From a virus, in the IMG/VR virus record IMGVR_UViG_3300024350_000235, positions 20,372 through 84,371 of that record: a stretch of DNA of 64,000 nt; one strand, written 5' to 3'. The number at the start of each line of letters is the position of its first letter. Position 1 is the first letter of the stretch. A model generated the notes under the pieces. The model saw only the letters and a list, made by a program, of their open reading frames with translations. It was not told the DNA's origin and did no database searches. Shown in pieces: positions 1 to 64,000 of this stretch. Position numbers and translations under genes: made by a program.

Positions 1-657
1 AATGAGATCATCGGCATGGCTGCTGCTGTTGGCAAGTACTATGATGAGCTACATGAAATCAACTGTAAAGCAGAAATGGGTGAAACTATTCCTGAAAAAG
101 AATACATCCGTGCTATCTGGATGGCACTACATGCCAGCTATGCTCTAGAAGGTCTGCGTTTCATGGTGTCATTTGCCACCAGCTTGGCTATGGTAGAGAA
201 TAAGATTTTTATCGGTAATGGCAATATCATTAGCCTGATCCTACAGGATGAGATCCTACATAGAGATTGGACTGCTTATATCATCAATCAGGTAGTAAAG
301 GATGATCCACGTTTCCTAGAAGCCAAAAACGAATGCGTTGACGAAGTGTACAAATTGTACATGGATGTGATCCAAGAAGAAAAAAATTGGGCAGACTATC
401 TATTCCAAAAAGGACCAGTTATTGGACTAAATGCCAACATCCTAAAAGACTTCATGGATTATACAGCAGCCAACACGCTAAAAGAAATCGGCATCAAATA
501 CAATCAACCTGCTCCAAAGACTACGCCTATTCCTTGGTTCAACAAGCATAGCGACACGCACAAGAAACAGACAGCTCTACAGGAAAACGAATCGACCAAT
601 TATGTCATTGGTGTGATGAGTGATCAGATAAATTATGATGAGCTACCAGTTTTATAA
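1..657 (+). CDS. nrdB: Ribonucleotide reductase class Ia beta subunit, 5' partial
   Basis: Makes the diferric-tyrosyl radical used by NrdA to reduce ribonucleotides, feeding phage DNA synthesis. The frame is open from base 1 and has residues before the first Met (base 16), so the window starts inside the gene and only the last 218 residues are visible. Counting from that Met, iron-ligand regions typical of the family are seen: 'ALEGLRF' (Glu45) and 'DEILH' (Glu79, His82). The acidic tail 'YDELPVL' resembles the NrdB tail that docks on NrdA. A glutaredoxin gene follows after 8 nt, a common phage nrd arrangement. Confidence 0.95.
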   Translation, partial: NEIIGMAAAVGKYYDELHEINCKAEMGETIPEKEYIRAIWMALHASYALEGLRFMVSFATSLAMVENKIFIGNGNIISLILQDEILHRDWTAYIINQVVKDDPRFLEAKNECVDEVYKLYMDVIQEEKNWADYLFQKGPVIGLNANILKDFMDYTAANTLKEIGIKYNQPAPKTTPIPWFNKHSDTHKKQTALQENESTNYVIGVMSDQINYDELPVL

Positions 658-665
658 GGAAAGAG

Positions 666-896
666 ATGAAAGCTATCGTTTGGAGCAAGGATCAATGTCC
701 ATTTTGTGATCAGGCCAAAAACCTGCTCAAGATGAAGAACATTGAATTTGAAGAAAGAAATATACAGAAAGAGTGGACCAAAGAGCAACTGCTAGAAGCT
801 GTTCCTGGAGCACGTACAGTACCGCAGATTTTCCTAGACGGAGAATTGGTAGGCGGTTTCACAGAACTCAAGAAAAGGTTTACAAATGTTAATTGA
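666..896 (+). CDS. Glutaredoxin
   Basis: 76-residue thioredoxin-fold redox protein, probably the electron donor that re-reduces the phage ribonucleotide reductase. The active site CPFC is at residues 11-14 and the glutathione-binding cis-Pro segment 'TVPQIF' follows at the expected distance. An AGGAAAGAG ribosome binding site lies in the 8-nt gap after nrdB. The 3' end overlaps the next gene by 11 nt, so the three are probably one operon. Confidence 0.93.
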   Translation: MKAIVWSKDQCPFCDQAKNLLKMKNIEFEERNIQKEWTKEQLLEAVPGARTVPQIFLDGELVGGFTELKKRFTNVN

Positions 897-1173
897 TAAA
901 GGAATATCAGCTGGCGAAGTGATCACGCTCAAGCTGACCAGCGGAGAAGAATTGATCGCGAGACTGTCAGAAGAAACGCCCACAGCCTACAAGCTGACCA
1001 AGCCTATGGTTATTGGTATGGGACAGAAAGGACCAGGATTGATGCCCTATCTGTTTACAGTATCTCCTGACAAGGAAATCCCATTACTAAAAACTGCCGT
1101 GGCTATGATAGTACACAGCGATAAATCATTCGCAGATCAATATCTTCAGAGTACTACTAATCTAGTGATATAA
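886..1173 (+). CDS. Conserved small phage protein, Sm-like fold suspected
   Basis: 95 residues, predicted beta-rich. The N-terminal 'GEVITLKLTSGEELIARL' pattern resembles Sm/Lsm-like small barrels ('V.L..G....G.L'), but this is only a visual impression. It overlaps the glutaredoxin gene by 11 nt and ends 11 nt before the next gene, so it is translated with the nrdB block. No catalytic motif is visible. Function unknown. Confidence 0.7.
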   Translation: MLIDKGISAGEVITLKLTSGEELIARLSEETPTAYKLTKPMVIGMGQKGPGLMPYLFTVSPDKEIPLLKTAVAMIVHSDKSFADQYLQSTTNLVI

Positions 1174-1184
1174 GGAGATAAAAT

Positions 1185-1946
1185 ATGCCAGCCGTTCCAC
1201 CAGTCTATGTACCACCAACAGTACCTCCTGCGTTTGATGCAACTAATATTCAAAGCGTACCACTCAGTGCTGGCACGGCCGCCGGGGTTGGCCTTCCAAA
1301 TTATACTCTCCAGCTTAGTTCTATTGCTGGTTCTTTGTATTCTATCGCGGTCAATTTACAGCAATATCTACAACTAGAAGCAAGCGTAACTGCTGCGGGA
1401 ACTGGATCGTCATATAATGTTCAAGCTGTTATAGCCAATTCTCTAGATGGTATCATGCAAAATCTAGATTCTATGAATCAGCTGAGTGCTACCAGCACAG
1501 GCGCACTGGCAGACATGCAAAAAGCATTCGCAGGCATCAACACTTCGTTGAATGACATGACTGCTAACATACAGCTGGCAGCATCTAATCAGATCGACAA
1601 AGCAGAATTTGACAAGGCAGCTACTAACGCAGCATTGAAGAGAAACAATCTTCCAGAAGTGGAAGTAGCCGAAAGTACAGTAAGCACGTCTATCAGCAAG
1701 TCTGCTGGTAGAGCAGTCACTATGGCAACAGCAGTACAGACTACCTCGCTGGTCAGCACAGCTATCCAGAAAGGTACTACATTTGCTGGACAACAGGTGG
1801 ATCAATATGTAGTAACACCAGCTACTAACTTGTTTACAAAGATATTTGGTTCTACAGCCAAAGCAGCTAGCCCTGACGCATTGGCATCGAAAAGTACTAC
1901 TGAAACCAAAAAAGGTGTAAACTCAACTAAATTGTTTGGACCATGA
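1185..1946 (+). CDS. Hypothetical protein, possible virion or baseplate component
   Basis: 253 residues, Pro-rich start (MPAVPPVYVPPTVPPAF) followed by long Ala/Ser/Thr/Gln-rich, probably helical or fibrous stretches and no enzyme motif. RBS AAGGAG lies 8 nt before ATG. It overlaps the PAAR gene by 4 nt (ATGA), so the two are likely co-translated and may act in the same particle region. The structural role is inferred only from that neighbour. Confidence 0.65.
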   Translation: MPAVPPVYVPPTVPPAFDATNIQSVPLSAGTAAGVGLPNYTLQLSSIAGSLYSIAVNLQQYLQLEASVTAAGTGSSYNVQAVIANSLDGIMQNLDSMNQLSATSTGALADMQKAFAGINTSLNDMTANIQLAASNQIDKAEFDKAATNAALKRNNLPEVEVAESTVSTSISKSAGRAVTMATAVQTTSLVSTAIQKGTTFAGQQVDQYVVTPATNLFTKIFGSTAKAASPDALASKSTTETKKGVNSTKLFGP

Positions 1947-2191
1947 GCAAAGGTATAGCCAGAGTAGCCAATGACATAGCAGACACCAACATACAAAGTG
2001 GTGCTACGTCTATCATTTCCAACAACTTCGTGACTGCGCACGAAGGCAGCATCATGAGCTCCGGCAGTTCTATCGCTCAAGGATCTAGGACAGTGTTCGT
2101 GGAAAACAAACCTGTGGCTAGACAAAGCGATCTAACCAATAACGGAGAAGCACTGCGTACAGGCAGTGAAAATATAATAGTAGGTGGTTGA
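1943..2191 (+). CDS. PAAR-like spike-tip protein
   Basis: 82 residues with the small beta pattern of PAAR proteins that sharpen the central spike of contractile tails: 'SGSSIAQGSRTVFVENKP', then 'VARQSD' and the terminal 'GSENIIVGG'. In phages it would cap the baseplate needle and help pierce the outer membrane. Metal-binding His residues are not as clear as in canonical PAAR proteins. It overlaps both neighbours by 4 nt. Confidence 0.8.
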   Translation: MSKGIARVANDIADTNIQSGATSIISNNFVTAHEGSIMSSGSSIAQGSRTVFVENKPVARQSDLTNNGEALRTGSENIIVGG

Positions 2192-2601
2192 TGAAAAAGA
2201 TTCTATGGAACACATTGGGTTTTGCCAGTCTTGGCATGGCCTATATTGGATTTGTCACACCCGGCATACCGTTTAGTATCTTTCTAGTATTTTCAGCTTA
2301 CTGTTTTGCCAAAGTCAATCCCAAGATGCATGCGTGGCTATACAATCACAAATGGTTTGGACCTTTCCTTACCAATTGGGGTGAGAAGCGTGTGTTTCCA
2401 TTCTACGGCAAGATAGCCATGGTGTTGGTCATGGACAGCAGTTTGATCATCATGTGGTTCACTACTAAAAATCCTGTAGCAGTAGCAGCTACAGGCATCA
2501 CTATGTTGTTGGTAGCTATTTGGGCATGGCGCTTTCCATCTACCGTGGAAGAATGGAAGAGACGCAAAGACGCAGGTGAGAAGATTGGATGGTTTAGATG
2601 A
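2188..2601 (+). CDS. DUF454 (YbaN-like) inner-membrane protein
   Basis: 137 residues matching the YbaN/DUF454 pattern: an N-terminal 'GFASLGMAYIGFVTPGIP' hydrophobic segment, a 'FAKVNPKMHAWLYNHKWFGP' region, and C-terminal membrane segments ending in a basic tail. The family is widespread in proteobacteria without a firmly known role; here it would sit in the inner membrane. It overlaps the genes on both sides by 4 nt, in a tightly coupled operon. Confidence 0.85.
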   Translation: MMKKILWNTLGFASLGMAYIGFVTPGIPFSIFLVFSAYCFAKVNPKMHAWLYNHKWFGPFLTNWGEKRVFPFYGKIAMVLVMDSSLIIMWFTTKNPVAVAATGITMLLVAIWAWRFPSTVEEWKRRKDAGEKIGWFR

Positions 2602-3245
2602 AATCCGATGTGTTAGGTCTGTTTGCGGTACCGCTTTATCGCTCTAGCATCGATCCTATAGATCCTATTACTCTTAACAGGCTGTTCAATTTCGAATATG
2701 AAAAAAGTTCATACGATCAAGACATAATCACACATAAAGAAACTGCCGAAAGGCATCTATTAGATCGTCCAGAATTCGCTGGCCTGAAGAAAAGCCTACA
2801 GGCCAAGATAGATGAATATGCTTATGAATATCTAGGCACAGATAAAAACCTGTCTTGGCAGATCACTACCAGTTGGGTCAATAAAGCAGAACCTGGCGGC
2901 TATCATGCTGCTCATGTACATAGCAACAGTCTCTTGAGTGGTGTGCTGTATCTCAAGACCAATCCAAAATCCGGTGCTATCTGTTTCTATAAAAATTCAG
3001 CTTATCATACATTATTCACCCAAACAATCAATGTAGATTTTGATAAAACTACAGATTGGAATATGGAAAGCGTAGGCTTGACACCCAAGGACTTTGATGT
3101 TTTAATATTTCCATCAACACTTAGTCATTCAGTGATGAGCAATGACTCGCAGGAAGATCGATACAGTTTGGCATTCAATGTATTTCCTGTAGGGACTGTC
3201 GCTGTTGGCAGCAACAGCGAACTAACCATAGGGAGAAAGATATGA
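2598..3245 (+). CDS. 2OG-Fe(II) oxygenase family protein (TIGR02466-like)
   Basis: 215 residues. It resembles phage 2-oxoglutarate/Fe(II) oxygenases: a His-rich strand 'GGYHAAHVHSNSLLSGVLYL' (residues about 98-117), a distal 'LSHSVMSN' that would carry the second facial-triad His, and a downstream Arg ('EDRYSLAFN') suited to bind 2OG. The substrate is unknown. It is one of six 2OG-like proteins in the window. Overlaps the gene before and the gene after by 4 nt each. Confidence 0.8.
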   Translation: MKSDVLGLFAVPLYRSSIDPIDPITLNRLFNFEYEKSSYDQDIITHKETAERHLLDRPEFAGLKKSLQAKIDEYAYEYLGTDKNLSWQITTSWVNKAEPGGYHAAHVHSNSLLSGVLYLKTNPKSGAICFYKNSAYHTLFTQTINVDFDKTTDWNMESVGLTPKDFDVLIFPSTLSHSVMSNDSQEDRYSLAFNVFPVGTVAVGSNSELTIGRKI

Positions 3246-3433
3246 TAGTCAATATAGCTAACAAGATCGGACAGGCACACGGAAAGTTTTTTCTGTGGCT
3301 GAGCAAGAAAGCTGAAAGCCATCCTTTGTGGGCAGTGGCATTGACGCTGTGGGCATTGTATGAAATCTTTGAACACATAGCACTACCGACGATTGGTGTG
3401 TTATGGGCGACAGGTGACCTCACACTGCGCTAG
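3242..3433 (+). CDS. Small membrane protein
   Basis: 63 residues with a central hydrophobic segment ('HPLWAVALTLWALYEIFEHI') and a basic N-terminal amphipathic region. The start overlaps the upstream stop by 4 nt and the TAG stop lies inside the 5' acceptor arm of the following tRNA. Function unknown. Confidence 0.65.
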   Translation: MIVNIANKIGQAHGKFFLWLSKKAESHPLWAVALTLWALYEIFEHIALPTIGVLWATGDLTLR

Positions 3434-3500
3434 AAGCTCAATGGATAGGCAGAGACTTCTAAACTCTCGATAGCAGGTTCGATTCCTGTCTGGCGCACCA
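3427..3500 (+). tRNA. tRNA-Arg(TCT), alternative fold gives anticodon CTA
   Basis: Acceptor GCGCTAG/CTGGCGC with discriminator A and encoded CCA, T-arm GCAGG-TTCGATT-CCTGT. By alignment with proteobacterial tRNA-Arg(TCT) the anticodon loop is CTTCTAA (anticodon TCT, reads AGA) with one mismatch at the loop end of the stem. Moving the stem by one base gives loop TTCTAAA with anticodon CTA, an amber-suppressor reading, with an equally mismatched stem and a 4-nt variable loop. TCT is preferred because it keeps a 5-nt variable loop. Confidence 0.85.
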
Positions 3501-3514
3501 TTTAAGGAAACTGT

Positions 3515-3967
3515 ATGAAAATTCAAACGGCAACTATTACTCATGTATATCCTACTGAAGTTTGGTTCGAAAAAGATTTCTTCGGAACTATACATATCAA
3601 GATACAACACATGGCTCCGGGTGAAAAACCATTTACTTTCATCCAGTTACATTACAATTATGCCTACACCAGCAACAGCCATCAACGAGACATGGCCAAG
3701 CAGATTGGAAAGTTGCTAGGGCAGGATGACATCCAGGAGCGTCCTTATGACATGCCCAATATAATGCCAGCTAACGATGATAGCGAAACTGACTGTTACT
3801 GTTTTAACTGTAACAAAGACAAAAAGACTTTCTCGGGCATTCCTTTTGTTGCCACTGTGATGATAGTATGTCCTACCTGCGGCAACAAACGCTGCCCACA
3901 CGCAACTGATCACAATCTAGAATGTACAGGTTCTAACGAACCCGGACAACCAGGAAGTAGGTATTAA
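3515..3967 (+). CDS. Hypothetical protein with C-terminal zinc ribbon
   Basis: 150 residues. The N-terminal two thirds is beta-rich without a known motif. The C-terminal part has several Cys pairs ('CYCFNCNKDKK', then 'CPTCGNKRCPH') that look like a zinc ribbon, suggesting nucleic-acid or protein binding. An AAGGAA site precedes the ATG by 5 nt. The gene directly follows the tRNA. Confidence 0.7.
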   Translation: MKIQTATITHVYPTEVWFEKDFFGTIHIKIQHMAPGEKPFTFIQLHYNYAYTSNSHQRDMAKQIGKLLGQDDIQERPYDMPNIMPANDDSETDCYCFNCNKDKKTFSGIPFVATVMIVCPTCGNKRCPHATDHNLECTGSNEPGQPGSRY

Positions 3968-4014
3968 AATTCATAAGACAAAATCGCATAAATACACTAC
4001 AGGAGGGACTGGCT

Positions 4015-4173
4015 ATGAAACAGAAAAAACTGCTTCAGAAACTGTATCAGGCTTGTCTTTCACACGATGAAGAAGCGATTTCCAAACTCCGTAAAAAAGA
4101 GTTTGCCAAGATACTGAAACACCGCGCTGAAGGCAAACCATTTGGTACAAAGTGGACTTTGGTAAGGATTTAG
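4015..4173 (+). CDS. Small basic protein, 52 residues
   Basis: Short gene with a strong AGGAGGG site 8 nt before ATG and a late-type TAAATA box about 20 nt upstream (near 3990). Product is Lys-rich (MKQKKLLQKLYQACLSHDEE ... KWTLVRI), probably helical. No family recognised. The good translation and promoter signals are the main support. Confidence 0.65.
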   Translation: MKQKKLLQKLYQACLSHDEEAISKLRKKEFAKILKHRAEGKPFGTKWTLVRI

Positions 4174-4212
4174 TTTCGTAACAGAAACGTAATCTTTCTA
4201 CGTCGATGCTGC

Positions 4213-4220
4213 GATAAATA
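4213..4220 (+). promoter_or_regulatory. Late-promoter-like box GATAAATA
   Basis: Matches the T4-late-like box repeated through the window. It ends 5 nt before ATG 4226, so the transcript would begin at or next to that codon (leaderless). Confidence 0.5.
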
Positions 4221-4225
4221 TGGGT

Positions 4226-5023
4226 ATGATGCCTAAGACTTATCGCAGCATTTTTATTTCAGATGTTCACCTTGGTACTCGTGACTGTAAGGCTGAACAG
4301 CTCAACAACTTCCTCAAACACAACACCTGCGAAACGCTCTACATGGTAGGCGATATAATCGACGCATGGAAAATCCAACAGAACAAATGGCGCTGGAAGC
4401 AGAGCCATACCAATGTGGTACGCCGTATCATGGGGCATGCCAAGCGTGGTACCCGTGTGGTCTACATAGCAGGCAATCACGATGAGTTCCTGCGCCCTTT
4501 GATGCCCTATGGTATTGGGTTTGGTTTGATAGAAGTCTGTAATCAAACAGAACATGTGGGGCTGGATGGCAAACACTATTTGGTCACACACGGTGATCTA
4601 TTTGACGGCATCACTAGACTGGCACCATGGTTATCATTCCTAGGTGATAAAGCCTATGATTTTGTCTTAGCCGTCAATAGCAAATACAACTGGATACGAC
4701 ATCGTCTAGGCTTTGGCTACTGGAGTCTCAGCAAATATCTCAAAGGACGAGTCAAGAAGGCCGTGGACTTCATGTTCCAGTTTGAACGAAACCTAGCTGC
4801 CTACTGTAAGAAGCGAGGCTTTGATGGTGTCATCTGCGGACACATACATCACGCAGAAATCAAAGACATAGATGGTATAACATACATGAACGACGGCGAC
4901 TGGGTTGAGTCCATGACTGCTCTAGTCGAACATTGGGACGGCCGTTGGGAAATAGTTACATGGACTAAACAGAATGACAAAGACGATACTGATAATAACA
5001 GACAACCTGCCGGAACAGATTAA
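4226..5023 (+). CDS. LpxH-like calcineurin-type metallophosphoesterase
   Basis: About 265 residues with all metallophosphoesterase blocks: 'ISDVHLG', 'MVGDIIDAW', 'AGNHDE', 'VTHGDLFDG' and 'CGHIHHAE'. The organisation resembles UDP-2,3-diacylglucosamine hydrolase (LpxH) and related envelope phosphoesterases. It overlaps the following GT4 gene by 50 nt. Such phosphoesterase-glycosyltransferase pairs also occur in bacteria, so a role in lipid or surface glycan metabolism is plausible. Start: ATG 4220 lies within the late promoter box, ATG 4226 is 5 nt after it, and no Shine-Dalgarno site is visible, so 4226 is preferred. Confidence 0.85.
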   Translation: MMPKTYRSIFISDVHLGTRDCKAEQLNNFLKHNTCETLYMVGDIIDAWKIQQNKWRWKQSHTNVVRRIMGHAKRGTRVVYIAGNHDEFLRPLMPYGIGFGLIEVCNQTEHVGLDGKHYLVTHGDLFDGITRLAPWLSFLGDKAYDFVLAVNSKYNWIRHRLGFGYWSLSKYLKGRVKKAVDFMFQFERNLAAYCKKRGFDGVICGHIHHAEIKDIDGITYMNDGDWVESMTALVEHWDGRWEIVTWTKQNDKDDTDNNRQPAGTD

Positions 5024-5978
5024 TGGCGTGGTTACCACTTACAAAAATATTGAAGCGTGTGCGACTCTGGACGGTTATAACATTGTGGTGCTTCATCCCG
5101 GGTGGTTCCGCTACATTGATTGCCCTTTCTATAACGAAGTCAAACTTGCCTATCCCCGGGCGTTGGGCAAGAAGATTGAGGAGATACGTCCGGATCATAT
5201 CCATATCGCCACAGAGGGTCCTCTTGGTCTGTGGGCTAGAGCATATCTTTCATTGGATACTAGCTATTCTGGGCGTAGGTACAATACTGCTTACCATACT
5301 AAGTTCCCTGAAGGTCTAAAGAAACTCTTAGGTATCCCCGAATGGATCACGTGGCTGTACATACGTTGGTTCCATAAACACGCAGGCAAGGTCTTGACCA
5401 CTACAGATACCATGGTGCGAGAGCTACACGCACACGGATTAGAAATGCCCATAGTGCCTTGGACACGCGGTGTTGATCGTGACATATTCAATCCCAGCTC
5501 TAGGACGACCACACAGTGTACCAAACCCTTGATGGTCTGTGTCAGCCGAGTTAGCAAAGAAAAGAATCTAGAAAAGTTCTTTGAACTGGATCATCCTGGC
5601 ACCAAGATCATGGTAGGCGGCGGTCCTATGTTGGAAACCTACAAACGGAAATATCCTGATGTACATTTCGTAGGGCCAAAAACTGGCAAAGATCTTGCCA
5701 AATATTTTGCCAATGCTGATGTGTTTGTGTTCCCTAGTCGTTGGGAAACGTTTGGATTGGTCATGATAGAAGCCATGGCCTGCGGTACACCTGTTGCTGC
5801 CTATCCCTGCCAAGGACCACTCGATGTCGTGGAAGAAGGTGTCACGGGCTGTATGAACGAAAGTCTAGAACAGGCCGTACAAGATGCTCTCAAGCTGGAT
5901 CGCGATCGAGTATTAGAAGGCAGCTATCGTTGGACCTGGGAACGAGCCTGGGAAATCTTTAAAATCAATTTGGTCTAA
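4974..5978 (+). CDS. GT4-family glycosyltransferase
   Basis: 334 residues, GT-B fold retaining glycosyltransferase. The N-terminal domain has the 'DNLPEQINGVVTTYKN' signature and 'HIATEGPLG'. The C-terminal domain has the nucleotide-sugar site with 'CVSRVSKEKNLEKF' and the EX7E-type motif 'PSRWETFGLVMIEAMACGTP'. It probably transfers a sugar to a lipid or surface glycan; donor and acceptor cannot be read from sequence. The start lies 50 nt inside the preceding phosphoesterase gene, a strong sign of coupling. Confidence 0.9.
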   Translation: MTKTILIITDNLPEQINGVVTTYKNIEACATLDGYNIVVLHPGWFRYIDCPFYNEVKLAYPRALGKKIEEIRPDHIHIATEGPLGLWARAYLSLDTSYSGRRYNTAYHTKFPEGLKKLLGIPEWITWLYIRWFHKHAGKVLTTTDTMVRELHAHGLEMPIVPWTRGVDRDIFNPSSRTTTQCTKPLMVCVSRVSKEKNLEKFFELDHPGTKIMVGGGPMLETYKRKYPDVHFVGPKTGKDLAKYFANADVFVFPSRWETFGLVMIEAMACGTPVAAYPCQGPLDVVEEGVTGCMNESLEQAVQDALKLDRDRVLEGSYRWTWERAWEIFKINLV

Positions 5979-6002
5979 TCGCTCAAAACGTAGTATTGGG
6001 TC

Positions 6003-6031
6003 TTGACGGGCCCACAGTTTAGCTATACACT
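6003..6031 (+). promoter_or_regulatory. Sigma70-like promoter for AAA ATPase gene
   Basis: TTGACG, 17-nt spacer, TACACT; predicted transcription start near 6038, about 25 nt before ATG 6064. Confidence 0.5.
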
Positions 6032-6063
6032 ATACAAGCATTAACTAACTTCGAAAGAGCGAA

Positions 6064-7140
6064 ATGACTTACTTTCTCAAATCAGGCAATACCTATCGTG
6101 TTTCTAAGAAAGAAGCACTGGATCTACGCGAAACTCTTCCTGCTGGCAACTATGTCATCAAGAAGAACGAACTGACCGGTGAGCTTTTCTTAGAAGCTAT
6201 CGATAAGTTTGAGATCAAGGGCAAGGTCTACGGTGACACTACTAAACGTGCGGATCGTATCCTTTATTCTTTTAACGATCGTCCTGCGACCACTGGTGTG
6301 ATGCTTACTGGCGAAAAGGGTTCTGGTAAGACCCTGCTGGCCAAGATGCTGTCAGTCAAAGGCTACGACCAAGGCATCCCTACTATCGTTATCAATCAAC
6401 CTTGGTGTGGTGAATCTTTCAATGCTTTTATCCAAAGCATCGAGCAGCCTGTGATCGTTGTGTTCGACGAATTCGAAAAGGTCTACGATGAGCAAGAACA
6501 GGAAATGATGCTGACTTTGCTGGATGGTGTGTACCCAACCAAGAAGCTGTTTGTGTTGACCTGTAACGACAAGTGGCGTGTTAATCAACACATGCGCAAT
6601 CGTCCTGGTCGTATCTTCTACAGCCTAGAGTACAAAGGTCTTGAAGCAGAGTTCATCCGTGAATACTGCGAAGACAATCTCAATGCCAAAGAACATATCG
6701 ATCGTATCATCGGTATCGCTGGTACGTTTGATCAGTTCAACTTTGACATGCTGAAAGCATTGGTTGAAGAAATGAATCGCTTTGGTGAAACACCTCAAGA
6801 AGCTATGACCATGCTCAACACCAAACCAGAATACAGCAGCGAGTCTCGTTATAAGATCAAACTGCTGGTTAATGGTGAGGAAGTTGGCGATGCTGACTTC
6901 GAAGATAAAGAGTGGCATGGTAACCCGCTGAACAAGCGTGTGCGTATTAGCTACAAGAGCTACTCACCAGATCCTGAAGCAGATGGTGACTGGGATTGGG
7001 ACACGCTGACCTTCGAGCCTCAACAGCTCAAGAAGATCGATGACAATGGCAATAAGTATGTGTTCGCTAACACAGATGGCGCACAGCTGGTATTGACCAA
7101 AGTCAAAGAACAAAGCTACCGTTACTGGGACGCTTTCTAA
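6064..7140 (+). CDS. AAA+ ATPase
   Basis: 358 residues with a complete ATPase core: Walker A GEKGSGKT (residues 83-90), Walker B IVVFDE (131-136), sensor-1 Asn in 'LTCNDKWR' (about 168) and an Arg-rich 'NRPGRIF' further on. The C-terminal third (from about residue 255) is acidic and beta-rich and may bind a substrate. AAA proteins of this type are common in large myoviruses with unassigned roles (remodelling or chaperone-like). Stands alone behind its own sigma70-like promoter. Codon use is smoother and less A-rich than that of the neighbours. Confidence 0.85.
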   Translation: MTYFLKSGNTYRVSKKEALDLRETLPAGNYVIKKNELTGELFLEAIDKFEIKGKVYGDTTKRADRILYSFNDRPATTGVMLTGEKGSGKTLLAKMLSVKGYDQGIPTIVINQPWCGESFNAFIQSIEQPVIVVFDEFEKVYDEQEQEMMLTLLDGVYPTKKLFVLTCNDKWRVNQHMRNRPGRIFYSLEYKGLEAEFIREYCEDNLNAKEHIDRIIGIAGTFDQFNFDMLKALVEEMNRFGETPQEAMTMLNTKPEYSSESRYKIKLLVNGEEVGDADFEDKEWHGNPLNKRVRISYKSYSPDPEADGDWDWDTLTFEPQQLKKIDDNGNKYVFANTDGAQLVLTKVKEQSYRYWDAF

Positions 7141-7152
7141 TTAAATAAAAAC

Positions 7153-7171
7153 ATGGGGGTGAAAGTCCCCC
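7153..7171 (+). other. GC-rich leader hairpin
   Basis: TGGGGG-TGAAAGT-CCCCCA stem-loop located just before the ribosome binding site of the next gene. It has no T-run, so it could be a 3' end of the AAA mRNA or a leader structure. Confidence 0.5.
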
Positions 7172-7194
7172 AACTAACTTAAAGGAAAAACAAA

Positions 7195-7770
7195 ATGAAA
7201 TAGATTGAATATGCTTGTAAGGACGTAGTGTTCCATTTTAACAAAAAACACTTAGAAGACCAAACCATACCCATGTGGGTCTTAAAATTTCATGGGGAGA
7301 CGTTATACGTCAATCATGTGGATTGTTCAGTTCCTTGGAGTACTAAGGAAACACCTGATAACAGTCATACAAAAGGTAGTATCAAAGTCAAAGATGTTTT
7401 ATTACAAATTGACGATGAAAACAACGCTACTATTAAAACTCTCACACTCGTAGACAAATACAGACTTCGTAATCAGAAGTTGGGTATCACACGAGTCATG
7501 TTTAGTCCCCACAGCGCCTTTCATAAGGCCCTACAGAAAAACGAGTTCAAACACAGTCCATTTAAGACTATCATAGGTCGTTGTTCTAGTTCGTTCATTA
7601 TCTGTGATCTGCTGAACAAGTCTGATATCACTATAGCAGCGTTGAAGTATACTGATAAGTTCCGTATCGTCAAACCAAACGAAAGTTACTTTACTGAGTA
7701 TGACGAAATCAAAGGAGATAACATTCCTGTAGATTACGGACATCCTAGCACACCTTACGAGTACAGTTGA
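7195..7770 (+). CDS. Hypothetical protein with in-frame amber at codon 3
   Basis: The best start is ATG 7195, with AAAGGA upstream at good spacing, but the frame reads Met-Lys-TAG-Ile-Glu-Tyr and then stays open to 7770. Without suppression the nearest in-frame start is GTG 7228, which has no ribosome binding site. Full product would be about 190 residues, beta-rich, containing 'HFNKKHLEDQTIPMWVLKF' and 'VDKYRLRNQKLG'; no family recognised. Possibilities are amber readthrough, use of the weak downstream start, a recent inactivating mutation, or a sequence error. A terminator follows at 7778. Confidence 0.6.
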
Positions 7771-7777
7771 TCGGTTC

Positions 7778-7806
7778 AAAAATAGGGCTGTAAAGGCCCT
7801 ATTTTT
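7778..7806 (+). terminator. Rho-independent terminator
   Basis: AAATAGGGC-TGTAAA-GGCCCTATTTTT stem-loop with a T-run, directly after the stop at 7770. Confidence 0.85.
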
Positions 7807-7850
7807 ATGGCTAGACCCATTAAATATGTATATGGCCTGGGAGCAATGTC

Positions 7851-8636
7851 ATGGATCCAGTGACCCTATTTGCCCTAGCCAACGGAGCGGTTAGTGCCGT
7901 TAAGGCGGGGTGTAAACTTTATAAAGATATAAAAAGTGCTGCTGGGGACGTTAAAGACGTCCTCAAGGATCTGGACGCCCAATTCCATAAAGCCTACGAA
8001 GGCAAAGGCAAAGCACCCCCTCCCGAAGCTGTCAAGCAACTAAAAGAAGAAAAAGCCCGTGTAGTCGAGCTTAATAAAAAAGCCAACAACAATGAACAAT
8101 CTAACATCTATACAGAAATCGGCAACGAGCTGGGCAAGTACTACGACAATTATTACAAATGTCAAGCGATATTCGAAGAAGAAGAACGACGCAGTCGTAC
8201 TGAAGCTTACCACGGCGATGACAGTCTAGGCAAACGTGCTTTACAAAGAGTCTTGATGCGCAAACAGCTAGAGCAAATGGGCACAGAGCTGCGTGAAATT
8301 ATGGTCTATCAAAGCCCACCAGAACTTGGCGCACTCTATACAGAAGTAGAAGAAATGATGAAAGTCATGGGTAAAGAACAAAAAGCTGCCATGGCTCGAG
8401 AAATACAACAATATCAAAGAGAAGAACGCAGACGACAAATTAGAAAAGAACAGTTAACCAAACAGTTTACAGTAGGTATAGGCATCATGATAGTGATATT
8501 TGTCACTATGTTCATGTTCATGTATGTCATAGATTATAGACAAGAGCGTTTTCCTGATTTAGGTAATTGCCCTATGCCAAAAGGATCTTGGCTATACAAA
8601 AAATGGACTAATACTATTTGGGCTACCTGTGAATAA
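7851..8636 (+). CDS. Tail-anchored coiled-coil membrane protein
   Basis: 261 residues: a short hydrophobic/amphipathic N-terminus (MDPVTLFALANGAVSAVKAG), then a long charged helical region (residues about 25-200), one transmembrane helix 'VGIGIMIVIFVTMFMFMYVI' (about 205-225) and a short C-terminal tail with two Cys. The layout suggests a membrane-anchored scaffold. A TTAAATA box lies about 25 nt upstream. Function unknown. Confidence 0.7.
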   Translation: MDPVTLFALANGAVSAVKAGCKLYKDIKSAAGDVKDVLKDLDAQFHKAYEGKGKAPPPEAVKQLKEEKARVVELNKKANNNEQSNIYTEIGNELGKYYDNYYKCQAIFEEEERRSRTEAYHGDDSLGKRALQRVLMRKQLEQMGTELREIMVYQSPPELGALYTEVEEMMKVMGKEQKAAMAREIQQYQREERRRQIRKEQLTKQFTVGIGIMIVIFVTMFMFMYVIDYRQERFPDLGNCPMPKGSWLYKKWTNTIWATCE

Positions 8637-8642
8637 AAGCTC

Positions 8643-8672
8643 TTGACAGAATATAAATAAACCTGCTACAGT
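8643..8672 (+). promoter_or_regulatory. Sigma70-like promoter of the tmRNA gene
   Basis: TTGACA, 18-nt spacer, TACAGT (-10), placing the transcription start about 8679, just upstream of the acceptor piece. Confidence 0.65.
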
Positions 8673-8689
8673 GTAGCACTATTGCTGTA

Positions 8690-8744
8690 TGAAGCGATGA
8701 AAAAGGTGTTCTGGACGCCGGGGCAGTACCGGCCAGGTCCACCA
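8690..8744 (+). ncRNA. ssrA: Two-piece tmRNA, acceptor piece
   Basis: This is the 3' tRNA-like part, encoded upstream of the coding part. It has a T-stem GCCGG-GGCAGTA-CCGGC with the unusual GGCAGTA loop that I recall from alphaproteobacterial tmRNAs, then acceptor strand CAGGTCC, discriminator A and an encoded CCA (8742-8744). CAGGTCC pairs over 7 bp with GGGCCTG at 8882-8888, the 5' end of the coding piece. The 5' limit is approximate. It would be released from the precursor by processing of the 137-nt intervening segment. Confidence 0.88.
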
Positions 8745-8881
8745 AAAGCACAGAGGTTAGAGATGATTTTTTTACTTTGGAATTGGTTTGCTTACTCGAA
8801 TCAAGATTCGGGTGATCTAAGTAGACACCGTAAACACACTACATTGTATGAAGATCTCTGTATGTGATCTGTGTTTTTGAT
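8745..8881 (+). other. tmRNA intervening segment
   Basis: 137 nt between the mature CCA end and the coding piece; expected to be excised from the permuted precursor. I see no coding signal with a ribosome binding site here. Confidence 0.7.
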
Positions 8882-9045
8882 GGGCCTGAATTAGGTTCGA
8901 CAGGGCAATGAGTATCAGAGTGGACAGCAGGGTAGGCGATGACCCTAAATCAAGCAAACAAACTAGACGCAAACGACAACGTTTACGCACTAGCTGCCTG
9001 AACAAGGTAAGCAGGGGCTGGTAAGCCTGGCAACAGAAACTTCCA
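8882..9045 (+). ncRNA. ssrA: Two-piece tmRNA, coding piece with tag ANDNVYALAA
   Basis: Starts GGGCCTGAATTAGGTTCGAC, the 5' tRNA-like arm of tmRNA. The tag reading frame begins at GCA 8969 and ends with TGA 8999-9001, encoding ANDNVYALAA, a typical ClpXP degron ending in LAA. A pseudoknot-like GC-rich region follows (about 9010-9040). The RNA tags stalled nascent peptides and frees ribosomes. With the acceptor piece encoded upstream, this is the circularly permuted form found in alphaproteobacteria, cyanobacteria and some betaproteobacteria. The 3' end is approximate. Confidence 0.93.
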
Positions 9046-9076
9046 AGATAGGCTACTTCGGTAGCCTATCTCTTTT
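9046..9076 (+). terminator. Rho-independent terminator after tmRNA
   Basis: Perfect 11-bp stem AGATAGGCTAC-TTCG-GTAGCCTATCT followed by CTTTTA. Confidence 0.9.
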
Positions 9077-9097
9077 ATGACAGAAAAGGAGAAAGAA

Positions 9098-9463
9098 ATG
9101 TCATATTGGGGGTATCATTTGATTTTGGACTGCGGAGATTGTAATGTAGACGCTATCCAAGACTACAATACGATCTATAATTTTACCAAGCAGTTGGTCA
9201 AAGACATTGACATGGTAGCTTTTGGTGAACCTCAGATCGTGAATTTTGGCACTGGTAATAAAGCCGGTTACACATTGGTACAGCTGATCGAAACCAGCAA
9301 CATCTGCGCACACTTTGTTCCAGATGACGGCAAGGGTGGCAATGCTATGTATCTGGATGTGTTTTCCTGTAAAACATACGATGACCAAACTGTAATCGAT
9401 TTGGTTAGAAAGTATTTTGGTGCTAAGACTATACGTCCATCATATCTAACTAGACAGGCGTGA
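9098..9463 (+). CDS. speD: S-adenosylmethionine decarboxylase proenzyme
   Basis: 121 residues, the size of bacterial class 1b SpeD. The family start 'GYHLILDCGDCN' is present. The processing region reads 'ETSNICAH', with Ser67 as the likely pyruvoyl-forming residue, His72 as the processing His, and a downstream Cys in 'YLDVFSC' (about 91). It would supply decarboxylated SAM for spermidine synthesis. ATG 9098 is chosen because AAGGAG lies 6 nt before it; the in-frame ATG at 9077 sits in the terminator tail. A terminator follows at 9506. Confidence 0.85.
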   Translation: MSYWGYHLILDCGDCNVDAIQDYNTIYNFTKQLVKDIDMVAFGEPQIVNFGTGNKAGYTLVQLIETSNICAHFVPDDGKGGNAMYLDVFSCKTYDDQTVIDLVRKYFGAKTIRPSYLTRQA

Positions 9464-9505
9464 TCTGCCAGTTTTATGGCAGTCTTAGACCGTTAATGAT
9501 ATATA

Positions 9506-9542
9506 AAATCGTGTGTCGCTAAAAAGCGTACACGATTTTTTA
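9506..9542 (+). terminator. Rho-independent terminator
   Basis: Stem AATCGTGT...ACACGATT with loop CTAAAAAG region and a T6 tail, after speD. Confidence 0.8.
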
Positions 9543-9558
9543 TCTATAAGGAAAAACA

Positions 9559-10011
9559 ATGAAGAAATTTGTATTGGCATTTTTGCTCGCTTCAGGTCTT
9601 TCTTCAGCTGCTATGGCAGCAGAAGTTGGCGTTCGCGGCAGCTATGATTGGGGCTCAAACCCAGAACGTGGTGGCTATGGTGTAACATTGGGACAGAAGT
9701 TCGGTCCAGCAGGTGTGGAACTTGGTTTTGATCGTTATACTAAGAACGAAGATTTGAACAAGTGGAGCGTGGTGGGTTCATACGATGTTCTAACAGTGAA
9801 CAACGCTACTTTCGCAGTCAAGGCCGGTGGCGCATATCTAGATCCATCAGTTTCAAAGAACGGTTATGCTGCTTTGGTTGGCGCAGGAGTTACTATTCCT
9901 GTAACCAAATCATTGGCCGCTACAGTTGACTACCGCTATCAAATTGGACAAGATCGTGTTAGTCAATTCGACGGCAGTTCTGTTCTCGCTGGTTTCAAGT
10001 ATTCATTCTAA
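9559..10011 (+). CDS. Small outer-membrane beta-barrel protein
   Basis: 150 residues with a clear signal peptide (MKKFVLAFLLASGLSSAAMA, cleavage before AEVG) and alternating beta-strands ending in 'VLAGFKYSF', a terminal Phe typical of outer-membrane barrels. It resembles eight-stranded OmpW/OmpX-like porins. RBS AAGGA lies before ATG and a terminator follows, so it is a single-gene unit. In a phage it could alter the surface of the infected cell or block superinfection (inference). Confidence 0.82.
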   Translation: MKKFVLAFLLASGLSSAAMAAEVGVRGSYDWGSNPERGGYGVTLGQKFGPAGVELGFDRYTKNEDLNKWSVVGSYDVLTVNNATFAVKAGGAYLDPSVSKNGYAALVGAGVTIPVTKSLAATVDYRYQIGQDRVSQFDGSSVLAGFKYSF

Positions 10012-10024
10012 TTCTTGATATTGA

Positions 10025-10050
10025 AAAGGGCTGCTTCGGCGGCCCTTTCT
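10025..10050 (+). terminator. Rho-independent terminator
   Basis: AAAGGGCTGC-TTCG-GCGGCCCTTT stem-loop with a short T/C tail. Confidence 0.85.
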
Positions 10051-10051
10051 C

Positions 10052-10078
10052 TTGACTAATTTTCCTATTTGTTATAAA
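10052..10078 (+). promoter_or_regulatory. Sigma70-like promoter
   Basis: TTGACT, 15-nt spacer, TATAAA, about 28 nt before ATG 10106. The short spacer lowers confidence. Confidence 0.45.
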
Positions 10079-10105
10079 CTGTAACAAAACTTGTAGGAGA
10101 ATCTC

Positions 10106-10489
10106 ATGTCGATGCATTTGGTTGGTCCCTGGTTATCAACTACCAGTACCAAGAAACGCAAGCATATCAAATTTAAAAGCGCAGAGCACAAGCGCAAGTA
10201 CGAGGAAGAACGAGCAGAATGGGAAAAGCTAGTCAAGAAATATGGCATAGACAAGCTGCCCAAAACTACCAAATCCAAAGATACTTTCAAACCTACTGAA
10301 AGCTATCGTAGAGAAACTCCGCATATCCCTAGCTTAGATCCTACCAATATGGCTCCTTGCCTCAAGAAGGAAAGCCACAAATATACAGGTACGTTGATCA
10401 AGGGTATAGCCACGATGCACAAGAGCAATGCGGTTCCTGTGCTTAACGATGAACAGGCTATAGAAATTTCCAAAATGCGCAGAGGTTGA
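10106..10489 (+). CDS. Hypothetical basic phage protein
   Basis: 127 residues, very rich in Lys/Arg in the first half ('STKKRKHIKFKSAEHKRKYE') with a predicted helix, then a Pro/Thr-rich linker and a C-terminal segment ending KMRRG. No enzyme motif; nucleic-acid binding is possible from charge alone. RBS TAGGAGAAT precedes ATG 10106. The -35 box of the next transcript begins over its last codons. Confidence 0.7.
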   Translation: MSMHLVGPWLSTTSTKKRKHIKFKSAEHKRKYEEERAEWEKLVKKYGIDKLPKTTKSKDTFKPTESYRRETPHIPSLDPTNMAPCLKKESHKYTGTLIKGIATMHKSNAVPVLNDEQAIEISKMRRG

Positions 10490-10515
10490 CAACTACTGTT
10501 GAAAAACTGTATAAT
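10486..10515 (+). promoter_or_regulatory. Consensus sigma70 promoter of an ncRNA
   Basis: TTGACA, 18-nt spacer, TG-TATAAT (extended -10). Predicted start near 10522; no credible start codon with a ribosome binding site follows. Confidence 0.75.
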
Positions 10516-10521
10516 ATGCGT

Positions 10522-10830
10522 ATATTAAGTAAAAAAACAGTCAAAATCGACCTATATACTGGACGATCAGGACTAATTACTTTAAATATTATGCGGAAGA
10601 AACTCCGTGTAGCAATGAGCAAGGTGTTAGCAGGTAACTGCGAAACATCAAGCGATAGGGATCTTCGGAAGATTCCATCGTTGACAACTGGTATTGGTAC
10701 ATATGATCATCTGATAGCAAAGATGAAAGTGTGCCCGAGAGAGTATGCCAAAGATCGGTCCGAGGTCCGTGAAAATTCTCTGTCCATATGTCAACGCATC
10801 GGTACGCTCAAAAAGTGTTACCGATTTTTT
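10522..10830 (+). ncRNA. Orphan structured RNA, about 310 nt
   Basis: Own consensus promoter and strong terminator but no convincing gene between. Several local hairpins are evident: CGGA...TCCG near 10592-10605; GCAG-GTAA-CTGC (10630-10641, GNRA-type loop); CGAT/ATCG plus GGGATCT/AGATTCC (10653-10680). A reading frame covers the region, but it has no ribosome binding site and crosses the promoter. Short stretches (GCGGAAGAAACTCCG, GGTAACTGC, GATGAAAGTGTGC) faintly recall bacterial RNase P RNA in the same order, but conserved region V (ACAGAA...) is not seen, so I do not assign it. Confidence 0.7.
10798..10830 (+). terminator. Rho-independent terminator of the ncRNA
   Basis: ATCGGTA ... TACCGAT with T6 tail. 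Confidence 0.88.
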
Positions 10831-10904
10831 GTTTCCGATAGTGACGATATAGTTCACACCTGTATTTTAAGTGTGAATTAAACAATAACATAGGAGGTTA
10901 TTTT

Positions 10905-11468
10905 ATGGATAAAATCATTAGGATAGGAGCCGCTGCCCTAGGGTTTTTTGTAGTATTTTGTATCGTGTCTTCAGTGACACAGGCCAAGATGTTAAAGCTC
11001 AAGGAAAGCAATGCCCAAACTACTGATGTAGTCACAGTAAAGACCAGAGAAAAGCAACTGGACTGTTTGGCCATCAACATCTACCGAGAAGCCGGTGGTG
11101 AATCATTCGAAGGCAAGGTCGCAGTAGCACAGGTCACGATAAACAGGACAGAGTCGGGTAAGTTCCCTAAAGACATTTGCTCTGTGGTTTATCAAAAGAA
11201 TGTCATAATGGAAAAAGTCGTATGCCAATTTTCTTGGGCATGTGGTCCAGATCATCTGAGAGCCCCAGTCAAGAATGACGCATATCGCGAAAGCTATGAA
11301 GTAGCCAAGAAGGTGCTTCTGGAAGGTTTCCGTTTAGACATGCTCAAGCAGGCATTGTATTATCATGCCGATTATGTTAACCCAAGGTGGCCTTTTGAAA
11401 AGATCGGCAAAGTCGGTCAACACGTTTTCTATAAGGCACCGTTCTTAGGAGAAACAAATGGATCTTAA
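10905..11468 (+). CDS. SleB/Hydrolase_2-type cell wall hydrolase (endolysin)
   Basis: 187 residues. An N-terminal hydrophobic segment (residues about 7-25) looks like a signal-arrest or signal-anchor sequence. The SleB-like domain follows: 'CLAINIYREAGGES' with the catalytic Glu62, 'VAVAQVTINRTESGKFP', 'CQFSWACG' and 'ALYYHADYVNPRWP'. It is expected to cleave peptidoglycan glycan strands at lysis. RBS AGGAGG lies upstream. It overlaps the next, multi-membrane-segment gene by 11 nt, a layout fitting an endolysin-holin pair. Confidence 0.87.
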   Translation: MDKIIRIGAAALGFFVVFCIVSSVTQAKMLKLKESNAQTTDVVTVKTREKQLDCLAINIYREAGGESFEGKVAVAQVTINRTESGKFPKDICSVVYQKNVIMEKVVCQFSWACGPDHLRAPVKNDAYRESYEVAKKVLLEGFRLDMLKQALYYHADYVNPRWPFEKIGKVGQHVFYKAPFLGETNGS

Positions 11469-11781
11469 ATCTCTAAAATTTGATTTTGATTTAGAGAAGT
11501 TCCGTAACAACATTAGTGAAACATTTTCACATATTTCAGCAGAGACTTTGGGATGGGTCGCTATTTTGCTACTACACGCATCCACTATACCCAGTCTACT
11601 TGCTGTGATGAGCGGCTTGACTGATAGGATGCCGCCAGTGGACATCGTTCTTTTAGTATGGACTGGCTTAACACTGTTATTCATCCGAGCAGCCATCCAA
11701 AAAGACATGCTTAATTTAATTACTATAGGTGTTGGTTTTATCGTCCAATCAGCACTTATGGCATTTATATTCTTTAAGTAA
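11458..11781 (+). CDS. Small membrane protein, holin candidate
   Basis: 107 residues: charged N-terminus (MDLKSLKFDFDLEKFRN) then three predicted membrane helices ('LGWVAILLLHASTIPSLLAV', 'DIVLLVWTGLTLLFIR', 'ITIGVGFIVQSALMAFIFF'). It starts within the end of the SleB-type hydrolase gene (RBS TAGGAG), so a holin role is a reasonable inference, but no holin family signature is recognised. A hairpin follows the stop. Confidence 0.6.
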   Translation: MDLKSLKFDFDLEKFRNNISETFSHISAETLGWVAILLLHASTIPSLLAVMSGLTDRMPPVDIVLLVWTGLTLLFIRAAIQKDMLNLITIGVGFIVQSALMAFIFFK

Positions 11782-11788
11782 TTTGGTA

Positions 11789-11822
11789 AACACCACTATT
11801 GACTTCGGTTGGTAGTGGTGTT
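11789..11822 (+). terminator. Hairpin, probable terminator
   Basis: AACACCACTA ... TAGTGGTGTT 10-bp inverted repeat after the lysis genes; only a weak T tail. Confidence 0.65.
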
Positions 11823-11861
11823 ATCATTTAAGCTATCAGTAATTCACACAGAAAGGCACAA

Positions 11862-12338
11862 ATGAAAAAGGCACTATTAATGGTACCAGTACTGGCTGCG
11901 TTGACAGCTTGTTCCACCATGAAAGAAATCGAAGAACGCAAGACTTATGCCCAACCGAGTTGGTATTCCGACTGCGCACAAGAAGGTGTCAAAGGTTGGT
12001 TCTGGTGGTCTAAAGATTATGTCTATGCCTGTGGTGCTGGCGAATCAACATTTTCGCAGGCAGCAGAAGAACAGATGGACGCTATCGCGATGAATAACTT
12101 TGCCAAGCGTATCAACGGCACAGTTAATTCCGAAACTGTTATCGATATCAAAGACGACAAGAAAACTACTCGTACTATGATTAGTTACAAAGTCGATAAT
12201 ACAGCCATCCGCAAACACGTTAAGACTGAAAAAGGTCATTTCACTATGAATGGACGTCATTACACGTTTGTTCGTTTAGAAATGCCCAAGGATACATTCG
12301 AACAATTGGTCACCGAAGCTAAAGCCAAAGGCCAATAA
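11862..12338 (+). CDS. Lipoprotein, LPP20-like
   Basis: 158 residues. Lipoprotein signal peptide with lipobox LTAC (Cys17). The mature part has a Trp/Tyr-rich segment 'PSWYSDCAQEGVKGWFWWSK' and 'YACGAGESTFSQAAEEQMDA', the pattern of LPP20-family outer-membrane lipoproteins ('A.G......A...A...A'). Its 3' end touches the next lipoprotein gene (TAATG), and two more exported proteins follow. Function unknown. Confidence 0.78.
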   Translation: MKKALLMVPVLAALTACSTMKEIEERKTYAQPSWYSDCAQEGVKGWFWWSKDYVYACGAGESTFSQAAEEQMDAIAMNNFAKRINGTVNSETVIDIKDDKKTTRTMISYKVDNTAIRKHVKTEKGHFTMNGRHYTFVRLEMPKDTFEQLVTEAKAKGQ

Positions 12339-12709
12339 TGAATCCTTATCGATTGAAAGAGATCTTTTGGGTGGTGATCGCACTACTCTATTGTATTCTA
12401 TTTCTGATCCTTGGGGGTTGTTCTTCGGTACCTCAATCAAAGATGTCTCCGGCTATGGCGGAACCTCAGTTTTGTTATACCAAAAAAACTATAGAGGTAC
12501 AAGACGATGAACAAGTGTCAAGTCGGACTGTAGTAGAATGCGATGACGATCGAGTTGGCAGAGTGGCTATCAAGCGAGCTGGGTTGGCACAGAATTGTGG
12601 TGTTTATAACTATTGGATGAAACGCGGAAATGACATTGTTTGGAAAAAAGGCGTCAGTTGTTTCAAGCCTGATGGTACTTGGGAAATTATTGATACTGAC
12701 TTTCGCTAG
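12338..12709 (+). CDS. Lipoprotein with 17-kDa-antigen-like tail
   Basis: 123 residues, hydrophobic N-terminus with lipobox LGGC. The C-terminal 'NCGVYNYWMKRGNDIVWK' and 'CFKPDGTWEII' resemble the small beta domain of rickettsial-type surface antigens (RT0821/Lpp0805). It starts at the stop of the previous gene and overlaps the next by 38 nt. Confidence 0.7.
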   Translation: MNPYRLKEIFWVVIALLYCILFLILGGCSSVPQSKMSPAMAEPQFCYTKKTIEVQDDEQVSSRTVVECDDDRVGRVAIKRAGLAQNCGVYNYWMKRGNDIVWKKGVSCFKPDGTWEIIDTDFR

Positions 12710-13052
12710 TTCAACTGCGTTGGCTGGTGAACCGTTCAAGTATGATTCTACCCTAGTAAACAGGCCAGCTGATCTTTCATTTGGTTGGTTTAAAAAACTG
12801 GATGAAGATCAAGAAACGGCCTATGTTTCATCTATGGTACATGCCTTGATGTATGCGGATAACGGTCAAAGAGTAGAATGGTATAAAAACGGTGCTTATG
12901 GGTTTGCTGTGCCAGTTTATACTAAATCTACAGGGGGTGGCTATTGTAGGCGCATACAGGCCTATGTATATGCTTTTAATCAGGAAAGGCAATTTAGCGA
13001 AACTGCCTGTTATACTAATTTCAACGACAGTTGGAGATGGGTAGTTGAGTAA
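12672..13052 (+). CDS. Exported surface-antigen-like protein
   Basis: 126 residues from ATG 12672, which gives a good signal peptide (MVLGKLLILTFASSTALA). The upstream ATG 12630 adds residues that would spoil it. The mature part 'VEWYKNGAYGFAVPVY' and 'YCRRIQAYVYAFNQ', ending 'CYTNFNDSWRWVVE', matches the 17-kDa/RT0821 surface-antigen pattern (YCR ... W). Overlaps the preceding lipoprotein gene; likely the same functional set. Confidence 0.7.
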   Translation: MVLGKLLILTFASSTALAGEPFKYDSTLVNRPADLSFGWFKKLDEDQETAYVSSMVHALMYADNGQRVEWYKNGAYGFAVPVYTKSTGGGYCRRIQAYVYAFNQERQFSETACYTNFNDSWRWVVE

Positions 13053-13058
13053 TAAATA
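13051..13058 (+). promoter_or_regulatory. Late-promoter-like box AATAAATA
   Basis: Box ends 7 nt before ATG 13066, predicting a leaderless transcript. Confidence 0.5.
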
Positions 13059-13065
13059 TACAACG

Positions 13066-14397
13066 ATGAAAATAAGAATCACAGATAAAATAATTGCCTA
13101 TTTGACTCTATTAAGCGGCCTTAGCATCAGTGCTGTGGCCGTTTATTATTCTGTGGCGGGATTGGTATCTATATTTGCTGCCGCTGCTGTACCTATTATG
13201 GTCATGGGCATCACACTGGAAGTCAGCAAACTAATAGCCACTGTATGGCTAAAGCAGAATTGGTCTATAGCACCTAAATTAATCAGAGCCTATTTAATGA
13301 TAGCGGTATTCACGCTGATGTTGATTACCTCTATGGGTATTTTTGGATACCTTTCAAAGGCACATCTTGATCAAGCAGTGCCAACTGGTGACGTAGCCGC
13401 AAAAATTGAACTGATCGACGAAAAGATAAAAACACAAAGAGATAACATCTCTACCGCTCAGGCTGCTATCAGGCAAATGGATAATCAAGTCAACGAGATG
13501 TTGAGCCGTAGTACCGATAATAAAGGTACAGAACGTGCTGTTCAGATTCGACGTAACCAAGCCAAGGAAAGAGAAAAGCTAGCAGCAGATATTGGTAGAG
13601 CCCAAACAGAAATAGCCAAGCTCAACGAAGAACGAGCTCCTATAGCCAAAGAGCTTCGCAAAGTAGAAGCCGAAGTTGGACCTATCAAATATATTGCTGC
13701 CTTGATATATGATACCAACCCCGGCCCCGAACTGTTAGAAAAAGCAGTACGTTGGGTTATCATATTGATCGTGTTCATCTTCGATCCTTTGGCCGTGGTG
13801 TTGCTACTGGCCAGTCAATACAGCTTCAGTTGGTTTAGAAAACGTGAAGATGAAGAATTTGAACAAGAATTAGAAAAGAAACGAGCAGTCGCAGAAGCAC
13901 TAGATAAGAAAGAAGATCTGCCAGTGCCTACGACTATAGTTCCTGTAAACCTAGACAATGAAGATGCCGACAACGATGTTGTAGTTGTTAAAGAAGATCA
14001 TACCCAATCATGGCCTCCAGTTTCTGACAAATGGCCGTTTCCGGTAGCTCAACGTCCGGATGAAGAAAAAGAACCTGAGATTACAGCTGACAGTTTGAAT
14101 CCTGTTGACCAATGGAACAAACTGATAGCAGAAGCTGAAAAAGCTGCCGAAGAAGAAAATAAAAAACTAAAAGAAGAAGATCCTATCGAAGAAGAAGGCG
14201 ATACCGAAGAACTAGTAAAAGCCAAGACACAGTGGAAACAGGATCATCCCGATGACAGCCTCAAACATCAAAGACAACTGCTAGAGCTTGGTGTTATCAA
14301 AGTTCTACCTTGGACAGTACCGCCATATTTTGATCCAACTCCTACTGGTTTACAGATCATACCTGACCTCGAAGAAGATCTAAAAAAAAAGATCTGA
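13066..14397 (+). CDS. Polytopic membrane and coiled-coil protein, zero-frame product
   Basis: 443 residues. N-terminal membrane segments (residues about 8-105), a long heptad-like coiled coil ('DEKIKTQRDNISTAQAAIRQ' onward), another membrane pair (about 225-250), then a highly acidic cytoplasmic tail. The zero frame ends TGA 14395 just after the slippery run CTA AAA AAA AAG. The -1 frame continues open to 14711, so a second, longer product of about 548 residues is likely. ATG 13066 is preferred over TTG 13045 because of the box at 13051. Function unknown. Confidence 0.72.
   Translation: MKIRITDKIIAYLTLLSGLSISAVAVYYSVAGLVSIFAAAAVPIMVMGITLEVSKLIATVWLKQNWSIAPKLIRAYLMIAVFTLMLITSMGIFGYLSKAHLDQAVPTGDVAAKIELIDEKIKTQRDNISTAQAAIRQMDNQVNEMLSRSTDNKGTERAVQIRRNQAKEREKLAADIGRAQTEIAKLNEERAPIAKELRKVEAEVGPIKYIAALIYDTNPGPELLEKAVRWVIILIVFIFDPLAVVLLLASQYSFSWFRKREDEEFEQELEKKRAVAEALDKKEDLPVPTTIVPVNLDNEDADNDVVVVKEDHTQSWPPVSDKWPFPVAQRPDEEKEPEITADSLNPVDQWNKLIAEAEKAAEEENKKLKEEDPIEEEGDTEELVKAKTQWKQDHPDDSLKHQRQLLELGVIKVLPWTVPPYFDPTPTGLQIIPDLEEDLKKKI
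14385..14391 (+). promoter_or_regulatory. Candidate -1 ribosomal frameshift site A AAA AAG
   Basis: Canonical heptamer in the right phase (AAA AAA AAG), within a 9-A run at 14382-14390, four codons including the stop before the zero-frame end. The same heptamer drives frameshifting in E. coli dnaX. No strong downstream stem-loop is obvious. Confidence 0.6.
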
Positions 14398-14711
14398 CCT
14401 ACATTGAAAAAATAGGCAAGGATCAAATAACTAAAACTGTTTCTTATGTACAAAATGCCGAGCAAGGTAACAGCACTATATGGGCTAAATTGAACAAGAA
14501 CGCCGAAACTGTTCGATTCCAATATCTTAATAATCTATACGGCTATCTAAACAATGACAAGATTGATGCTTACGAATTTCCTGAAGTAGAAGATGAAGAA
14601 TATAAACGTATAGTAGGCATGATTATACAATTAAGAAATAGGTTGATTACTCCAGATGATCTCAACAATGACGATCTAGTCACTATCGTAGAAATATTAG
14701 CCAAGATATGA
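14391..14711 (+). CDS. -1 frame extension of the membrane protein
   Basis: About 106 codons open in the -1 frame directly after the slippery site, beginning DLTYIEKIGKDQITKTVSYV and ending EILAKI. It has no good start codon of its own: the only candidate is TTG 14490 without a ribosome binding site, and coding-like sequence extends well upstream of it. It is therefore best read as a C-terminal extension reached by frameshift, or as the true C-terminus if the A-run contains an indel. Confidence 0.6.
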   Translation, partial: DLTYIEKIGKDQITKTVSYVQNAEQGNSTIWAKLNKNAETVRFQYLNNLYGYLNNDKIDAYEFPEVEDEEYKRIVGMIIQLRNRLITPDDLNNDDLVTIVEILAKI

Positions 14712-15076
14712 TTACTATAGTAACACCGCCAGATAACAACCTAGGAGACGAATTTAAGATACTCTTAGTAGGGCTTACCGCGGAACAAACGGATACTGCT
14801 AGCAAAGCACTGTTAGATCACGAAGGTCCAGATATCATAGTCTATATGTGGACACAAGGCGAAACACATTGGCTCTTAGATAAAAAGCTCAAGAGCGATC
14901 TTATCGTATTCAATGCCGAACACGATGACCAAATAGTAGTGGGATATATGGCTGCTCAATTAAATGCTTATTATTTTGGTAATCTCAGATCTTTGAACAG
15001 TATTAACAAACGTGTATTATATACACAGTCAGATTTTTCTGATATTCTAAGGAGAACTATTAACTCACATGAGTAA
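14708..15076 (+). CDS. Hypothetical protein, alpha/beta fold
   Basis: 122 residues. The alternation of strands and helices and phrases such as 'DEFKILLVGLTAEQTDTASK', 'DIIVYMWTQGE' and 'SDLIVFNAEHDDQIVVGYMA' suggest a small Rossmann-like (possibly deoxyribosyltransferase- or TIR-like) fold, but no catalytic residues can be assigned. ATGA overlap with the upstream frame and an 8-nt overlap with the bS21 gene. Confidence 0.65.
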   Translation: MITIVTPPDNNLGDEFKILLVGLTAEQTDTASKALLDHEGPDIIVYMWTQGETHWLLDKKLKSDLIVFNAEHDDQIVVGYMAAQLNAYYFGNLRSLNSINKRVLYTQSDFSDILRRTINSHE

Positions 15077-15320
15077 ACATTTTAACAACGGCGACTTTCC
15101 TAAGAAAGGTACCAAAGTCTATCTCAGAGAAGGTGAGCCTATCGAACGAGCTTTAAAGAAGCTCAAAAACAAAGTCAATGACGCTAAGATTTTTGATGCT
15201 CTAAGAGAAAAAGAGCATTACGTGAAACCGTCCGAACGCAGGAAGAAAGCCAAATCGGCTGCTGTGGCAAGATGGAAGAAATTCCTAAAAAGCCAAGATC
15301 TACCAAAAAGAATGTATTGA
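15069..15320 (+). CDS. rpsU: Ribosomal protein bS21
   Basis: 83 residues matching bS21 over its length: 'VYLREGEPIERALKKLKNKV' (family 'VRENEPFERALRRFKRKVE'), then 'REKEHYVKPSERRKKAKSAA' (family 'RRREFYEKPSEKRKRKKAAA') and a basic tail. bS21 sits near the 3' end of 16S rRNA and affects mRNA binding at initiation. Phage copies are known and are thought to compete for host ribosomes. It is one of two initiation-related proteins here (see IF-1 at 42785). The -35 box of the next promoter covers its stop codon. Confidence 0.93.
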   Translation: MSKHFNNGDFPKKGTKVYLREGEPIERALKKLKNKVNDAKIFDALREKEHYVKPSERRKKAKSAAVARWKKFLKSQDLPKRMY

Positions 15321-15346
15321 CAAATACTTAAGAAAGGTGTTATAAT
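15317..15346 (+). promoter_or_regulatory. Sigma70-like promoter, predicted leaderless start
   Basis: TTGACA, 18-nt spacer, TATAAT. The -10 ends 6 nt before ATG 15353, so transcription should start at or within a base or two of the start codon. Confidence 0.7.
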
Positions 15347-15352
15347 AATATC

Positions 15353-15934
15353 ATGAATACAGATATCATGATAGACCTTGAAACATTGGCCACATCACCT
15401 GATGCGGCCATTCTCACAATTGGTGCTGTTCGTTTTGATCCATTTGGTATGGATCTTAAAGAGCCCAAGATGGATAGTTTTTATGTCAAGGTTGACATAG
15501 ACACCTGTCACAATATTGGATTGACGACCAGCGATGCTACACTAGATTGGTGGGCATCACAATCCCCAGAAGCACAAGCAGAAGCGTTCGGAGCAGAAGG
15601 TCGCATAGCTATTCACGAAGCTATGAATCAGCTGTATAAATTCTGTTGGGGTGCTAAACGTGTTTGGAGTCACGGTGCTGGCTTCGATGTCGTTATCTGC
15701 GAAAATATCTTTAGAAAGCTCAATAAGGCTATTCCCTGGAACTTTTGGCAGGTACGTGACACACGTACACTTTATGACCTCGGCTTAGAATTCGATAGGC
15801 CGCAGGTACTCAAACATCATGCTCTACATGATGCTTATAGTCAAGCAGTAGGCGTACAAAACATCATCCGTAAATTGCGTGGTTCTACTACCTACGACGG
15901 ACAGATGATACAACCATTCAAAGAGTTCAAATGA
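15353..15934 (+). CDS. DEDD-type 3'-5' exonuclease (Rv2179c-like)
   Basis: 193 residues. Exonuclease blocks: 'IMIDLETLATSPDAAILTIG' (ExoI, Asp/Glu), 'VWSHGAGFDVVICENIF' (ExoII, Asp) and 'HHALHDAYSQAVGVQ' (ExoIII, His...Asp), the order of DEDDh enzymes close to the exodeoxyribonuclease VIII/Rv2179c 3'-5' exonuclease group often found in phages. Likely acts in RNA or DNA 3' end turnover. Driven by its own promoter without a visible leader; its TGA overlaps the next ATG. Confidence 0.85.
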   Translation: MNTDIMIDLETLATSPDAAILTIGAVRFDPFGMDLKEPKMDSFYVKVDIDTCHNIGLTTSDATLDWWASQSPEAQAEAFGAEGRIAIHEAMNQLYKFCWGAKRVWSHGAGFDVVICENIFRKLNKAIPWNFWQVRDTRTLYDLGLEFDRPQVLKHHALHDAYSQAVGVQNIIRKLRGSTTYDGQMIQPFKEFK

Positions 15935-16104
15935 AAAAGTTTTTATCTTGGTTCCAGCAACATAGACAGACTATCGGTTATACTATTGGTGCGTTAAACG
16001 CACTGACAGGAGTAGCCAACATCGCGATAGGTCATTTCTTAGAAGGAATTTTCTGGGTCGTGATCGGGACAGCTATCATCGTAGATACAAAATACTTCAA
16101 ATGA
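15931..16104 (+). CDS. Small membrane protein, 57 residues
   Basis: Starts in the ATGA overlap with the exonuclease gene. Product MKKFLSWFQQHRQTIGYTIG... has a basic amphipathic start and one or two hydrophobic helices ('GYTIGALNALTGVANIAIG', 'GIFWVVIGTAIIVDT'). Function unknown; supported by coupling and composition. Confidence 0.65.
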   Translation: MKKFLSWFQQHRQTIGYTIGALNALTGVANIAIGHFLEGIFWVVIGTAIIVDTKYFK

Positions 16105-16115
16105 TGGGTTGATCG

Positions 16116-17135
16116 ATGAGAATCGAAGACGAAATTAAACTTGATTTCAGCGACGTGCTGATTAGACCAAAACGCAGTACTCTAGCAAGCCGTAAAGAAG
16201 TAGATCTAACTCGCACATACAAATTTAAACACAGTGGGTTTGAATGGACTGGTGTACCGGTTATGGCATCCAACATGGATGGAGTCGGTACTATTGAGAT
16301 GGCTCGGGCATTGTACAAGCATCAGCTGTTTACCTGTTTGGTCAAAAGCTACGCAGAAGATGATCTATATGAACTAGCAAGTAAATTTGGCGGAAACTAT
16401 TTTGCTGTTAGCACAGGTACCAGTGACGCCGATTTCAATAAGCTGAAAAGAATCTTAAATTCTTACCCCGAAGTACACTTTATCTGTATAGACATAGCTA
16501 ATGGATATAGTGAACATTTTGGTGACTATGTTGCTAGAGTAAGAACAGAATTTCCTAAAGCAACAATTATCGCAGGTAATGTAGTTACCGCTGATATGAC
16601 ACAGGAGTTGATTCTACGTGGCGCAGATATTATCAAAGTTGGGATTGGGCCAGGAAGCGTATGTACGACTAGGGTTCAAACTGGTGTTGGGTATCCTCAG
16701 CTTTCCGCTATTATTGAATGTGCTGATGCTGCTCATGGCCTTGGCGGACACATCATTGCTGATGGAGGATGTACCTGTCCTGGAGACATCGCAAAAGCTT
16801 TTGGTGCTGGCGCTGATTTTGTCATGCTTGGCGGTATGCTAGCAGGGCACGATGAGGGCGGTGGCACAGTAGAAAACGATATGGTAACATTTTATGGAAT
16901 GAGTTCAGATACTGCTATGAACAAACATCACGGTGGTGTTGCTGAATATCGTAGTAGCGAAGGACGTACAGTTAGTATTCCATATCGCGGAGCAGTAAAA
17001 GACACAGTACTAAATATTCTAGGCGGGTTGCGTAGTACCTGTACATATGTTGGCGCACCCACGCTAAAACAGCTTTCAAAGTGTACTACATTTATTCGTG
17101 TCAGTAGACAAATAAATGATGTATTTCTGAGATAA
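16116..17135 (+). CDS. guaC: GMP reductase (IMPDH/GMPR family)
   Basis: 339 residues, a TIM-barrel enzyme without CBS domains, so GMP reductase rather than IMP dehydrogenase. Hallmarks: '[20 protein letters not shown]', '[13 protein letters not shown]', the active-site loop '[11 protein letters not shown]' with Cys183, '[20 protein letters not shown]' and '[11 protein letters not shown]'. It converts GMP to IMP using NADPH and would help rebalance purine pools during infection. A dnaK transcript starts directly at its 3' end. Confidence 0.92.
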
Positions 17136-17138
17136 ATA
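17131..17138 (+). promoter_or_regulatory. Late-promoter-like box GATAAATA for dnaK
   Basis: Ends 5 nt before the leader hairpin at 17144, so the dnaK mRNA would begin with that hairpin. Confidence 0.5.
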
Positions 17139-17143
17139 AATTT

Positions 17144-17170
17144 GTTACGGTGCCCAGGTGGGGCTGTAAC
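17144..17170 (+). ncRNA. Chaperone leader hairpin, copy 1 (dnaK)
   Basis: 7-bp stem GTTACGG/CTGTAAC enclosing loop TGCCCAGGTGGGG. A matching element with a different but still paired stem precedes hsp20 at 19113. The shared loop with a covarying stem indicates a conserved RNA element. A second small hairpin, GGGCA...TGCCC, follows at about 17173-17184. Confidence 0.7.
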
Positions 17171-17215
17171 AGGGGCAGTTGCCCAAAACTTACTCGCTTA
17201 TTAAAGGAGAAAACG

Positions 17216-19105
17216 ATGAGTAAAATCATAGGTATCGATCTAGGTACCACTAATTCATGCGTTGCTATTATCGAAAGCAACATTCCAAAAGTAATCGAAA
17301 ACAGCGAGGGTGCTAGAACTACACCGTCTATTATCGCTTATAGTGATGACGAAGTCCTAGTAGGAGCACCAGCTAAACGACAAGCTGTAACAAACCCTAA
17401 AAATACTCTATATGCTGTCAAGCGTTTGATTGGACGCAAGTTCAAAGAAGATGCTGTACAGAAAGATATCGACTTGATGCCGTTTGAGATCATGGAATCT
17501 AAGAATGGCGATGCTTGGGTAAAGGCTAACGGAAAAGAATTGGCTCCTCCACAAGTATCAGCAGAAGTTCTGCGCAAGATGAAAAAGACCGCAGAAGACT
17601 ATCTCGGTCATGAAGTCACCCAAGCAGTTATTACTGTACCTGCGTACTTCAACGACAGCCAACGCCAAGCTACTAAGGACGCTGGCAAGATCGCAGGACT
17701 AGAAGTACTGCGTATTATCAATGAACCAACAGCAGCCGCACTGGCCTACGGTGTTGACAAAGCAGACAAGCGTGATCGTAAGATTGCGGTCTACGACTTA
17801 GGTGGTGGTACATTTGATATTTCAATCATCGAAATCGCTAACGTCGACGGCGACAAGCAAATCGAAGTGTTGTCTACAAACGGTGACACATTCCTGGGTG
17901 GTGAAGACTTTGACCAACGTATCATGGACTACCTAGTAGATGAGTTCAAAAAAGAAAGTGGTATCGATCTCAAGAAAGACACATTGGCGCTACAGCGTTT
18001 GAAAGATTCAGCTGAAAAGGCCAAGATCGAACTGTCTAGCAGTTCACAAACTGAAGTCAACTTGCCATACATCACAGCTGATGCTTCAGGTCCTAAGCAT
18101 CTAAATGTCAAGATCACTCGCGCTAAGTTTGAAGCATTAGTTGACGATTTGATCAAACGTTCTCTAGAACCTTGTAAGACCGCTATGAAAGACGCGGGTG
18201 TAAGTGCCAGCGACATTGACGAAGTTATCCTAGTCGGTGGTCAGACACGTATGCCTAAAGTACAAGAAGCAGTTGAGAAACTGTTTGGTAAAGCACCACG
18301 TAAAGATGTCAATCCAGACGAAGCAGTAGCAGCTGGTGCTGCTATCCAAGGTGCCGTACTAGGTGGCGATCGCACAGACGTTCTATTGCTAGACGTTACA
18401 CCATTGAGTCTTGGTATCGAAACCATGGGCGGTGTGTTTGCTAGATTGATCGACAAGAACACTACTATTCCTACCAAGAAGAGTCAGATCTTTAGCACAG
18501 CAGAAGATAATCAACCTGCTGTTACTATTAAGGTATATCAAGGCGAACGTGATTTGGTACAATACAATAAGATGTTGGGTGTGTTCAATCTAGAAGGTAT
18601 CGCCCCTGCTCCTAGAGGTATTCCGCAGATTGAAGTGACCTTTGATATCGATGCTAATGGTATCATGAACATCGGTGCTAAAGACAAAGGTACTAACAAG
18701 GAAGCCAAGATCACTATCAAAAGCGATAGCGGTCTAAGCGAATCCGAGATCCAGACGATGATCAAGGAAGCAGAAGAAAACGCCGAGAGCGATAAGAAAC
18801 AACGTGAACTTATCGAAGCTCGCAACAGTGCTGAAGCTTTGATTAACTCTACCAAGAAAGATTTGGAAGAACTCAAAGATCAGTTGACAGCTGATGATAT
18901 CACTAAGTTAGAAGAAGCTGTCAAGGCAGCAGAAGACTCATTAGGCTCCGACGATAAAGAAACTATCGGCGAAAAGGTCAATGAAATCTACGCTGCTTCT
19001 AAACCTCTGTTTGACGCCAAAGCCAAGAAAATGGAAGACAGCCAAAAAACAGAGGATAAGAAAGACGATAATGTGGTTGACGCAGAGTTCAAGCAGACTA
19101 CATAA
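17216..19105 (+). CDS. dnaK: Hsp70 chaperone DnaK
   Basis: 629 residues, full length. ATPase domain: '[14 protein letters not shown]' (phosphate 1), '[20 protein letters not shown]', '[14 protein letters not shown]' (phosphate 2) and '[13 protein letters not shown]'. The substrate domain starts after the '[15 protein letters not shown]' linker, and a helical lid ends with '[10 protein letters not shown]'. It folds or refolds phage and host proteins with host DnaJ/GrpE, neither of which is in the window. ATG 17216 follows AAAGGAG by 7 nt; an upstream in-frame extension would run across the leader hairpin. Confidence 0.97.
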
Positions 19106-19112
19106 TCGTATA

Positions 19113-19137
19113 GTGCGGTGCCCGGGTGGGGCCGCAC
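19113..19137 (+). ncRNA. Chaperone leader hairpin, copy 2 (hsp20)
   Basis: Stem GTGCGG/CCGCAC with loop TGCCCGGGTGGGG, differing from the dnaK copy in the stem by paired changes and at only one of 13 loop bases. Both copies are followed by CTTATTAAAGGAGAAAAC before the start codon. Confidence 0.7.
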
Positions 19138-19168
19138 ATAACGTTCTTGCTTATTAAAGGAGAAAACT

Positions 19169-19609
19169 ATGAACGCATTAAATAGATTTGACGCAAACGC
19201 TCTTAATAGGGCTCTAATTGGTTTTGATACAATGTTCGATCAACTCGAACGTCGTTTCGCTAACCAAATCCAAAACAATTATCCACCTCACAATATTATC
19301 AGGACTGGTGAAAACACCTACGCCATCGAAGTGGCTGTAGCTGGCTTTGCCAAGAATGAAGTTTCAGTCACCATCGAAAATAATGAACTTTCGATCAAGG
19401 GCGAAAAGGTAGATACCGTCGTAGACGAAAATATCCAGTATCTACATCGCGGGCTAGCTAGTCGCGATTTTGTTCGCGTGTTCCCTCTTGCTGAACACAT
19501 CGAAGTTAAAGGTGCCGAAATCAAGGACGGAATTCTCACAGTTAAGTTGGAGCGAATCGTCCCTGAAGAACTGAAACCACGTGTTATCGACGTAGTGGAA
19601 GTCAAGTAA
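19169..19609 (+). CDS. Small heat-shock protein Hsp20 (IbpA-like)
   Basis: 146 residues: an N-terminal arm like IbpA ('GFDTMFDQLERRFANQ'), an alpha-crystallin domain (about 40-130, 'AIEVAVAGFAKNEVSVTIEN', 'FVRVFPLAEHIEVKGAEIKD') and a short tail. It holds aggregation-prone proteins for DnaK. Hsp20 genes are common in T4-like marine phages. RBS AAAGGAG; leader shared with dnaK, so co-regulation is likely. Confidence 0.93.
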   Translation: MNALNRFDANALNRALIGFDTMFDQLERRFANQIQNNYPPHNIIRTGENTYAIEVAVAGFAKNEVSVTIENNELSIKGEKVDTVVDENIQYLHRGLASRDFVRVFPLAEHIEVKGAEIKDGILTVKLERIVPEELKPRVIDVVEVK

Positions 19610-19620
19610 ATAGTAAAACA

Positions 19621-19642
19621 GAGGGAGGGGAAACTCTCCCTC
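19621..19642 (+). terminator. Hairpin between hsp20 and clpS
   Basis: GAGGGAG-GGGAAACT-CTCCCTC; no T-run, so it may be a processing or attenuation site. Confidence 0.5.
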
Positions 19643-19657
19643 ACCATGGAGCCTAAA

Positions 19658-19957
19658 ATGACAACTGATATTCAAATTGATCAAAAGATTAAAATCGAAA
19701 TTTCACCTCCTAAGTACTGGAAAGTGATTTTTCTGAATGACGATCAAACGCCAATGGAATTCGTAATTGACGTTCTAAAAACTATTTTTAGGCACGACGA
19801 AGGCAAAGCACGTGAACTAACTTTAGAAGTACATGAATCTGGTTCTGCTGTAGCAGGTGTTTATACATATGAAATCGCAGAACACAAAGGTACTGAAGCT
19901 AGTAGAGCTGCTTTAGAAAATGGATTTCCTCTACAGATTCGTGTAGAAGAAGAATAA
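19658..19957 (+). CDS. clpS: ATP-dependent Clp protease adaptor ClpS
   Basis: 99 residues with the ClpS core 'YWKVIFLNDDQTPMEFVIDV', containing the Asn-Asp-Asp N-degron pocket, and 'EVHESGSAVAGVYTYEIAEH' near the end. ClpS carries N-end-rule substrates to ClpA. ATG 19658 has GGAG just upstream; ATG 19646 would add four residues. Together with phage tmRNA and ClpP this suggests steering of host proteolysis. Confidence 0.92.
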   Translation: MTTDIQIDQKIKIEISPPKYWKVIFLNDDQTPMEFVIDVLKTIFRHDEGKARELTLEVHESGSAVAGVYTYEIAEHKGTEASRAALENGFPLQIRVEEE

Positions 19958-20009
19958 TTTTTCGGCCACCGTCCAGGCTCACTAAATACCTTGACATTTA
20001 GGAGACAGC

Positions 20010-20558
20010 ATGAGCCTTAAAGAACTCACACAAGAAAAACACAAAGACGCAGAACGTACCGCTTTTGCTAAATTGTTACTAAGCGGTTCTATTGATAAAG
20101 AACAATATGCCAACTATCTTTTACAGATGTTGGAAATCTACAGCGTGTTAGAATACCACGCTGCCAATCATGGGTTGCTTACAGACCTAACAGGTCTACC
20201 TAGATCAAAAGCTATCTATGAAGATCTAATCGAACTATCAGAAGATGGTACAGGTCGAGTGTTACAGGCAACAGTAGACTATGTTAGCTATCTACATCAA
20301 TTGGCTGAAACTAATCCTAACAATCTAATGGCTCACTTGTATGTCCGCCACATGGGTGATCTATATGGCGGCCAGATGATAGCTAAAAAAGTACCTGGTA
20401 AAGGTAAGTTTTATCAGTTCACAGACAAAGACGGACTCATAGCCAAGATTCGTGCCAAACTAGACGACAGTATGGGTGACGAAGCCAACGTAGCATTTGA
20501 TCACGCTATCAATATCATGAAGGAACTAAATGAGTCAAGTTTGGTCCACGCTGATTGA
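20010..20558 (+). CDS. ho: Heme oxygenase
   Basis: 182 residues. Proximal His11 in 'ELTQEKHKDAER' and the distal-helix motif 'HMGDLYGGQMIAKKV' (family GDLSGGQ) define HO-1-type heme oxygenase, which opens heme to biliverdin, CO and iron using ferredoxin. RBS TAGGAG and a CTAAATA box lie upstream. It overlaps the bilin reductase gene by 29 nt, so the two enzymes form a heme-to-bilin cassette. Confidence 0.93.
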   Translation: MSLKELTQEKHKDAERTAFAKLLLSGSIDKEQYANYLLQMLEIYSVLEYHAANHGLLTDLTGLPRSKAIYEDLIELSEDGTGRVLQATVDYVSYLHQLAETNPNNLMAHLYVRHMGDLYGGQMIAKKVPGKGKFYQFTDKDGLIAKIRAKLDDSMGDEANVAFDHAINIMKELNESSLVHAD

Positions 20559-21210
20559 TATTCAGCATTTGCTAGAAGAAAGGTTTAATGCCACAGGAAC
20601 CGAGATCAACGAACCAGGAATGGATAGGTTTAATCAGCCTGGTTGGGTTAATCGTGTGTGGACTTCTGATGTTTATCGTCGTGCTCACATCGATGTGGTA
20701 GATGCTCGTGAAACTCGCAGCCTATGGATGATGCACTGCTGTATATTTCCCCACACACATAATCCTGCTCCTATATGGGGTTTTGATGTAGTAGCTGGTA
20801 AAAACAAAATCACGGGCTGTTTCCACGACTACTCGGCAGCAGGAGACAAACATCATCCTATGATGGATTGGTTTGGCGATTATGTCAGTAATCTAGAATG
20901 GCGCAAGGTACGTGAATTACCTGACTGGGCACAGCGTATATTCAGCCCACATATGGTGGCTGCTAGCAATATACAAGCAGAAGAAGAACTAGAACAGATC
21001 ACACAGATGGCCCGAGATACGCTAGAACACTATCTTAGCACAGTAGCTGAAACTAATAACACCCACGCAGATACCACAGAATATCAAAATTACTATGCTA
21101 TAAATCAAAAGCAAAACCCGCATACACCGCGTGTAATGGCTAGTTTAGGGTTAGATGAAGAAGATGTACGTGTTTTTATCCAAGATTGCCTGTTCCCAGA
21201 GATTCGATAA
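20530..21210 (+). CDS. pcyX: Ferredoxin-dependent bilin reductase, PcyX/PcyA-like
   Basis: 226 residues. The FDBR core is clear: 'MMHCCIFPHTHNPAPIWGFD' with the His (69) and Asp (86) that align with PcyA His88 and Asp105, then 'VVAGKNKITGCFHDYSAAGD', and the C-terminal 'YYAINQKQNPHTPRVMASLG' and 'FIQDCLFPEI'. PcyA Glu76 seems to be replaced by Asp or shifted by a small insertion near residue 55. It reduces biliverdin, in reported viral PcyX to phycoerythrobilin; the exact product here cannot be read. AAGGAA lies before ATG 20530. Immediately downstream of heme oxygenase. Confidence 0.88.
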   Translation: MSQVWSTLIDIQHLLEERFNATGTEINEPGMDRFNQPGWVNRVWTSDVYRRAHIDVVDARETRSLWMMHCCIFPHTHNPAPIWGFDVVAGKNKITGCFHDYSAAGDKHHPMMDWFGDYVSNLEWRKVRELPDWAQRIFSPHMVAASNIQAEEELEQITQMARDTLEHYLSTVAETNNTHADTTEYQNYYAINQKQNPHTPRVMASLGLDEEDVRVFIQDCLFPEIR

Positions 21211-21213
21211 ATA
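21206..21213 (+). promoter_or_regulatory. Late-promoter-like box GATAAATA
   Basis: Ends 7 nt before ATG 21221 with no ribosome binding site between; predicted leaderless mRNA. Confidence 0.5.
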
Positions 21214-21220
21214 TTAAACT

Positions 21221-22801
21221 ATGAGATTTTTCGAATTCAAACTTCCCAGTGCTAACTCACCTCTTTTAAACAAGATCGTAAGCTCTATTACAGATCTTGT
21301 AAATTCTGCTAAAAAACTGCCCGAAAATGATCCAGCACGTAAAGAAGCCGACGATCTCATTAATTCTCTTAAAAATAAAGCAGGTATAACAGAATCCGAT
21401 GCTATTTCAGAATTAGAACATGATATGATTGTTGCCATAGCCAAAGCATTGATTTCGACAGGAAATCAACAGGCAACATTAAGTTTGATTGATATAGAAA
21501 AAATCAAGAAAAATATCGAAGTACAACAAAAAACTAAAAAGGTAGCACAAGCACATCAAGAGCTTGGTAAACAGCAATACGTAAAATCTCAAGAAACTGA
21601 TACTAGCGATCTTGACGAGATAGGAGCAGCGATCGAGAAAAAATTAGGAACACCTAAAGGATGGACTAAATCTAAAATCATTAATCCTTTATTGTCTGTA
21701 GGAATTGACAAAGAACTACTTTATGTGTTTCTAGATCAATGTGCGTCCGGCACGGCTATGAATTGGAATTTCAACGATGGAATTCACCCTATCACTGATT
21801 TTAAATCGTTAATGTCTGACGAATCTAAAGAAATATTTTCTAACAAACAAGCTAAAGATATTCTTTTAACAGCCAGGTGGTCAGAAGCCGGCGGCGAAGG
21901 CGACGGAGAAGTGATGATAGGATTACTAGCAGATGCTAGCCATCCAGAGAAAGGTGATATCACAGTCAAAGGTGTTCCTTATGAAGTCAAAGCCACAGGA
22001 TGGAGATTTAACAAAAAAGGCGATGTTAGTGGTACAGAAGCATGGTTAGATGCTGGTCCTTACTCGTCTAATATCGAAGGTGTTAAAGCTATCTTTAAGA
22101 AATTAATTAATGCCAGGGGTATTACTGCTTCTGAAGAAAATATAGCATTAGCTGATTTTAGAAAAGCAGGAACACAAAGTCTTAAACAGATAATGTCTCG
22201 TGTTAAAGATCCTGTTGATTTAATGTCGTCTTTACATTCTGCTGTGTTCCCTAATGCTGATAAAAATCAAATCAAACAGGCTTCTGAAAATATTGTAGCA
22301 TCACAATATGATTACAGAGTATCGGCTAAGGAACAGGGATTACTAGCTATGGCAGAATATGCTGCCGAGCATGACAATTTTGGTTTTGTTTTTATCGATA
22401 AAACTAATTTTAGTGGAATGATTTCTAAAAACGCAGTAGGAGAAAGTGAAGCATTTACATTTAGTTCTCCTATGACTATGTCAACAGCCAAAACCACAGA
22501 TGCTACAACTACTACTAAGAAAAGAAAAGCTAGTCCAGGAATAATGACTGGTTCTAGAGCACAAGCACAAAAGACTCTAGGTTGGCAATCTAAAAGACAA
22601 CCAGCACAACCAGCAGTATCTACAGCGTTAGCTAATGATCCAAAAAAGGGATTTTATTCTAAGTACGACAAAGCTACTATGGATCAAATCCTAACAACTT
22701 TTAAAGATAGAAAACAATTAGTCGCCGATTACAAAAGTTTAACTCTGCCAGAGTTTGAAAAGAAGTATGTAGAACCCATACTTCAACCTAAACTTATATA
22801 A
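21221..22801 (+). CDS. Large hypothetical protein with PD-(D/E)XK-like motif
   Basis: 526 residues, helical N-terminal half, then 'ARWSEAGGEGDGEVMIGLLA' and 'KGDITVKGVPYEVKATGWRF', where Asp...Glu-Val-Lys could be a PD-(D/E)XK nuclease-like site. A low-complexity Thr/Lys linker near residue 425 leads to a C-terminal helical domain. Start MRFFEFKLP and the late box suggest a late, possibly virion-associated product. It converges with the minus-strand gene at 22794 by an 8-nt overlap. The nuclease idea is tentative. Confidence 0.6.
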   Translation: MRFFEFKLPSANSPLLNKIVSSITDLVNSAKKLPENDPARKEADDLINSLKNKAGITESDAISELEHDMIVAIAKALISTGNQQATLSLIDIEKIKKNIEVQQKTKKVAQAHQELGKQQYVKSQETDTSDLDEIGAAIEKKLGTPKGWTKSKIINPLLSVGIDKELLYVFLDQCASGTAMNWNFNDGIHPITDFKSLMSDESKEIFSNKQAKDILLTARWSEAGGEGDGEVMIGLLADASHPEKGDITVKGVPYEVKATGWRFNKKGDVSGTEAWLDAGPYSSNIEGVKAIFKKLINARGITASEENIALADFRKAGTQSLKQIMSRVKDPVDLMSSLHSAVFPNADKNQIKQASENIVASQYDYRVSAKEQGLLAMAEYAAEHDNFGFVFIDKTNFSGMISKNAVGESEAFTFSSPMTMSTAKTTDATTTTKKRKASPGIMTGSRAQAQKTLGWQSKRQPAQPAVSTALANDPKKGFYSKYDKATMDQILTTFKDRKQLVADYKSLTLPEFEKKYVEPILQPKLI

Positions 22802-23870
22802 TCTTTTCCCAAGAAATATATTCAGGATCTGTAAATTCCTGTAGACGTGCTGTAGGATTTGTCTTGAACATGCCGCTGGCATATCTCACATAAACATCTA
22901 GCAGTGCGTTATTCTCCGCACCAGGTTTGCCTATCTTGGCAACGAACAACTGTCCAGTACCGTCTGGATTCCCATATTTGAGATCATTAAGACTCAATTC
23001 GCCTACTTGCTCTTTAGTAGGCACGAGGTAGAGACTGTCACCGTTGGTATAGAAGTAAGGAGTGTCTGTAAACTGTAGCAGATCAACTAATAGATCACTG
23101 TTCTGTAGATGACCTTTGATCGTGGTTTCAAACTTTTCTGCTATCTCTGAAAAGTATGGTTTGATGAGATCTCTGTAAGTTTCCCAATTGGCATTAAACC
23201 AATCACCGAACACACGCTGCCATGTCTTGTTCTGTTTGAGATTACTTAAAATCTGCTCTCTAGTAAAGTCTTTGATTTTTACACCATTACTGATCTCATA
23301 ACCAGTTTCTGTAGTCCTGATAAAATACTTGGCATCATCGGATGGCCATACATTGGCTACTGTGATATGATCTAGAAGATCAGTAAACACCTTGTGTTTG
23401 ATAGATACCCATTGTTCGACATTGCCATATGTGACAAAGATATCTTCACCGCGTACAGTTTCCAAACCTAAAGATTTAGGTTTAAGGTTAGCCAACATCT
23501 TAGAGCCAGCTTTTACCTGTATACCGCCTGTAGCAGCATCGTGGAATCGAACGTCATATGGACCACCGGCGATATTATTACCAGCTGCCCAACTGTATTT
23601 GGTATTATTTGTAATACCGCCACGTTTTTCTAAAGTGGGTTTTTGTTGTTTGGCTGTAGCTGCCCAACTGTTGAATACTTCGGGTTCGTATGCTTTAGCC
23701 AAAAAAGTCTTTATATAACCATATACTTTGTTAGGATCATATAGCTTATCAGATGGCAGTGATTTTTCAGGTTCTAGTGGGTCGAAATTTCCGGAACCTA
23801 TAAGCCCGAATAGGTAACCCACTTCGCTGTTAAATCTTACTGTGTTTGTAGATTTACGTTCTTTAGTCAT
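22794..23870 (-). CDS. Hypothetical protein, 358 residues
   Basis: No family recognised. Soluble, mixed alpha/beta, with 'GGPYDVRFHDAATGGIQVKA' and 'YISWEKII' at the end. The phrase 'GGIQVKAG' with an upstream Asp loosely recalls nuclease-type cores, as in the convergent neighbour at 21221, so the two may be functionally linked. Start ATG 23870. The only minus-strand gene between 1 and 30 kb. Confidence 0.65.
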   Translation of the reverse strand: MTKERKSTNTVRFNSEVGYLFGLIGSGNFDPLEPEKSLPSDKLYDPNKVYGYIKTFLAKAYEPEVFNSWAATAKQQKPTLEKRGGITNNTKYSWAAGNNIAGGPYDVRFHDAATGGIQVKAGSKMLANLKPKSLGLETVRGEDIFVTYGNVEQWVSIKHKVFTDLLDHITVANVWPSDDAKYFIRTTETGYEISNGVKIKDFTREQILSNLKQNKTWQRVFGDWFNANWETYRDLIKPYFSEIAEKFETTIKGHLQNSDLLVDLLQFTDTPYFYTNGDSLYLVPTKEQVGELSLNDLKYGNPDGTGQLFVAKIGKPGAENNALLDVYVRYASGMFKTNPTARLQEFTDPEYISWEKII

Positions 23871-23976
23871 ATTACGTTAATTTTAGCATTATACAGATAA
23901 TTTGTAAAGTCTGTTTTTAATTTATAGCCGGGATTGGGTAAATACCTATAAGAAAGATTCGTCCCGGGAGTGAACA

Positions 23977-24420
23977 ATGTATAAAAGGATATGTATTCTT
24001 CTAGTAGCACTGACTACGTCAGCACAGGCTACAGAACTGGTACATCAATTCCAAAGTCCGGCCTTTATACCGGGCAATGGATACTCCTCTCATGTCCTAG
24101 CTATTGAGCAGCTAGAGTCGCAGCGCAAACAAAAGATCAAAGATGACGAAAAAGCAGCCATAGAAGCAGAAGCATTGGCTAAGAAAAATACGAACCTATC
24201 CAAGTTTCTAGTAAACGTAGAAGCTAGAATATATGCGCAGTTATCTAAGCAGCTAGCAGATCAGCTGTTTGCCGAAGGTGGAGCTACGAACGGCACTATG
24301 AACTTCCAGGGAACCAATATTAGTTGGGTTAAGACAGGCACAGAAGTTACTTTAACCATTATCGAATCTAATGGCAGCAAAACAGAAATAACAGTACCTA
24401 TAGCGAGCTTTTCTTTCTAA
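23977..24420 (+). CDS. csgF: Curli assembly factor CsgF
   Basis: 147 residues with a signal peptide (MYKRICILLVALTTSAQA) and the mature N-terminus 'TELVHQFQSPAFIPGNGYSS', close to the CsgF pattern 'LVYQF.NPSFGG'. Ends with 'KTEITVPIASFSF'. CsgF binds the CsgG pore and helps nucleate curlin on the cell surface. GGGAG site before ATG and a GGTAAATA box upstream. Its TAA overlaps the csgG start. Confidence 0.85.
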   Translation: MYKRICILLVALTTSAQATELVHQFQSPAFIPGNGYSSHVLAIEQLESQRKQKIKDDEKAAIEAEALAKKNTNLSKFLVNVEARIYAQLSKQLADQLFAEGGATNGTMNFQGTNISWVKTGTEVTLTIIESNGSKTEITVPIASFSF

Positions 24421-25598
24421 TGAAAAAAATATTATTGATACCGCTGCTAGCATTGGTTTTGTCTGGGTGTGCTACAGTTCACATGGAACTGGCACAGGAA
24501 GAACCTGTGGCTATACAACCAAAACAAAACCTGTATGATAAGATACCACCATTAGATGGTCCACCTATGACTGTAGCAGTGTATGGTTTTACTGACAAAA
24601 CTGGACAGATGAAACCCAATGATAAATTGGCAGTTTTCAGTAAAGCGGTAACACAAGGAGCAGAAGTATTTCTTATCAAAGCTCTACAAGATACCAAATG
24701 GTTCCGTGTAGTAGAACGTGTTGGTCTTGATAATCTAATCAAAGAACGCCAGCTGATACGCAATCAACGAGAAGTATATGAAGGTAAAGATGCTAAACCA
24801 TTAGCACCTATGGTAGTAGCCGGAGTGATGATCGAAGGTGGTATCATAGGCTACGACAGTAACATTAGATCAGGTGGTAATGGTGCTAGATTCTTAGGTA
24901 TCGGAGGAAGCCAACAATACAGAGTAGATGAGATAGTTATATCTATGCGTTTGATCAGTGTAAACACAGGAGAAGTTATATTAACTAACTCTGTTAGTAA
25001 AACAATTTATAGCACACAGCATAATGTGGGTGTGCTACGTTTCGTAGATGCAGGTACCAAAGCAGTAGAGCTAGAAAATGGTCAAGCATTAAACGAACCA
25101 ACTACTTATGCTGTTCGTGTTGCGATCGAACAGGCTGTTTATGACATGATCATGGACGGACAACGCAGAGGTTTTTGGCGTTTCAAACTTCCATTGCGTC
25201 AAACACCTCCTTTACCTGAGGAGAAAAAAGATGAGTTGGTTCAACCACAGAGCGAGACGCAGAAAGAAACCAATCCAGCCGCCGCCACAAGAGCAGCGCC
25301 TGCCGCAGAAACCAAACCAGCAGTAGTAGCAACTCCTGCTGAAACCAGATTAATAGTTACACCATCACAACAGGCACAATTAGTTGGCAAAAAAGGCAAA
25401 ATGAAAGACACGATTTATGTTAGGAGAGAACCTAACGAAACTTCTACTCGAGTTTGGCTGTTTACAAAAAGCACAGTAGTAAATGTAACAGAAGAAAACG
25501 GAGAGTGGATCAAAATAGTTGCCGAGGACGGCAAGAAAGGATATGTTAAGAGAGATAGCATAACTGTAGATAGTAGTACCAACAATACTGGTCGATAA
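24420..25598 (+). CDS. csgG: Curli secretion pore CsgG with C-terminal SH3 domain
   Basis: 392 residues. Lipoprotein signal with lipobox LSGC (Cys17). The CsgG domain (about 45-265) includes 'PPMTVAVYGFTDKTGQMKP', 'WFRVVERVGLDNLIKERQLI' and 'EIVISMRLISVNTGEVI'. After an Ala/Pro/Glu linker (about 280-320) comes a bacterial SH3-like domain with 'IYVRREPNETSTRVWLFTKS' and 'GKKGYVKRDSI'. CsgG forms a nonameric outer-membrane channel for curlin. The SH3 fusion is unlike E. coli CsgG and may bind peptidoglycan. Confidence 0.9.
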   Translation: MKKILLIPLLALVLSGCATVHMELAQEEPVAIQPKQNLYDKIPPLDGPPMTVAVYGFTDKTGQMKPNDKLAVFSKAVTQGAEVFLIKALQDTKWFRVVERVGLDNLIKERQLIRNQREVYEGKDAKPLAPMVVAGVMIEGGIIGYDSNIRSGGNGARFLGIGGSQQYRVDEIVISMRLISVNTGEVILTNSVSKTIYSTQHNVGVLRFVDAGTKAVELENGQALNEPTTYAVRVAIEQAVYDMIMDGQRRGFWRFKLPLRQTPPLPEEKKDELVQPQSETQKETNPAAATRAAPAAETKPAVVATPAETRLIVTPSQQAQLVGKKGKMKDTIYVRREPNETSTRVWLFTKSTVVNVTEENGEWIKIVAEDGKKGYVKRDSITVDSSTNNTGR

Positions 25599-25618
25599 AT
25601 TGGCCAAGGCGGAGCGAA

Positions 25619-26281
25619 ATGAAAACGAGAATGACGGGTATAGGCAAACCTAGCACAATTGCCTTAGTAGCGGCAATGCTATTTTCAAGCGTAGCATTAG
25701 CCAACGATCTTTACATCGAACAATCGGGCGATGATACGGCTGTGACTATCTTACAAGACGGATCGCAGAATAAGATCGAAGGACTTACTCCTGGAGATAA
25801 TGCTTATATCGGAGGTGGCGGTAACGTTGTTAATATCCAACAAGTTGGCGCTAACAACCTTATTTCTCTATCTTTGAATAACCCTAACATGGGTGGAGTG
25901 GGTACAGGTACAGCTCTTACGATAAATCAGCTTGGTAACGATAATATTTCTACTGTACAATGCGGTACATCTTTGGCTGCTACCTGTAATGCTTCAGTTA
26001 TCACTCAAAACATCACTGGTAGTAGCAACGATGTAACTCAGACCTTGACAGGTGGCGGTGCTTACAGCAGCGTGGTCAATGTCACAGGCGATTGGACCAA
26101 AGTCACTCATACACAAACAGGTGCAGGAGCGCACACAGGAAACATCACCGTGAACAGCACAGCGACTTCGCTAGCTGATAAAAATAATGTATCCTTGACG
26201 CAGACAGGAGCGATAGCGAAAAGTGCCACGATCAGCAGTTCAGGAGCTAATATTAATATTTCTGTTACTCAGCACGACTAA
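25619..26281 (+). CDS. Curlin-repeat amyloid protein (CsgA/CsgB-like)
   Basis: 220 residues with a signal peptide ending SSVALA. The mature part carries degenerate curlin repeats (S/N-x-x-x-x-x-Q-x-G-x-x-N): 'YIEQSGDDTAVTILQDGSQN', 'VNIQQVGANNLISLSL', 'LTINQLGNDNISTVQ', 'SLTQTGAIAKSATISSSG', ending 'ISVTQHD'. It is probably the exported amyloid subunit of the adjacent CsgG/CsgF system. It follows csgG by 20 nt with a GGAG site and overlaps the next gene by 59 nt. Confidence 0.85.
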   Translation: MKTRMTGIGKPSTIALVAAMLFSSVALANDLYIEQSGDDTAVTILQDGSQNKIEGLTPGDNAYIGGGGNVVNIQQVGANNLISLSLNNPNMGGVGTGTALTINQLGNDNISTVQCGTSLAATCNASVITQNITGSSNDVTQTLTGGGAYSSVVNVTGDWTKVTHTQTGAGAHTGNITVNSTATSLADKNNVSLTQTGAIAKSATISSSGANINISVTQHD

Positions 26282-27320
26282 TGTCTGGGCAGGAGTAGGA
26301 ACAGTAACTGAACAAACTGGTCCTACAGAAATATTTAGAGCTAAGAAATCTATACCTTCGAGCCTAAACACGGCTGTGGAAATGAATGACGCAGTTTCCA
26401 CAGCCAAGGCTACTGCTCAGCTGACCTTTGAAGACAAGACTACAGTAAAGATCAACGAGCATAGCAAAATAGTCATAGATGATTTTGTCTACGATCCTAA
26501 CAAAGGTTCAGGAAAACTGGCCATGAAGATGGCCATAGGCACTGCTCGCTATACGTCAGGACAGATAGCTAAAAATAGTCCACAACAGGTAGCCATCAAT
26601 ACTCCTACAGCCAGTGTAGGTGTGCGTGGTACTGATTTTTCTATGACTGTAGACGAGATGGGGCGCAGTCTTATCGTGCTATTACCTAGCTGCGATAAAA
26701 AAGGCTGTGTAACTGGTGCTATCGAAGTGCGCAATGAAGGAGGTGTTGTCATATTAGATGTTCCTTTCCAAGCTACCATGGTCAACACTGCTTATCAAGC
26801 ACCTAGCCAACCAGTGGTAGTTAGATTAGATCAAGCTAGTATCAGTAATATGTTGATCATCAGTAAACCAGCAGAAATACAAGATGACGGTAGTGAACAT
26901 AAAAAAGCTCTAAGAGAAAGAGGACTACTTGACTTTGATAAACTAGATGTAGATCTATTGAAATATACCAAGCTAGATGAAAATAAACTAGATGATAACA
27001 GAGCACTAGATCGTAACGATCTTAATGCTGACCTACTGGCTTTTTATGCGTGGAACGAGTTAGACGCACAGAATAAAACACTGTTAGCTAATGACATGGA
27101 TAATAGTCTGTTACCTAACTATAATGCTGCTAGCGGCCTATTATATTATTTCAATGAAGATCAAAGCAAAGTCACGCTATACCGTGTGACTAATCATACA
27201 GCCGTAGTCACACTGCCTACTACACAAAATACTACGCTGAGTATAAACCAAGACGGCCAGCAGGTCGTACAGCAGGTAAACAAGGGTGCTACATCCACTA
27301 TTACTATAACTCAAAAGTAA
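26223..27320 (+). CDS. FecR-domain exported protein with curlin-like tail
   Basis: 365 residues from GTG 26223, which gives a good signal peptide (ending TTNVWA) encoded inside the end of the curlin gene. FecR domain (about 25-190): 'AQLTFEDKTTVKINEHSKIV', 'INTPTASVGVRGTDFSMTVD'. The tail 'TTLSINQDGQQVVQQVNKGA' resembles one curlin repeat, so it may join or cap the fibre. FecR domains are often periplasmic or surface-located. The AGGAG site is about 12 nt upstream. Confidence 0.75.
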   Translation: MPRSAVQELILIFLLLSTTNVWAGVGTVTEQTGPTEIFRAKKSIPSSLNTAVEMNDAVSTAKATAQLTFEDKTTVKINEHSKIVIDDFVYDPNKGSGKLAMKMAIGTARYTSGQIAKNSPQQVAINTPTASVGVRGTDFSMTVDEMGRSLIVLLPSCDKKGCVTGAIEVRNEGGVVILDVPFQATMVNTAYQAPSQPVVVRLDQASISNMLIISKPAEIQDDGSEHKKALRERGLLDFDKLDVDLLKYTKLDENKLDDNRALDRNDLNADLLAFYAWNELDAQNKTLLANDMDNSLLPNYNAASGLLYYFNEDQSKVTLYRVTNHTAVVTLPTTQNTTLSINQDGQQVVQQVNKGATSTITITQK

Positions 27321-27378
27321 TAGTTTAATTTTTACCGACTTATCTTTAAATAACTATACTAACCGGGAGCGAATCGGT

Positions 27379-29940
27379 ATGAAAATTAAAAGAAGCCTTC
27401 TGGCGGTTGCCATCACCGCCTTATTGTCAGGTACGGCCATGGCGCAAAACTATGGTTTCGAGGATGGAACATTAACAGGATGGACAGTCGGTGGTGACAC
27501 TGGCGCTACTCCAACAACAGGTACTGTAAATGGTTTTACAGGCACTGTTAACAATATTACACAACAAGGCATGGGAGTTAAGCTCTTAAACGGTCCTATC
27601 GCCTTCCAAGCAGGTTCACACCCAGCAGTAGGTACGCCAGGTACTGATTATTATCAACCTGCTGTTACTCCAAAGACTTGGGTATTCAGTCCTTATGGTA
27701 ACTACATGGTTGGTCTACAACCTAACCAAGGACAAAGCTCAGCAGCATTTACAGCATTGGGTCTAACAAGTTCTTCTGTAGCAGCTATCAATCAAACGAT
27801 CACGGATCAAAAGAACGCAGCTGGTTATGGTATGACTGGTATCACAACAGCAGCATGGATCTATCGTGATGTTGCTATGACCCCAGGAACTACTGTGAAG
27901 TTTGGTTGGAACTATATCGGTACAGACTATGTGCCATTCAATGATGGTTCTATAGCATCATTGGTCCACACAACGGACAACACCATACTAGGTACGGTCA
28001 ACAACTATAATGCTCAGTATGCGTTATTAGGTTTTACTAATCCTAAGACAGGTGACTACTCAGCAGGAACATTTGGTTCTACTGGTTGGCAGATCGCTAC
28101 ATTCGATGTCACAACAGCAGGTACATATAAACTAGGTTTTGCTTCTTTCAACCTAGGCGACACTGCTCTTAGTCCACTACTGCTAGTAGACGAATGGCAA
28201 GGCGCTACAGTGACCTGTGTCACAGGAACTTGTACTACATTTGGTGTAGTTGCTCCTAACAACTCAACAGCACCAACAGCAGACTCAGCCGGTGGTTCGG
28301 GTTCGGGAGGCAGTGGTTCGAGTGGAAGTGGATCAGGTGGCGGATCAAGTGGTCCTACATTAGTCAACAATATCACTGGCGCGGTAACAACAGCGACTCT
28401 AGACACAGCACCTAAGTTCAACGGTGGTACACTGACAGTATCAGACGGTGACATTATTGTCAAGAACTTTACTGTGGCAACAGCTGGTGGTACGATCAAC
28501 ACAGGTACAGGCGCAGTATCACAGATAAACGGTGTCATCAGCAATGACGGAACAGATACCGCAGGTCCTATAACAGTAACAGGTAACGGCACACTTAAAC
28601 TAAATGCTGCCAATACCTACACAGGCGCGACCACTATCGACAATGGCGCTACAGTGGTAGCACTGAACTCAAATGCTCTAGGGGGAAGTTCCAGTGTTAC
28701 TAACAATGGTGGCTTGAACATCACTGGCACAGGCGCTACTGGCCTTAATGTAAACAGCTACACACAGGGTGCTAATGGCGGCTTGATCGGAAAACTATGG
28801 GCTAACGGAGATGCTACTAAAATCAACTCCACAGGTCCAGTGAGCCTAGCAGGCACATACTCATTGTATGGCGATGCTACAGGCACATATAGCATTGGCA
28901 AGTATCCATTGATCACCGGATCTAGTGTGTCTGGACAGTTTGACACATTTGCCAGCAACTTGGGCAACTACACAGATCTAGGCTACTACTTAAAGTATAC
29001 ACCAACAGGCGTACAACTTTGGATGACTCCTAATGCTGCTGCCACACAGGCCAGCATCGACACAACGGCCAACAGCATTAGCAGTAACAACAGCCTACAG
29101 GCCAGCGTGTTGAACAGCAGTCTAGGCAATGACTCTAATATGTACGGTGATACAAACAGTTCTGTAACAGTCAGTTACGGTAACACTAAAGTTGGCACAG
29201 GCGATCTAAACACAGCAGGCATCACAGCTTCTAAGAAGATCAACGACAACTGGCGTGTTGGCGTGTTTGCTGATCAACCATTGAACAGCTCAACAGTCGG
29301 TGGCGTCACACAAAAGAACGACATGGGCTTTGGTGGATTTGTAGCATGGAATCAAAATGCTGATCAGACAGGTCTAGGCATACAGGCCAGTGCTGTACAG
29401 AACAAAGGCGAAGCTACCATTACACGTACAGGTCCAGAGACAGGTGTAGGCAAGGCAGCTACAGAAGGCAAGGCATATCAAGTTAAAGTTTCCTATGCTA
29501 AACCAATCAATGAAAAAACTACCGTAACTCCTTATGTTGGCATCCGTCAGACCGAAGTCAAGACAAATGGTTACACAGAACAAGGCGCGGTGTTTCCTTT
29601 GACTGTGAACAGCAATACACATTCAACGACAGATGCTCTAGCAGGTGTTGGTGTTAGCCATAAACTAACAGACAAACTAACAGCTACAGGCGCAGTTGGT
29701 GTTACACAGAATGTGAGTTCTAGCACAGGCAGCTTCAGCGGCACAAGCGACATTGCTGGCAAAGGCACATTCAACAACGCATTACCTAACAATGGTAAGA
29801 CCAGCGTTGGTGTAGGTGCTGGACTAAGCTATCAGCTAACCAAGAACTCAAAGATCGGCGTAAATGTAGGTTTCCAAGACAAGACACCTAGCGGTAATAA
29901 TGTAGGATCAATAGGCATAAGCTATACACTAGCGTTCTAA
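27379..29940 (+). CDS. Type V autotransporter
   Basis: 853 residues. Signal peptide MKIKRSLLAVAITALLSGTAMA. The passenger has a PEP-CTERM-like beta domain near the start ('YGFEDGTLTGWTVGGD'), a Gly/Ser linker (about 300-330) and at least one autotransporter-associated strand repeat ('GTLKLNAANTYTGATTIDNG'). The C-terminal 280 residues form a beta-barrel ending 'GSIGISYTLAF' with terminal Phe. It would insert in the host outer membrane and expose the passenger. It has its own GGGAG site and a TTAAATA box 26 nt upstream, and follows the curli genes. Confidence 0.85.
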   Translation: MKIKRSLLAVAITALLSGTAMAQNYGFEDGTLTGWTVGGDTGATPTTGTVNGFTGTVNNITQQGMGVKLLNGPIAFQAGSHPAVGTPGTDYYQPAVTPKTWVFSPYGNYMVGLQPNQGQSSAAFTALGLTSSSVAAINQTITDQKNAAGYGMTGITTAAWIYRDVAMTPGTTVKFGWNYIGTDYVPFNDGSIASLVHTTDNTILGTVNNYNAQYALLGFTNPKTGDYSAGTFGSTGWQIATFDVTTAGTYKLGFASFNLGDTALSPLLLVDEWQGATVTCVTGTCTTFGVVAPNNSTAPTADSAGGSGSGGSGSSGSGSGGGSSGPTLVNNITGAVTTATLDTAPKFNGGTLTVSDGDIIVKNFTVATAGGTINTGTGAVSQINGVISNDGTDTAGPITVTGNGTLKLNAANTYTGATTIDNGATVVALNSNALGGSSSVTNNGGLNITGTGATGLNVNSYTQGANGGLIGKLWANGDATKINSTGPVSLAGTYSLYGDATGTYSIGKYPLITGSSVSGQFDTFASNLGNYTDLGYYLKYTPTGVQLWMTPNAAATQASIDTTANSISSNNSLQASVLNSSLGNDSNMYGDTNSSVTVSYGNTKVGTGDLNTAGITASKKINDNWRVGVFADQPLNSSTVGGVTQKNDMGFGGFVAWNQNADQTGLGIQASAVQNKGEATITRTGPETGVGKAATEGKAYQVKVSYAKPINEKTTVTPYVGIRQTEVKTNGYTEQGAVFPLTVNSNTHSTTDALAGVGVSHKLTDKLTATGAVGVTQNVSSSTGSFSGTSDIAGKGTFNNALPNNGKTSVGVGAGLSYQLTKNSKIGVNVGFQDKTPSGNNVGSIGISYTLAF

Positions 29941-29966
29941 TAAATATTAGCAGAAGGGAGACAGCC

Positions 29967-30290
29967 ATGCGTACAAAAATATACATGGCGTTCCTATTTT
30001 GCTTGACCAGCTCTATAGCCAACGCCGATTCGGTATTATTTCAAACTAACAAACCAGTCGTTTGTTCTGATTTAAAATCTATTGTTGAAACTTTAGGTGA
30101 GTCTGAAATAGATGAAAAGCCTATCTTCAAAGGTAAAGATGATAGAGCTACTTATTTTCTCAGTCTGAATAAGAAAACCGGATCCTGGACTATGGTACAA
30201 TTTAGAGAAGATGTTGCCTGTATCCTAGGATTTGGTAAAGATGGAAAGACTTATAATCTAGACGAAGTATTATCTAAGCGTAGAGATTAA
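29967..30290 (+). CDS. Small exported protein
   Basis: 107 residues with a signal peptide (MRTKIYMAFLFCLTSSIANA) and two Cys in the mature part (in 'PVVCSDLK' and 'DVACILGFG') that could form a disulfide. No family recognised. GGGAG site plus an AATAAATA box upstream. Last gene of the surface island; it converges with the minus-strand gene at 30287 by 4 nt. Confidence 0.7.
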   Translation: MRTKIYMAFLFCLTSSIANADSVLFQTNKPVVCSDLKSIVETLGESEIDEKPIFKGKDDRATYFLSLNKKTGSWTMVQFREDVACILGFGKDGKTYNLDEVLSKRRD

Positions 30291-31120
30291 AGATTAGCTT
30301 TCCACCCAAAAAGGGCCGTCTTTGCGTTCTTGCGCAATATGTCGGTCCTTTCTTGTGATCGCTTCTCGCTCAATTCTTTTTTGATAAACTCTGGATCTAG
30401 GATAGTTTTCTCTGTCAAAATACCTTGTATGAATCCTTCAGTGACATCTAACGGAACGCCGTTTGTAAATGTATCAAATAACTTTTGTGCGAACACTTCG
30501 TGATTGCTAAGACACATGTGATTAAATCTAGGATCAAACATCTTGATCACTCTGTTATAATCATCACCGTCTTTGATATTTGGTATTTCTTTGAAGCTTA
30601 CACATTCGGTTAGATCGCCCGTACCGAATATGATATGTTCATATTCTTTTGCTATAAAGTAATCCTGCTTGTGGGCGTTGATAACTATAGGTCTACGCCA
30701 TTTGCGGAAGTATGTATTGTAAGCCAACCATCCCAATCTGTTTTCTACTTCTGTACTATCTAATAAAGGACGTTGTATGTGTTTATCCCACAGTTCTCCG
30801 GCCTTGGCCAGATCCCAAGATACCTTGCCTTCTCTAGCATAGACATGTAGGTGCGCGGGTTTACCGATAGAAGGGTCATCGTGTACGTACCATTTACGAG
30901 CAGGATGCGTCATTACGATGACCTGATAATCATCGGGTTGTATTTCTTTACACAACGCATGTTGCGCAGCAAAAGTATATTCTTGGCTGCTGCCTAACAC
31001 ACCATAATTTCTAACTTCAGTGATACCTAATTTAGTCGCCAACAGTCCCGGCCAGCAATTCATCTCTCCTTTTGTCTCGAAGTTGACAAAACTATCTCCC
31101 CACACCCACAATCTACTCAT
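30287..31120 (-). CDS. SGNH-hydrolase-like protein, copy 1
   Basis: 277 residues. N-terminal block 'LWVWGDSFVNF' carries the GDSx Ser nucleophile; 'QVIVMTHPARKWYVHDD' is a strand-plus-loop like block III; the late 'HMCLSNHEVFAQKL' could supply the catalytic His. It is paralogous to the next gene (30-40% by eye, sharing 'LTHPxRxW', 'IQR...LDS', 'NRLGWL', 'NHMCLSNH'). Esterase or acyltransferase activity is possible but unproven. Its 3' end overlaps the plus gene at 29967. Confidence 0.7.
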   Translation of the reverse strand: MSRLWVWGDSFVNFETKGEMNCWPGLLATKLGITEVRNYGVLGSSQEYTFAAQHALCKEIQPDDYQVIVMTHPARKWYVHDDPSIGKPAHLHVYAREGKVSWDLAKAGELWDKHIQRPLLDSTEVENRLGWLAYNTYFRKWRRPIVINAHKQDYFIAKEYEHIIFGTGDLTECVSFKEIPNIKDGDDYNRVIKMFDPRFNHMCLSNHEVFAQKLFDTFTNGVPLDVTEGFIQGILTEKTILDPEFIKKELSEKRSQERTDILRKNAKTALFGWKANL

Positions 31121-31944
31121 TTTCTTAACCCTAACTTTTCTGCCCAGGGCACACGGAATTCGTTTTTGCTCTGTTTGAATACTTCTACCCTAGCTTTACA
31201 TAATTCATTTTCTACAAATGTTGAATCGTCTATACGAGACCTATCTATGATGTCTGCGATAAATCCTGTGGTTAGATCTATATCTTTTCCTTCGGTCATA
31301 TATGATTTTATCTTATCAGCTAGTATAGCATGATTGGATAAGCACATATGATTGTACCTGACATCTCTACCTTTGAATAATGAACTACGAAACTCGTAGG
31401 TTTTAGGTCCTATAGGTTCGCCGTCGGCTATATCATTTAGACAACCGTTAGCAAAAGTTAAACCAGGATATAACGAACGATCTTCTATAAATTGATCAAA
31501 GGCTAACAGGATAATAGGTTTGCGCCATCCATGTATAGTAACCATATGATTCAACCAACCTAGCCTATGTTCTAATTGTAGACTGTCTAGTTGCATTCTC
31601 TGTATATGTTTGATATAAAGTTCTGCTGCTTTAAGTCTTTCTGGTTCGATTACTTTGTCAATGTCCGCGATATGGATATTAGTCGCTCCAGGTCTATCTT
31701 CAAAAAACCAATATCTGCTAGGATGTGTAAGTACAATTAGTAACTGATCATCTTTGGTAAGATTTGGACGGAGTCTGTTTATACCCTCCCATGACCAATC
31801 TTGGCTAACGCCTGCTTGGCTGTAGTTCTTTAGCGTATAGCCGAGATCATTGGCTACTTTGTAAAACCATACATTTGGATTGTCGTCGTCGGGCTCTGAA
31901 AAACTGAAACTGTCTCCAGTGACCCATAATGTTGAATTAGGCAT
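31117..31944 (-). CDS. SGNH-hydrolase-like protein, copy 2
   Basis: 275 residues: 'LWVTGDSFSFSEPDDDN' with the GDSF nucleophile block, 'LLIVLTHPSRYWFFED', and 'RYNHMCLSNHAILADKI'. Tandem paralog of the gene at 30287, overlapping it by 4 nt, so they are co-transcribed and may form a heteromer. A third, more distant member is at 52018. Confidence 0.7.
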   Translation of the reverse strand: MPNSTLWVTGDSFSFSEPDDDNPNVWFYKVANDLGYTLKNYSQAGVSQDWSWEGINRLRPNLTKDDQLLIVLTHPSRYWFFEDRPGATNIHIADIDKVIEPERLKAAELYIKHIQRMQLDSLQLEHRLGWLNHMVTIHGWRKPIILLAFDQFIEDRSLYPGLTFANGCLNDIADGEPIGPKTYEFRSSLFKGRDVRYNHMCLSNHAILADKIKSYMTEGKDIDLTTGFIADIIDRSRIDDSTFVENELCKARVEVFKQSKNEFRVPWAEKLGLRK

Positions 31945-32028
31945 AATCTAATTTATGCTTTAGAAATTTTACGTTCAAAGATCTAGGTTTTATGTGTGCT
32001 AAATATTCTAGCATTATGGATTCTACGT

Positions 32029-32181
32029 ATGAAACTTAAAACTTCTGTGATTATCTTGATATCAAGTATATTACTATCCGGCTGCGCAGGCATACGTTTC
32101 TGCGAAAAAGAAGAATCATCTAAAACTGGTTGTCGTCCTTGGGATCCTGCTACGAGATCAGGGGGGTCAGTTAGATCATGA
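32029..32181 (+). CDS. Small lipoprotein
   Basis: 50 residues from ATG 32029: MKLKTSVIILISSILLSGCA with lipobox LSGC, then a short Lys/Ser-rich mature part. An upstream in-frame start at 31996 would spoil the signal peptide. Overlaps the cyclase gene by 4 nt, so it may be its envelope partner. A CTAAATA box lies upstream (31999-32005). Confidence 0.65.
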   Translation: MKLKTSVIILISSILLSGCAGIRFCEKEESSKTGCRPWDPATRSGGSVRS

Positions 32182-34247
32182 AAAAGTTTCTAAAAAATAT
32201 TTTATTATCGCCATGGACAGCATTGCTAACATTGGCCCTTGTATTAAGTATAAGAATTACTGATCCTGCCTTTGTAGAAAGTATAAGACTACGTTATTTT
32301 GATACTCTGATAGCGGCCAAAGAACCGACAGTTAATAATATCTTCACAGTAAATATCGACGAAGCAGCATTAGACAAATATGGACAGTGGCCTTTACCTA
32401 GAGCAGAATATGCCAAAATCATACGAGATCTATACCAGAGGGGAGCAGGTCTTGTGGTACTTAATGTACTCATGCCAGAACCGGACCGTACAGGTGGTGA
32501 CGGTGCGCTGGGTCAAGCTCTAAAAGAATTTCCTGTAGTGCTAGGATCTGCTCCTAGCCAAAAGACTAAAAATACTCCTAAAGTTCCCGGCAGTGCTGTA
32601 CTCAATCCAGAATGGTTAGATCAGATTGTACAATATCCTGGATTGATAGCCAACGTTCCGCAAATAGAACAAAACGCTGCTGGAGTGGGTATCACTAATA
32701 CACTGCCAGAGATAGATGGTGTTAACCGTAGGATACCATTGATAGTCGCAGTAGACGATAAATTGTATCCAGGATTATCTTTAGAAACTCTGCGTGTAGC
32801 TACAGGCAATGATACATTCCAGGTTAAATTGTTCGAAGGCGGAGTTGAAAAAATGCGCTTGCCGGGAGATATCGGTATCATACCTACAGATAATTTAGGC
32901 CGTGTATGGATAGATTGGAGTCAAAAATCTCAGTCAATGAGTCTTTCTGATGCCATGTCTATAAAAACGTTCGAAGGTGCTATAGTAGTTTTAGGACCAA
33001 CCGCAGCTGGCATAGGCAATCCTGTGCCTACTAGTATAGGTGCTGTGTTTCCTCACGAAGTACAGGCTGCTGTCATCGGCACTATGATCAATAAAACAAA
33101 CATACAGCGACCTGATTGGGCAGACGGAGCAGAGATACTTACATTGGCCTTGTTGGGATTGATAATCATTGGAATGTCGAGGTGGACTTATGTGGGTATT
33201 TTTACAACTGTTGGTGGTATCGCTGCCGTTGTTTTTGCCAGTCGTTATGGTTTCACTAACTACCAAATCTTGGGAGACGCGACGGCAAGCACAGCTGGCC
33301 TTGTGCTCGTGGCTCTTCATACTTATGGGATTAAGTTTATAAGCGAGTTTTTACAAAAGCAACAGATCAAGAAACAATTCGGCACTTATCTTAGCCCAGA
33401 CCTTGTGGCAAGACTACAACGTCAACCAGAACTACTACAGCTAGGAGGTGATAGCCGTGAACTGTCAATCATGTTTACAGATGTTAGAGGATTTACTAGT
33501 ATTTCTGAACACTACGGTAAAGATGTTCAAGGACTTACTAAGATCATGAATCGTTATATGACTGCCATGACTAAAAAGATTCTAGAAAATCATGGCACGT
33601 TAGACAAGTACATCGGAGACGCACAGATGGCGTTCTGGAATGCTCCGTTGGATAATGCTAAACACGCCAAAGATGCTGTAAAGACAGCTTTAGAAATGTT
33701 AGGAAGTCTCGATGAGTTTAATAGAGAAATCAAAGAAGAAGGTGTCCCACCTTTTGGTATGGGGCTGGGAATTAATACTGATGTTGTCGTGGTTGGCAAT
33801 ATGGGCAGCGATCAGCGGTTTGACTATACTTGCCTTGGTGATGGAGTCAACCTTGCGTCAAGGTTAGAAGGACAGAGCAAGCCTTACCATGTTGCTATGG
33901 TTATAGGACCTAAGACACACGAATATGTCAAAGATGAATACTATTGCCTAGAACTAGATTGTCTAGCTGTCAAAGGCAAGCACGAAGGAGTTAATGTTTA
34001 TACAGTGTTGGGTCGTATAGACGAATTAAAAATCCCATTATCAGACACACAGATGCACGCTGCCATGTTACATCTATACAGAAATCAAAACTTCGTAAGA
34101 GCTATTACATTCTGTAAAGATCTCAAAGGTCGTTTCAACGGAGCGATGGATGGGTACTACGATATGTGGATAGAACGCTGCGAGGAGATGAAAGATGCAG
34201 GACTACCAAAAGATTGGGACGGAGTATTTAGGACTAATACAAAGTAA
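32178..34247 (+). CDS. CHASE2-domain adenylate/guanylate cyclase
   Basis: 689 residues. N-terminal membrane helix, extracytoplasmic CHASE2 sensor (about 30-310, 'IDEAALDKYGQWPLPRAEYA', 'MPEPDRTGGDGALGQAL'), three membrane helices (about 320-400) and a class III cyclase domain (about 430-620). The cyclase keeps 'LSIMFTDVRGFTSISEHYGK' (first metal Asp), 'YIGDAQMAFWNAP' (second metal Asp) and 'DYTCLGDGVNLASRLEG' (Asn/Arg transition-state pair), so it should be active. It would make cAMP (or cGMP) in response to a periplasmic signal. Very unusual cargo for a phage. Confidence 0.9.
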   Translation: MKKFLKNILLSPWTALLTLALVLSIRITDPAFVESIRLRYFDTLIAAKEPTVNNIFTVNIDEAALDKYGQWPLPRAEYAKIIRDLYQRGAGLVVLNVLMPEPDRTGGDGALGQALKEFPVVLGSAPSQKTKNTPKVPGSAVLNPEWLDQIVQYPGLIANVPQIEQNAAGVGITNTLPEIDGVNRRIPLIVAVDDKLYPGLSLETLRVATGNDTFQVKLFEGGVEKMRLPGDIGIIPTDNLGRVWIDWSQKSQSMSLSDAMSIKTFEGAIVVLGPTAAGIGNPVPTSIGAVFPHEVQAAVIGTMINKTNIQRPDWADGAEILTLALLGLIIIGMSRWTYVGIFTTVGGIAAVVFASRYGFTNYQILGDATASTAGLVLVALHTYGIKFISEFLQKQQIKKQFGTYLSPDLVARLQRQPELLQLGGDSRELSIMFTDVRGFTSISEHYGKDVQGLTKIMNRYMTAMTKKILENHGTLDKYIGDAQMAFWNAPLDNAKHAKDAVKTALEMLGSLDEFNREIKEEGVPPFGMGLGINTDVVVVGNMGSDQRFDYTCLGDGVNLASRLEGQSKPYHVAMVIGPKTHEYVKDEYYCLELDCLAVKGKHEGVNVYTVLGRIDELKIPLSDTQMHAAMLHLYRNQNFVRAITFCKDLKGRFNGAMDGYYDMWIERCEEMKDAGLPKDWDGVFRTNTK

Positions 34248-34425
34248 TCCGTTTTATCAGTTATGGGAACATCAAATTTGTAATACGATTGATTTGGCTG
34301 TTTGGTTTATGTTACAATCGTATTTCTTCTTTCCTTATGTCGTAAGTAAACAAGACGATTGGGGTAAGTGGATTTCTATTTCTAGCCTTAATGGGTTGAA
34401 AGGCAATATCTGTAGACCAAGTTAA
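34195..34425 (+). CDS. Small hypothetical protein, uncertain
   Basis: 76 residues starting within the cyclase gene (53-nt overlap). It has an aromatic, partly hydrophobic middle ('IDLAVWFMLQSYFFFPYVVS'). No clear ribosome binding site. Its stop overlaps the stop of the convergent gene at 34422, as often seen for genuine gene pairs. Kept at low confidence. Confidence 0.4.
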   Translation: MQDYQKIGTEYLGLIQSNPFYQLWEHQICNTIDLAVWFMLQSYFFFPYVVSKQDDWGKWISISSLNGLKGNICRPS

Positions 34426-34721
34426 GAAGCTTTCTTTTCTTCTTCGACTTCGTTGATTTTCTTTTCAGCTTCTACACGCTCATGATCTATAGTCTTACCT
34501 CTAAGGTGTAGGACTACATCTACTTTCTGATTGAGCCTAATAAGATCATTATCTAACATACGGATACGATCTATTAGAGCTATCAACACAGTATTAGCAT
34601 TGCTCAGGACCGGCTTGACTTCTTTCGTGGCCCATGTCCAGACGTAATATATCATATAGCCCATGCCACCTGCTGCTACTATCGGAAAACCATACTTGTT
34701 GATTAGCTCTACTAAATCCAT
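34422..34721 (-). CDS. Small membrane protein, paralog A
   Basis: 99 residues: N-terminal membrane helix in 'INKYGFPIVAAGGMGYMIYY', then a coiled-coil region ('IDRIRMLDNDLIRLNQKVDV') and a charged tail. The design resembles YvrJ/holin-like phage proteins. It is paralogous to the product of 35465-35746 ('GFPIAAACAGGYFIF...LDNRVKTMNHDVIRID'). Confidence 0.68.
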   Translation of the reverse strand: MDLVELINKYGFPIVAAGGMGYMIYYVWTWATKEVKPVLSNANTVLIALIDRIRMLDNDLIRLNQKVDVVLHLRGKTIDHERVEAEKKINEVEEEKKAS

Positions 34722-34730
34722 AACTCTACC

Positions 34731-35264
34731 TCAAATGAATAAGAAATATCCTTGTGCTAACAAAGCAGCACCTAGAGCACCTACCCATATGCTGGCTTTG
34801 AACATGCGATTATCTACAGCCAAGATACTGGCAGACAATAGCACGATAGCCAATTGAAACAGCATACCAGAAAATGTTAACCAAGGACCATGTGCTCTGG
34901 CCGCATCTCGTTCTGCTTCTAATTGTTTAGCTTTGGCTAATAGCTCTTTCTTGCCTTCGCCTGTTAGTGGATCGCTTTCATAGCGATCAATCTTGGCCTG
35001 TAGTTGATCTATTCTAGACTTGTTACCTACTTGTCTAGCATCTTCTAATTGGCCTTCTGCTATGCTCTGTTTGATGCTCTTGGCTTGATAAAAGCCATAG
35101 GTGTTAGTTGCTTGTAAAAGTTTAGTCTGTGCTGTACCACTGAATCCGTTAGCTAGATAAGTGTTACCCGCTAGGAACAGGGCCATGATAACGATGACTA
35201 ATCCTGCTTTATCTTTGATAGCAGCTTCTCTTTCGCTGCGCGATGGCTTTTTTACTTCTTCCAT
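34731..35264 (-). CDS. DUF4337-like membrane protein
   Basis: 177 residues with three predicted membrane helices (about 22-40, 128-147, 155-175) flanking a long helical segment ('SIAEGQLEDARQVGNKSRID', 'KELLAKAKQLEAERDAARAH'). This matches the DUF4337 layout. Function unknown. Part of a four-gene minus-strand membrane operon (35746 down to 34422). Confidence 0.75.
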   Translation of the reverse strand: MEEVKKPSRSEREAAIKDKAGLVIVIMALFLAGNTYLANGFSGTAQTKLLQATNTYGFYQAKSIKQSIAEGQLEDARQVGNKSRIDQLQAKIDRYESDPLTGEGKKELLAKAKQLEAERDAARAHGPWLTFSGMLFQLAIVLLSASILAVDNRMFKASIWVGALGAALLAQGYFLFI

Positions 35265-35266
35265 TA

Positions 35267-35464
35267 TCAGTCCTTTCTATAGGCTTCTTCGCCTTCTTTG
35301 ATAAATTTTACTAACGGATCTACTTTCCTCAAGATCTGTCTCCCGTTGACATTGATCAGTTGAAAATAATCTCCACCCTTCCATCCTAGAGCATCAGAGT
35401 TAAACTCTTCGTCTAGGATAATTCCATTTGGGCTCACATCCCAATTGTAGTCTATGTATAGCAT
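35267..35464 (-). CDS. Small hypothetical protein
   Basis: 65 residues, starts MLYIDYNWDVSPNGIILDEE, mixed strand and helix, highly charged C-terminus. It fits exactly between its neighbours (2-nt gap below, no gap above), which supports it as a real gene. No family recognised. Confidence 0.65.
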   Translation of the reverse strand: MLYIDYNWDVSPNGIILDEEFNSDALGWKGGDYFQLINVNGRQILRKVDPLVKFIKEGEEAYRKD

Positions 35465-35746
35465 TTAGTCCCTTCTGGCATCATTTTTACCGTCTGCTCT
35501 AGCGATCCTGTTAATATCAGGTTTGAGACCCAATGCGTTAGATACGACAGTGTCTATTCTTATGACATCATGATTCATAGTCTTGACACGGTTGTCTAGA
35601 GCTGTGATGATTCCAGCTAGGCCCTGTACAGAACCCATAACACCTGCCAAAATAAACTTTAGTGTTAGAAAAATGAAATAGCCGCCCGCACAAGCTGCTG
35701 CTATTGGAAATCCTACTTCTGCTACTAATTTGAAAAATTCTGTCAT
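35465..35746 (-). CDS. Small membrane protein, paralog B
   Basis: 93 residues from ATG 35746, chosen because GGAG lies 8 nt upstream (the longer reading from 35788 crosses a late-type AATAAATA box). One membrane helix ('FPIAAACAGGYFIFLTLKFI') followed by a helix with 'LDNRVKTMNHDVIRID', shared with the protein from 34422-34721. First gene of the minus-strand membrane operon. Confidence 0.68.
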   Translation of the reverse strand: MTEFFKLVAEVGFPIAAACAGGYFIFLTLKFILAGVMGSVQGLAGIITALDNRVKTMNHDVIRIDTVVSNALGLKPDINRIARADGKNDARRD

Positions 35747-35775
35747 GTTCTCGCTCCGTACATGGTATTTATTAA

Positions 35776-35804
35776 TTGACAAGCCCAAAATACGAAGCTA
35801 TAAT
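35776..35804 (+). promoter_or_regulatory. Consensus sigma70 promoter
   Basis: TTGACA, 17-nt spacer, TATAAT; start expected near 35811, 22 nt before ATG 35833. Back-to-back with the minus-strand operon. Confidence 0.75.
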
Positions 35805-35832
35805 AGTAGCATATATTAAATACGGATACCCT

Positions 35833-36408
35833 ATGAAAAACGAACTAGATAACTATCTCTGTCAGACTTATCCCAAGATTTTTGCGGATAGACACAAGCC
35901 CATGACTGAGACTTGTATGTGCTGGGGATTTGAATGCGGTGACGGTTGGTTCAATATCCTCAACCATCTGTGTTCTAACATACAGCATCATATCGATTGG
36001 TCCATTAAAAACAATCAGTGGGATCAAGATTGGAATGATGCTGTACACGCAGGACTAGCTGGTAATCTAGAACCTCTAGAAAAGCGATTTGGATCGTTTG
36101 TTAATGCTGATGAACGTATCCAAGAAGCACTAGAAAATGGTGTCCGTACAGTCAGGCCAGTTATTCCTCAAGTAATAGCACAGCAGGTCAAAGAAAAGTT
36201 TGGTACTTTGCGTTTCTATTATCAAGGAGGCGACGACTACATCAACGGGTTAGTTGCTATGGCCGAAAGCCTAAGCGGTAATACCTGCGAAACTTGCGGC
36301 AAGCCAGGACACAGGACTAGTGGTGGTTGGATCAAGACTGCGTGTGTAGAACACGGTGGTAAAGATCTAACCGAAGAAGACTATCTTAAACAAGGTTTCG
36401 AAGGATGA
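35833..36408 (+). CDS. Conserved phage protein with zinc-binding Cys cluster
   Basis: 191 residues from ATG 35833, set by the promoter at 35776. N-terminal half rich in Trp/His ('MCWGFECGDGWFNILNHLCS'), middle 'QVKEKFGTLRFYYQGGDDY', then 'CETCGKPGHRTSGGWIKTAC', which looks like a zinc finger. Such proteins occur in many large phages without a known role. ATGA overlap with the next gene. Confidence 0.72.
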   Translation: MKNELDNYLCQTYPKIFADRHKPMTETCMCWGFECGDGWFNILNHLCSNIQHHIDWSIKNNQWDQDWNDAVHAGLAGNLEPLEKRFGSFVNADERIQEALENGVRTVRPVIPQVIAQQVKEKFGTLRFYYQGGDDYINGLVAMAESLSGNTCETCGKPGHRTSGGWIKTACVEHGGKDLTEEDYLKQGFEG

Positions 36409-37205
36409 AAATAAAATTAGTATCAGATCTACATCTTGAGTTTTCCGATATAAACATCAAGAACGACAACGACTACGATGTGCTCATCCTAGGCGGCGAT
36501 ATCCTTGTGGCTGAATATCTCAAGAGAGAAAACGGAGAGCGAGGCAAACGTTTTCATGATTTCCTCAAGCGTGTGAGCTTTCAGTTTCCGCACGTAGTCT
36601 ATGTTGCCGGTAACCACGAGTTTTACAATGGCAAGTTTTATGACTGCCTTGATATATTAGAAAGTCTTAAAGACCTTTATCCTAACATCTACTTCTTGGA
36701 AAATGGTGCTAGGACTATAGGCGATGTGACTTTCATCGGCTGTACTCTTTGGACAGATATGAACAAGGCTGATCCACTTACACTGTTACATGTCAGCCAA
36801 ATGATGAATGACTTTAGAGCTATCCGTAATGACAAGGCCGGATATCGTCCTTGGTCTACGGAGGACGCAGTAAGACGTCATAGACTCAGTCTTGAGTACA
36901 TCAGCGCAGTGGTAGCCGAAAAGCATGATCAAAAGTTCGTAGTGGTCGGACATCATAGTCCTAGCCATCAGAGCATACATCCACAGTATCATTACGATCA
37001 GATCATGAACGGTGGATACCACAGCAACTTAGATGAGTTTATCTTAGATAGACCGCAGATTAAACTTTGGACACATGGTCATACCCATCATCCTTTCGAT
37101 TATATGATCGGTGAGACTCGTATAGTATGTAACCCACGTGGCTATGAAGATGGCCACTACAGCGAGAACACAGGATGGGATCCAAATATAGTAATCGAAG
37201 TCTAG
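36405..37205 (+). CDS. Calcineurin-like metallophosphoesterase
   Basis: 266 residues. Full motif set: 'LVSDLHLEFS', 'LILGGDILVAEY', 'YVAGNHEFYNG', 'VVVGHHSPSH' and 'LWTHGHTHHPFDY'. Phage proteins of this kind act on phosphodiesters or nucleotides; the substrate cannot be told. Because a cyclase lies nearby a cyclic-nucleotide phosphodiesterase role is conceivable, but I see nothing specific for it. Overlaps the preceding gene by 4 nt. Confidence 0.85.
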   Translation: MKIKLVSDLHLEFSDINIKNDNDYDVLILGGDILVAEYLKRENGERGKRFHDFLKRVSFQFPHVVYVAGNHEFYNGKFYDCLDILESLKDLYPNIYFLENGARTIGDVTFIGCTLWTDMNKADPLTLLHVSQMMNDFRAIRNDKAGYRPWSTEDAVRRHRLSLEYISAVVAEKHDQKFVVVGHHSPSHQSIHPQYHYDQIMNGGYHSNLDEFILDRPQIKLWTHGHTHHPFDYMIGETRIVCNPRGYEDGHYSENTGWDPNIVIEV

Positions 37206-37237
37206 AAGATCAGATAGTCGAATCTCTAGGAAACGAA

Positions 37238-37450
37238 ATGCGGAAAGAGATTGACTTTGAAGTCATGACTGGTCTCTTACAGGAACTAGGATGGCGCAAA
37301 GTCGTTCTCTCTCCCATGACGCACGAAAAAGGCGAAGCTATCGATCGTTGGGTCAAAGACAACTGTAAAGACCGTGTACACACTATGGGTTTGGTTTGGG
37401 TTTTCGAAAACGACAAAGAAGCCAATTGGTTTACTCTAAAATGGGCGTAA
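37238..37450 (+). CDS. FxLKW-family small protein 1
   Basis: 70 residues from ATG 37238 (AGGAAA 7 nt upstream; the ATG at 37175 would overlap the previous gene). Ends '...WVFENDKEANWFTLKWA'. First of five small neighbours sharing a Trp/Cys/His-containing middle and a C-terminal F-x-L-K-W strand. Function unknown. Confidence 0.7.
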   Translation: MRKEIDFEVMTGLLQELGWRKVVLSPMTHEKGEAIDRWVKDNCKDRVHTMGLVWVFENDKEANWFTLKWA

Positions 37451-37840
37451 ATGAAAATACATCCTTGGCAAATAGATATGCTTGATAAAATGACAAAATA
37501 CAAAGGGCGCGGCATGGTACAGGTAACTGGTAGACAGATCGGTAAAAGCATGGTATCGGCATTAAACGCTGTCTTTCGTGATGTCTATTATCCACAGCTT
37601 ACAGATATAGTGTTATCTGAAGGTAAAGTCTACGGTGCTAGATACTATACCGCACAGCCTATAGGCGGCAACTGGCACGAAATGACCGCATGGTGTTTAG
37701 AACATTTTGGTTCTTCTGGAAGCAACATGTGGGGAGAAGATAAGGCTCCCGAACCTGCTGAACGTTGGTATATGAATAATCGCAAGTTTTGGTTCCGCGA
37801 TGAAATGGATCGTATGATTTTTGTGTTGAAGTGGAGATAA
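37451..37840 (+). CDS. FxLKW-family small protein 2
   Basis: 129 residues, longest member. Start ATG directly follows the previous TAA. It has 'VQVTGRQIGKSMVSALNAVF' near the start, reminiscent of a P-loop-like stretch of terminases (GRQxGKS), and ends 'DEMDRMIFVLKWR'. The central 'NWHEMTAWCLEHFGSSGSNM' matches the middle of the other members. Confidence 0.7.
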   Translation: MKIHPWQIDMLDKMTKYKGRGMVQVTGRQIGKSMVSALNAVFRDVYYPQLTDIVLSEGKVYGARYYTAQPIGGNWHEMTAWCLEHFGSSGSNMWGEDKAPEPAERWYMNNRKFWFRDEMDRMIFVLKWR

Positions 37841-37841
37841 C

Positions 37842-38123
37842 ATGAAAAAGAAAAGGCTATTGACAGATAGAGAAGGACAGTATCAATTGCCTTTTGGAAT
37901 GATCGGATTATCTTGGTCGCGAACACGAGAACATCCTATCACTTTAGAATGCCAGGCTCTTTACGAAAACGGTGCCGTGACTATGACTGGACTTAGAGAA
38001 GAAACATTTGTAGAAATAGCCAACTGGTGTTCAGAACACAACTGCGGTAAACGCATGGCTTGGAACCAATTTCAATTCAAAAGTGAAAAACAAGTAACTA
38101 TGTTTTTGTTAAAATGGGCGTAA
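37842..38123 (+). CDS. FxLKW-family small protein 3
   Basis: 93 residues, with 'VEIANWCSEHNCGKRMAWNQ' and the family end 'FQFKSEKQVTMFLLKWA'. Overlaps the next member by 10 nt, the overlap lying in the LKWA codons. Confidence 0.7.
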   Translation: MKKKRLLTDREGQYQLPFGMIGLSWSRTREHPITLECQALYENGAVTMTGLREETFVEIANWCSEHNCGKRMAWNQFQFKSEKQVTMFLLKWA

Positions 38124-38365
38124 AAGTAGCTGACATCAGATCTATACTATCTACACGATCTCGCGCCACGTTTCCTTATAGGATTAATTTTGATACTGTG
38201 GGTTACGAAACTTTGCCGAAGATGAACAAGTGGTGCGAAGAACAGTGTAAAGGATTATGGAGAGCTCAATCAGTACATGCTCTTTACTGGCAGTTTGAAA
38301 ATGATCACGATGCTACTATGTTTATGTTAAAATGGGCCAATGCTGAAGGGAACAAAATAAAATGA
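38114..38365 (+). CDS. FxLKW-family small protein 4
   Basis: 83 residues: 'KMNKWCEEQCKGLWRAQSVH', then 'WQFENDHDATMFMLKWANAE'. ATGA overlap with the nucleotidase gene. Closest to member 5 in the C-terminal block (H-D-A-T-M-F). Confidence 0.7.
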   Translation: MGVKVADIRSILSTRSRATFPYRINFDTVGYETLPKMNKWCEEQCKGLWRAQSVHALYWQFENDHDATMFMLKWANAEGNKIK

Positions 38366-38853
38366 ATATCTATGTCGACATGGACGATGTTGTAGCCGAT
38401 TGGTTTGGCTATGCTAGAGAATATCTTAACGAACCTTTGTTCAAGGACGGAGACATACTGCCAGACGCTACTTGGCAAAAGCTCAAAGATGATCAACGCA
38501 TGTATAGCAAACTACCAGTCAAGGAAGGAGCATACCAATTGATCAATTGGTTAACTGCTTATGCTACAGAACATGCCTGTGGTCTATACTTCTTAACTGC
38601 TATCCCCAAAGGCAACGACATGCCTTGGGCGCCAACTGACAAAATATTTTGGGCTAACAAATATTTTCCACAAGTGCCTGTATTCTTGGGACCATACAGT
38701 TTCGACAAATGGGTTCGCTGCCAACCCGGAGATATCTTGATCGACGATCGCAAATCTAACTGTGAAGATTGGAAACGTGCCGGAGGCAGGGCACACATGT
38801 ATAGATCTTGGGAAGAATGTAAGCCATGGCTGGAAGAGACCCTTGGGGTGTAA
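38362..38853 (+). CDS. 5'(3')-deoxyribonucleotidase-like HAD hydrolase
   Basis: 163 residues. HAD nucleophile motif 'IYVDMDDVVADWFGYAREYL' (DxDxxxA-type), motif II in 'LYFLTAIPKGN', Lys region 'KWVRCQPGDILIDDRKSNCE' with the final Asp pair. Typical of the NT5C/YqfW group in phages that dephosphorylates nucleotides. Sits among the small FxLKW genes. Confidence 0.83.
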   Translation: MNIYVDMDDVVADWFGYAREYLNEPLFKDGDILPDATWQKLKDDQRMYSKLPVKEGAYQLINWLTAYATEHACGLYFLTAIPKGNDMPWAPTDKIFWANKYFPQVPVFLGPYSFDKWVRCQPGDILIDDRKSNCEDWKRAGGRAHMYRSWEECKPWLEETLGV

Positions 38854-38861
38854 GCGATAGG

Positions 38862-39206
38862 ATGATCAACCATTGGCTACACGAATCGTGGTGTAGCCAA
38901 GATCCTGGCAGGATTCGATATCCTGTGATAAACAACTATATGCTTATAGATGACAAACTGTACGAAGTAAAAGAAATCACAGTACATGAGTTTACCATGG
39001 GCGATGTAGAAGATCCTGATCTATATGCTGCCGAACCTTTATACAATTGGCAAAAAAGTGAACAAGGGCAATGGGTAATGAAAAATGCTCTCGAAACCCC
39101 CAGTTGGTACAGGATGACGGACCATGTAGCATTTGGATACAAGTATGCCATACGTGCTAAATTCATAGGTCCAAAAATCACTGAGTGGTATCTTAAATTC
39201 AAATGA
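38862..39206 (+). CDS. Hypothetical protein
   Basis: 114 residues if started at ATG 38862, 9 nt after the previous stop; ATG 38826 would add 12 residues and overlap the nucleotidase gene. Contains 'YPVINNYMLIDDKLYEVKEI' and 'AIRAKFIGPKITEWYLKFK'. Predicted beta-rich. No family recognised; ATGA overlap with the next gene. Confidence 0.62.
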   Translation: MINHWLHESWCSQDPGRIRYPVINNYMLIDDKLYEVKEITVHEFTMGDVEDPDLYAAEPLYNWQKSEQGQWVMKNALETPSWYRMTDHVAFGYKYAIRAKFIGPKITEWYLKFK

Positions 39207-39436
39207 AAGTAGTTGCCTATGGTCAACTTAATCTTTTAGACGATCAACGACTGATGTCGTTGCTCGATACATATCATCCAATAAAGTCTTTCGATGATCA
39301 ATTTCCAGAAAAATTAGTTTGGTGTTTGGAACACTGTAATAGCAAATTTAGAGATATCAAAGATGAAAATTATCGAATTTGGTATTTCCAAAATGAGCAT
39401 GATGCTACTATGTTTGCTATGCGATGGGCTTCTTGA
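39203..39436 (+). CDS. FxLKW-family small protein 5
   Basis: 77 residues, 'KLVWCLEHCNSKFRDIKDEN' and 'YFQNEHDATMFAMRWAS', matching the other members. Separated from them by the nucleotidase and one unrelated gene. The next promoter overlaps its stop. Confidence 0.7.
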   Translation: MKVVAYGQLNLLDDQRLMSLLDTYHPIKSFDDQFPEKLVWCLEHCNSKFRDIKDENYRIWYFQNEHDATMFAMRWAS

Positions 39437-39461
39437 CTTTTCAATTTAGCTGTGCTATAAT
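39433..39461 (+). promoter_or_regulatory. Sigma70-like promoter
   Basis: TTGACT, 17-nt spacer, TATAAT; about 24 nt before ATG 39485, which also has AAAGGAG. Confidence 0.72.
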
Positions 39462-39484
39462 ATAGAACACTTAAAGGAGTCTAT

Positions 39485-39886
39485 ATGAAAATCGGTTTCA
39501 GTCTCGGTCGTTGTGTTCGTGACATCGTCGAAGGATATCTGTCTGTGGATGATGTAGCATTTATCATAGCGGCTACAGCTATCGATGATGAAAAGCATCT
39601 AGTAGGTGTTATCAAAAATTATATGGGGCGCCCCGGATATCTATACGGGCTTGACGAAGAAATCTGTTTAGATGTAGCACATCAGTTATGGTATGCTAAT
39701 AAGATCCTACAGCCTCGCAAGCAAGGTATTATGCGACACATGCAACCTGAAAACGCAATTTGGGTAGACATGTATCCTACACAACTAAGTGAAAACGAAT
39801 CTGTCAAGAAAGCCTGGGACGCTTATCGTTTCATGTTACACATGACAGAAAATGTTGATAACGAAGCTATGGAGGCATTCCAATAG
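39485..39886 (+). CDS. Hypothetical phage protein
   Basis: 133 residues, largely helical: 'MKIGFSLGRCVRDIVEGYLS', 'FIIAATAIDDEKHLVGVIKN', C-terminal acidic helix. AAAGGAG at good spacing and its own promoter show a well-expressed gene, the first of a run of short overlapping genes. Function unknown. Confidence 0.72.
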   Translation: MKIGFSLGRCVRDIVEGYLSVDDVAFIIAATAIDDEKHLVGVIKNYMGRPGYLYGLDEEICLDVAHQLWYANKILQPRKQGIMRHMQPENAIWVDMYPTQLSENESVKKAWDAYRFMLHMTENVDNEAMEAFQ

Positions 39887-40143
39887 TGAAAGATAAATTA
39901 CGAGAATTGTTAAAACATCTCAAACCTTCAAATCTAGATAAAGAAACTTTGCCCGTAGTGGTCATAGTTCTTGTCTGCGCAGGAATATTGTTGTTTAGCG
40001 ATCTTGGTAAAGGCAGTACCAGAGTCTATGATTGTCGCCTAGCTGAAATCAGTCCAGACTTTCCACCAAAGGTCAGAGATGAGTGCCGCAAGCGTAGAAT
40101 GGAATACCAAAAAAACAGTAACGAAAACGCACAAGGAATCTAA
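39886..40143 (+). CDS. Small single-pass membrane protein
   Basis: 85 residues, GTG start overlapping the TAG stop of the previous gene by one base. One membrane helix ('PVVVIVLVCAGILLFSDLG') after a basic N-terminus, then a Cys-containing Arg/Lys-rich tail. Function unknown. Confidence 0.65.
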   Translation: MKDKLRELLKHLKPSNLDKETLPVVVIVLVCAGILLFSDLGKGSTRVYDCRLAEISPDFPPKVRDECRKRRMEYQKNSNENAQGI

Positions 40144-40144
40144 T

Positions 40145-40402
40145 ATGTTTTTTAAAAGAAACCGAAAGGAAAATGTAATGACGTCAAATTCACAGCCTCC
40201 GACAAAAGAAACCCGAGAAGAATACTTTAGAGTAGGCGCCACTACAGATGGACGTACCACTTTGACGTTGACAGATGGTACTACCAGCATGACGCTGACT
40301 ATGAACCAACTAGCTTGTGAGCAGATGATTCGTATGATTAGAGCTACGTATGTCGAAGAGCAAAAAAATGAAGTAACCGAGGAAGCAAAGGAAGAAGCAT
40401 GA
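40145..40402 (+). CDS. Small hypothetical protein
   Basis: 85 residues from ATG 40145 (AAGGAA upstream); ATG 40178 with GAAAGGAAA is a good alternative giving 74 residues. The Thr-rich middle 'DGRTTLTLTDGTTSMTLTMN' suggests beta-strands, followed by an acidic helix. ATGA overlap with the next gene. Confidence 0.62.
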   Translation: MFFKRNRKENVMTSNSQPPTKETREEYFRVGATTDGRTTLTLTDGTTSMTLTMNQLACEQMIRMIRATYVEEQKNEVTEEAKEEA

Positions 40403-40935
40403 TCACCCTCAAGCAATGGTTGGAAGTCTGTGACTATCGCATCACTGAAGGTAGCGATTACCAATGGCAATGTTTTGGCCCTACAGCCTATCGTCTAGAT
40501 AGCTGGAACGGTGACCACGACGGACATACAGTCACTATCTTGTTTGATACTGCTACACAAGAAGTCTATCAAGTGGAAGCATTTGACTACAAGCGTGAAC
40601 GTGCTTATCGTATGACCAATCCAGAATACCTCGAAGCGTTTGAAGCCGAATGTAAACAACGTGCCGTTATCGACGAAGCATGGGAACGCGACGACGGTAC
40701 ACCGGTCAAGTTCACCGATCTTGATGTTGAAGAAGATTGGATCGAAAAAGCCGTTGCTATCGTTAACGAAGAAGATTACGACACCCGAGTACAGGTGCCA
40801 GTTAACTTCACAGATGAAGAATTGCTTACTTATATGAAGATGGCTCATGAACGCGACATGACTTTTAACGAGTTTGTCGAACACGCACTCAAGTCAGCTA
40901 TAGAGGCACATGATGAACTTACAGCAGATAATTGA
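40399..40935 (+). CDS. Hypothetical acidic protein with RHH-like C-terminus
   Basis: 178 residues. N-terminal beta-rich part with 'YQWQCFGPTAYRLDSWNGDH'. The C-terminal helix pair 'FTDEELLTYMKMAHERDMTF' and 'NEFVEHALKSAIEAH' resembles ribbon-helix-helix-type or gp-like phage segments. Function unknown. Confidence 0.65.
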   Translation: MITLKQWLEVCDYRITEGSDYQWQCFGPTAYRLDSWNGDHDGHTVTILFDTATQEVYQVEAFDYKRERAYRMTNPEYLEAFEAECKQRAVIDEAWERDDGTPVKFTDLDVEEDWIEKAVAIVNEEDYDTRVQVPVNFTDEELLTYMKMAHERDMTFNEFVEHALKSAIEAHDELTADN

Positions 40936-41077
40936 TTCTATAGCATCTCTAAACGATCAAGAATTGCTCGAGTTAGCTGAGGGTCTATTTAAATATGATC
41001 CTGTATTGGCAAGTGATCTAGAATTCTTGATACATGTCTGCCAAATGGACGAAACTTTTTCTAAGGAAGATTTATGA
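40910..41077 (+). CDS. Small helical protein, 55 residues
   Basis: ATG 40910 lies in the end of the preceding gene and the stop overlaps the next ATG (ATGA). Product MMNLQQIIDSIASLNDQELL...FSKEDL is helical and acidic. Tight coupling on both sides supports it. Confidence 0.62.
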   Translation: MMNLQQIIDSIASLNDQELLELAEGLFKYDPVLASDLEFLIHVCQMDETFSKEDL

Positions 41078-41826
41078 TAGTTGTTTTCGGCAAAGGTATA
41101 GTAGGTCAAGCCACAGGTCTTGTTTTTAACAAGGAAGTGTCTTATATAGATCCAGCATTTGGTTTATCTATCGATGATCTTAAACCATATAAACATGCTG
41201 TGATCACTGTGCCTACACCTGCGGCCGAACATGGACTAGATCATTCTGGTATAGTTAGATGTATCGACGAACTTAAACAAAAAGGGTTTGGTGGTATTGT
41301 GATCATACGTTCTACCTGCCAAACTGAGTTTCTTGCCAACATAAGCGATCATTATCATTCTGTCGTTTATTGGCCAGAATTCTTACGTGAAGAAAATTAC
41401 AAATATGAAGCCATCCATCCTAGTATCGTTGTGTTAGGTGGATCCAATCATATGTGTCAGTCTGTTGAATCTCTGCTTAAAGAATATCAACATGGTACAC
41501 GATCTAAATGGCATCTGACAGATATCGTAACTGCCAGTATCATAAAGCTAGGTTTGAACACAGCATTAGCAGCCAAAATAACCATGTTCAACAGCTTATA
41601 TTCCATAGCAGAAAAAAATGAAGCAAATTGGAATGTAATACACGATGCTATCTGCGAAGATTGGCGTATCGGTTTTGGGCAAAGCGAAGTACCTGGGCCA
41701 GATGGCAAAGTCGGGTTCGGGGGTAAATGTCTACCAAAAGATGTAGCTACTATGGCTAATATGGATGTGGACAACGTTTACCTTCAATCGATAATGTCGT
41801 ATAATAAACTACTAAGGGATGAGTGA
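41074..41826 (+). CDS. UDP-glucose/GDP-mannose dehydrogenase-like protein
   Basis: 250 residues versus about 400-450 in usual Ugd. N-terminal Rossmann motif 'IVVFGKGIVGQATGLVF' (GxGxxG), 'VITVPTPAAEHGLDHS', and the catalytic segment 'GFGGKCLPKDVATMAN' with the conserved Cys. The C-terminal UDP-binding domain is absent. Could oxidise a nucleotide sugar only if complemented; otherwise a reduced or specialised form. ATGA overlap upstream and a 4-nt overlap downstream. Confidence 0.82.
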   Translation: MIVVFGKGIVGQATGLVFNKEVSYIDPAFGLSIDDLKPYKHAVITVPTPAAEHGLDHSGIVRCIDELKQKGFGGIVIIRSTCQTEFLANISDHYHSVVYWPEFLREENYKYEAIHPSIVVLGGSNHMCQSVESLLKEYQHGTRSKWHLTDIVTASIIKLGLNTALAAKITMFNSLYSIAEKNEANWNVIHDAICEDWRIGFGQSEVPGPDGKVGFGGKCLPKDVATMANMDVDNVYLQSIMSYNKLLRDE

Positions 41827-41831
41827 CTGAA

Positions 41832-42191
41832 ATGATAACAGACGAAGTTATAGTAATTTTGGCGTTGTTAGCTATCAAGCACTTTTTGATAGATTTTGTT
41901 TTCCAAACTAACGAACAGGTAAAACAAAAAGGTGTATATGGTAATCTAGTGGGTATCACACATAGTTTCCAACACGGAGTTGGTACTATTATAGTTTTCC
42001 TGATCTATCTGAACTTTTGGTTTTCTCTAATCTTTGCTATTTTTGACAGTCTTATACATTATCATATAGATTGGATTAAATCTAAATTCGGTGAAAAGGA
42101 TATCACCAAAAAATCTTTTTGGATTTGGTTCGGCGGTGATCAACTTTTACACTGGATGACTTACATTTGGTTTATATGGATCTTACTCTAG
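41832..42191 (+). CDS. DUF3307-like membrane protein
   Basis: 119 residues from ATG 41832. DUF3307 pattern: 'AIKHFLIDFVFQTNEQVKQK', a conserved His ('GITHSFQHGVGTIIVFL'), and 'FDSLIHYHIDWIKSKFG' followed by 'GGDQLLHWMTYIWFIW'. Polytopic inner-membrane protein found in bacteria and many large phages; role unknown. Confidence 0.82.
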   Translation: MITDEVIVILALLAIKHFLIDFVFQTNEQVKQKGVYGNLVGITHSFQHGVGTIIVFLIYLNFWFSLIFAIFDSLIHYHIDWIKSKFGEKDITKKSFWIWFGGDQLLHWMTYIWFIWILL

Positions 42192-42212
42192 GCTAAGTAA
42201 TACAAATACTAT

Positions 42213-42785
42213 ATGGAGCCAAGGTTGAAAAAATTCCACGAGTTCAACGCAGAAGATCGCATTGACCTCAAACTATTAGAGAATTCGATGTATTTCCTCA
42301 CGGGCGAAATCGATGAAGAAACTATCACACCCGCTATCAAATGGATCACTTACGAGAATCTCGAATCTAAAGACAAGGTTCTGACCCTTTATATAAATTC
42401 TACGGGTGGTGATCTGTATCAAGCATTTGCTCTAATAGATGTCATGCGCTCTAGTCCACATACGATTAGAACCGTCGCTATAGGTTGCGCCATGAGCGCA
42501 GCTTTCTTGATTTTTACCAGCGGTGATAGAGGACAGAGATACGTGTCCAAAAATGCCAGTTTGATGTGTCATCAATTCACTGAAACTATGGATGCTAAAT
42601 ATCATGACCTTAAAGCCACTATGAGAGAAAATGATTTGTGTAATGACAAGATGCTAAACATTTTGAAAGAAGCTACAGGATTAGCACCTAGCGTGATAAA
42701 GAAGAAACTTCTAGCAGCCAGTGATGTATATCTCACAGTTGAAGAAGCAATTGGATTGAATATCGCAGATCATCTGTTGTCATAA
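42213..42785 (+). CDS. clpP: ClpP-like serine protease
   Basis: 190 residues aligning with ClpP along its length. Catalytic triad visible as Ser95 ('GCAMSAAF'), His120 ('MCHQF') and Asp171 ('[18 protein letters not shown]'), almost the same positions as in mature E. coli ClpP. '[20 protein letters not shown]' forms the oligomer/substrate strand. It would pair with host ClpX/ClpA, possibly fed by phage ClpS and tmRNA tags. TTG 42225 with nearby GGAG/AAGG is an alternative start. The stop overlaps the IF-1 start. Confidence 0.9.
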
Positions 42786-43000
42786 TGGCTAAGCAAGATC
42801 TTATTACTGCCGAGGGGAAGGTCGTTGACGTTCTTCCGAATACGATGTTTAAGGTTCAGCTAAATGAGGGACCGAATATTATCGCTCATTTGAGCGGTAA
42901 GATGAGACAGAATAACATAAAGGTGTTATTGGGCGATGAAGTCAAAATAGAGCTTAGTGTATATGACCTCTCTAAAGGACGCATTATTTACAGAAAGTGA
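42785..43000 (+). CDS. infA: Translation initiation factor IF-1
   Basis: 71 residues, an S1/OB-fold protein with clear IF-1 signature: '[20 protein letters not shown]', '[20 protein letters not shown]' and the end '[12 protein letters not shown]' (E. coli: '[13 protein letters not shown]'). IF-1 occupies the ribosomal A site during initiation. Rare among phages. Start overlaps the clpP stop (TAATG). With bS21 it suggests control of initiation. Confidence 0.93.
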
Positions 43001-43625
43001 TATCATTGATCCCTTTTGGGTGATACGATATCTCGAAAATCATGTTCCTCTAGAAAAGATCAGTGCTAAATCTCTGATACAGATCATACGCAGAATGAAG
43101 CGCCGCCATATGGTAGGCATCAAAGTAACTTATCGTAGAGTGTCAGGATTAAAGGATTGTTTTACCATACACGGATTCTACGAAAAAACTCATAAGAAAT
43201 CTATAGAGCTACAGGTCTGCTGTTCTAGCGAAAAGAAAAAATTCAATCTCACAGAAAAACTACACAGGCTGTTGATCAACGAAATAGCCGATGCTCTGTG
43301 TCACGAGAGCATACATAGATATCAATTTCAATTTAAAGACTATCAAGAAAGCTGTATACACAACGGCACTGAAGAACAGATCTATTACAGCGATAAAGAT
43401 GAAATGTTCTGTTTCGCTGTAAACATAGCTCACAATCTTTATAGGCAATACGGAATAGAGTCATTAAGACAGTTACAACATCTTACCGAAGCTGTTAAGT
43501 TTGATCCTTATCTAGCAGACTACTATAGCCTGTTTTCACACACTAAGATTTTTAATAAGGTAATTAAAATGGTATACCTTAACATTCTCGCCATAGACAG
43601 AGGAGAGATATGTCATAGACCATGA
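42963..43625 (+). CDS. HExxH-type putative metalloprotein
   Basis: 220 residues from ATG 42963 (inside the end of infA). Mostly helical; centre '[20 protein letters not shown]' contains HExxH (HESIH), followed by '[19 protein letters not shown]' with acidic residues that could complete a zinc site, as in SprT- or DUF45-like peptidases. Not assigned to a family. ATGA overlap with the first radical SAM gene. Confidence 0.68.
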
Positions 43626-44593
43626 TTAAAGAAATTCCATTCAACAACATAAAACATTTCGGTCAAATCAATATGTTAGATCGCCCTTTATTCAACATCA
43701 GTTGGATACTAGGGCGTTTTTGTAACTACAAGTGTTCTTACTGTTGGCCATATGCTAACAGTGATAAGTTAGATTTCCAAAGCATCGATGTTTATAAAAG
43801 AACAGTAGATGAAATCAAAAGACAGGCAAGGCTGAATGGTTTCAATGAATTCCACTGGAGTTTCAGCGGAGGAGAACCTACGACTTTCAAACAGTTGTTG
43901 GAACTGACTAGACACCTCGACGAAATGGAAAGCAGCTATCAAAGCATACACATGACTACTAATCTAAGTCCTAGCATCAACTGGTGGAAGTCTTGGGCTA
44001 ACGCTGTGAGCATGTTACAAAGAAAAAGTATTACTGCCAGCTATCATGCTGAGTTTGCCAAAGAATCAGAGTTTGGAGACAAGTGTCTGAAGCTGATGGA
44101 TGAGTTTGTGTACGTGACTGTAAATCAAGTCATGGTGCCAGAACAGTTTTTTGAACTTTATGAACGCTGCGAACGTTTACACAAGAGAGGAATCAATGTT
44201 ACTCTTAAACCACAGAGCAACGAAACTGCTAGTGCCATCGTAGATGGATACACGCCAGAGATGATCAACATAATGAAGCAGGGATTCCCACAGAAAGCAT
44301 TTGATGAAAACATTTATCAGATAAGATTAAATGATGGTGGACAAGACTATCTATTTGATCAAGCAGAAAGATTCAATGCGTTTGGATTTAATAGTTTTAA
44401 AGGATGGGACTGTAATAGCGGATATCAAAGTCTAGTAATAAGAGGTAACGAAGTCAGGCGAGGTTATAGCTGTAGAGAAGAACCGATTGGCACCCTAGAC
44501 TCATTCCAATTGTTTGCCAAACCTATGCCCTGTGTTACTGAAAGATGCGTAAGTAGTGCTGACAGCAAGATACCAAAGATAAAAAATGTTTAA
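43622..44593 (+). CDS. Radical SAM protein 1
   Basis: 323 residues. Cluster motif CNYKCSYC (Cys34, 38, 41) in 'ILGRFCNYKCSYCWPYANSD', then 'WSFSGGEPTTFKQLLEL' for SAM binding. The C-terminal region has extra Cys ('GWDCNSGYQSL', 'GYSCREEPIG', 'PCVTERCVSSAD') suited for an auxiliary Fe-S cluster. Closest in window to the protein at 51126. Substrate unknown. First gene of the radical SAM island; overlaps the next gene by 8 nt. Confidence 0.88.
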   Translation: MIKEIPFNNIKHFGQINMLDRPLFNISWILGRFCNYKCSYCWPYANSDKLDFQSIDVYKRTVDEIKRQARLNGFNEFHWSFSGGEPTTFKQLLELTRHLDEMESSYQSIHMTTNLSPSINWWKSWANAVSMLQRKSITASYHAEFAKESEFGDKCLKLMDEFVYVTVNQVMVPEQFFELYERCERLHKRGINVTLKPQSNETASAIVDGYTPEMINIMKQGFPQKAFDENIYQIRLNDGGQDYLFDQAERFNAFGFNSFKGWDCNSGYQSLVIRGNEVRRGYSCREEPIGTLDSFQLFAKPMPCVTERCVSSADSKIPKIKNV

Positions 44594-45671
44594 GTTCGAT
44601 CAACTGTATCAGATACACCTAGAGATATCAAATAACTGTCAAGCACGATGTCCTATGTGTGCTAGGAACAACCACGGAGGCTTGCCCAATCCTTTGCTGA
44701 GCAACAGTGAATGGACTCTCGATGACTACAGGAAAATAATGTCTAGCGAAGTACTCTTCCAAATCAAGCGTATCTATTTCTGTGGTAACTTCGGCGATCC
44801 TATGCTCAATGATGAATTCATAGATATGGTTCGTTACACTGTCAGTGTCAATCCTAACATAGGTATAAGCGTACACACAAATGGAGGTGCTCGTAAGACC
44901 AGCTGGTGGCAGGATCTTGCGGTAGCACTACCTGTAGATCATATGGTACACTTTGGCATCGATGGTCTAGAAGATACTCATAGTCTACATCGTGTAGGAA
45001 CAACATACGAGAACGTTATTAAAAATGCCACAGCATTTATACAGCGTGGTGGGAATGCCGAATGGACTTTCTTAGAATTTAAACACAACGAACATCAAGT
45101 AGAAGAATGCCAGCTTAGAGCAAAAGAACTGGGCTTTAAAAAGTTTGTTTTAAAATCTAGTTCTAGATTTGTAGGCGAACCCAAGTTTGATGTTTATGAC
45201 AAGAATGGAAATACAACTCATGTCATTCATCCACCTACTAGCAGCAAGTTAACTTATATCAGCAAAGAAGTCATAAACAACTATAAAAGCATGGTTAAGG
45301 AAGCTGAGATTTCCTGTCATGTTCAGAACATAAAAGAAATATACATAGACGCACACAAAAAGATTATGCCCTGCTGCTGGTTAAGTTCTATTCCTGAAAC
45401 TTATTATGATAACAAGTTCGTAGACAAAAGCATTGACGACGAAATTAAATCACAATACAACAAGTTAGTTAACGACCTCGGTGGTCCGGATGCTATCGAT
45501 GCATTTAATGGAATAAAGAATGTCGTTGAGTCTAATGCTTATCAAACTGTGTGGAACAAATATTGGACTGAGGAAAAACTGATCACTTGTGCTAGGATCT
45601 GTGGCAAGTTTAAAAATGTAAAACTTTCACAGCCAAACGATCAGTTTTTAGAAAATCATTCTTACGAATAA
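44586..45671 (+). CDS. Radical SAM/SPASM-type protein 2
   Basis: 361 residues. CQARCPMC (Cys18, 22, 25), GNFGDPML-type SAM motif ('FCGNFGDPMLNDEF'), and C-terminal Cys 'ISCHVQNIKEIYIDAHKKIM', 'PCCWLSS', 'CARICGK' resembling SPASM ligands for additional clusters. It is a sister of the gene at 45662, which is on the other strand and overlaps its 3' end by 10 nt. Confidence 0.87.
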   Translation: MFKFDQLYQIHLEISNNCQARCPMCARNNHGGLPNPLLSNSEWTLDDYRKIMSSEVLFQIKRIYFCGNFGDPMLNDEFIDMVRYTVSVNPNIGISVHTNGGARKTSWWQDLAVALPVDHMVHFGIDGLEDTHSLHRVGTTYENVIKNATAFIQRGGNAEWTFLEFKHNEHQVEECQLRAKELGFKKFVLKSSSRFVGEPKFDVYDKNGNTTHVIHPPTSSKLTYISKEVINNYKSMVKEAEISCHVQNIKEIYIDAHKKIMPCCWLSSIPETYYDNKFVDKSIDDEIKSQYNKLVNDLGGPDAIDAFNGIKNVVESNAYQTVWNKYWTEEKLITCARICGKFKNVKLSQPNDQFLENHSYE

Positions 45672-46693
45672 AATTTTTGTGAAATGCTCGATCCTGTTTT
45701 GCTCTTTCCACAAATCAAAGAGCACATAGGATTCCTACCTGCTTGTATAGTTTTGTTCCAATTTTCTTTTAACATCATATATGTTTTACTAGCAAATATA
45801 GAAAAAATATCTGCCTTGTAAAGACTGATATCATCTCTAGAAAAACTTTCTTTAGCTTTCGGAATCCAGTCATATTCATCTGGTAAAAAGTCATCTGGTA
45901 ATAACATCAGGCTGGCAAGATGACAGCACGGATATACTAGTCCTTCGGCAGAAATATAACAACTAGAATCGTTGATGGCTGCGCATGAAATATCTAACTC
46001 ATCAAAATGTTTTTCTATCTTTGCTTTATTAGTAAAATCTAATATTGGAAAGTCGTGAGTATATCTAGGATCGTCGGCATATTCTATCTCTGTCTGAGGA
46101 GTCATTACGTTCCTATAAGTTATCTTGGTCTTGAACTCTTTGAATCCCATCTCTTTAGATAAAGCTTCTGCGTATTCTACTTGATGTTGATTATGCTTAA
46201 ATGGTATGAACTGCCACGTCGCCGGTGCTCCAGAATCTATATAAAATTTGGCGTTCCTCATTACAGCAGCCCATTTAACATTTCTACGATAGATATGATT
46301 AGTATCTTCCATACCATCTATAGCGAAAGTCATCTTGCTATTCTGTCCTAATAATTCTCCTAGCTCATACCACCATGTTTCTTTCTGTATTCCGCCGTTA
46401 GAAGAAATTTCTATAAACACGTCTGGGTTGGCATTCCTAAACCATCGTATGACGTTAGGTAGATGAGGATTCATCGCTGGATCACCTGTCACTCCTGCGA
46501 TATAGATATGCTCTAGATTTTTAGCAAATTCTTCCCCAAGACAGATTTCTAAAAATATAGTATCTAGATTTTTCTGGGCAAAGAAACTATGATCGCCACC
46601 TTTCATTTCTCTAACACACAGAGGACATCTAGCATTACAGAAAGAGGATACTTCAAATTCTATTTTTTTAACAGTATCTTTATAAAATGTCAT
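45662..46693 (-). CDS. Radical SAM/SPASM-type protein 3
   Basis: 343 residues. CNARCPLC (Cys19, 23, 26), 'YIAGVTGDPAMNPHL' and SPASM-like 'ISCAAINDSSCYISAEGLVY', 'PCCHLASL', 'CSLICGKS'. Clearly paralogous to protein 2 ('LEHIYIAGVTGDPAMN' versus 'IKRIYFCGNFGDPMLN'; both have 'FAIDGMED/FGIDGLED' and 'FKHNQHQVE/FKHNEHQVE'). Its start overlaps the hydroxylase-like gene at 46690 by 4 nt. Confidence 0.87.
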   Translation of the reverse strand: MTFYKDTVKKIEFEVSSFCNARCPLCVREMKGGDHSFFAQKNLDTIFLEICLGEEFAKNLEHIYIAGVTGDPAMNPHLPNVIRWFRNANPDVFIEISSNGGIQKETWWYELGELLGQNSKMTFAIDGMEDTNHIYRRNVKWAAVMRNAKFYIDSGAPATWQFIPFKHNQHQVEYAEALSKEMGFKEFKTKITYRNVMTPQTEIEYADDPRYTHDFPILDFTNKAKIEKHFDELDISCAAINDSSCYISAEGLVYPCCHLASLMLLPDDFLPDEYDWIPKAKESFSRDDISLYKADIFSIFASKTYMMLKENWNKTIQAGRNPMCSLICGKSKTGSSISQKFYS

Positions 46694-47352
46694 GATATAA
46701 AAACTCTAAAACCTTTTGCTCTCAATTCTGCTACATAAGGATCTAAAACTTTTAGATCGCAGTTTATTAATGCTTCTCGCTCATTTACTTTCTCAAACCC
46801 CTGTATGATATTTTCTTTGATGGCTTTATTAAAAAATTTCATCACCACAGTGTATGCTTCTTGCTTCCAATCAAAATCATTAGGTTCTATGCTTAACCTA
46901 TGATAAGGTTCTTTTACAGCTGGCAAGGGGACACGTATGTTTAGATGTATACGATCTCTGCCACCGTAGTTTGCTGCCACATGAGTATGGCTGGTGTCCA
47001 TATACCATAACTGACCATCTACAGGTATGTGATACAGTTTCTGTTCGTCAAGGTCTATGAGATAGCAGTGTAGGTTAGTAGTGATAGCTAAATGTATCCT
47101 GTCGTCTGGATCACAATGAGCTGTGTAACTTTCTGCCGATTTTAATTTGAGTAGACGTGCTTCACCTATGTTGTCTAATGACTCTAATAGATCTCCCAAA
47201 GGTGTGCCTTTATATTCCTGTTTGACGGTATATGGTCCGTTTAAGATATTTCCAGTTGTTTCGTTTAGTTGTAATCTTTTTTCAAAATGAAGATTGTTGA
47301 CCTGCTCTACTATAGGTCCAATATCAACGTTTTTTGGATATTTGGTAATCAT
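46690..47352 (-). CDS. 2OG-oxygenase-like (aspartyl/asparaginyl hydroxylase type) protein
   Basis: 220 residues. Core 'KSAESYTAHCDPDDRIHLAI' (His-x-Asp), then 'HTHVAANYGGRDRIHLNIRV' with the distal His and Arg, as in Asp/Asn beta-hydroxylases. Co-transcribed with radical SAM protein 3 (4-nt overlap), so the two may act on the same substrate. A CATAAATA box ends 4 nt before its ATG, predicting a leaderless mRNA. Confidence 0.75.
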   Translation of the reverse strand: MITKYPKNVDIGPIVEQVNNLHFEKRLQLNETTGNILNGPYTVKQEYKGTPLGDLLESLDNIGEARLLKLKSAESYTAHCDPDDRIHLAITTNLHCYLIDLDEQKLYHIPVDGQLWYMDTSHTHVAANYGGRDRIHLNIRVPLPAVKEPYHRLSIEPNDFDWKQEAYTVVMKFFNKAIKENIIQGFEKVNEREALINCDLKVLDPYVAELRAKGFRVFIS

Positions 47353-47356
47353 GAAA

Positions 47357-47364
47357 TATTTATG
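47357..47364 (-). promoter_or_regulatory. Late-promoter-like box CATAAATA
   Basis: 4 nt upstream of the minus-strand start at 47352. Confidence 0.5.
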
Positions 47365-47391
47365 TGCTACTTTAATGATGTAAATAGTTTC

Positions 47392-48255
47392 ATGGATCGC
47401 TTAAAAGTAGCAGAGCAGTATGACGAAAGGTATCTAGAAATAGATAGGCCACAGCCGTTGTCTGACAATCGTATCGACGCTCTTATTTTAGAAGTGTTGA
47501 GCGGACGTATAGATAGAGATTTTAGTGATTCCATATTTCAAAAGTTCAAAGACGAAACGACTGATTGGTTTTTGAAATCTTCATTAAACCATTTGACTGG
47601 GTTGGACACGTTTGCCAGAGTAGACATATGCTCTGGCTGTACACAGTTTATCGACGACATCTATATGACTGGTGCGTTACAGGTGTTACGTGGAGATTAC
47701 AAATACCATGAAAGATTGAATATAGCATATATCAAAGATGTAGGAGGTCTGATACCAGGGTTGCCGTTGATCATAGCTATGCCGTTTCCTCAAATAGGAG
47801 CGCCACACTTTGACATGGAGGAAATTTTACATGAGTGTAAAATTAAAAAAATTGAAGTACACATCGATGGCGCTTGGATCGGTTGCTGCCGTGATATTAA
47901 TTTTGATTTTAGCAATAAAGTTATTAGATCCGTTGGCATCAGCCTTAGCAAAGGTCTTGGTCTCGGGTGGAACCGGGTAGCACTTCGTTGGAATAGATTT
48001 GATAATCAAGATAGCATATCTATCATGAATGACTTTGCTATGGTCAATAAAGCACCTGTGATGATAGGATCACATTTCATAAAAAACTTACAGCCAGACT
48101 ATCTCTGGAACACACACGGAGAGCGTTATCAAAGAGTATGTAACGACTTCGGTTTAGAGCCCACTAAGGCCATACACTTGGCTTTGAAAGATGGACGACC
48201 AGTGGGTGTAAGCCCACTGATAAGATTTTTGGAAAACAATAATGATAATACATAA
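47392..48255 (+). CDS. PLP-dependent fold-type I enzyme, aminotransferase-like
   Basis: 287 residues from ATG 47392. Aminotransferase landmarks: 'IEVHIDGAWIGCC' with Asp159 (pyridine N contact) and 'VGISLSKGLGLGWNRVALRW' with Lys187 as the likely Schiff-base residue. Shorter than usual (about 380-400), lacking part of the small domain. It may make an amino sugar or amine used in the island. Upstream in-frame extension would cross the divergent gene, so it is excluded. Overlaps the QueC-like gene by 14 nt. Confidence 0.75.
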   Translation: MDRLKVAEQYDERYLEIDRPQPLSDNRIDALILEVLSGRIDRDFSDSIFQKFKDETTDWFLKSSLNHLTGLDTFARVDICSGCTQFIDDIYMTGALQVLRGDYKYHERLNIAYIKDVGGLIPGLPLIIAMPFPQIGAPHFDMEEILHECKIKKIEVHIDGAWIGCCRDINFDFSNKVIRSVGISLSKGLGLGWNRVALRWNRFDNQDSISIMNDFAMVNKAPVMIGSHFIKNLQPDYLWNTHGERYQRVCNDFGLEPTKAIHLALKDGRPVGVSPLIRFLENNNDNT

Positions 48256-48982
48256 TATCGACGGAGTCTTATTACCTTATGATCCAACTTGGAAAAATAT
48301 AGCTGTTAGCATCAGTGGTGGTGCAGACAGCACTCTATTATCCTATCTAGTATGCGATCTTATAGAAAAATACAAAGCACAAACTATAGTACATCATATC
48401 AGTCATGTACGTATGTGGAAAACTAGACCGTGGCAAGAAAGCGATGCTAGAGTCATACATGTAGAATTAAACAAGCGTTTTCCTAATGTTGTGTTTTCTA
48501 AAAGACATGTAAATTTTATAGCACCGGATATAGAATATGGAAACATAGGTGCTATTGTAAAAGATGAATATGGAAAATATGTCAGTGGCGACAATGCTCA
48601 GATACGTGCGTTCTCTGAATACATATGCCATAAAGAAAATGTTGATGCCTATTACAACGGAGTTACCCGTAATCCTAGAGGAATAGATCTAGGAGGTATG
48701 AAGGAAAGAGATATAGAACCCAACGAATCAAATAAACATCTAGAAATGATGGAACACATGGGTCGTTGGGCATTACATCCTTTTAGATTTACAGAAAAAT
48801 CTTGGGTAGTAAAACAGTATAGAAAATTAGGTATTATGGATCTGTTCGATCTCACACGTAGCTGCGAAGGCGAGTTCGAAGGAATTGATTATAAAAATTA
48901 TATATCAGGAGATACTGTACCAACGTGCGGTAAGTGTTTCTGGTGTAAAGAACGGGAGTGGGCCATTGAACAATCAAAGTAA
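48242..48982 (+). CDS. QueC-like PP-loop ATPase
   Basis: 246 residues. The PP-loop SGGADST (25-31) activates a substrate with ATP, and the C-terminal zinc motif 'SCEGEFEG ... CGKCFWCKERE' follows QueC (C...CGxCxxCxxR). QueC makes preQ0 for queuosine or deazaguanine DNA, but no other pathway gene (QueD, QueE, FolE, DpdA) is in the window, so it may be a QueC-fold amidotransferase-like enzyme serving the island. Overlaps both neighbours. Confidence 0.78.
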   Translation: MIIHNIDGVLLPYDPTWKNIAVSISGGADSTLLSYLVCDLIEKYKAQTIVHHISHVRMWKTRPWQESDARVIHVELNKRFPNVVFSKRHVNFIAPDIEYGNIGAIVKDEYGKYVSGDNAQIRAFSEYICHKENVDAYYNGVTRNPRGIDLGGMKERDIEPNESNKHLEMMEHMGRWALHPFRFTEKSWVVKQYRKLGIMDLFDLTRSCEGEFEGIDYKNYISGDTVPTCGKCFWCKEREWAIEQSK

Positions 48983-50231
48983 AACATTTTGTCTACATCC
49001 ATTTACTGGATTAGCAACTAGTACAGACGGCTCTATATTGGTCTGTTGCCGTAGTCATCCTATAGGAAATATCAAAGATAATTCTCTAGAAGAAATATGG
49101 AACAACGATAAGATGCGTGAAATACGTAGAAAGGTCTTAAACGGAGAATGGCCTAGCGAATGTGCTTCATGTAAGTTAGACGAAGACAGCGGAGTTGAAA
49201 GCATGAGGCTTAGACATATTTCAGGAAGAATTCCTGAAACAAGATCTTTGTTATATCCTAATGCTCTAGATGAGCTTGACGACGATCACAAGATGCCTTT
49301 TAAGATTCCAAGCATGGAGATTAAGCTGAATAATCTCTGTAATCTAAAATGTCGCATGTGCCATCCTATGGATAGTACAAGTTGGAACGATTGGGACCAA
49401 GTAGAAGAATTCTATAAAAAAGAAGGCAACTTTATGATCAATTTTATAGAAAAAAATAACCTTAAAAGAAAACCATATCTTAACTTCTACGAAGACAATC
49501 CTAACTGGTGGAACAGCTTTGAAAAGAATATACCTTACTTTGATCGTGTAGAGTTTGCGGGCGGCGAACCATTGATGGATCCTGAACACTATAAAATACT
49601 GTCAATGCTAAAACCCTACGGCAAAAATATCACTTTGAAATACGCTACCAACGGTACTACTCTAGGAATCAAGAGCGGAAACATATATGATTATTGGCCA
49701 AATTTTAAATCAGTGATGGTATCTATAAGCATGGACGGCATCGGAGATGTCTACAATTATATCCGTGGTAATAGCGAGTGGCAACTTGTACTTGATAATA
49801 TTAAACGTATACAGATGATGCCTAATATCAAACGCATCGTATGCTCAGCAGCAGTACAGGTCGGTAACGTGATGAAAATAGATCAGATGATAGAATTTTT
49901 ACTCGACGATCTAGGAGTTGTTTATTGGAATAATTTTGTCAACCATCCTAATCTTTTATCAGCACAGGTACTTCCTGAACCGTTGAAAAAAATAGCAGCA
50001 GAAAGATTGATGGATATGAGAGATAAAGTACCAGGTTTTAAAATGGTACAGCAATATCCTATTTTAAAAGATTTAACAATTAACCAGATCAACGGAATAA
50101 TAAGTTATATGTATGCTAAGGATCTAAGTCATATGTGGAAGGACTGTGTGGAGTTTAATCATAGATTAGATACTAGTAGAAATCAAAAGAAATTTGAAGA
50201 AGTTAACGAGGATTTCCTACCCTATGTCTGA
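48966..50231 (+). CDS. Radical SAM protein 4 with N-terminal twitch/SPASM-like domain
   Basis: 421 residues from TTG 48966, which has GGGAG 8 nt upstream; longer readings lack a ribosome binding site. An N-terminal domain with 'TFCLHPFTGLATSTDGSILV', 'CCRS' and 'PSECASCKLDED' resembles a twitch/SPASM Fe-S module placed before the radical SAM core 'NNLCNLKCRMCHPMDSTSWN' (CxxxCxxC) and 'VEFAGGEPLMDPEHY'. Same architecture as the protein at 52762. Common in marine phage genomes, function unknown. Confidence 0.86.
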   Translation: MNNQSKTFCLHPFTGLATSTDGSILVCCRSHPIGNIKDNSLEEIWNNDKMREIRRKVLNGEWPSECASCKLDEDSGVESMRLRHISGRIPETRSLLYPNALDELDDDHKMPFKIPSMEIKLNNLCNLKCRMCHPMDSTSWNDWDQVEEFYKKEGNFMINFIEKNNLKRKPYLNFYEDNPNWWNSFEKNIPYFDRVEFAGGEPLMDPEHYKILSMLKPYGKNITLKYATNGTTLGIKSGNIYDYWPNFKSVMVSISMDGIGDVYNYIRGNSEWQLVLDNIKRIQMMPNIKRIVCSAAVQVGNVMKIDQMIEFLLDDLGVVYWNNFVNHPNLLSAQVLPEPLKKIAAERLMDMRDKVPGFKMVQQYPILKDLTINQINGIISYMYAKDLSHMWKDCVEFNHRLDTSRNQKKFEEVNEDFLPYV

Positions 50232-51129
50232 GATAGAAAATTTATTCCGTAATGGGTTTGGTAACAACACTCTGAGAATAACACTAGACAACGGAATAGA
50301 TTTATACTACCATCTGTTTGATAATCCTGTACAACATTGCTGGCAAGATTATTGGCAAAACATTCTAGTCGAAAATCTATCAATAGATTCTGAATTCGCT
50401 AATCAAGAACTAGCAAATTATGTAGATCAATTAAACAACTACCATTTGCGATTGGGGTTTGACAAAATTGATAACAGGCCTAGTAGAGAGTTGCTTAACG
50501 ATTTACACAATCGTTTCGTAGAAAATAAAGATAATCCAGATTGGGATACTGTTAATAAATTAATACATAAGATAGAAAATAATTTAATTATAGATTGGAA
50601 TTCGCAGATAAAATTTTATTGCGGTCAGATAAAGCCTTCAGTTCTTATAAAACCCTATCATAAATTATTTTTATCAACAGAATTTAGTAACTGGGGAACA
50701 CTGTATCTAGGATACGAAACTATAGGCAAAGACTGGGCAGACATAGCATTAGATAATGATAACGGAAACGATCTAGCTGTACAAGATAGTATAGGTACAG
50801 AAACAGTCATGAGTTTTCAAACTCAAGCACCTTATGAAAAATTAATAGAAAATCAATTTTACAAATGGTATATGAAAAACGACAGTTTTATGAATATACC
50901 TATAGACAATCTAAATAAATTATCATTAGGAAGATATCTATTAGGAAAGGTAATCGTCACTGAAGCATTTTTAGATTATGAAAAGAATCCATTAGTATGG
51001 TATATGCCTAATCATAATATAAAACAAAAATGGAACAAAGATATACTTTCAAAAGCCAATAGCATTTCTAAGTTAGAATTTTTTAATTCTACTATGTTCT
51101 ATGATACATTAGTTAAACATACAACATGA
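50224..51129 (+). CDS. Hypothetical protein in radical SAM island
   Basis: 301 residues from ATG 50224 (8-nt overlap with protein 4; 4-nt overlap with protein 5). Very Asn/Asp/Lys-rich and aromatic ('YYHLFDNPVQHCWQDYWQNI', 'VENKDNPDWDTVNKLIHKIE'). No motif recognised. Its A+T-rich codons exceed those of the neighbours. Placement between two radical SAM genes suggests a substrate or partner. Confidence 0.65.
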   Translation: MSEIENLFRNGFGNNTLRITLDNGIDLYYHLFDNPVQHCWQDYWQNILVENLSIDSEFANQELANYVDQLNNYHLRLGFDKIDNRPSRELLNDLHNRFVENKDNPDWDTVNKLIHKIENNLIIDWNSQIKFYCGQIKPSVLIKPYHKLFLSTEFSNWGTLYLGYETIGKDWADIALDNDNGNDLAVQDSIGTETVMSFQTQAPYEKLIENQFYKWYMKNDSFMNIPIDNLNKLSLGRYLLGKVIVTEAFLDYEKNPLVWYMPNHNIKQKWNKDILSKANSISKLEFFNSTMFYDTLVKHTT

Positions 51130-52028
51130 AATCAATAACTAGTCGCTGGCCACACCAGGATCAATTAAAAGTAGAATGGAACATAGGTAAACGCTGTAAC
51201 TATGATTGTTCATATTGTCCTGACAGTATACATGACAATTGGAGTCCGCATACATCTATTGATGTACTAGAAAAGACCGTGGATAAATTATCAGAGATTG
51301 GGCGTCCGCTACGATTAAGTCTTACTGGCGGAGAACCTTGCGTACATCCTGACATAGAAGATCTTTTTGAATATACTAAACGCAAAGGAGTTTTTTGGCT
51401 CAGCGTGACCACTAACGGTACTCGAGCTGCTCAGTGGTATATTGACAATTCGGAATTTTATCAACATCTTGTTATCAGTTTACATTTCGAGCATGACTGG
51501 CGCCGTGTGTTGAATACCATATATGAAATCAAACATTCAAGTAAATTACAATACTTTGTCAATGTTATGGCCCACCACGACTATATGGACGATGTGAAGA
51601 AAGCTGTAGAATTCTTAGACGATAAAGATATCAAATATGCTATAAGACGCATACGCTGGACTGAAGGTGACCATAATGTGTTTGACGACATGCGCTACGA
51701 TGGAAAAGATCTCCAATGGATATTAAGCAAACAATCAACAGTGTCCCCGAATACAATAATTCGAAATGATGATCAAACAGAAATACTTCACGCCAATGAT
51801 GTCATAAAGCTACACTTAAATAAATTTAAAGGATGGTCATGTCAAGCAGGTATAGAAAGTCTCATGATAAATTGGGACGGCGAAGTACACCGAGCAACTT
51901 GTAGAGTTGGAGGTAGTCTAGGTAATATATACAAAGATACTTTTACAGTACCTAGAGAACCGATTATATGTACTCGTGATTTCTGTACCTGCGCTGCCGA
52001 CATACCTATTAGCAAGAATGAAAATTAA
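51126..52028 (+). CDS. Radical SAM protein 5
   Basis: 300 residues. CNYDCSYC (Cys24, 28, 31) in 'NIGKRCNYDCSYCPDSIHDN', 'LSLTGGEPCVHPDIEDLF', C-terminal Cys set 'GWSCQAGIESLMINWDGEVH', 'CRVGGSLGNI', 'CTRDFCTCAADIPI'. Sister of radical SAM protein 1 (matching 'FKGWDCNSGYQSLVI' and 'FKGWSCQAGIESLMI'). Overlaps the SGNH-like gene by 11 nt. Confidence 0.88.
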   Translation: MKSITSRWPHQDQLKVEWNIGKRCNYDCSYCPDSIHDNWSPHTSIDVLEKTVDKLSEIGRPLRLSLTGGEPCVHPDIEDLFEYTKRKGVFWLSVTTNGTRAAQWYIDNSEFYQHLVISLHFEHDWRRVLNTIYEIKHSSKLQYFVNVMAHHDYMDDVKKAVEFLDDKDIKYAIRRIRWTEGDHNVFDDMRYDGKDLQWILSKQSTVSPNTIIRNDDQTEILHANDVIKLHLNKFKGWSCQAGIESLMINWDGEVHRATCRVGGSLGNIYKDTFTVPREPIICTRDFCTCAADIPISKNEN

Positions 52029-52785
52029 AAATTTAGATCCGACAAAGTACAAAAGATTTTTTGCGTTCGGCTGTAGCTTTACCAGATACAAATGGGCTAC
52101 ATGGGCAGATATTATAGGACAGAATATTCCTTACTACGAAAACTGGGGTAGACAGGGAGTAGGCAATCATTATATCTTTAATGCGGTATTAGAAGCAGAC
52201 GCCAAGCACAACTTTGGTCCAGACGATCTAGTGATAATAATGTGGTCCCAGTTAGGGAGAGAAGATAGATATTTTGATAAGCGTTGGATCAGCCAAACTA
52301 TATCTGAACTCACAGACTCCGAATCGAGAAAATATGCCATAGACACTAGAGCTCACCTAATACGAGACTTAGCTTACATTAAGTCGATACAGACTTTCTT
52401 AGAACATAAAAAATGTGATTACGCACATTTGGCTATGTATCCTTTAGTGTATCTTACAACTGACTTACCATTTGCTTTTTCAGCACCGGATATGATAAGA
52501 ACGGAAATGCTGCTGTCAGCTTGGATCGATCTTCGAGTGAATAAACACATTGGTAAGAGTATAGAACACCCAGATGTAGTAGAATCTTATATAGACGTTT
52601 ATACAAGTATAGAAAAAACTATATTAGAATGTTTTTCCTCTATGTATGTTCTAAAAAGAGAAAATAATGATCCACATCCCACGCCCGAAGAATTTGTCAA
52701 ATACCTAGACAAATTATGGCCGGATAATAAATTAGAAAATAAAACTATCCCAGATAGTTTATCACAGGCTCCACAGAGATTGTAA
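52018..52785 (+). CDS. SGNH-hydrolase-like protein, copy 3
   Basis: 255 residues from ATG 52018. 'RFFAFGCSFTRYKWATWADI' (block I with Ser), 'DDLVIIMWSQLGREDRYF' and 'DPHPTPEEFVKYLDKLWP' (Asp-x-His block V). Related in layout to the pair at 30287-31944. Possibly an esterase or deacylase acting on the island product. Converges with radical SAM protein 6 (24-nt overlap). Confidence 0.72.
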   Translation: MKIKNLDPTKYKRFFAFGCSFTRYKWATWADIIGQNIPYYENWGRQGVGNHYIFNAVLEADAKHNFGPDDLVIIMWSQLGREDRYFDKRWISQTISELTDSESRKYAIDTRAHLIRDLAYIKSIQTFLEHKKCDYAHLAMYPLVYLTTDLPFAFSAPDMIRTEMLLSAWIDLRVNKHIGKSIEHPDVVESYIDVYTSIEKTILECFSSMYVLKRENNDPHPTPEEFVKYLDKLWPDNKLENKTIPDSLSQAPQRL

Positions 52786-54153
52786 CTCCGGAAATATAGA
52801 TAAAAATTCAGTTTGTCTTATTCTATCTAGATTTTTTATATATTCTCGAAAGTCAGGTAACAAATGCGTATGGTCTTCTGCTGTAACAAATTTTAATATA
52901 GCTTCCCAACGTTTCCACCCATAGGGATTGATATTCCAAAAGTCATCATCCTGCCTATAGTTATCCCATAACCAAGTTTTTAATTCTTCAAAACTATTAC
53001 GCACTTCTTGTTTTTCATTCTCTGGTAATATCCGTGCGCTAAGATATGTAGGTATGTATAACAGATGTAGATTGATTATTCCGCCGCCTGCTTCATATTC
53101 ATCTAATTTAAATTTATTGATCTTTTTAAAATTTTGTGTCAATTTCCATTTGGCAAAATCTGCGATATGCTTGATGTTCAATATCTGTACAGCACAAGCT
53201 ATATGTACGTGAATATTGTCTGGTGTATTATCTAGTAGTCTAAGACTACGTTCTACATCAGTCCATGCTGTAGGATATCTAATGTACGAATTCCGTTCAC
53301 CTACAGCATCAATACTAAAAGCAAAACGCACCTGCTTGAATTTGGACCAAACATCTATTATATCCTGATCTACTAGTATACCATTAGAGTTGTATCTTAA
53401 TGTTATTTTATCAGCATAACCTCTTGCTATGATTTCATCCAAGAACTTACGATGTTCCTTAATCATCAAGGGCTCGCCGCCGGCAAAATATAAGTGTCGT
53501 ATGTTGGGTATCTGATCAAATATCTGTTCCCACAACTCAGGTCTTTCGTACCAATAGTTATTAAACTCTTTACGATCCCAGTTGATTTGATGTAACACTG
53601 TCTTGCTACTAGTCATATTGACCAATTTGTCATAATCCTGTACCCAACGACTACTGTCATGAGGACTACACATTACACATTTCAAATTACAAGTATGTCC
53701 TAATCTTAGATCTAGATATCTGATCACTGGAGGAATTTTACCATCAGGATCTGTATTATCTATAAGGTCATTAAAATCCAATCCTTCTTTATTCCATTCG
53801 TACAGTTCCCATAATCTTTTGCTAACTACACCATTAGATTCCTCTTCGAAACATTTGGTACAACTTGCTGGAATTTTTCCTTCTAGCATGGTCTTACGAA
53901 CACTACACATATATTCGTTGTTCAGCGCATCTAAAGGAAGCTCTCGACCAAAGTTAGCTGGCTGTCCGTTTTCTTTCTTTACCAACCCTACTGTATGATC
54001 ACCTGTGGCCGCGCCTGATGCGTTAGTGACACAGCAGAGTCTAGCATCACCGTTTGGTCTTGTGGCTATGTGTATCCATGGCAACGCACAAAAAGTAGGA
54101 GTACCTGTGCGCTCTTCAACTAACTTTATATAATTTTGGATTTTATCTTTCAC
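52762..54153 (-). CDS. Radical SAM protein 6 with N-terminal twitch/SPASM-like domain
   Basis: 463 residues, GTG start. N-terminal Cys module 'TFCALPWIHIATRPNGDARL', 'CCV', 'PASCTKCFEEE'; radical SAM core 'GHTCNLKCVMCSPHDSSRWV'; 'LYFAGGEPLMIKEHR'. Same architecture as protein 4 and probably a paralog. Its start region faces the late promoter of the gene at 54179. Confidence 0.86.
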   Translation of the reverse strand: MKDKIQNYIKLVEERTGTPTFCALPWIHIATRPNGDARLCCVTNASGAATGDHTVGLVKKENGQPANFGRELPLDALNNEYMCSVRKTMLEGKIPASCTKCFEEESNGVVSKRLWELYEWNKEGLDFNDLIDNTDPDGKIPPVIRYLDLRLGHTCNLKCVMCSPHDSSRWVQDYDKLVNMTSSKTVLHQINWDRKEFNNYWYERPELWEQIFDQIPNIRHLYFAGGEPLMIKEHRKFLDEIIARGYADKITLRYNSNGILVDQDIIDVWSKFKQVRFAFSIDAVGERNSYIRYPTAWTDVERSLRLLDNTPDNIHVHIACAVQILNIKHIADFAKWKLTQNFKKINKFKLDEYEAGGGIINLHLLYIPTYLSARILPENEKQEVRNSFEELKTWLWDNYRQDDDFWNINPYGWKRWEAILKFVTAEDHTHLLPDFREYIKNLDRIRQTEFLSIFPELQSLWSL

Positions 54154-54166
54154 TCTGTAGTTATCC

Positions 54167-54174
54167 TATAAATA
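54167..54174 (+). promoter_or_regulatory. Late-promoter box TATAAATA
   Basis: Exact T4 late consensus, 4 nt before ATG 54179. Confidence 0.6.
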
Positions 54175-54178
54175 GTTC

Positions 54179-54856
54179 ATGAACACTAATAATTGGAAAC
54201 CCTATTACAAACAAGCCGAAAAAGAAGGTGGTTCAATAACCACACAGATGTGCTATACTCCGTTAGTCAGCCCCGATGGAAAGACTTTCTGTATGGACTA
54301 CAACTACCCTAGCCAATACCAGCTATCACAAGACAGGCTATGCTATAGAGAAGAGTTTGTCGAACTTATGTGGCAACGTGAAGTTGAATTCGTCAACCAC
54401 GTGAGATACTATCAGTGGGCACCCGAACTTGTAGATATCGCCGATCATAAGATATTTTTTAAATGGTATGGCGGTACCGTCAACGATGTTATCTATGGTA
54501 GTAGAGATCTAGAAAATAGACATCCTACTTGGAGACGAGATATACTTCGTGTGATCACCCAACAGTATAACGATGCTGGAATCATTAAACCAACAGTGTA
54601 TCCACATAGTTATTATTATGATGGAATCGGAAATCTAAGAACTTTTGATTTTTATAGCTGCGTTTATAAAACTGATGTCAAGATACCTTATGAAGATATC
54701 AAAGATCTAGTAAGTGATAATTCTAGATTTGACGAAGCATTAGAAGATGATCAAGTTAACGTAGAAACTATTTTTAAATCTGGATTGTTAAAATATTCTA
54801 AATGGCCTGATAATCTACAGGCTGTTTATGATGCTATTTTTAGTGCCAAAGATTAA
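54179..54856 (+). CDS. Hypothetical protein, kinase-fold-like, paralog A
   Basis: 225 residues. Pattern: N-terminal beta lobe, 'LMWQREVEFVNHVRYYQWAP', 'HKIFFKWYGGTVND', 'VYPHSYYYDGIGNLRTFDFY'. The last phrase recalls the 'HPxN...G.....IDF' of small-molecule kinases, but catalytic Asp residues are not clear. Paralogous to the protein at 58676. No ribosome binding site before ATG, consistent with a leaderless late mRNA. Confidence 0.65.
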   Translation: MNTNNWKPYYKQAEKEGGSITTQMCYTPLVSPDGKTFCMDYNYPSQYQLSQDRLCYREEFVELMWQREVEFVNHVRYYQWAPELVDIADHKIFFKWYGGTVNDVIYGSRDLENRHPTWRRDILRVITQQYNDAGIIKPTVYPHSYYYDGIGNLRTFDFYSCVYKTDVKIPYEDIKDLVSDNSRFDEALEDDQVNVETIFKSGLLKYSKWPDNLQAVYDAIFSAKD

Positions 54857-55391
54857 AAGTATATTTCGGTGTCAGCCCACAGTTGGCACCAGCATGCCAT
54901 GATCTTCTTTCAGGCCAGCGAAATACATCTCCTTGCCTTCTGAGATATAGACATTCATCTTCTACTATGAATATATGACCATGAGTAGGAGGTGAAATAT
55001 GGCAATGGAATCTATCCATTCCTCTTCCTTCTTTTATTAATGTTTCCTCGTCATCAGTGATATCCCAATGCCACGGAGCTACATCACCGGGTTTTACTCT
55101 ACTGATCCAACAGTTAGTATAACCGTCAAGGCCTACAAAATCTATAAATTTCTCGACGATGTCTCGACTAAAATTTACTCCCGGAAGATACATATCCCAT
55201 CTAGCATTGCCTCCCTCGTGAGCCATCTTGTATCCAGCATTCCTTAGTTGGCCTGCTACTTCTTCTACACCAGGAACAGCGTGTCCTACGTCATGCTTAG
55301 GACCTACATAAGCAGGTTCTTGGTTGGCTAGATCTTCTATGACTTTGTTCCAATCTATTATCTCGGAACAGTTACCTACATATTTTACCAT
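54840..55391 (-). CDS. 2OG-oxygenase-like (aspartyl hydroxylase type) protein
   Basis: 183 residues. 'VKPGDVAPWHWDITDDEETL' (His-x-Asp), 'DRFHCHISPPTHGHIFIVED' and 'RRSWHAGANCGLTPKYTFNL' (distal His) give a plausible facial triad. Converges with the gene at 54179 by 17 nt. Ends one base after the next minus-strand gene, so they are co-transcribed. Confidence 0.75.
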   Translation of the reverse strand: MVKYVGNCSEIIDWNKVIEDLANQEPAYVGPKHDVGHAVPGVEEVAGQLRNAGYKMAHEGGNARWDMYLPGVNFSRDIVEKFIDFVGLDGYTNCWISRVKPGDVAPWHWDITDDEETLIKEGRGMDRFHCHISPPTHGHIFIVEDECLYLRRQGDVFRWPERRSWHAGANCGLTPKYTFNLWH

Positions 55392-55943
55392 TTAAATCTC
55401 TCTAAAATCTAGGCTAGAAATATATGTGTTTGACTTGAGAACAAAATCTACTATCTCAGTCATTTGTTTTTCTGTGCTGTATGGTTCATTAGATCTCTTG
55501 TCGGTTTTCATACCGTAATTAGCAAACCGTATCAATACGCTCTGAGGTTGCGGACCGAAAGGAGTTTCTATTGATAATTCTGCGTGTATTTTTTCTAGAC
55601 TTAATTTATGTCCTAGCATGAACATATCGACAGGAATCCTTTTTAATAAACTGAAAGGAGCAGCAGTAGCCAGTGTGCCAAAGCTGATTATCTTTCCTGG
55701 TTTATTATTTTCCTGCCAGAGTCTATATACTCCATAGAGTAGGTCGCATTGAGAATGTCCCACATTGGCCAGATTAATAAAGTGATCGCAATCTAAAGAT
55801 AATGCTATAACTTTTTCAATATCGGCAGGATCGGTAAGATCAAAATTACTAGAACGAGATATACCCACTATCTCGTGATCCTTATAAAACTCACAAAGTG
55901 CTCGTCCTACGCTAGAAGTATGTCCAGTCATTAACAGTTTCAT
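55392..55943 (-). CDS. Short SDR-like NAD(P)-binding protein
   Basis: 183 residues. Glycine motif 'LLMTGHTSSVGRALCEFYKD' and 'FINLANVGHSQCDLLYGVYR' as in short-chain dehydrogenases or NAD-epimerases. The usual YxxxK pair appears altered ('DMFMLGHKLSLEK' keeps the Lys but not the Tyr), so catalysis is uncertain. Shares one base with the next minus-strand gene. Confidence 0.75.
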   Translation of the reverse strand: MKLLMTGHTSSVGRALCEFYKDHEIVGISRSSNFDLTDPADIEKVIALSLDCDHFINLANVGHSQCDLLYGVYRLWQENNKPGKIISFGTLATAAPFSLLKRIPVDMFMLGHKLSLEKIHAELSIETPFGPQPQSVLIRFANYGMKTDKRSNEPYSTEKQMTEIVDFVLKSNTYISSLDFREI

Positions 55944-56746
55944 CAGTAGGCCTCTATATGATCTATGCCCAATTTCTTACGGAACTCGTCGGTAAATTTT
56001 CCATCTATTCTTAGACCATAACTCTGTTCCATTATGCGTTCACCGCCGTGCCAGTCAGTGTCGTTCCACCATGCTGCTCTTGTATTGAGATAGGTTTTGT
56101 TTTTTGTTTCTGGATCCCAAAGATAAAATGCTTTTTTAGTATTAGGACGTATGTGTATAAATTCATTCCTATGCGGCTTGATCACATTGATGCCATTAGC
56201 AGCATCTAGATCTCTATGCTCAAATGGAATGCCATCTGCTTCACAGTGAAAGAAAATAACACGACCTATATCAACAAAAATTTCTCCTACCATATTTTCT
56301 ATCCAATTAACTACGTTAGGAAAATATTGTGCTTCGGGTGTTAGCTTTCTAGGTGCTGTTCTGTCATCCCATGAACCTTCTTCCCAAAGGAAATAATAGA
56401 TATATGGATCATATGCCCCCATTGCCATTTTGATATATCTAGTGAATATATTACGTTCTTGAAAATTTTTGAAATCTTTGGGCATCAGTTCTAAGCCTGC
56501 TTGTTTGATAGGATCGCTGTCAGGCAGATCGAGAAAGTCTTTCATGGCTTGATAAATTGGTTTCCAGTTATGGACATAACTCATATTATCAAAAGTAAAT
56601 CCAGGAGTCATCCATGTGCCTTCTTTGGCATGATGCCTAGCCAAAGCAAACCCTTTGTATATTTCGGGCTGTAACCGATCAAACTCTACCATATTTAGGT
56701 AAGGTTCTATATCTATATAAGGTTGATTATTAATTCCTCTGAGCAT
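55943..56746 (-). CDS. 2OG-oxygenase-like protein, 267 residues
   Basis: Start ATG 56746, 5 nt after a late box. 'FEHRDLDAANGINVIKPHRN', 'EFIHIRPNTKKAFYLWDPET' and 'WWNDTDWHGGERIMEQSYGL' give His-x-Asp...His with a later Arg ('YGLRIDG'), the Asp/Asn beta-hydroxylase pattern. First gene of a three-gene minus-strand operon with the SDR-like and a second hydroxylase-like gene. Confidence 0.72.
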   Translation of the reverse strand: MLRGINNQPYIDIEPYLNMVEFDRLQPEIYKGFALARHHAKEGTWMTPGFTFDNMSYVHNWKPIYQAMKDFLDLPDSDPIKQAGLELMPKDFKNFQERNIFTRYIKMAMGAYDPYIYYFLWEEGSWDDRTAPRKLTPEAQYFPNVVNWIENMVGEIFVDIGRVIFFHCEADGIPFEHRDLDAANGINVIKPHRNEFIHIRPNTKKAFYLWDPETKNKTYLNTRAAWWNDTDWHGGERIMEQSYGLRIDGKFTDEFRKKLGIDHIEAY

Positions 56747-56751
56747 AAAAT

Positions 56752-56759
56752 TATTTATA
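56752..56759 (-). promoter_or_regulatory. Late-promoter box TATAAATA
   Basis: Exact consensus on the minus strand, 5 nt before the start at 56746. Confidence 0.6.
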
Positions 56760-56776
56760 GGGTGGTTCCCAGCGGA

Positions 56777-56784
56777 GTTAAATA
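56777..56784 (+). promoter_or_regulatory. Late-promoter-like box GTTAAATA
   Basis: 4 nt before ATG 56789; back-to-back with the minus-strand box at 56752. Confidence 0.5.
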
Positions 56785-56788
56785 TCTG

Positions 56789-57448
56789 ATGATACACGAT
56801 GGTCGATACTATTTGGTAAGCACTGCCAGAAGTCTTAAACTGGACTTAAAAATTCCGCATGAAGAAATGCTAAGTGAAGCCAAAGCACTGCGCGAACACT
56901 TCATAGAATACCGGGCCGATGGTGATCAATATAAAGGTTGGCACAGTTTACCTATACACGGGCTAGGCGATGACAAACCCTATAGCTGGGAAGATTACGG
57001 CTACAAGACAGCTAACGCAGCCAGTGATGATATGAAATGGACTACATGGGCCAATTTATGTCCGGTCACTGTGGCTTGGCTCAAGATGGTCTTTCCTAGC
57101 AAACGTTTTGGTCGGGTGAGGTTTATGTTACTAGAAGCCGGTGGCAGTATAGGTCTACATAAAGACACCGATCATAGCATATTGGAAATGGTAAACATAG
57201 CACTAAACAATCCGGAAGGGTGTGAATGGCATTGGGGTGATGGCAGTAGTCTAGACTTTTCACCAGGTGATGCTTATGCGGTCAATCTTAGCTACGAGCA
57301 TCGAGTGATCAATAACAGTGGAATAGATAGGTATCATCTGATAGTACACCATCATGATTCTACACCAGAATGGGTATCTATGATGAAGAAAGCATTAAAG
57401 GAACATGGCGAAAAAGGTGAGTTTCATCACAGTACGATGCTGTACTGA
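56789..57448 (+). CDS. 2OG-oxygenase-like (aspartyl/asparaginyl hydroxylase type) protein
   Basis: 219 residues from ATG 56789. 'LEAGGSIGLHKDTDHSILEM' (His-x-Asp), 'VNIALNNPEGCEWHWGDGSS', 'GDAYAVNLSYEHRVINNSGI' and 'DRYHLIVHHH' complete a double-stranded beta-helix oxygenase. A longer reading from 56723 crosses the promoter region. Overlaps the next gene by 44 nt. Confidence 0.8.
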   Translation: MIHDGRYYLVSTARSLKLDLKIPHEEMLSEAKALREHFIEYRADGDQYKGWHSLPIHGLGDDKPYSWEDYGYKTANAASDDMKWTTWANLCPVTVAWLKMVFPSKRFGRVRFMLLEAGGSIGLHKDTDHSILEMVNIALNNPEGCEWHWGDGSSLDFSPGDAYAVNLSYEHRVINNSGIDRYHLIVHHHDSTPEWVSMMKKALKEHGEKGEFHHSTMLY

Positions 57449-58679
57449 TGACGAGTGGTTGAACAACAAGATGCTCCAGATCACTAGATCGGGTCAGGAG
57501 CATCTGGTGAACGGAAGATATCCTACATATATCATTGACAACTATGACCAAATCAACAACTACCTAGATGACGCCGATTGGCTATTTGTACAGACAGCAG
57601 GCGACTACATATTAGATTTTGATCACTTATGGACAAAGATACACTCCATACCTGACTATGTAGGACTTGTAGGACATCTAATCTGGGACCAAGGTGAATT
57701 TACTCCCTATCTAGAGGAACAGTGTTTTATTATAAACACCAAAGCTGTTAAACATCTAGATTTTAATTCATATATCGAAACAGGTAAAAACTTCATAAGA
57801 AGCGAAGATGACTTACATGAAGGTCATGCTCCTTTATGGTTAGCATTAGGAGATCGTACAGAGATACGACATGGTAAGTTTGGAACCAAGCTGATGTCAG
57901 ATATCTTAGAGAACGATTACTCTGTAGTAAATTTTGATCAGTCGTGGAGATATTCTGACACGATCAAATTACCTATTAGACAAAATCCCTTGATAGAACA
58001 GCTGCCTACTAGAGGATATCTCTATCCGTATATAAAAACAGTGGCTTTTTCAGAAGCTCTAAAGTCTCTCAAGAGCAGCGATTATCTAGATCCAGCACAG
58101 CAGATAGCACTATCTGTGATCAACGAAACTATGAAGTTTAATTATATCAACGCCCTCTATTGGGATGATATCGTCAAAGACTACGACTGCGACTTAGTCA
58201 TAGCACCTGCTAATGGGCTTATGGCTGAAACTTTGGCCTACTACAATCATGCCAAGAAGATTGTGATATACGATATTAATCCAAACAACATAGAATTCAA
58301 AAAATTTCTATATGAAAATTTTGATGGGCATGACTATGAACAATTTTATAAAAAATATGCCAAAGAAAGAAATCTCAAGATAGAACCCAATCATACTGTA
58401 GCGATAACCGATGAAATAAAATACCATAACAGAGAAGTGTTAGCCAATTGGGATAAGATCAAGAAGATAGAAAAGACGTATATCAGTGGTGATCTATTTA
58501 CGACATTGCCTTGGATACTTCCTCTTATAAGCAGCAAGACTATCATACACACTAGCACTATCTTAGGATACTATATCTTTTCCAATATACTACACGACCA
58601 AGAAGAGATAGATATGCGTGTAAGTGAACTATCAGCAGTTATAGAATCCACTGGAGCCGTTTGGTTAGGAGAAAGATGA
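57405..58679 (+). CDS. Hypothetical two-domain protein, Rossmann-like C-terminus
   Basis: 424 residues. The N-terminal half ('TYIIDNYDQINNYLDDADWL', 'FVQTAGDYILDFDHLW') resembles glycosyltransferase-A-like sequences. The C-terminal half has 'CDLVIAPANGLMAETLAYYN' and 'AKKIVIYDINPNNIEFKKFL', like a SAM- or NAD-binding Rossmann segment. No catalytic residues assigned. Overlaps neighbours on both sides. Confidence 0.65.
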   Translation: MAKKVSFITVRCCTDDEWLNNKMLQITRSGQEHLVNGRYPTYIIDNYDQINNYLDDADWLFVQTAGDYILDFDHLWTKIHSIPDYVGLVGHLIWDQGEFTPYLEEQCFIINTKAVKHLDFNSYIETGKNFIRSEDDLHEGHAPLWLALGDRTEIRHGKFGTKLMSDILENDYSVVNFDQSWRYSDTIKLPIRQNPLIEQLPTRGYLYPYIKTVAFSEALKSLKSSDYLDPAQQIALSVINETMKFNYINALYWDDIVKDYDCDLVIAPANGLMAETLAYYNHAKKIVIYDINPNNIEFKKFLYENFDGHDYEQFYKKYAKERNLKIEPNHTVAITDEIKYHNREVLANWDKIKKIEKTYISGDLFTTLPWILPLISSKTIIHTSTILGYYIFSNILHDQEEIDMRVSELSAVIESTGAVWLGER

Positions 58680-59359
58680 AGTACGAATACTATTACAATC
58701 AGATGCCAGGGCAAGAACCTTGGCGCAACAATCTGATCTATACCAGCCTTATGAGCGAAGATGGTACTGTATTCGTACAATGGTACTATAATGATACTGC
58801 CTATCACCAAGGGCAGAATCAGGTAGTGGATCCCGAATTGATGGAAGAAAAATGGCAACGTGAGCTAAAGTATCTACAGCTGATGCGAGCTTCGCACAGT
58901 CATCTGGTGCCAGAAATACTAGACATCGATTACAAGTATAGAAAAATCTATCTGCGTGTCAATGGCAACGACTTTTGGCAGCGTAAGCTAGACGTTGGCA
59001 GTTTCGATGCTGTGTTGCCCAATTGGCGTGAACAGATGTTGGAAATCATAGACGCACACAAGAAGCTAAAATTACACAAATACAGCATGCATCCCAGCAG
59101 CTATTTCCTAGTCGACGGACAGTTGAAAAGCATCAACTACTTTTTTACCTATCACGACAGCGAACCTTATATCAGCATAGCCGACGTAGAAAGCCATATC
59201 TATTCTACGAGACAGGAACAGATGAAGAAAGTGTTAGCTGAAAGCACGATTAGCTGGAACGATCCGCAACCCTGGACCACTTTCGATTGGCTGTGTTGGA
59301 ACAGCTTTAGATCAGAATATCCAGCAGATTTCGTAGAGGAAGCATTAAAACATGTTTAA
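58676..59359 (+). CDS. Hypothetical protein, kinase-fold-like, paralog B
   Basis: 227 residues from ATG 58676 (GGAGAAAG upstream). Paralog of the protein at 54179: both have 'TSLMSEDGTVFVQWYYND / TPLVSPDGKTFCMDYNYP', 'EEKWQRELKYL / ELMWQREVEFV' and 'MHPSSYFLVDGQLKSINYFF / VYPHSYYYDGIGNLRTFDFY'. Role unknown. Overlaps the next gene by 8 nt. Confidence 0.65.
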   Translation: MKYEYYYNQMPGQEPWRNNLIYTSLMSEDGTVFVQWYYNDTAYHQGQNQVVDPELMEEKWQRELKYLQLMRASHSHLVPEILDIDYKYRKIYLRVNGNDFWQRKLDVGSFDAVLPNWREQMLEIIDAHKKLKLHKYSMHPSSYFLVDGQLKSINYFFTYHDSEPYISIADVESHIYSTRQEQMKKVLAESTISWNDPQPWTTFDWLCWNSFRSEYPADFVEEALKHV

Positions 59360-59909
59360 ACTCATACGCTGGAACCCCGATCTAGATCTTTCGGACTTTT
59401 ACAGGCGAGCAGCAGCCAAAGGTTTTGAAAATAATTCCAATCAGCAGATCATGATCGATTCTTTGAGCAAAGAAGAACGATGGGCCGCATGGATTTTATA
59501 TTATAATGATCTAGCTGCTGGTGCTGTAGCTGCGCATTCTTTTCCTGAGATGGGAGAAAATGCTTATAGGATCTGCGCCAGGACTTGTGTACTATCTGAT
59601 GATCTGCCTTTACATCATTTGAGAACCAAATGGGGAATCATACGGCATCAAAACTACACCGCACAGTTTTTCATACCTGCCTGTATAGAATGGGCCGGTC
59701 GTGACAAAGATCTTTACATCACTAGCAATGAAAGCAAATCAGGTAGCCAAAGACTGGTACATGAAATTTTTTGTCCTTTATTAGCCAAAAGTGGTGTACT
59801 TTCCAAAACAAAGGATATATACTATAGAGGTCTTACACAAACTGCTTGGCGTCTCGATGTTGAGCTGTTTTTTAAGCAACTAGATCAATTTGGTAGATGG
59901 GTGTTGTAA
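59352..59909 (+). CDS. Hypothetical protein, GNAT-like fold possible
   Basis: 185 residues. 'AAWILYYNDLAAGAVAAHSF', 'AYRICARTCVLSDDLPLHHL', 'YITSNESKSGSQRLVHEIFC' recall the strand order of N-acetyltransferases, without a clear acetyl-CoA P-loop. Last gene of the radical SAM island. Followed by a promoter and leader. Confidence 0.6.
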   Translation: MFKLIRWNPDLDLSDFYRRAAAKGFENNSNQQIMIDSLSKEERWAAWILYYNDLAAGAVAAHSFPEMGENAYRICARTCVLSDDLPLHHLRTKWGIIRHQNYTAQFFIPACIEWAGRDKDLYITSNESKSGSQRLVHEIFCPLLAKSGVLSKTKDIYYRGLTQTAWRLDVELFFKQLDQFGRWVL

Positions 59910-59944
59910 AAATGCAACAATTTTACCAAAAATGAATCTAGGGG

Positions 59945-59973
59945 TTGACAACGAGACTAAATAAACTTATACT
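59945..59973 (+). promoter_or_regulatory. Sigma70-like promoter of leader/attenuator
   Basis: TTGACA, 17-nt spacer, TATACT; start expected near 59980. Confidence 0.75.
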
Positions 59974-60014
59974 TGGACTAACTGTTAGAAATAACAGAAA
60001 GGAAACTGAAGCAA

Positions 60015-60164
60015 ATGAAATCATCGACATTACATAGACAAATGATACAGAAAGCGCAATTGGGCGGCTTTAATGCCACCTATTGGCCCGTATGTTCAAT
60101 TAGTCTCGCTAATGATCGTACACCAGAGCTACAGCCGGGGTCCACGAAGGATACGATGATGTAA
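60015..60164 (+). CDS. Leader peptide candidate, 49 residues
   Basis: ATG 60015 to TAA 60162-60164, product MKSSTLHRQMIQKAQLGGFN...TKDTMM. AAAGGAAA lies about 10 nt upstream. The 3' part of the frame covers CCGGGGTCC (60135-60143), one arm of the alternative leader structure, so its translation could influence the downstream terminator. Coding status is uncertain. Confidence 0.5.
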   Translation: MKSSTLHRQMIQKAQLGGFNATYWPVCSISLANDRTPELQPGSTKDTMM

Positions 60165-60221
60165 CACAAATTACACATCAAGAATTCAAAGGACCCCAGG
60201 ATTAAAAACCCTGGGGTTTTT
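60137..60221 (+). promoter_or_regulatory. Attenuator-like leader: alternative pairing and terminator
   Basis: GGACCCC (60191-60197) can pair either with GGGGTCC (60137-60143), enclosing a further GATG...CATC helix, or, through CCCCAGG (60194-60200), with CCTGGGG (60210-60216), which is followed by T5 and forms a strong terminator. The two pairings exclude each other, the usual design of attenuators and riboswitches. It controls the gene at 60240 if functional. Confidence 0.6.
60194..60221 (+). terminator. Rho-independent terminator in leader
   Basis: CCCCAGG-ATTAAAAAC-CCTGGGG-TTTTT. Confidence 0.88.
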
Positions 60222-60239
60222 GTTTATAAGGAATGAAGA

Positions 60240-60428
60240 ATGGAATGGAAATACGAAAACATCGATCATAGCAAGCTCAATGATCGTATCGTCGAGCAAG
60301 CATATCATGGAACGCTTCCATCTGTTTTAAACGAGGAAAGTGTTCAGCGTATGATCGCTGACAAGATTGAAAGAGCAAAACAGGAAAGAAACTGCTTAGT
60401 TAAGCTAGGTTACTTTACTGAGAACTAA
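60240..60428 (+). CDS. Small helical protein
   Basis: 62 residues, AAGGAATGAAG upstream. 'RMIADKIERAKQERNCLVKL' suggests a helix; ends GYFTEN. Located between the attenuator and the tRNA-array RNAs. Function unknown. Confidence 0.68.
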   Translation: MEWKYENIDHSKLNDRIVEQAYHGTLPSVLNEESVQRMIADKIERAKQERNCLVKLGYFTEN

Positions 60429-60431
60429 AGT

Positions 60432-60662
60432 GTGTATAGGGAACGCGGCCCTGCTGGCACTATAAACATCGGCTATTAACGTGGGCGGCCTGGGGGATGA
60501 GAAGCCTGTGGCGGAAACGCAGGTGGTAAAAACCCAGTGTAGTTAAACACTCTCTCTTGCCTTTGAAACAGGCATGACAGCATAGCGGAGAGTGCTTAAC
60601 TACCCACACCTACCCTTCTCCCCCTGACGGATAAAACGCATAGCGGCTGGAATAGGTGTGGT
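60432..60662 (+). ncRNA. Structured RNA with predicted pseudoknot
   Basis: About 230 nt without a gene. A 16-nt arm (60539-60554) pairs at 15 of 16 positions with 60588-60603 around a TGCCT/AGGCA hairpin; CCACACCTA (60604-60612) pairs with TAGGTGTGG (60653-60661); and GGGG...GAGAAG (60492-60504) pairs with CTTCTCCCCC (60615-60624) inside that loop, making a pseudoknot. It ends 10 nt before tRNA-Tyr, so it may be co-processed with the tRNA array. No known family assigned by eye. Confidence 0.7.
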
Positions 60663-60671
60663 ACATAATTT

Positions 60672-60757
60672 GGAGGCGTGTGCCGAGCAGCGAAGGCAGC
60701 GGTCTGTAAAACCGTGACATAGAAACAGCGTAGGTGCGAGTCCTACCGCCTCCACCA
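60672..60757 (+). tRNA. tRNA-Tyr(GTA)
   Basis: Acceptor GGAGGCG/CGCCTCC, loop CTGTAAA, long variable arm as expected for Tyr, CCA encoded. Confidence 0.93.
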
Positions 60758-60785
60758 TATTCACGCTAAATATTAGGCAAGGAGA

Positions 60786-61223
60786 ATGCCTATGATAGCT
60801 ACTAAATTTACTACGACTAACAATGATTCTAATTTTACAACCATCGACGAGTTCAGTGGGTGGTTAAGGGATCTTGTAGGAATAGAATATTTTAAAGAAC
60901 TGACTTATATTAGGTCGGATGCGATCATAGACGGAATTGCTACTCCTGTAGGTAGTTATTATTGGGAAGCAGAAACAAAGAGTGCGATTTATATGGTCTT
61001 TCATCGAGATCTGCTTGACGCTAAATCCTTCCAATTAAATTACCTTTCTAATGATATAGCACGTTCTGTAGAGCAGGCCGTCAAAGAACACGGTTGGTCT
61101 ATTAAGATGGAATCACTATCAGCAGATCCTGATCCGGAAGTTAGCAATTTCCAAATCATAGATCATCCTACAAACGTAGAAAACATACGCCCTAGCAGAA
61201 GAACAGAAATTAGCGGCCCTTAA
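60786..61223 (+). CDS. Hypothetical protein
   Basis: 145 residues, start chosen with AAGGAG upstream and a CTAAATA box at about 60767. 'TTIDEFSGWLRDLVGIEYFK', 'YYWEAETKSAIYMVFHRDLL'. No family recognised. ATG 60792 is an equally possible start. Its last codons lie in the following tRNA-Arg. Confidence 0.65.
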   Translation: MPMIATKFTTTNNDSNFTTIDEFSGWLRDLVGIEYFKELTYIRSDAIIDGIATPVGSYYWEAETKSAIYMVFHRDLLDAKSFQLNYLSNDIARSVEQAVKEHGWSIKMESLSADPDPEVSNFQIIDHPTNVENIRPSRRTEISGP

Positions 61224-61291
61224 CTCAGCTGGACCAGAGTGCTTGTCTTCGAAACAAGAAGTCGGGAGTTCGAATCTCTCAGGGCCGGCCA
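61214..61291 (+). tRNA. tRNA-Arg(TCG)
   Basis: Acceptor CGGCCCT/AGGGCCG, stem CTTGT, loop CTTCGAA, stem ACAAG, T-arm GGGAG-TTCGAAT-CTCTC, CCA encoded. Reads CGA. Confidence 0.9.
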
Positions 61292-61297
61292 ATCATT

Positions 61298-61371
61298 ATC
61301 GGACTGATGTAACGGCAGCATGACGGTCTCCAAAACCGTTCGTTGGGGTTCAAATCCCTAGTCCGGTGCCA
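61298..61371 (+). tRNA. tRNA-Trp(CCA)
   Basis: Acceptor ATCGGAC/GTCCGGT, anticodon arm ACGGT-CTCCAAA-ACCGT, CCA encoded, discriminator G. Confidence 0.92.
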
Positions 61372-61374
61372 TTT

Positions 61375-61452
61375 ACCACTTTAGCTCAACTGGATAAGAG
61401 CACAACCTTGCGAAGGTTGAGGTTAGGGGTTCGAGTCCCTTAAGTGGTGCCA
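61375..61452 (+). tRNA. tRNA-Arg(GCG)
   Basis: Acceptor ACCACTT/AAGTGGT, anticodon arm CAACC-TTGCGAA-GGTTG, T-arm AGGGG-TTCGAGT-CCCTT, CCA encoded. Anticodon GCG is uncommon because bacteria normally read CGU/CGC with ACG (inosine). Confidence 0.88.
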
Positions 61453-61865
61453 AAGATGTCTGGATGTGAAGGTTTAACTGTAACATTTATGACTTTGCTG
61501 ACAAATTTAAAATGTCGGCTCAACGTATCAAATATTTCGATGTTAAGTGCTTGACCTGCTCGGCTATAACTGTTACTGCCTATAGCACCATAGTAATCTA
61601 TGTCAAGACCTTTGCGTCGACCATAGTCAGGAAATACACCACAAAGAAAGAGACATTCGTCTCCTAAGCTCTTAGCATCATGTGAGTTTTTTATCCTATG
61701 ATAAGTTTCTATGAAACTATCTTCGGGCATCCAGTTTGGACGATCGATATGGCTGGCGAGCAACATGACTACATATTGCTCGACGAACAACGGCAGCTCA
61801 TACCCGTAACTATCTTTAGTTTGGTTAATGAGCAGCTTGAATGCTGAAACGTATTCATCGCTCAT
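61440..61865 (-). CDS. Hypothetical protein, DUF-type phage protein
   Basis: 141 residues from ATG 61865, 5 nt after a late box. 'IDRPNWMPEDSFIETYHRIK', 'ECLFLCGVFPDYGRRKGLDI', 'YGAIGSNSYSRAGQALNIEI'. No family recognised. A longer reading would run through tRNA-His and is rejected. Its 3' end overlaps tRNA-Arg(GCG) by 13 nt on the opposite strand. Confidence 0.7.
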   Translation of the reverse strand: MSDEYVSAFKLLINQTKDSYGYELPLFVEQYVVMLLASHIDRPNWMPEDSFIETYHRIKNSHDAKSLGDECLFLCGVFPDYGRRKGLDIDYYGAIGSNSYSRAGQALNIEIFDTLSRHFKFVSKVINVTVKPSHPDIFGTT

Positions 61866-61870
61866 AATAA

Positions 61871-61878
61871 TATTTATT
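61871..61878 (-). promoter_or_regulatory. Late-promoter-like box AATAAATA
   Basis: 5 nt before the minus-strand start at 61865; predicted leaderless. Confidence 0.5.
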
Positions 61879-61883
61879 TCAGA

Positions 61884-61957
61884 GGTGTCTTTAGTGTAGT
61901 GGTAGCAAAGCTGACTGTGAATCAGCAGGCGAGGGTTCGATTCCCCAAGGCACCCCA
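61884..61957 (+). tRNA. tRNA-His(GTG), copy 1
   Basis: Extra 5' G (G-1 at 61884) opposite discriminator C, the His identity pair; acceptor GTGTCTT/AAGGCAC, anticodon arm GCTGA-CTGTGAA-TCAGC, CCA encoded. Confidence 0.93.
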
Positions 61958-62119
61958 TTTTAAGGGATAGACGATAGTTTAGAGTCCCTGCCAGTCTAGG
62001 CACAGTGGGGTTGACTGTGTTGACACTATAGTATGACTGAAGCCGGTATGTTAAACTTGACTATTCGAGACAATCTAGCGAGTCCTCCCAGGAGGATAGT
62101 TAGGCGCCCGACCTTTTAT
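61958..62119 (+). other. Intergenic 162 nt with hairpins, possible RNA
   Basis: Contains AGGGA...TCCCT and a TCCTCC-CA-GGAGGA hairpin (about 62083-62096). No gene seen; may be part of the tRNA precursor or a separate RNA. Confidence 0.4.
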
Positions 62120-62197
62120 CTCTGTGTAATGTCAATCTGGTAGACGGCCTGATCTGGAGTCAGGAGGCTGTAGGTTCGAATCCTACCATGGAGACCA
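62120..62197 (+). tRNA. tRNA-Pro(TGG)
   Basis: Acceptor CTCTGTG/CATGGAG, anticodon arm CCTGA-TCTGGAG-TCAGG, T-arm GTAGG-TTCGAAT-CCTAC, CCA encoded. Base 33 is C rather than the normal T. Confidence 0.87.
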
Positions 62198-62203
62198 ATT
62201 TAT

Positions 62204-62278
62204 GCTCTTTTAGTATAAAGGCTATTATTCCGGTTTTGTAGTCCGGCGATTGCGGTTCGAGTCCGTGAAAGAGCACCA
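62204..62278 (+). tRNA. tRNA-Thr(TGT)
   Basis: Acceptor GCTCTTT/AAAGAGC, anticodon arm CCGGT-TTTGTAG-TCCGG with a T-T mismatch next to the loop, T-arm TGCGG-TTCGAGT-CCGTG, CCA encoded. Confidence 0.8.
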
Positions 62279-62282
62279 ATAC

Positions 62283-62358
62283 GCTGCTTTAGCTGATGTG
62301 GTCATAGCAGGGGCCTGAAGAGCCTCGGAACTAGGTTCGATCCCTAGAGGCAGCACCA
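62283..62358 (+). tRNA. tRNA-Phe(GAA)
   Basis: Acceptor GCTGCTT/AGGCAGC, anticodon arm GGGGC-CTGAAGA-GCCTC, T-arm CTAGG-TTCGATC-CCTAG, CCA encoded. Confidence 0.92.
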
Positions 62359-62363
62359 AGTTT

Positions 62364-62425
62364 AAGGATGTTAACAGCAAATTTTATACTCTAGACTTGT
62401 AATCTAACCAGTAAAAATACATCCT
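62364..62425 (+). other. Degenerate tRNA-like element, anticodon loop CTTGTAA
   Basis: 62-nt unit with a 7-bp acceptor-like stem AGGATGT/ACATCCT and an anticodon-like arm TAGA-CTTGTAA-TCTA (TGT, Thr), but no normal T-arm and no CCA. It sits in line with true tRNAs. Could be a decayed tRNA-Thr, a mimic, or a processing signal. Confidence 0.55.
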
Positions 62426-62444
62426 GTTTTTAAAGGAGAACATT

Positions 62445-62573
62445 GTGGCACATAAGCAACAAGGTAACCTAACTCGTAGTCCTCAATGGTGGAAACACCT
62501 TAAGGACTGGAAACGTGTTTGGCACAAACAAGAACGCCAAGCATACAAACAACTTATTAACAAAGGAGAATGA
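62445..62573 (+). CDS. Small basic protein, 42 residues
   Basis: GTG start with AAAGGAG at 6-nt spacing. The product (residue 2 onward AHKQQGNLTRSPQWWKHLKD) is strongly basic and Trp-rich and could bind RNA or membranes. Situated inside the tRNA array. Function unknown. Confidence 0.62.
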   Translation: MAHKQQGNLTRSPQWWKHLKDWKRVWHKQERQAYKQLINKGE

Positions 62574-62574
62574 C

Positions 62575-62598
62575 ATGAAACGTTCAGGTAAACGTTAG
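62575..62598 (+). CDS. Seven-residue mini-gene MKRSGKR
   Basis: ATG-AAA-CGT-TCA-GGT-AAA-CGT-TAG with an AAAGGAG site 6 nt upstream. Either a chance frame or a translated mini-ORF. A 9-bp hairpin GTGTCAACC/GGTTGGCAC follows directly. Confidence 0.35.
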   Translation: MKRSGKR

Positions 62599-62657
62599 TG
62601 TCAACCTTGATCCCGTATGGTCTTGGTTGGCACGTAAAACAATTTACATACGACCAA

Positions 62658-62733
62658 CCACTCGTAGCGTTAACGGTAGCGCACTTGACTCTTAATCAAT
62701 GAGGTGTCGGTTCGAATCCGACTGAGTGGACCA
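62658..62733 (+). tRNA. t-RNA-Lys(CTT)
   Basis: Acceptor CCACTCG/TGAGTGG, anticodon arm CTTGA-CTCTTAA-TCAAT, T-arm GTCGG-TTCGAAT-CCGAC, CCA encoded. Confidence 0.9.
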
Positions 62734-62736
62734 TAT

Positions 62737-62810
62737 GGGGGTATAACTTAGTGGTAAAGTAGTAGGCTTTTAACCTATTAATCAGGGTTCGATTCCCTGT
62801 GCCCCTACCA
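62737..62810 (+). tRNA. tRNA-Lys(TTT)
   Basis: Acceptor GGGGGTA/TGCCCCT, anticodon arm GTAGG-CTTTTAA-CCTAT, T-arm CAGGG-TTCGATT-CCCTG, CCA encoded. Confidence 0.9.
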
Positions 62811-62811
62811 T

Positions 62812-63010
62812 AAAGAATGACAATTAATGTAGATGTTGCGAAAGTACAGCCTCGAAAACTGTATGAGAGCGCAGAGCGATGCCCAGTTCGTGTGAGTGGG
62901 ACTCAAGTAGCGACTAGTACTACGTACCTCTAACCTGTCGGCCGCTTCAAAGAAAATACAGGTAAAATGATTCCGGATGAGGGAGGCGGAATAATTAGTT
63001 GTCATCCTTT
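62812..63010 (+). ncRNA. Structured RNA closed by a long stem
   Basis: A 12-bp closing helix ATGACAATTAAT (62817-62828) with ATTAGTTGTCAT (62994-63005), extended by AAAG/CTTT, encloses about 165 nt with internal hairpins TACAG/CTGTA, ACCTGT/ACAGGT and ATTCCG/CGGAAT. It fills exactly the space between tRNA-Lys(TTT) and tRNA-Met. No gene and no known family recognised. Confidence 0.72.
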
Positions 63011-63012
63011 AT

Positions 63013-63088
63013 GGTAACGTAGCATAGTGGCTAATGCAGCACCTTCATACGGTGTTTATCGTGAGTTCGAGTCTCACCGTTACTACCA
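63013..63088 (+). tRNA. tRNA-Met(CAT)
   Basis: Acceptor GGTAACG/CGTTACT, anticodon arm GCACC-TTCATAC-GGTGT, T-arm GTGAG-TTCGAGT-CTCAC, CCA encoded. Could be elongator Met or, with lysidine, Ile(AUA). Confidence 0.9.
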
Positions 63089-63089
63089 A

Positions 63090-63097
63090 TATAAATA
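63090..63097 (+). promoter_or_regulatory. Late-promoter box TATAAATA
   Basis: Exact consensus, 5 nt before ATG 63103; begins 2 nt after tRNA-Met. Confidence 0.6.
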
Positions 63098-63102
63098 TTC
63101 TC

Positions 63103-63672
63103 ATGATATCATTTGAATATATTAACGAATGGCGACTTGTTATGAAGTTGTCTATCGCTTGGCCGTTCGATCAACACGAAGTATACTCTGCTTTAGAAAA
63201 CGAAGACTATTATGGAGATGGTGATAGAGTTTATTGTCCTACTCCTAAAAGTAGTATGCTTCAACAGATACTTGATATAGTTAAAGAAGAAAGTCAGACA
63301 TTGTTAAAAAACATAAACACTCGTCAAGAATTTAAAGACAAGTGGTGTTTAGATTATAATGAACAGTTACTTAATAATACTAAACTGACTTGTATGTTTG
63401 TTTGTGACAAACCTGGATTTAGTTTAGATAGTCATATCGATTCAAGATTACAAGTTTGTACGGGCATGTTTTTCTTTAATAATTTTGATGATATTAAGCA
63501 ATCAACAACTTTCTATACTACACATCAGGGAGAAAATCCTATACGATTAAGCAGTAAGTATGGTACAGGTTGGTATGCTGCAAACGATCAAGACAATTGG
63601 CATAGCGGAGGAAATTTCACTGATAGAAATCGCTATGCAATAATTCTAATACACAAACTAGATTTGAAATAA
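63103..63672 (+). CDS. 2OG-oxygenase-like protein
   Basis: 189 residues from ATG 63103. 'PGFSLDSHIDSRLQVCTGMF' (His-x-Asp), 'GTGWYAANDQDNWHSGGNFT' (distal His) and 'RNRYAIILIHKLD' (Arg) fit a double-stranded beta-helix oxygenase. Longer frames run through tRNA-Met. One of six such proteins in the window; substrate unknown. Confidence 0.75.
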   Translation: MISFEYINEWRLVMKLSIAWPFDQHEVYSALENEDYYGDGDRVYCPTPKSSMLQQILDIVKEESQTLLKNINTRQEFKDKWCLDYNEQLLNNTKLTCMFVCDKPGFSLDSHIDSRLQVCTGMFFFNNFDDIKQSTTFYTTHQGENPIRLSSKYGTGWYAANDQDNWHSGGNFTDRNRYAIILIHKLDLK

Positions 63673-63677
63673 TCTAT

Positions 63678-63753
63678 GGTGCTCTTAGTGTAGTGGCCTG
63701 CACATCATGTTGTGACCTTGAGAGTATGAGTTCGATCCTCATAGAGCACCCCA
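63678..63753 (+). tRNA. tRNA-His(GTG), copy 2
   Basis: G-1 at 63678 opposite discriminator C, acceptor GTGCTCT/AGAGCAC, anticodon loop TTGTGAC with one mismatch in its stem, T-arm ATGAG-TTCGATC-CTCAT, CCA encoded. The acceptor stem is nearly the same as in copy 1, but the anticodon arm differs. Confidence 0.82.
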
Positions 63754-64000
63754 AAGAACAGACCCCCGCTTTGCCAGGTTGTGCGGTGAACAATCTGGCA
63801 TTTCAGATATATAATATGTTGTCTAAAGTAAAAGGGCTCGTGGCGATATAGTTGTTCCGTAGGACGATAGCTGGCTCCGGAAGGGCTAACTTGAAGGGTT
63901 TATAAAACTCACAACTAGTGGAAAATGACGGATAGTGGTTACAGCATGAGGCCGTTGACTGCTAAGTCGCTCCATGTTAGGCGAGACAAATAAAGTGGTG
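63754..64000 (+). ncRNA. Structured region, probable RNA, 3' partial
   Basis: No gene seen. A TGCCAG...CTGGCA hairpin (about 63774-63802) is followed by several GC-rich short repeats ('GGCTCGTGGCGATATAG', 'CTGGCTCCGGAAGGGC', 'GACTGCTAAGTC') up to the window end. May be another array-linked structured RNA that continues beyond the window. Confidence 0.5.

Follow-up and report, generated by a model that had tools for sequence, protein, structure and literature searches.

A probable family of structured non-coding RNAs with a self-complementary loop in tRNA arrays of related very large phages

An RNA element between tRNA-Lys and tRNA-Met

The window analyzed here, that is, the whole 64-kb stretch of DNA under study, is the right-hand part (20,372-84,371) of an 84,371-base IMG/VR virus record (IMGVR_UViG_3300024350_000235), and its last 3.3 kb form a tRNA array according to ARAGORN. 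Within this array, tRNA-Lys(TTT) (62737-62810, plus strand) and tRNA-Met(CAT) (63013-63088, plus strand) lie directly upstream and directly downstream of a gap (62811-63012). An Rfam scan of the gap, at gathering score and at E 5, returned only tRNAs and chance matches, and no tRNA was called within it by ARAGORN (introns disallowed) or by Rfam. The original prediction, made from the letters alone, placed here a multi-hairpin unit closed by a 16-bp stem. Indeed, the minimum-energy fold closed the gap with 4 + 12 = 16 pairs around several hairpins. The terminal stem, with 17 of 18 end positions pairable, was matched by none of 5000 dinucleotide shuffles (shuffled maximum 15). It belongs to a 23-nt inverted repeat (62806-62828 and 62994-63016) that is 91% complementary and extends into both tRNAs. 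The folding energy of the whole gap was ordinary (z -0.68; 49 of 200 shuffles equally or more stable), as was that of gaps 61957-62119 (z -0.98) and 63754-64000 (z -0.74). Energy alone is thus no justification for an RNA claim, and the decisive evidence for the element is its relatives.

Based on the inverted repeat, the fold and the homologues, the element with its complete outer stem spans 62806-63016 on the plus strand, the ends of its arms lying in tRNA-Lys and tRNA-Met. The outer stem P1 (5' arm 62806-62828, 3' arm 62994-63016) surrounds P2, whose strands GUAG (62829-62832) and CUAC (62920-62923) enclose the P3 hairpin GUACAG/CUGUAU with its conserved loop CCUCGAAA (62844-62864) and the P4 region (62865-62919). 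Next come the P5 hairpin ACCUGU/ACAGGU (62933-62963), with the self-complementary loop hexamer CGGCCG (62939-62944) that we propose as the kissing site of a homodimer, and the P6 hairpin AUUCCG/CGGAAU (62970-62992) with loop GAUGAGGGAGG. Elsewhere in the window, a permuted tmRNA gene (8629-9073) matched RF04321 (138.7 bits) as well as the tmRNA model of betaproteobacteria, a hint that the host is betaproteobacterial, and a tRNA with anticodon CTA (3427-3500), a tRNA-Pyl according to ARAGORN, is perhaps an amber suppressor.

A fold and a P5 palindrome kept through compensatory changes

Related records were reached through two proteins of the window, encoded at 17150-19105 and 4974-5978 (80 loci each). 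Relatives of the first are annotated as DnaK in some records, and it also matched the 735-kb uncultured phage record LR756503. Many of the loci found with these proteins were on contigs longer than 100 kb. BLAST of the element against 50 related records gave matches in G027, G049 and G050, two short matches (G003, G015) being left uncounted; the diverged copy in G027 likewise lies between tRNA-Lys and tRNA-Met. Further copies came from IMG/VR scans with four patterns drawn from conserved stretches. The first alignment set contained 17 elements, of which 16 represented types I and II (L176 by its 3' half only) and one, L180, a third type. Our model R1, which is blind to the third type, found the element in three of the 50 related records. 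The third type was also recognized by eye in L232, the array of record G001. This array and twenty more were searched by eye, with a structural descriptor and with a nucleotide model of the 5' half that leaves out P5, yielding 12 more elements of the third type and a family total of 29 distinct elements. The unknown array-linked RNA that had been suspected from the window alone thus recurs in tRNA arrays as 28 other distinct elements.

The structural descriptor was loose, with 29 modules in 21 arrays compared with 12 modules (one with a palindrome) in shuffled sequence, and we inspected the subset with a palindrome or a GG-ending P6 loop; modules in L237 (at 19083), L240 (at 475) and L243 were false. 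Pattern matches without a nearby tRNA were attributed to chance (L179, L182-L193, L195, L196, L198-L203, L205, L207, L209, L210). The 29 likewise exclude L226 (truncated), L101 (marginal, E 0.95) and duplicate sequences, among them L002, L003, L143, L227, L238 and L253-L258. The mis-gapped alignments A4 and A6 were excluded from all counts, and palindromes were counted by a separate script.

The comparison showed a common order of parts in the sequences: outer stem P1, P2 enclosing P3 and P4, then P5, AATG and P6. P1 occurs in versions unrelated in sequence, for example the AUGACAAUU type of the window, a UUUUGUnAG type (most third-type elements and L206, L221, L223, L225, L228) and an L197 type. 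Types I and II have the P3 loop CCUCGAAA, in place of which most third-type elements have UUCGAA; the P4 loop is mostly CUAAUUA in types I and II, and P4 of the third type is often a GGGUUCRAnnCCC hairpin, T-loop-like as judged by eye. In alignment A3 (15 sequences of types I and II), 96.1% of the cells in the 12 pairs of P2-P4 were standard pairs, both sides had changed in eight of the 12, and the covariation score was 0.575; shuffles gave 0.235, none of 500 reaching the observed score, and sliding the partner gave 0.110 at most. The window copy has a P4 rebuilt relative to the other A3 members, diverged and approximately 10 nt longer, and scored 64.7 bits with model R1, on its P2-P4 part, when the other full-length members scored 98.5-115.6. 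Across 27 elements, P5 was re-paired many times and P6 presented 18 different 5' strands, each with its matching 3' strand (four pairs only in L176). The original prediction would have fallen with a rapidly changing sequence lacking covariation; the sequence does change fast, but its pairs covary, and the alignments show a fold kept by compensatory changes. The tRNA strand was taken as the RNA strand, since five P2-P4 cells are G-U on this strand and the three A-C cells come from P3 columns in which the stem is displaced by a one-base gap. By eye, we also noted a candidate pseudoknot pairing the P6 loop with the ACC that precedes P5 (CCUC with GAGG), with variants CCAC with GUGG in L219 and L222 and CU with AG in L204.

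The most telling feature of the RNA, which the original prediction lacked, is the palindromic P5 loop. In all 29 elements this loop starts with a 6-nt palindrome, and eight different hexamers were observed: GCCGGC (15 elements), CCCGGG (5), CGGCCG (2, including the window), TCCGGA (2), CTCGAG (2), GGGCCC (1), GCTAGC (1) and CAGCTG (1). When the 3' letters were shuffled among elements, the 29 rows gave a mean of 7.07 palindromes (maximum 15 in 20000 trials) and the eight distinct hexamers a mean of 0.41 (maximum 4), the observed level being reached by none of 20000. Only 20 of 1271 other GC-rich hexamers of the same RNAs were palindromic, and 33 other registers gave zero or one palindrome among the first 17 elements. 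The register was set by eye, and in 27 of 27 elements the palindrome follows the 5' strand of P5 directly or after one base. There is some search bias, as one search pattern itself contained GCCGGC and matches seven of the 15 elements with this hexamer; the four first found through this pattern also match the P3 pattern, which is independent of P5. Moreover, the palindrome was present in all full-length hits of the P3 pattern and in all hits of the 5'-half model (L252 was read separately). Elements as close as L236 and L240, identical at 190 of 211 positions, have GCCGGC and CTCGAG, respectively. At the level of sequence, the P5 hexamer is therefore shown to have varied into eight forms yet always to be self-complementary. 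Because neighboring loop bases cannot pair within one chain, change that preserves the palindrome points to pairing of two chains, and pairing between two copies of the RNA is the best explanation of the P5 palindromes. A GC-rich 6-nt palindrome in a hairpin loop also makes RNA homodimers at the HIV-1 dimerization initiation site, which is part of a retroviral genome rather than a free small RNA and is unrelated to the RNA described here. Two-chain pairing in OLE and GOLLD has been argued likewise from loop change (PMC12286853).

The tRNA arrays and their apparent exchange

The outer stem begins at most 5 bases from the end of the upstream tRNA in 22 of 28 elements (L252 being outside this table); in the remaining ones the upstream tRNA is farther off (four) or none was called (two). 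The flanking tRNAs vary by array and include Lys-Met, Gln-Ser, Asn-Gln, Thr-Gln, Ser-Ile, Cys-Ile and others. The array of the window continues in contigs L002 and L003, which are identical or nearly so from approximately 61955, and L002 carries 37 tRNAs according to ARAGORN. Record G001 is 99.7% identical to the window over 56097-62213 and has a different array beyond; neither BLAST nor model R1 found a close copy of the window element in it, and a third-type element was located between its Asn and Gln tRNAs. Since G001 matches the window and then diverges within the array, the array was replaced, with a family member in both versions. The family is patchy: among the 50 related records, 25 had at least 20 tRNA matches and 16 of these contained the RNA (three by R1, 13 by the 5'-half model), the nine others having been read incompletely for the third type.

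The tRNA arrays seem to be exchanged as blocks. The two records that are 99.7% identical over 6 kb split after tRNA-Pro (window 62213, L232 6115), and L002 has the array of the window without its upstream flank (window 61955, L002 6854). In G001, another RNA, 96 nt in length and closed by a long stem of its own (L232 8708-8803), occupies the gap between tRNA-Lys(TTT) and tRNA-Met, where the window has its element.

The neighboring gaps 61957-62119 and 63754-64000, also suspected of encoding RNA, do have relatives in other arrays, the former in L170, L128, L206, L219 and L223 and the RNA starting at 63754 in L170, L180, L092/L097, L204, L102 and L219. The broader proposal that the array alternates tRNAs with RNAs stood in part: some gaps are RNAs conserved in other phages, and other gaps hold open reading frames. 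Six gap RNAs were conserved between arrays (window 60425-60671, 61957-62119 and 63754-64000; L002 9925-10011, 10254-10387 and 11819-12161), several of them with long closing stems, and the one at L002 9925-10011 is differently placed in L170.

The arrays also contain apparent circularly permuted tRNA genes (L002 9042-9165; L170 8809-8934, minus strand), in which the T-arm half precedes the D-arm half within a frame of AAGGATAC..ACAGCAAA and GTATCCTG or close variants. These genes were missed by ARAGORN and have BLAST relatives in L180, L204, L206, L208 and L223. The same AAGGAT..ACAGCAA / ATCCTG frame surrounds an isolated anticodon stem-loop, with TGT in the window and TTC in L002, and L002 and L204 also have it as an intron-like insert in a tRNA that is ordinary in other respects; its sites include window 62362-62440 and L002 6383-6453 and 9516-9640. 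This frame may be an unrecognized tRNA splicing or anticodon-swap element.

Known RNA families and the proposed working of the RNA

The GOLLD covariance model (RF02032) matched neither the window array at E 5 nor the copy of the element in L249 at E 10, where a true GOLLD (216 bits) lies approximately 350 nt away. ROOL, which we take to be included in Rfam 15, had no Rfam match in the window scans or in seven relatives at gathering score, among the best 150 of 203 rows. A possible likeness of parts to Y RNA, RNase P and group I introns found no support in Rfam. When the region and two members were compared by BLAST with 50,697 phage records, the matches listed, if any, were to tRNAs only, so no named phage was found with this RNA. 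A search of papers on ROOL and GOLLD, tRNA arrays of huge phages, structured phage RNAs, palindromic kissing loops and RNA nanocages also turned up no description of it, though it covered few subscription papers and is no proof. The accessible part of the huge-phage paper (PMC7162821) reports up to 67 tRNAs, and also tmRNAs, and mentions no array RNAs of other kinds.

RNA-only homo-oligomers were a surprise of 2025, resting on three large RNAs (PMC12286853). Like GOLLD, the RNA described here is located in phage tRNA islands, even in the same arrays, and a self-complementary loop kept through compensatory change, as in self-associating RNAs of tRNA islands, was found in 29 of 29 elements. GOLLD assembles into a homo-oligomer, in part through symmetric kissing loops of which one covaries (PMC12286853), and the P5 loop is predicted to pair with itself. 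However, GOLLD is much longer (model of 416 positions) and shares no sequence-structure match with the new RNA. ROOL, a phage RNA near tRNA islands that forms an RNA-only oligomer with kissing loops, measures 659 nt in the solved example (same source), against roughly 174-264 nt for the new family. OLE is a dimer whose symmetric kissing loop switches among the palindromes GGCC, GAUC and AGCU (PMC12286853); unlike the new RNA it is longer, and none was found nearby or matched in the scans made.

Taken from sequence comparison, the evidence makes it quite likely that these elements are a new family of structured non-coding RNAs in tRNA arrays of related very large phages, excised and homodimeric through a kissing loop. 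The RNA would be transcribed together with the tRNAs and released by the cuts that mature the neighboring tRNA ends; in members with a long P1, like the window copy, RNase III perhaps also frees it. Two copies would then join through a symmetric six-pair kissing loop at P5, and this dimer, or a larger assembly of it, would be a stable RNA-only particle made during infection. As the RNA travels with tRNAs, it might influence translation or the metabolism of tRNAs, for instance if it held or sequestered a factor associated with tRNAs or ribosomes. In behavior, though not in ancestry, the RNA is probably a smaller cousin of GOLLD and ROOL.

A single self-pairing loop gives a dimer only. In a more ambitious and rather unlikely version, P5 would join copies symmetrically while a second contact would link dimers into a closed shell; candidates for this contact are UCGA in the P3 loop, UAAUUA in the P4 loop and the P6 loop itself. 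On this view, the arrays would be a store of several self-assembling RNAs of independent origin, GOLLD included, which might form tRNA compartments during infection.

We consider it improbable that the element is instead a processing spacer, whose long hairpin would position RNase III, RNase E or RNase P between tRNA-Lys and tRNA-Met with a jobless interior. The outer stem of the window is flush with both tRNAs and, as noted, most members start close to an upstream tRNA; yet the interior helices covary, the P3 and P5 loops are conserved or self-complementary, the element is absent between most neighboring tRNAs of the arrays, and some members have no close downstream tRNA (L206, 93 nt; L223, 65 nt; L237, 311 nt).

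Very improbable is membership in a known family, with the RNA as a small GOLLD relative or a relative of the GOLLD 3' domain. GOLLD does occur in the same arrays and has symmetric kissing loops too (PMC12286853), but a cmscan of a stretch with both RNAs matched GOLLD only at its own place, even at E 10, and the sizes differ. Furthermore, five (G002, G034, G042, G043, G048) of the six GOLLD-containing records, among 43 related ones, hold both RNAs together. In this phage group, arrays with GOLLD matches that pass the Rfam cut-off are L249 (12034-12499, with a tRNA-like match inside) and L253-L258.

We give very little credence to a role of the P5 palindrome in DNA, for instance in restriction, methylation or the binding of a protein. 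Each of the eight hexamers is a perfect palindrome in DNA, but with eight different ones no single DNA-binding protein fits, and the hexamer always opens the loop of a covarying RNA hairpin. Hardly credible is a MITE-like mobile insertion landing between tRNAs, for despite a terminal inverted repeat and a position that varies from array to array, the interior helices covary, no target-site duplication was seen by eye at the window copy, and unrelated outer stems (the AUGACAAUU, UUUUGUnAG and L197 types) surround similar interiors, indicating that the ends conserve their pairing rather than their sequence.

If these elements are indeed excised, self-pairing RNAs, a family of approximately 200 nt beside GOLLD suggests that phage tRNA islands habitually harbor self-associating RNAs, and it would offer a small, easily transcribed object for probing what such RNAs do.
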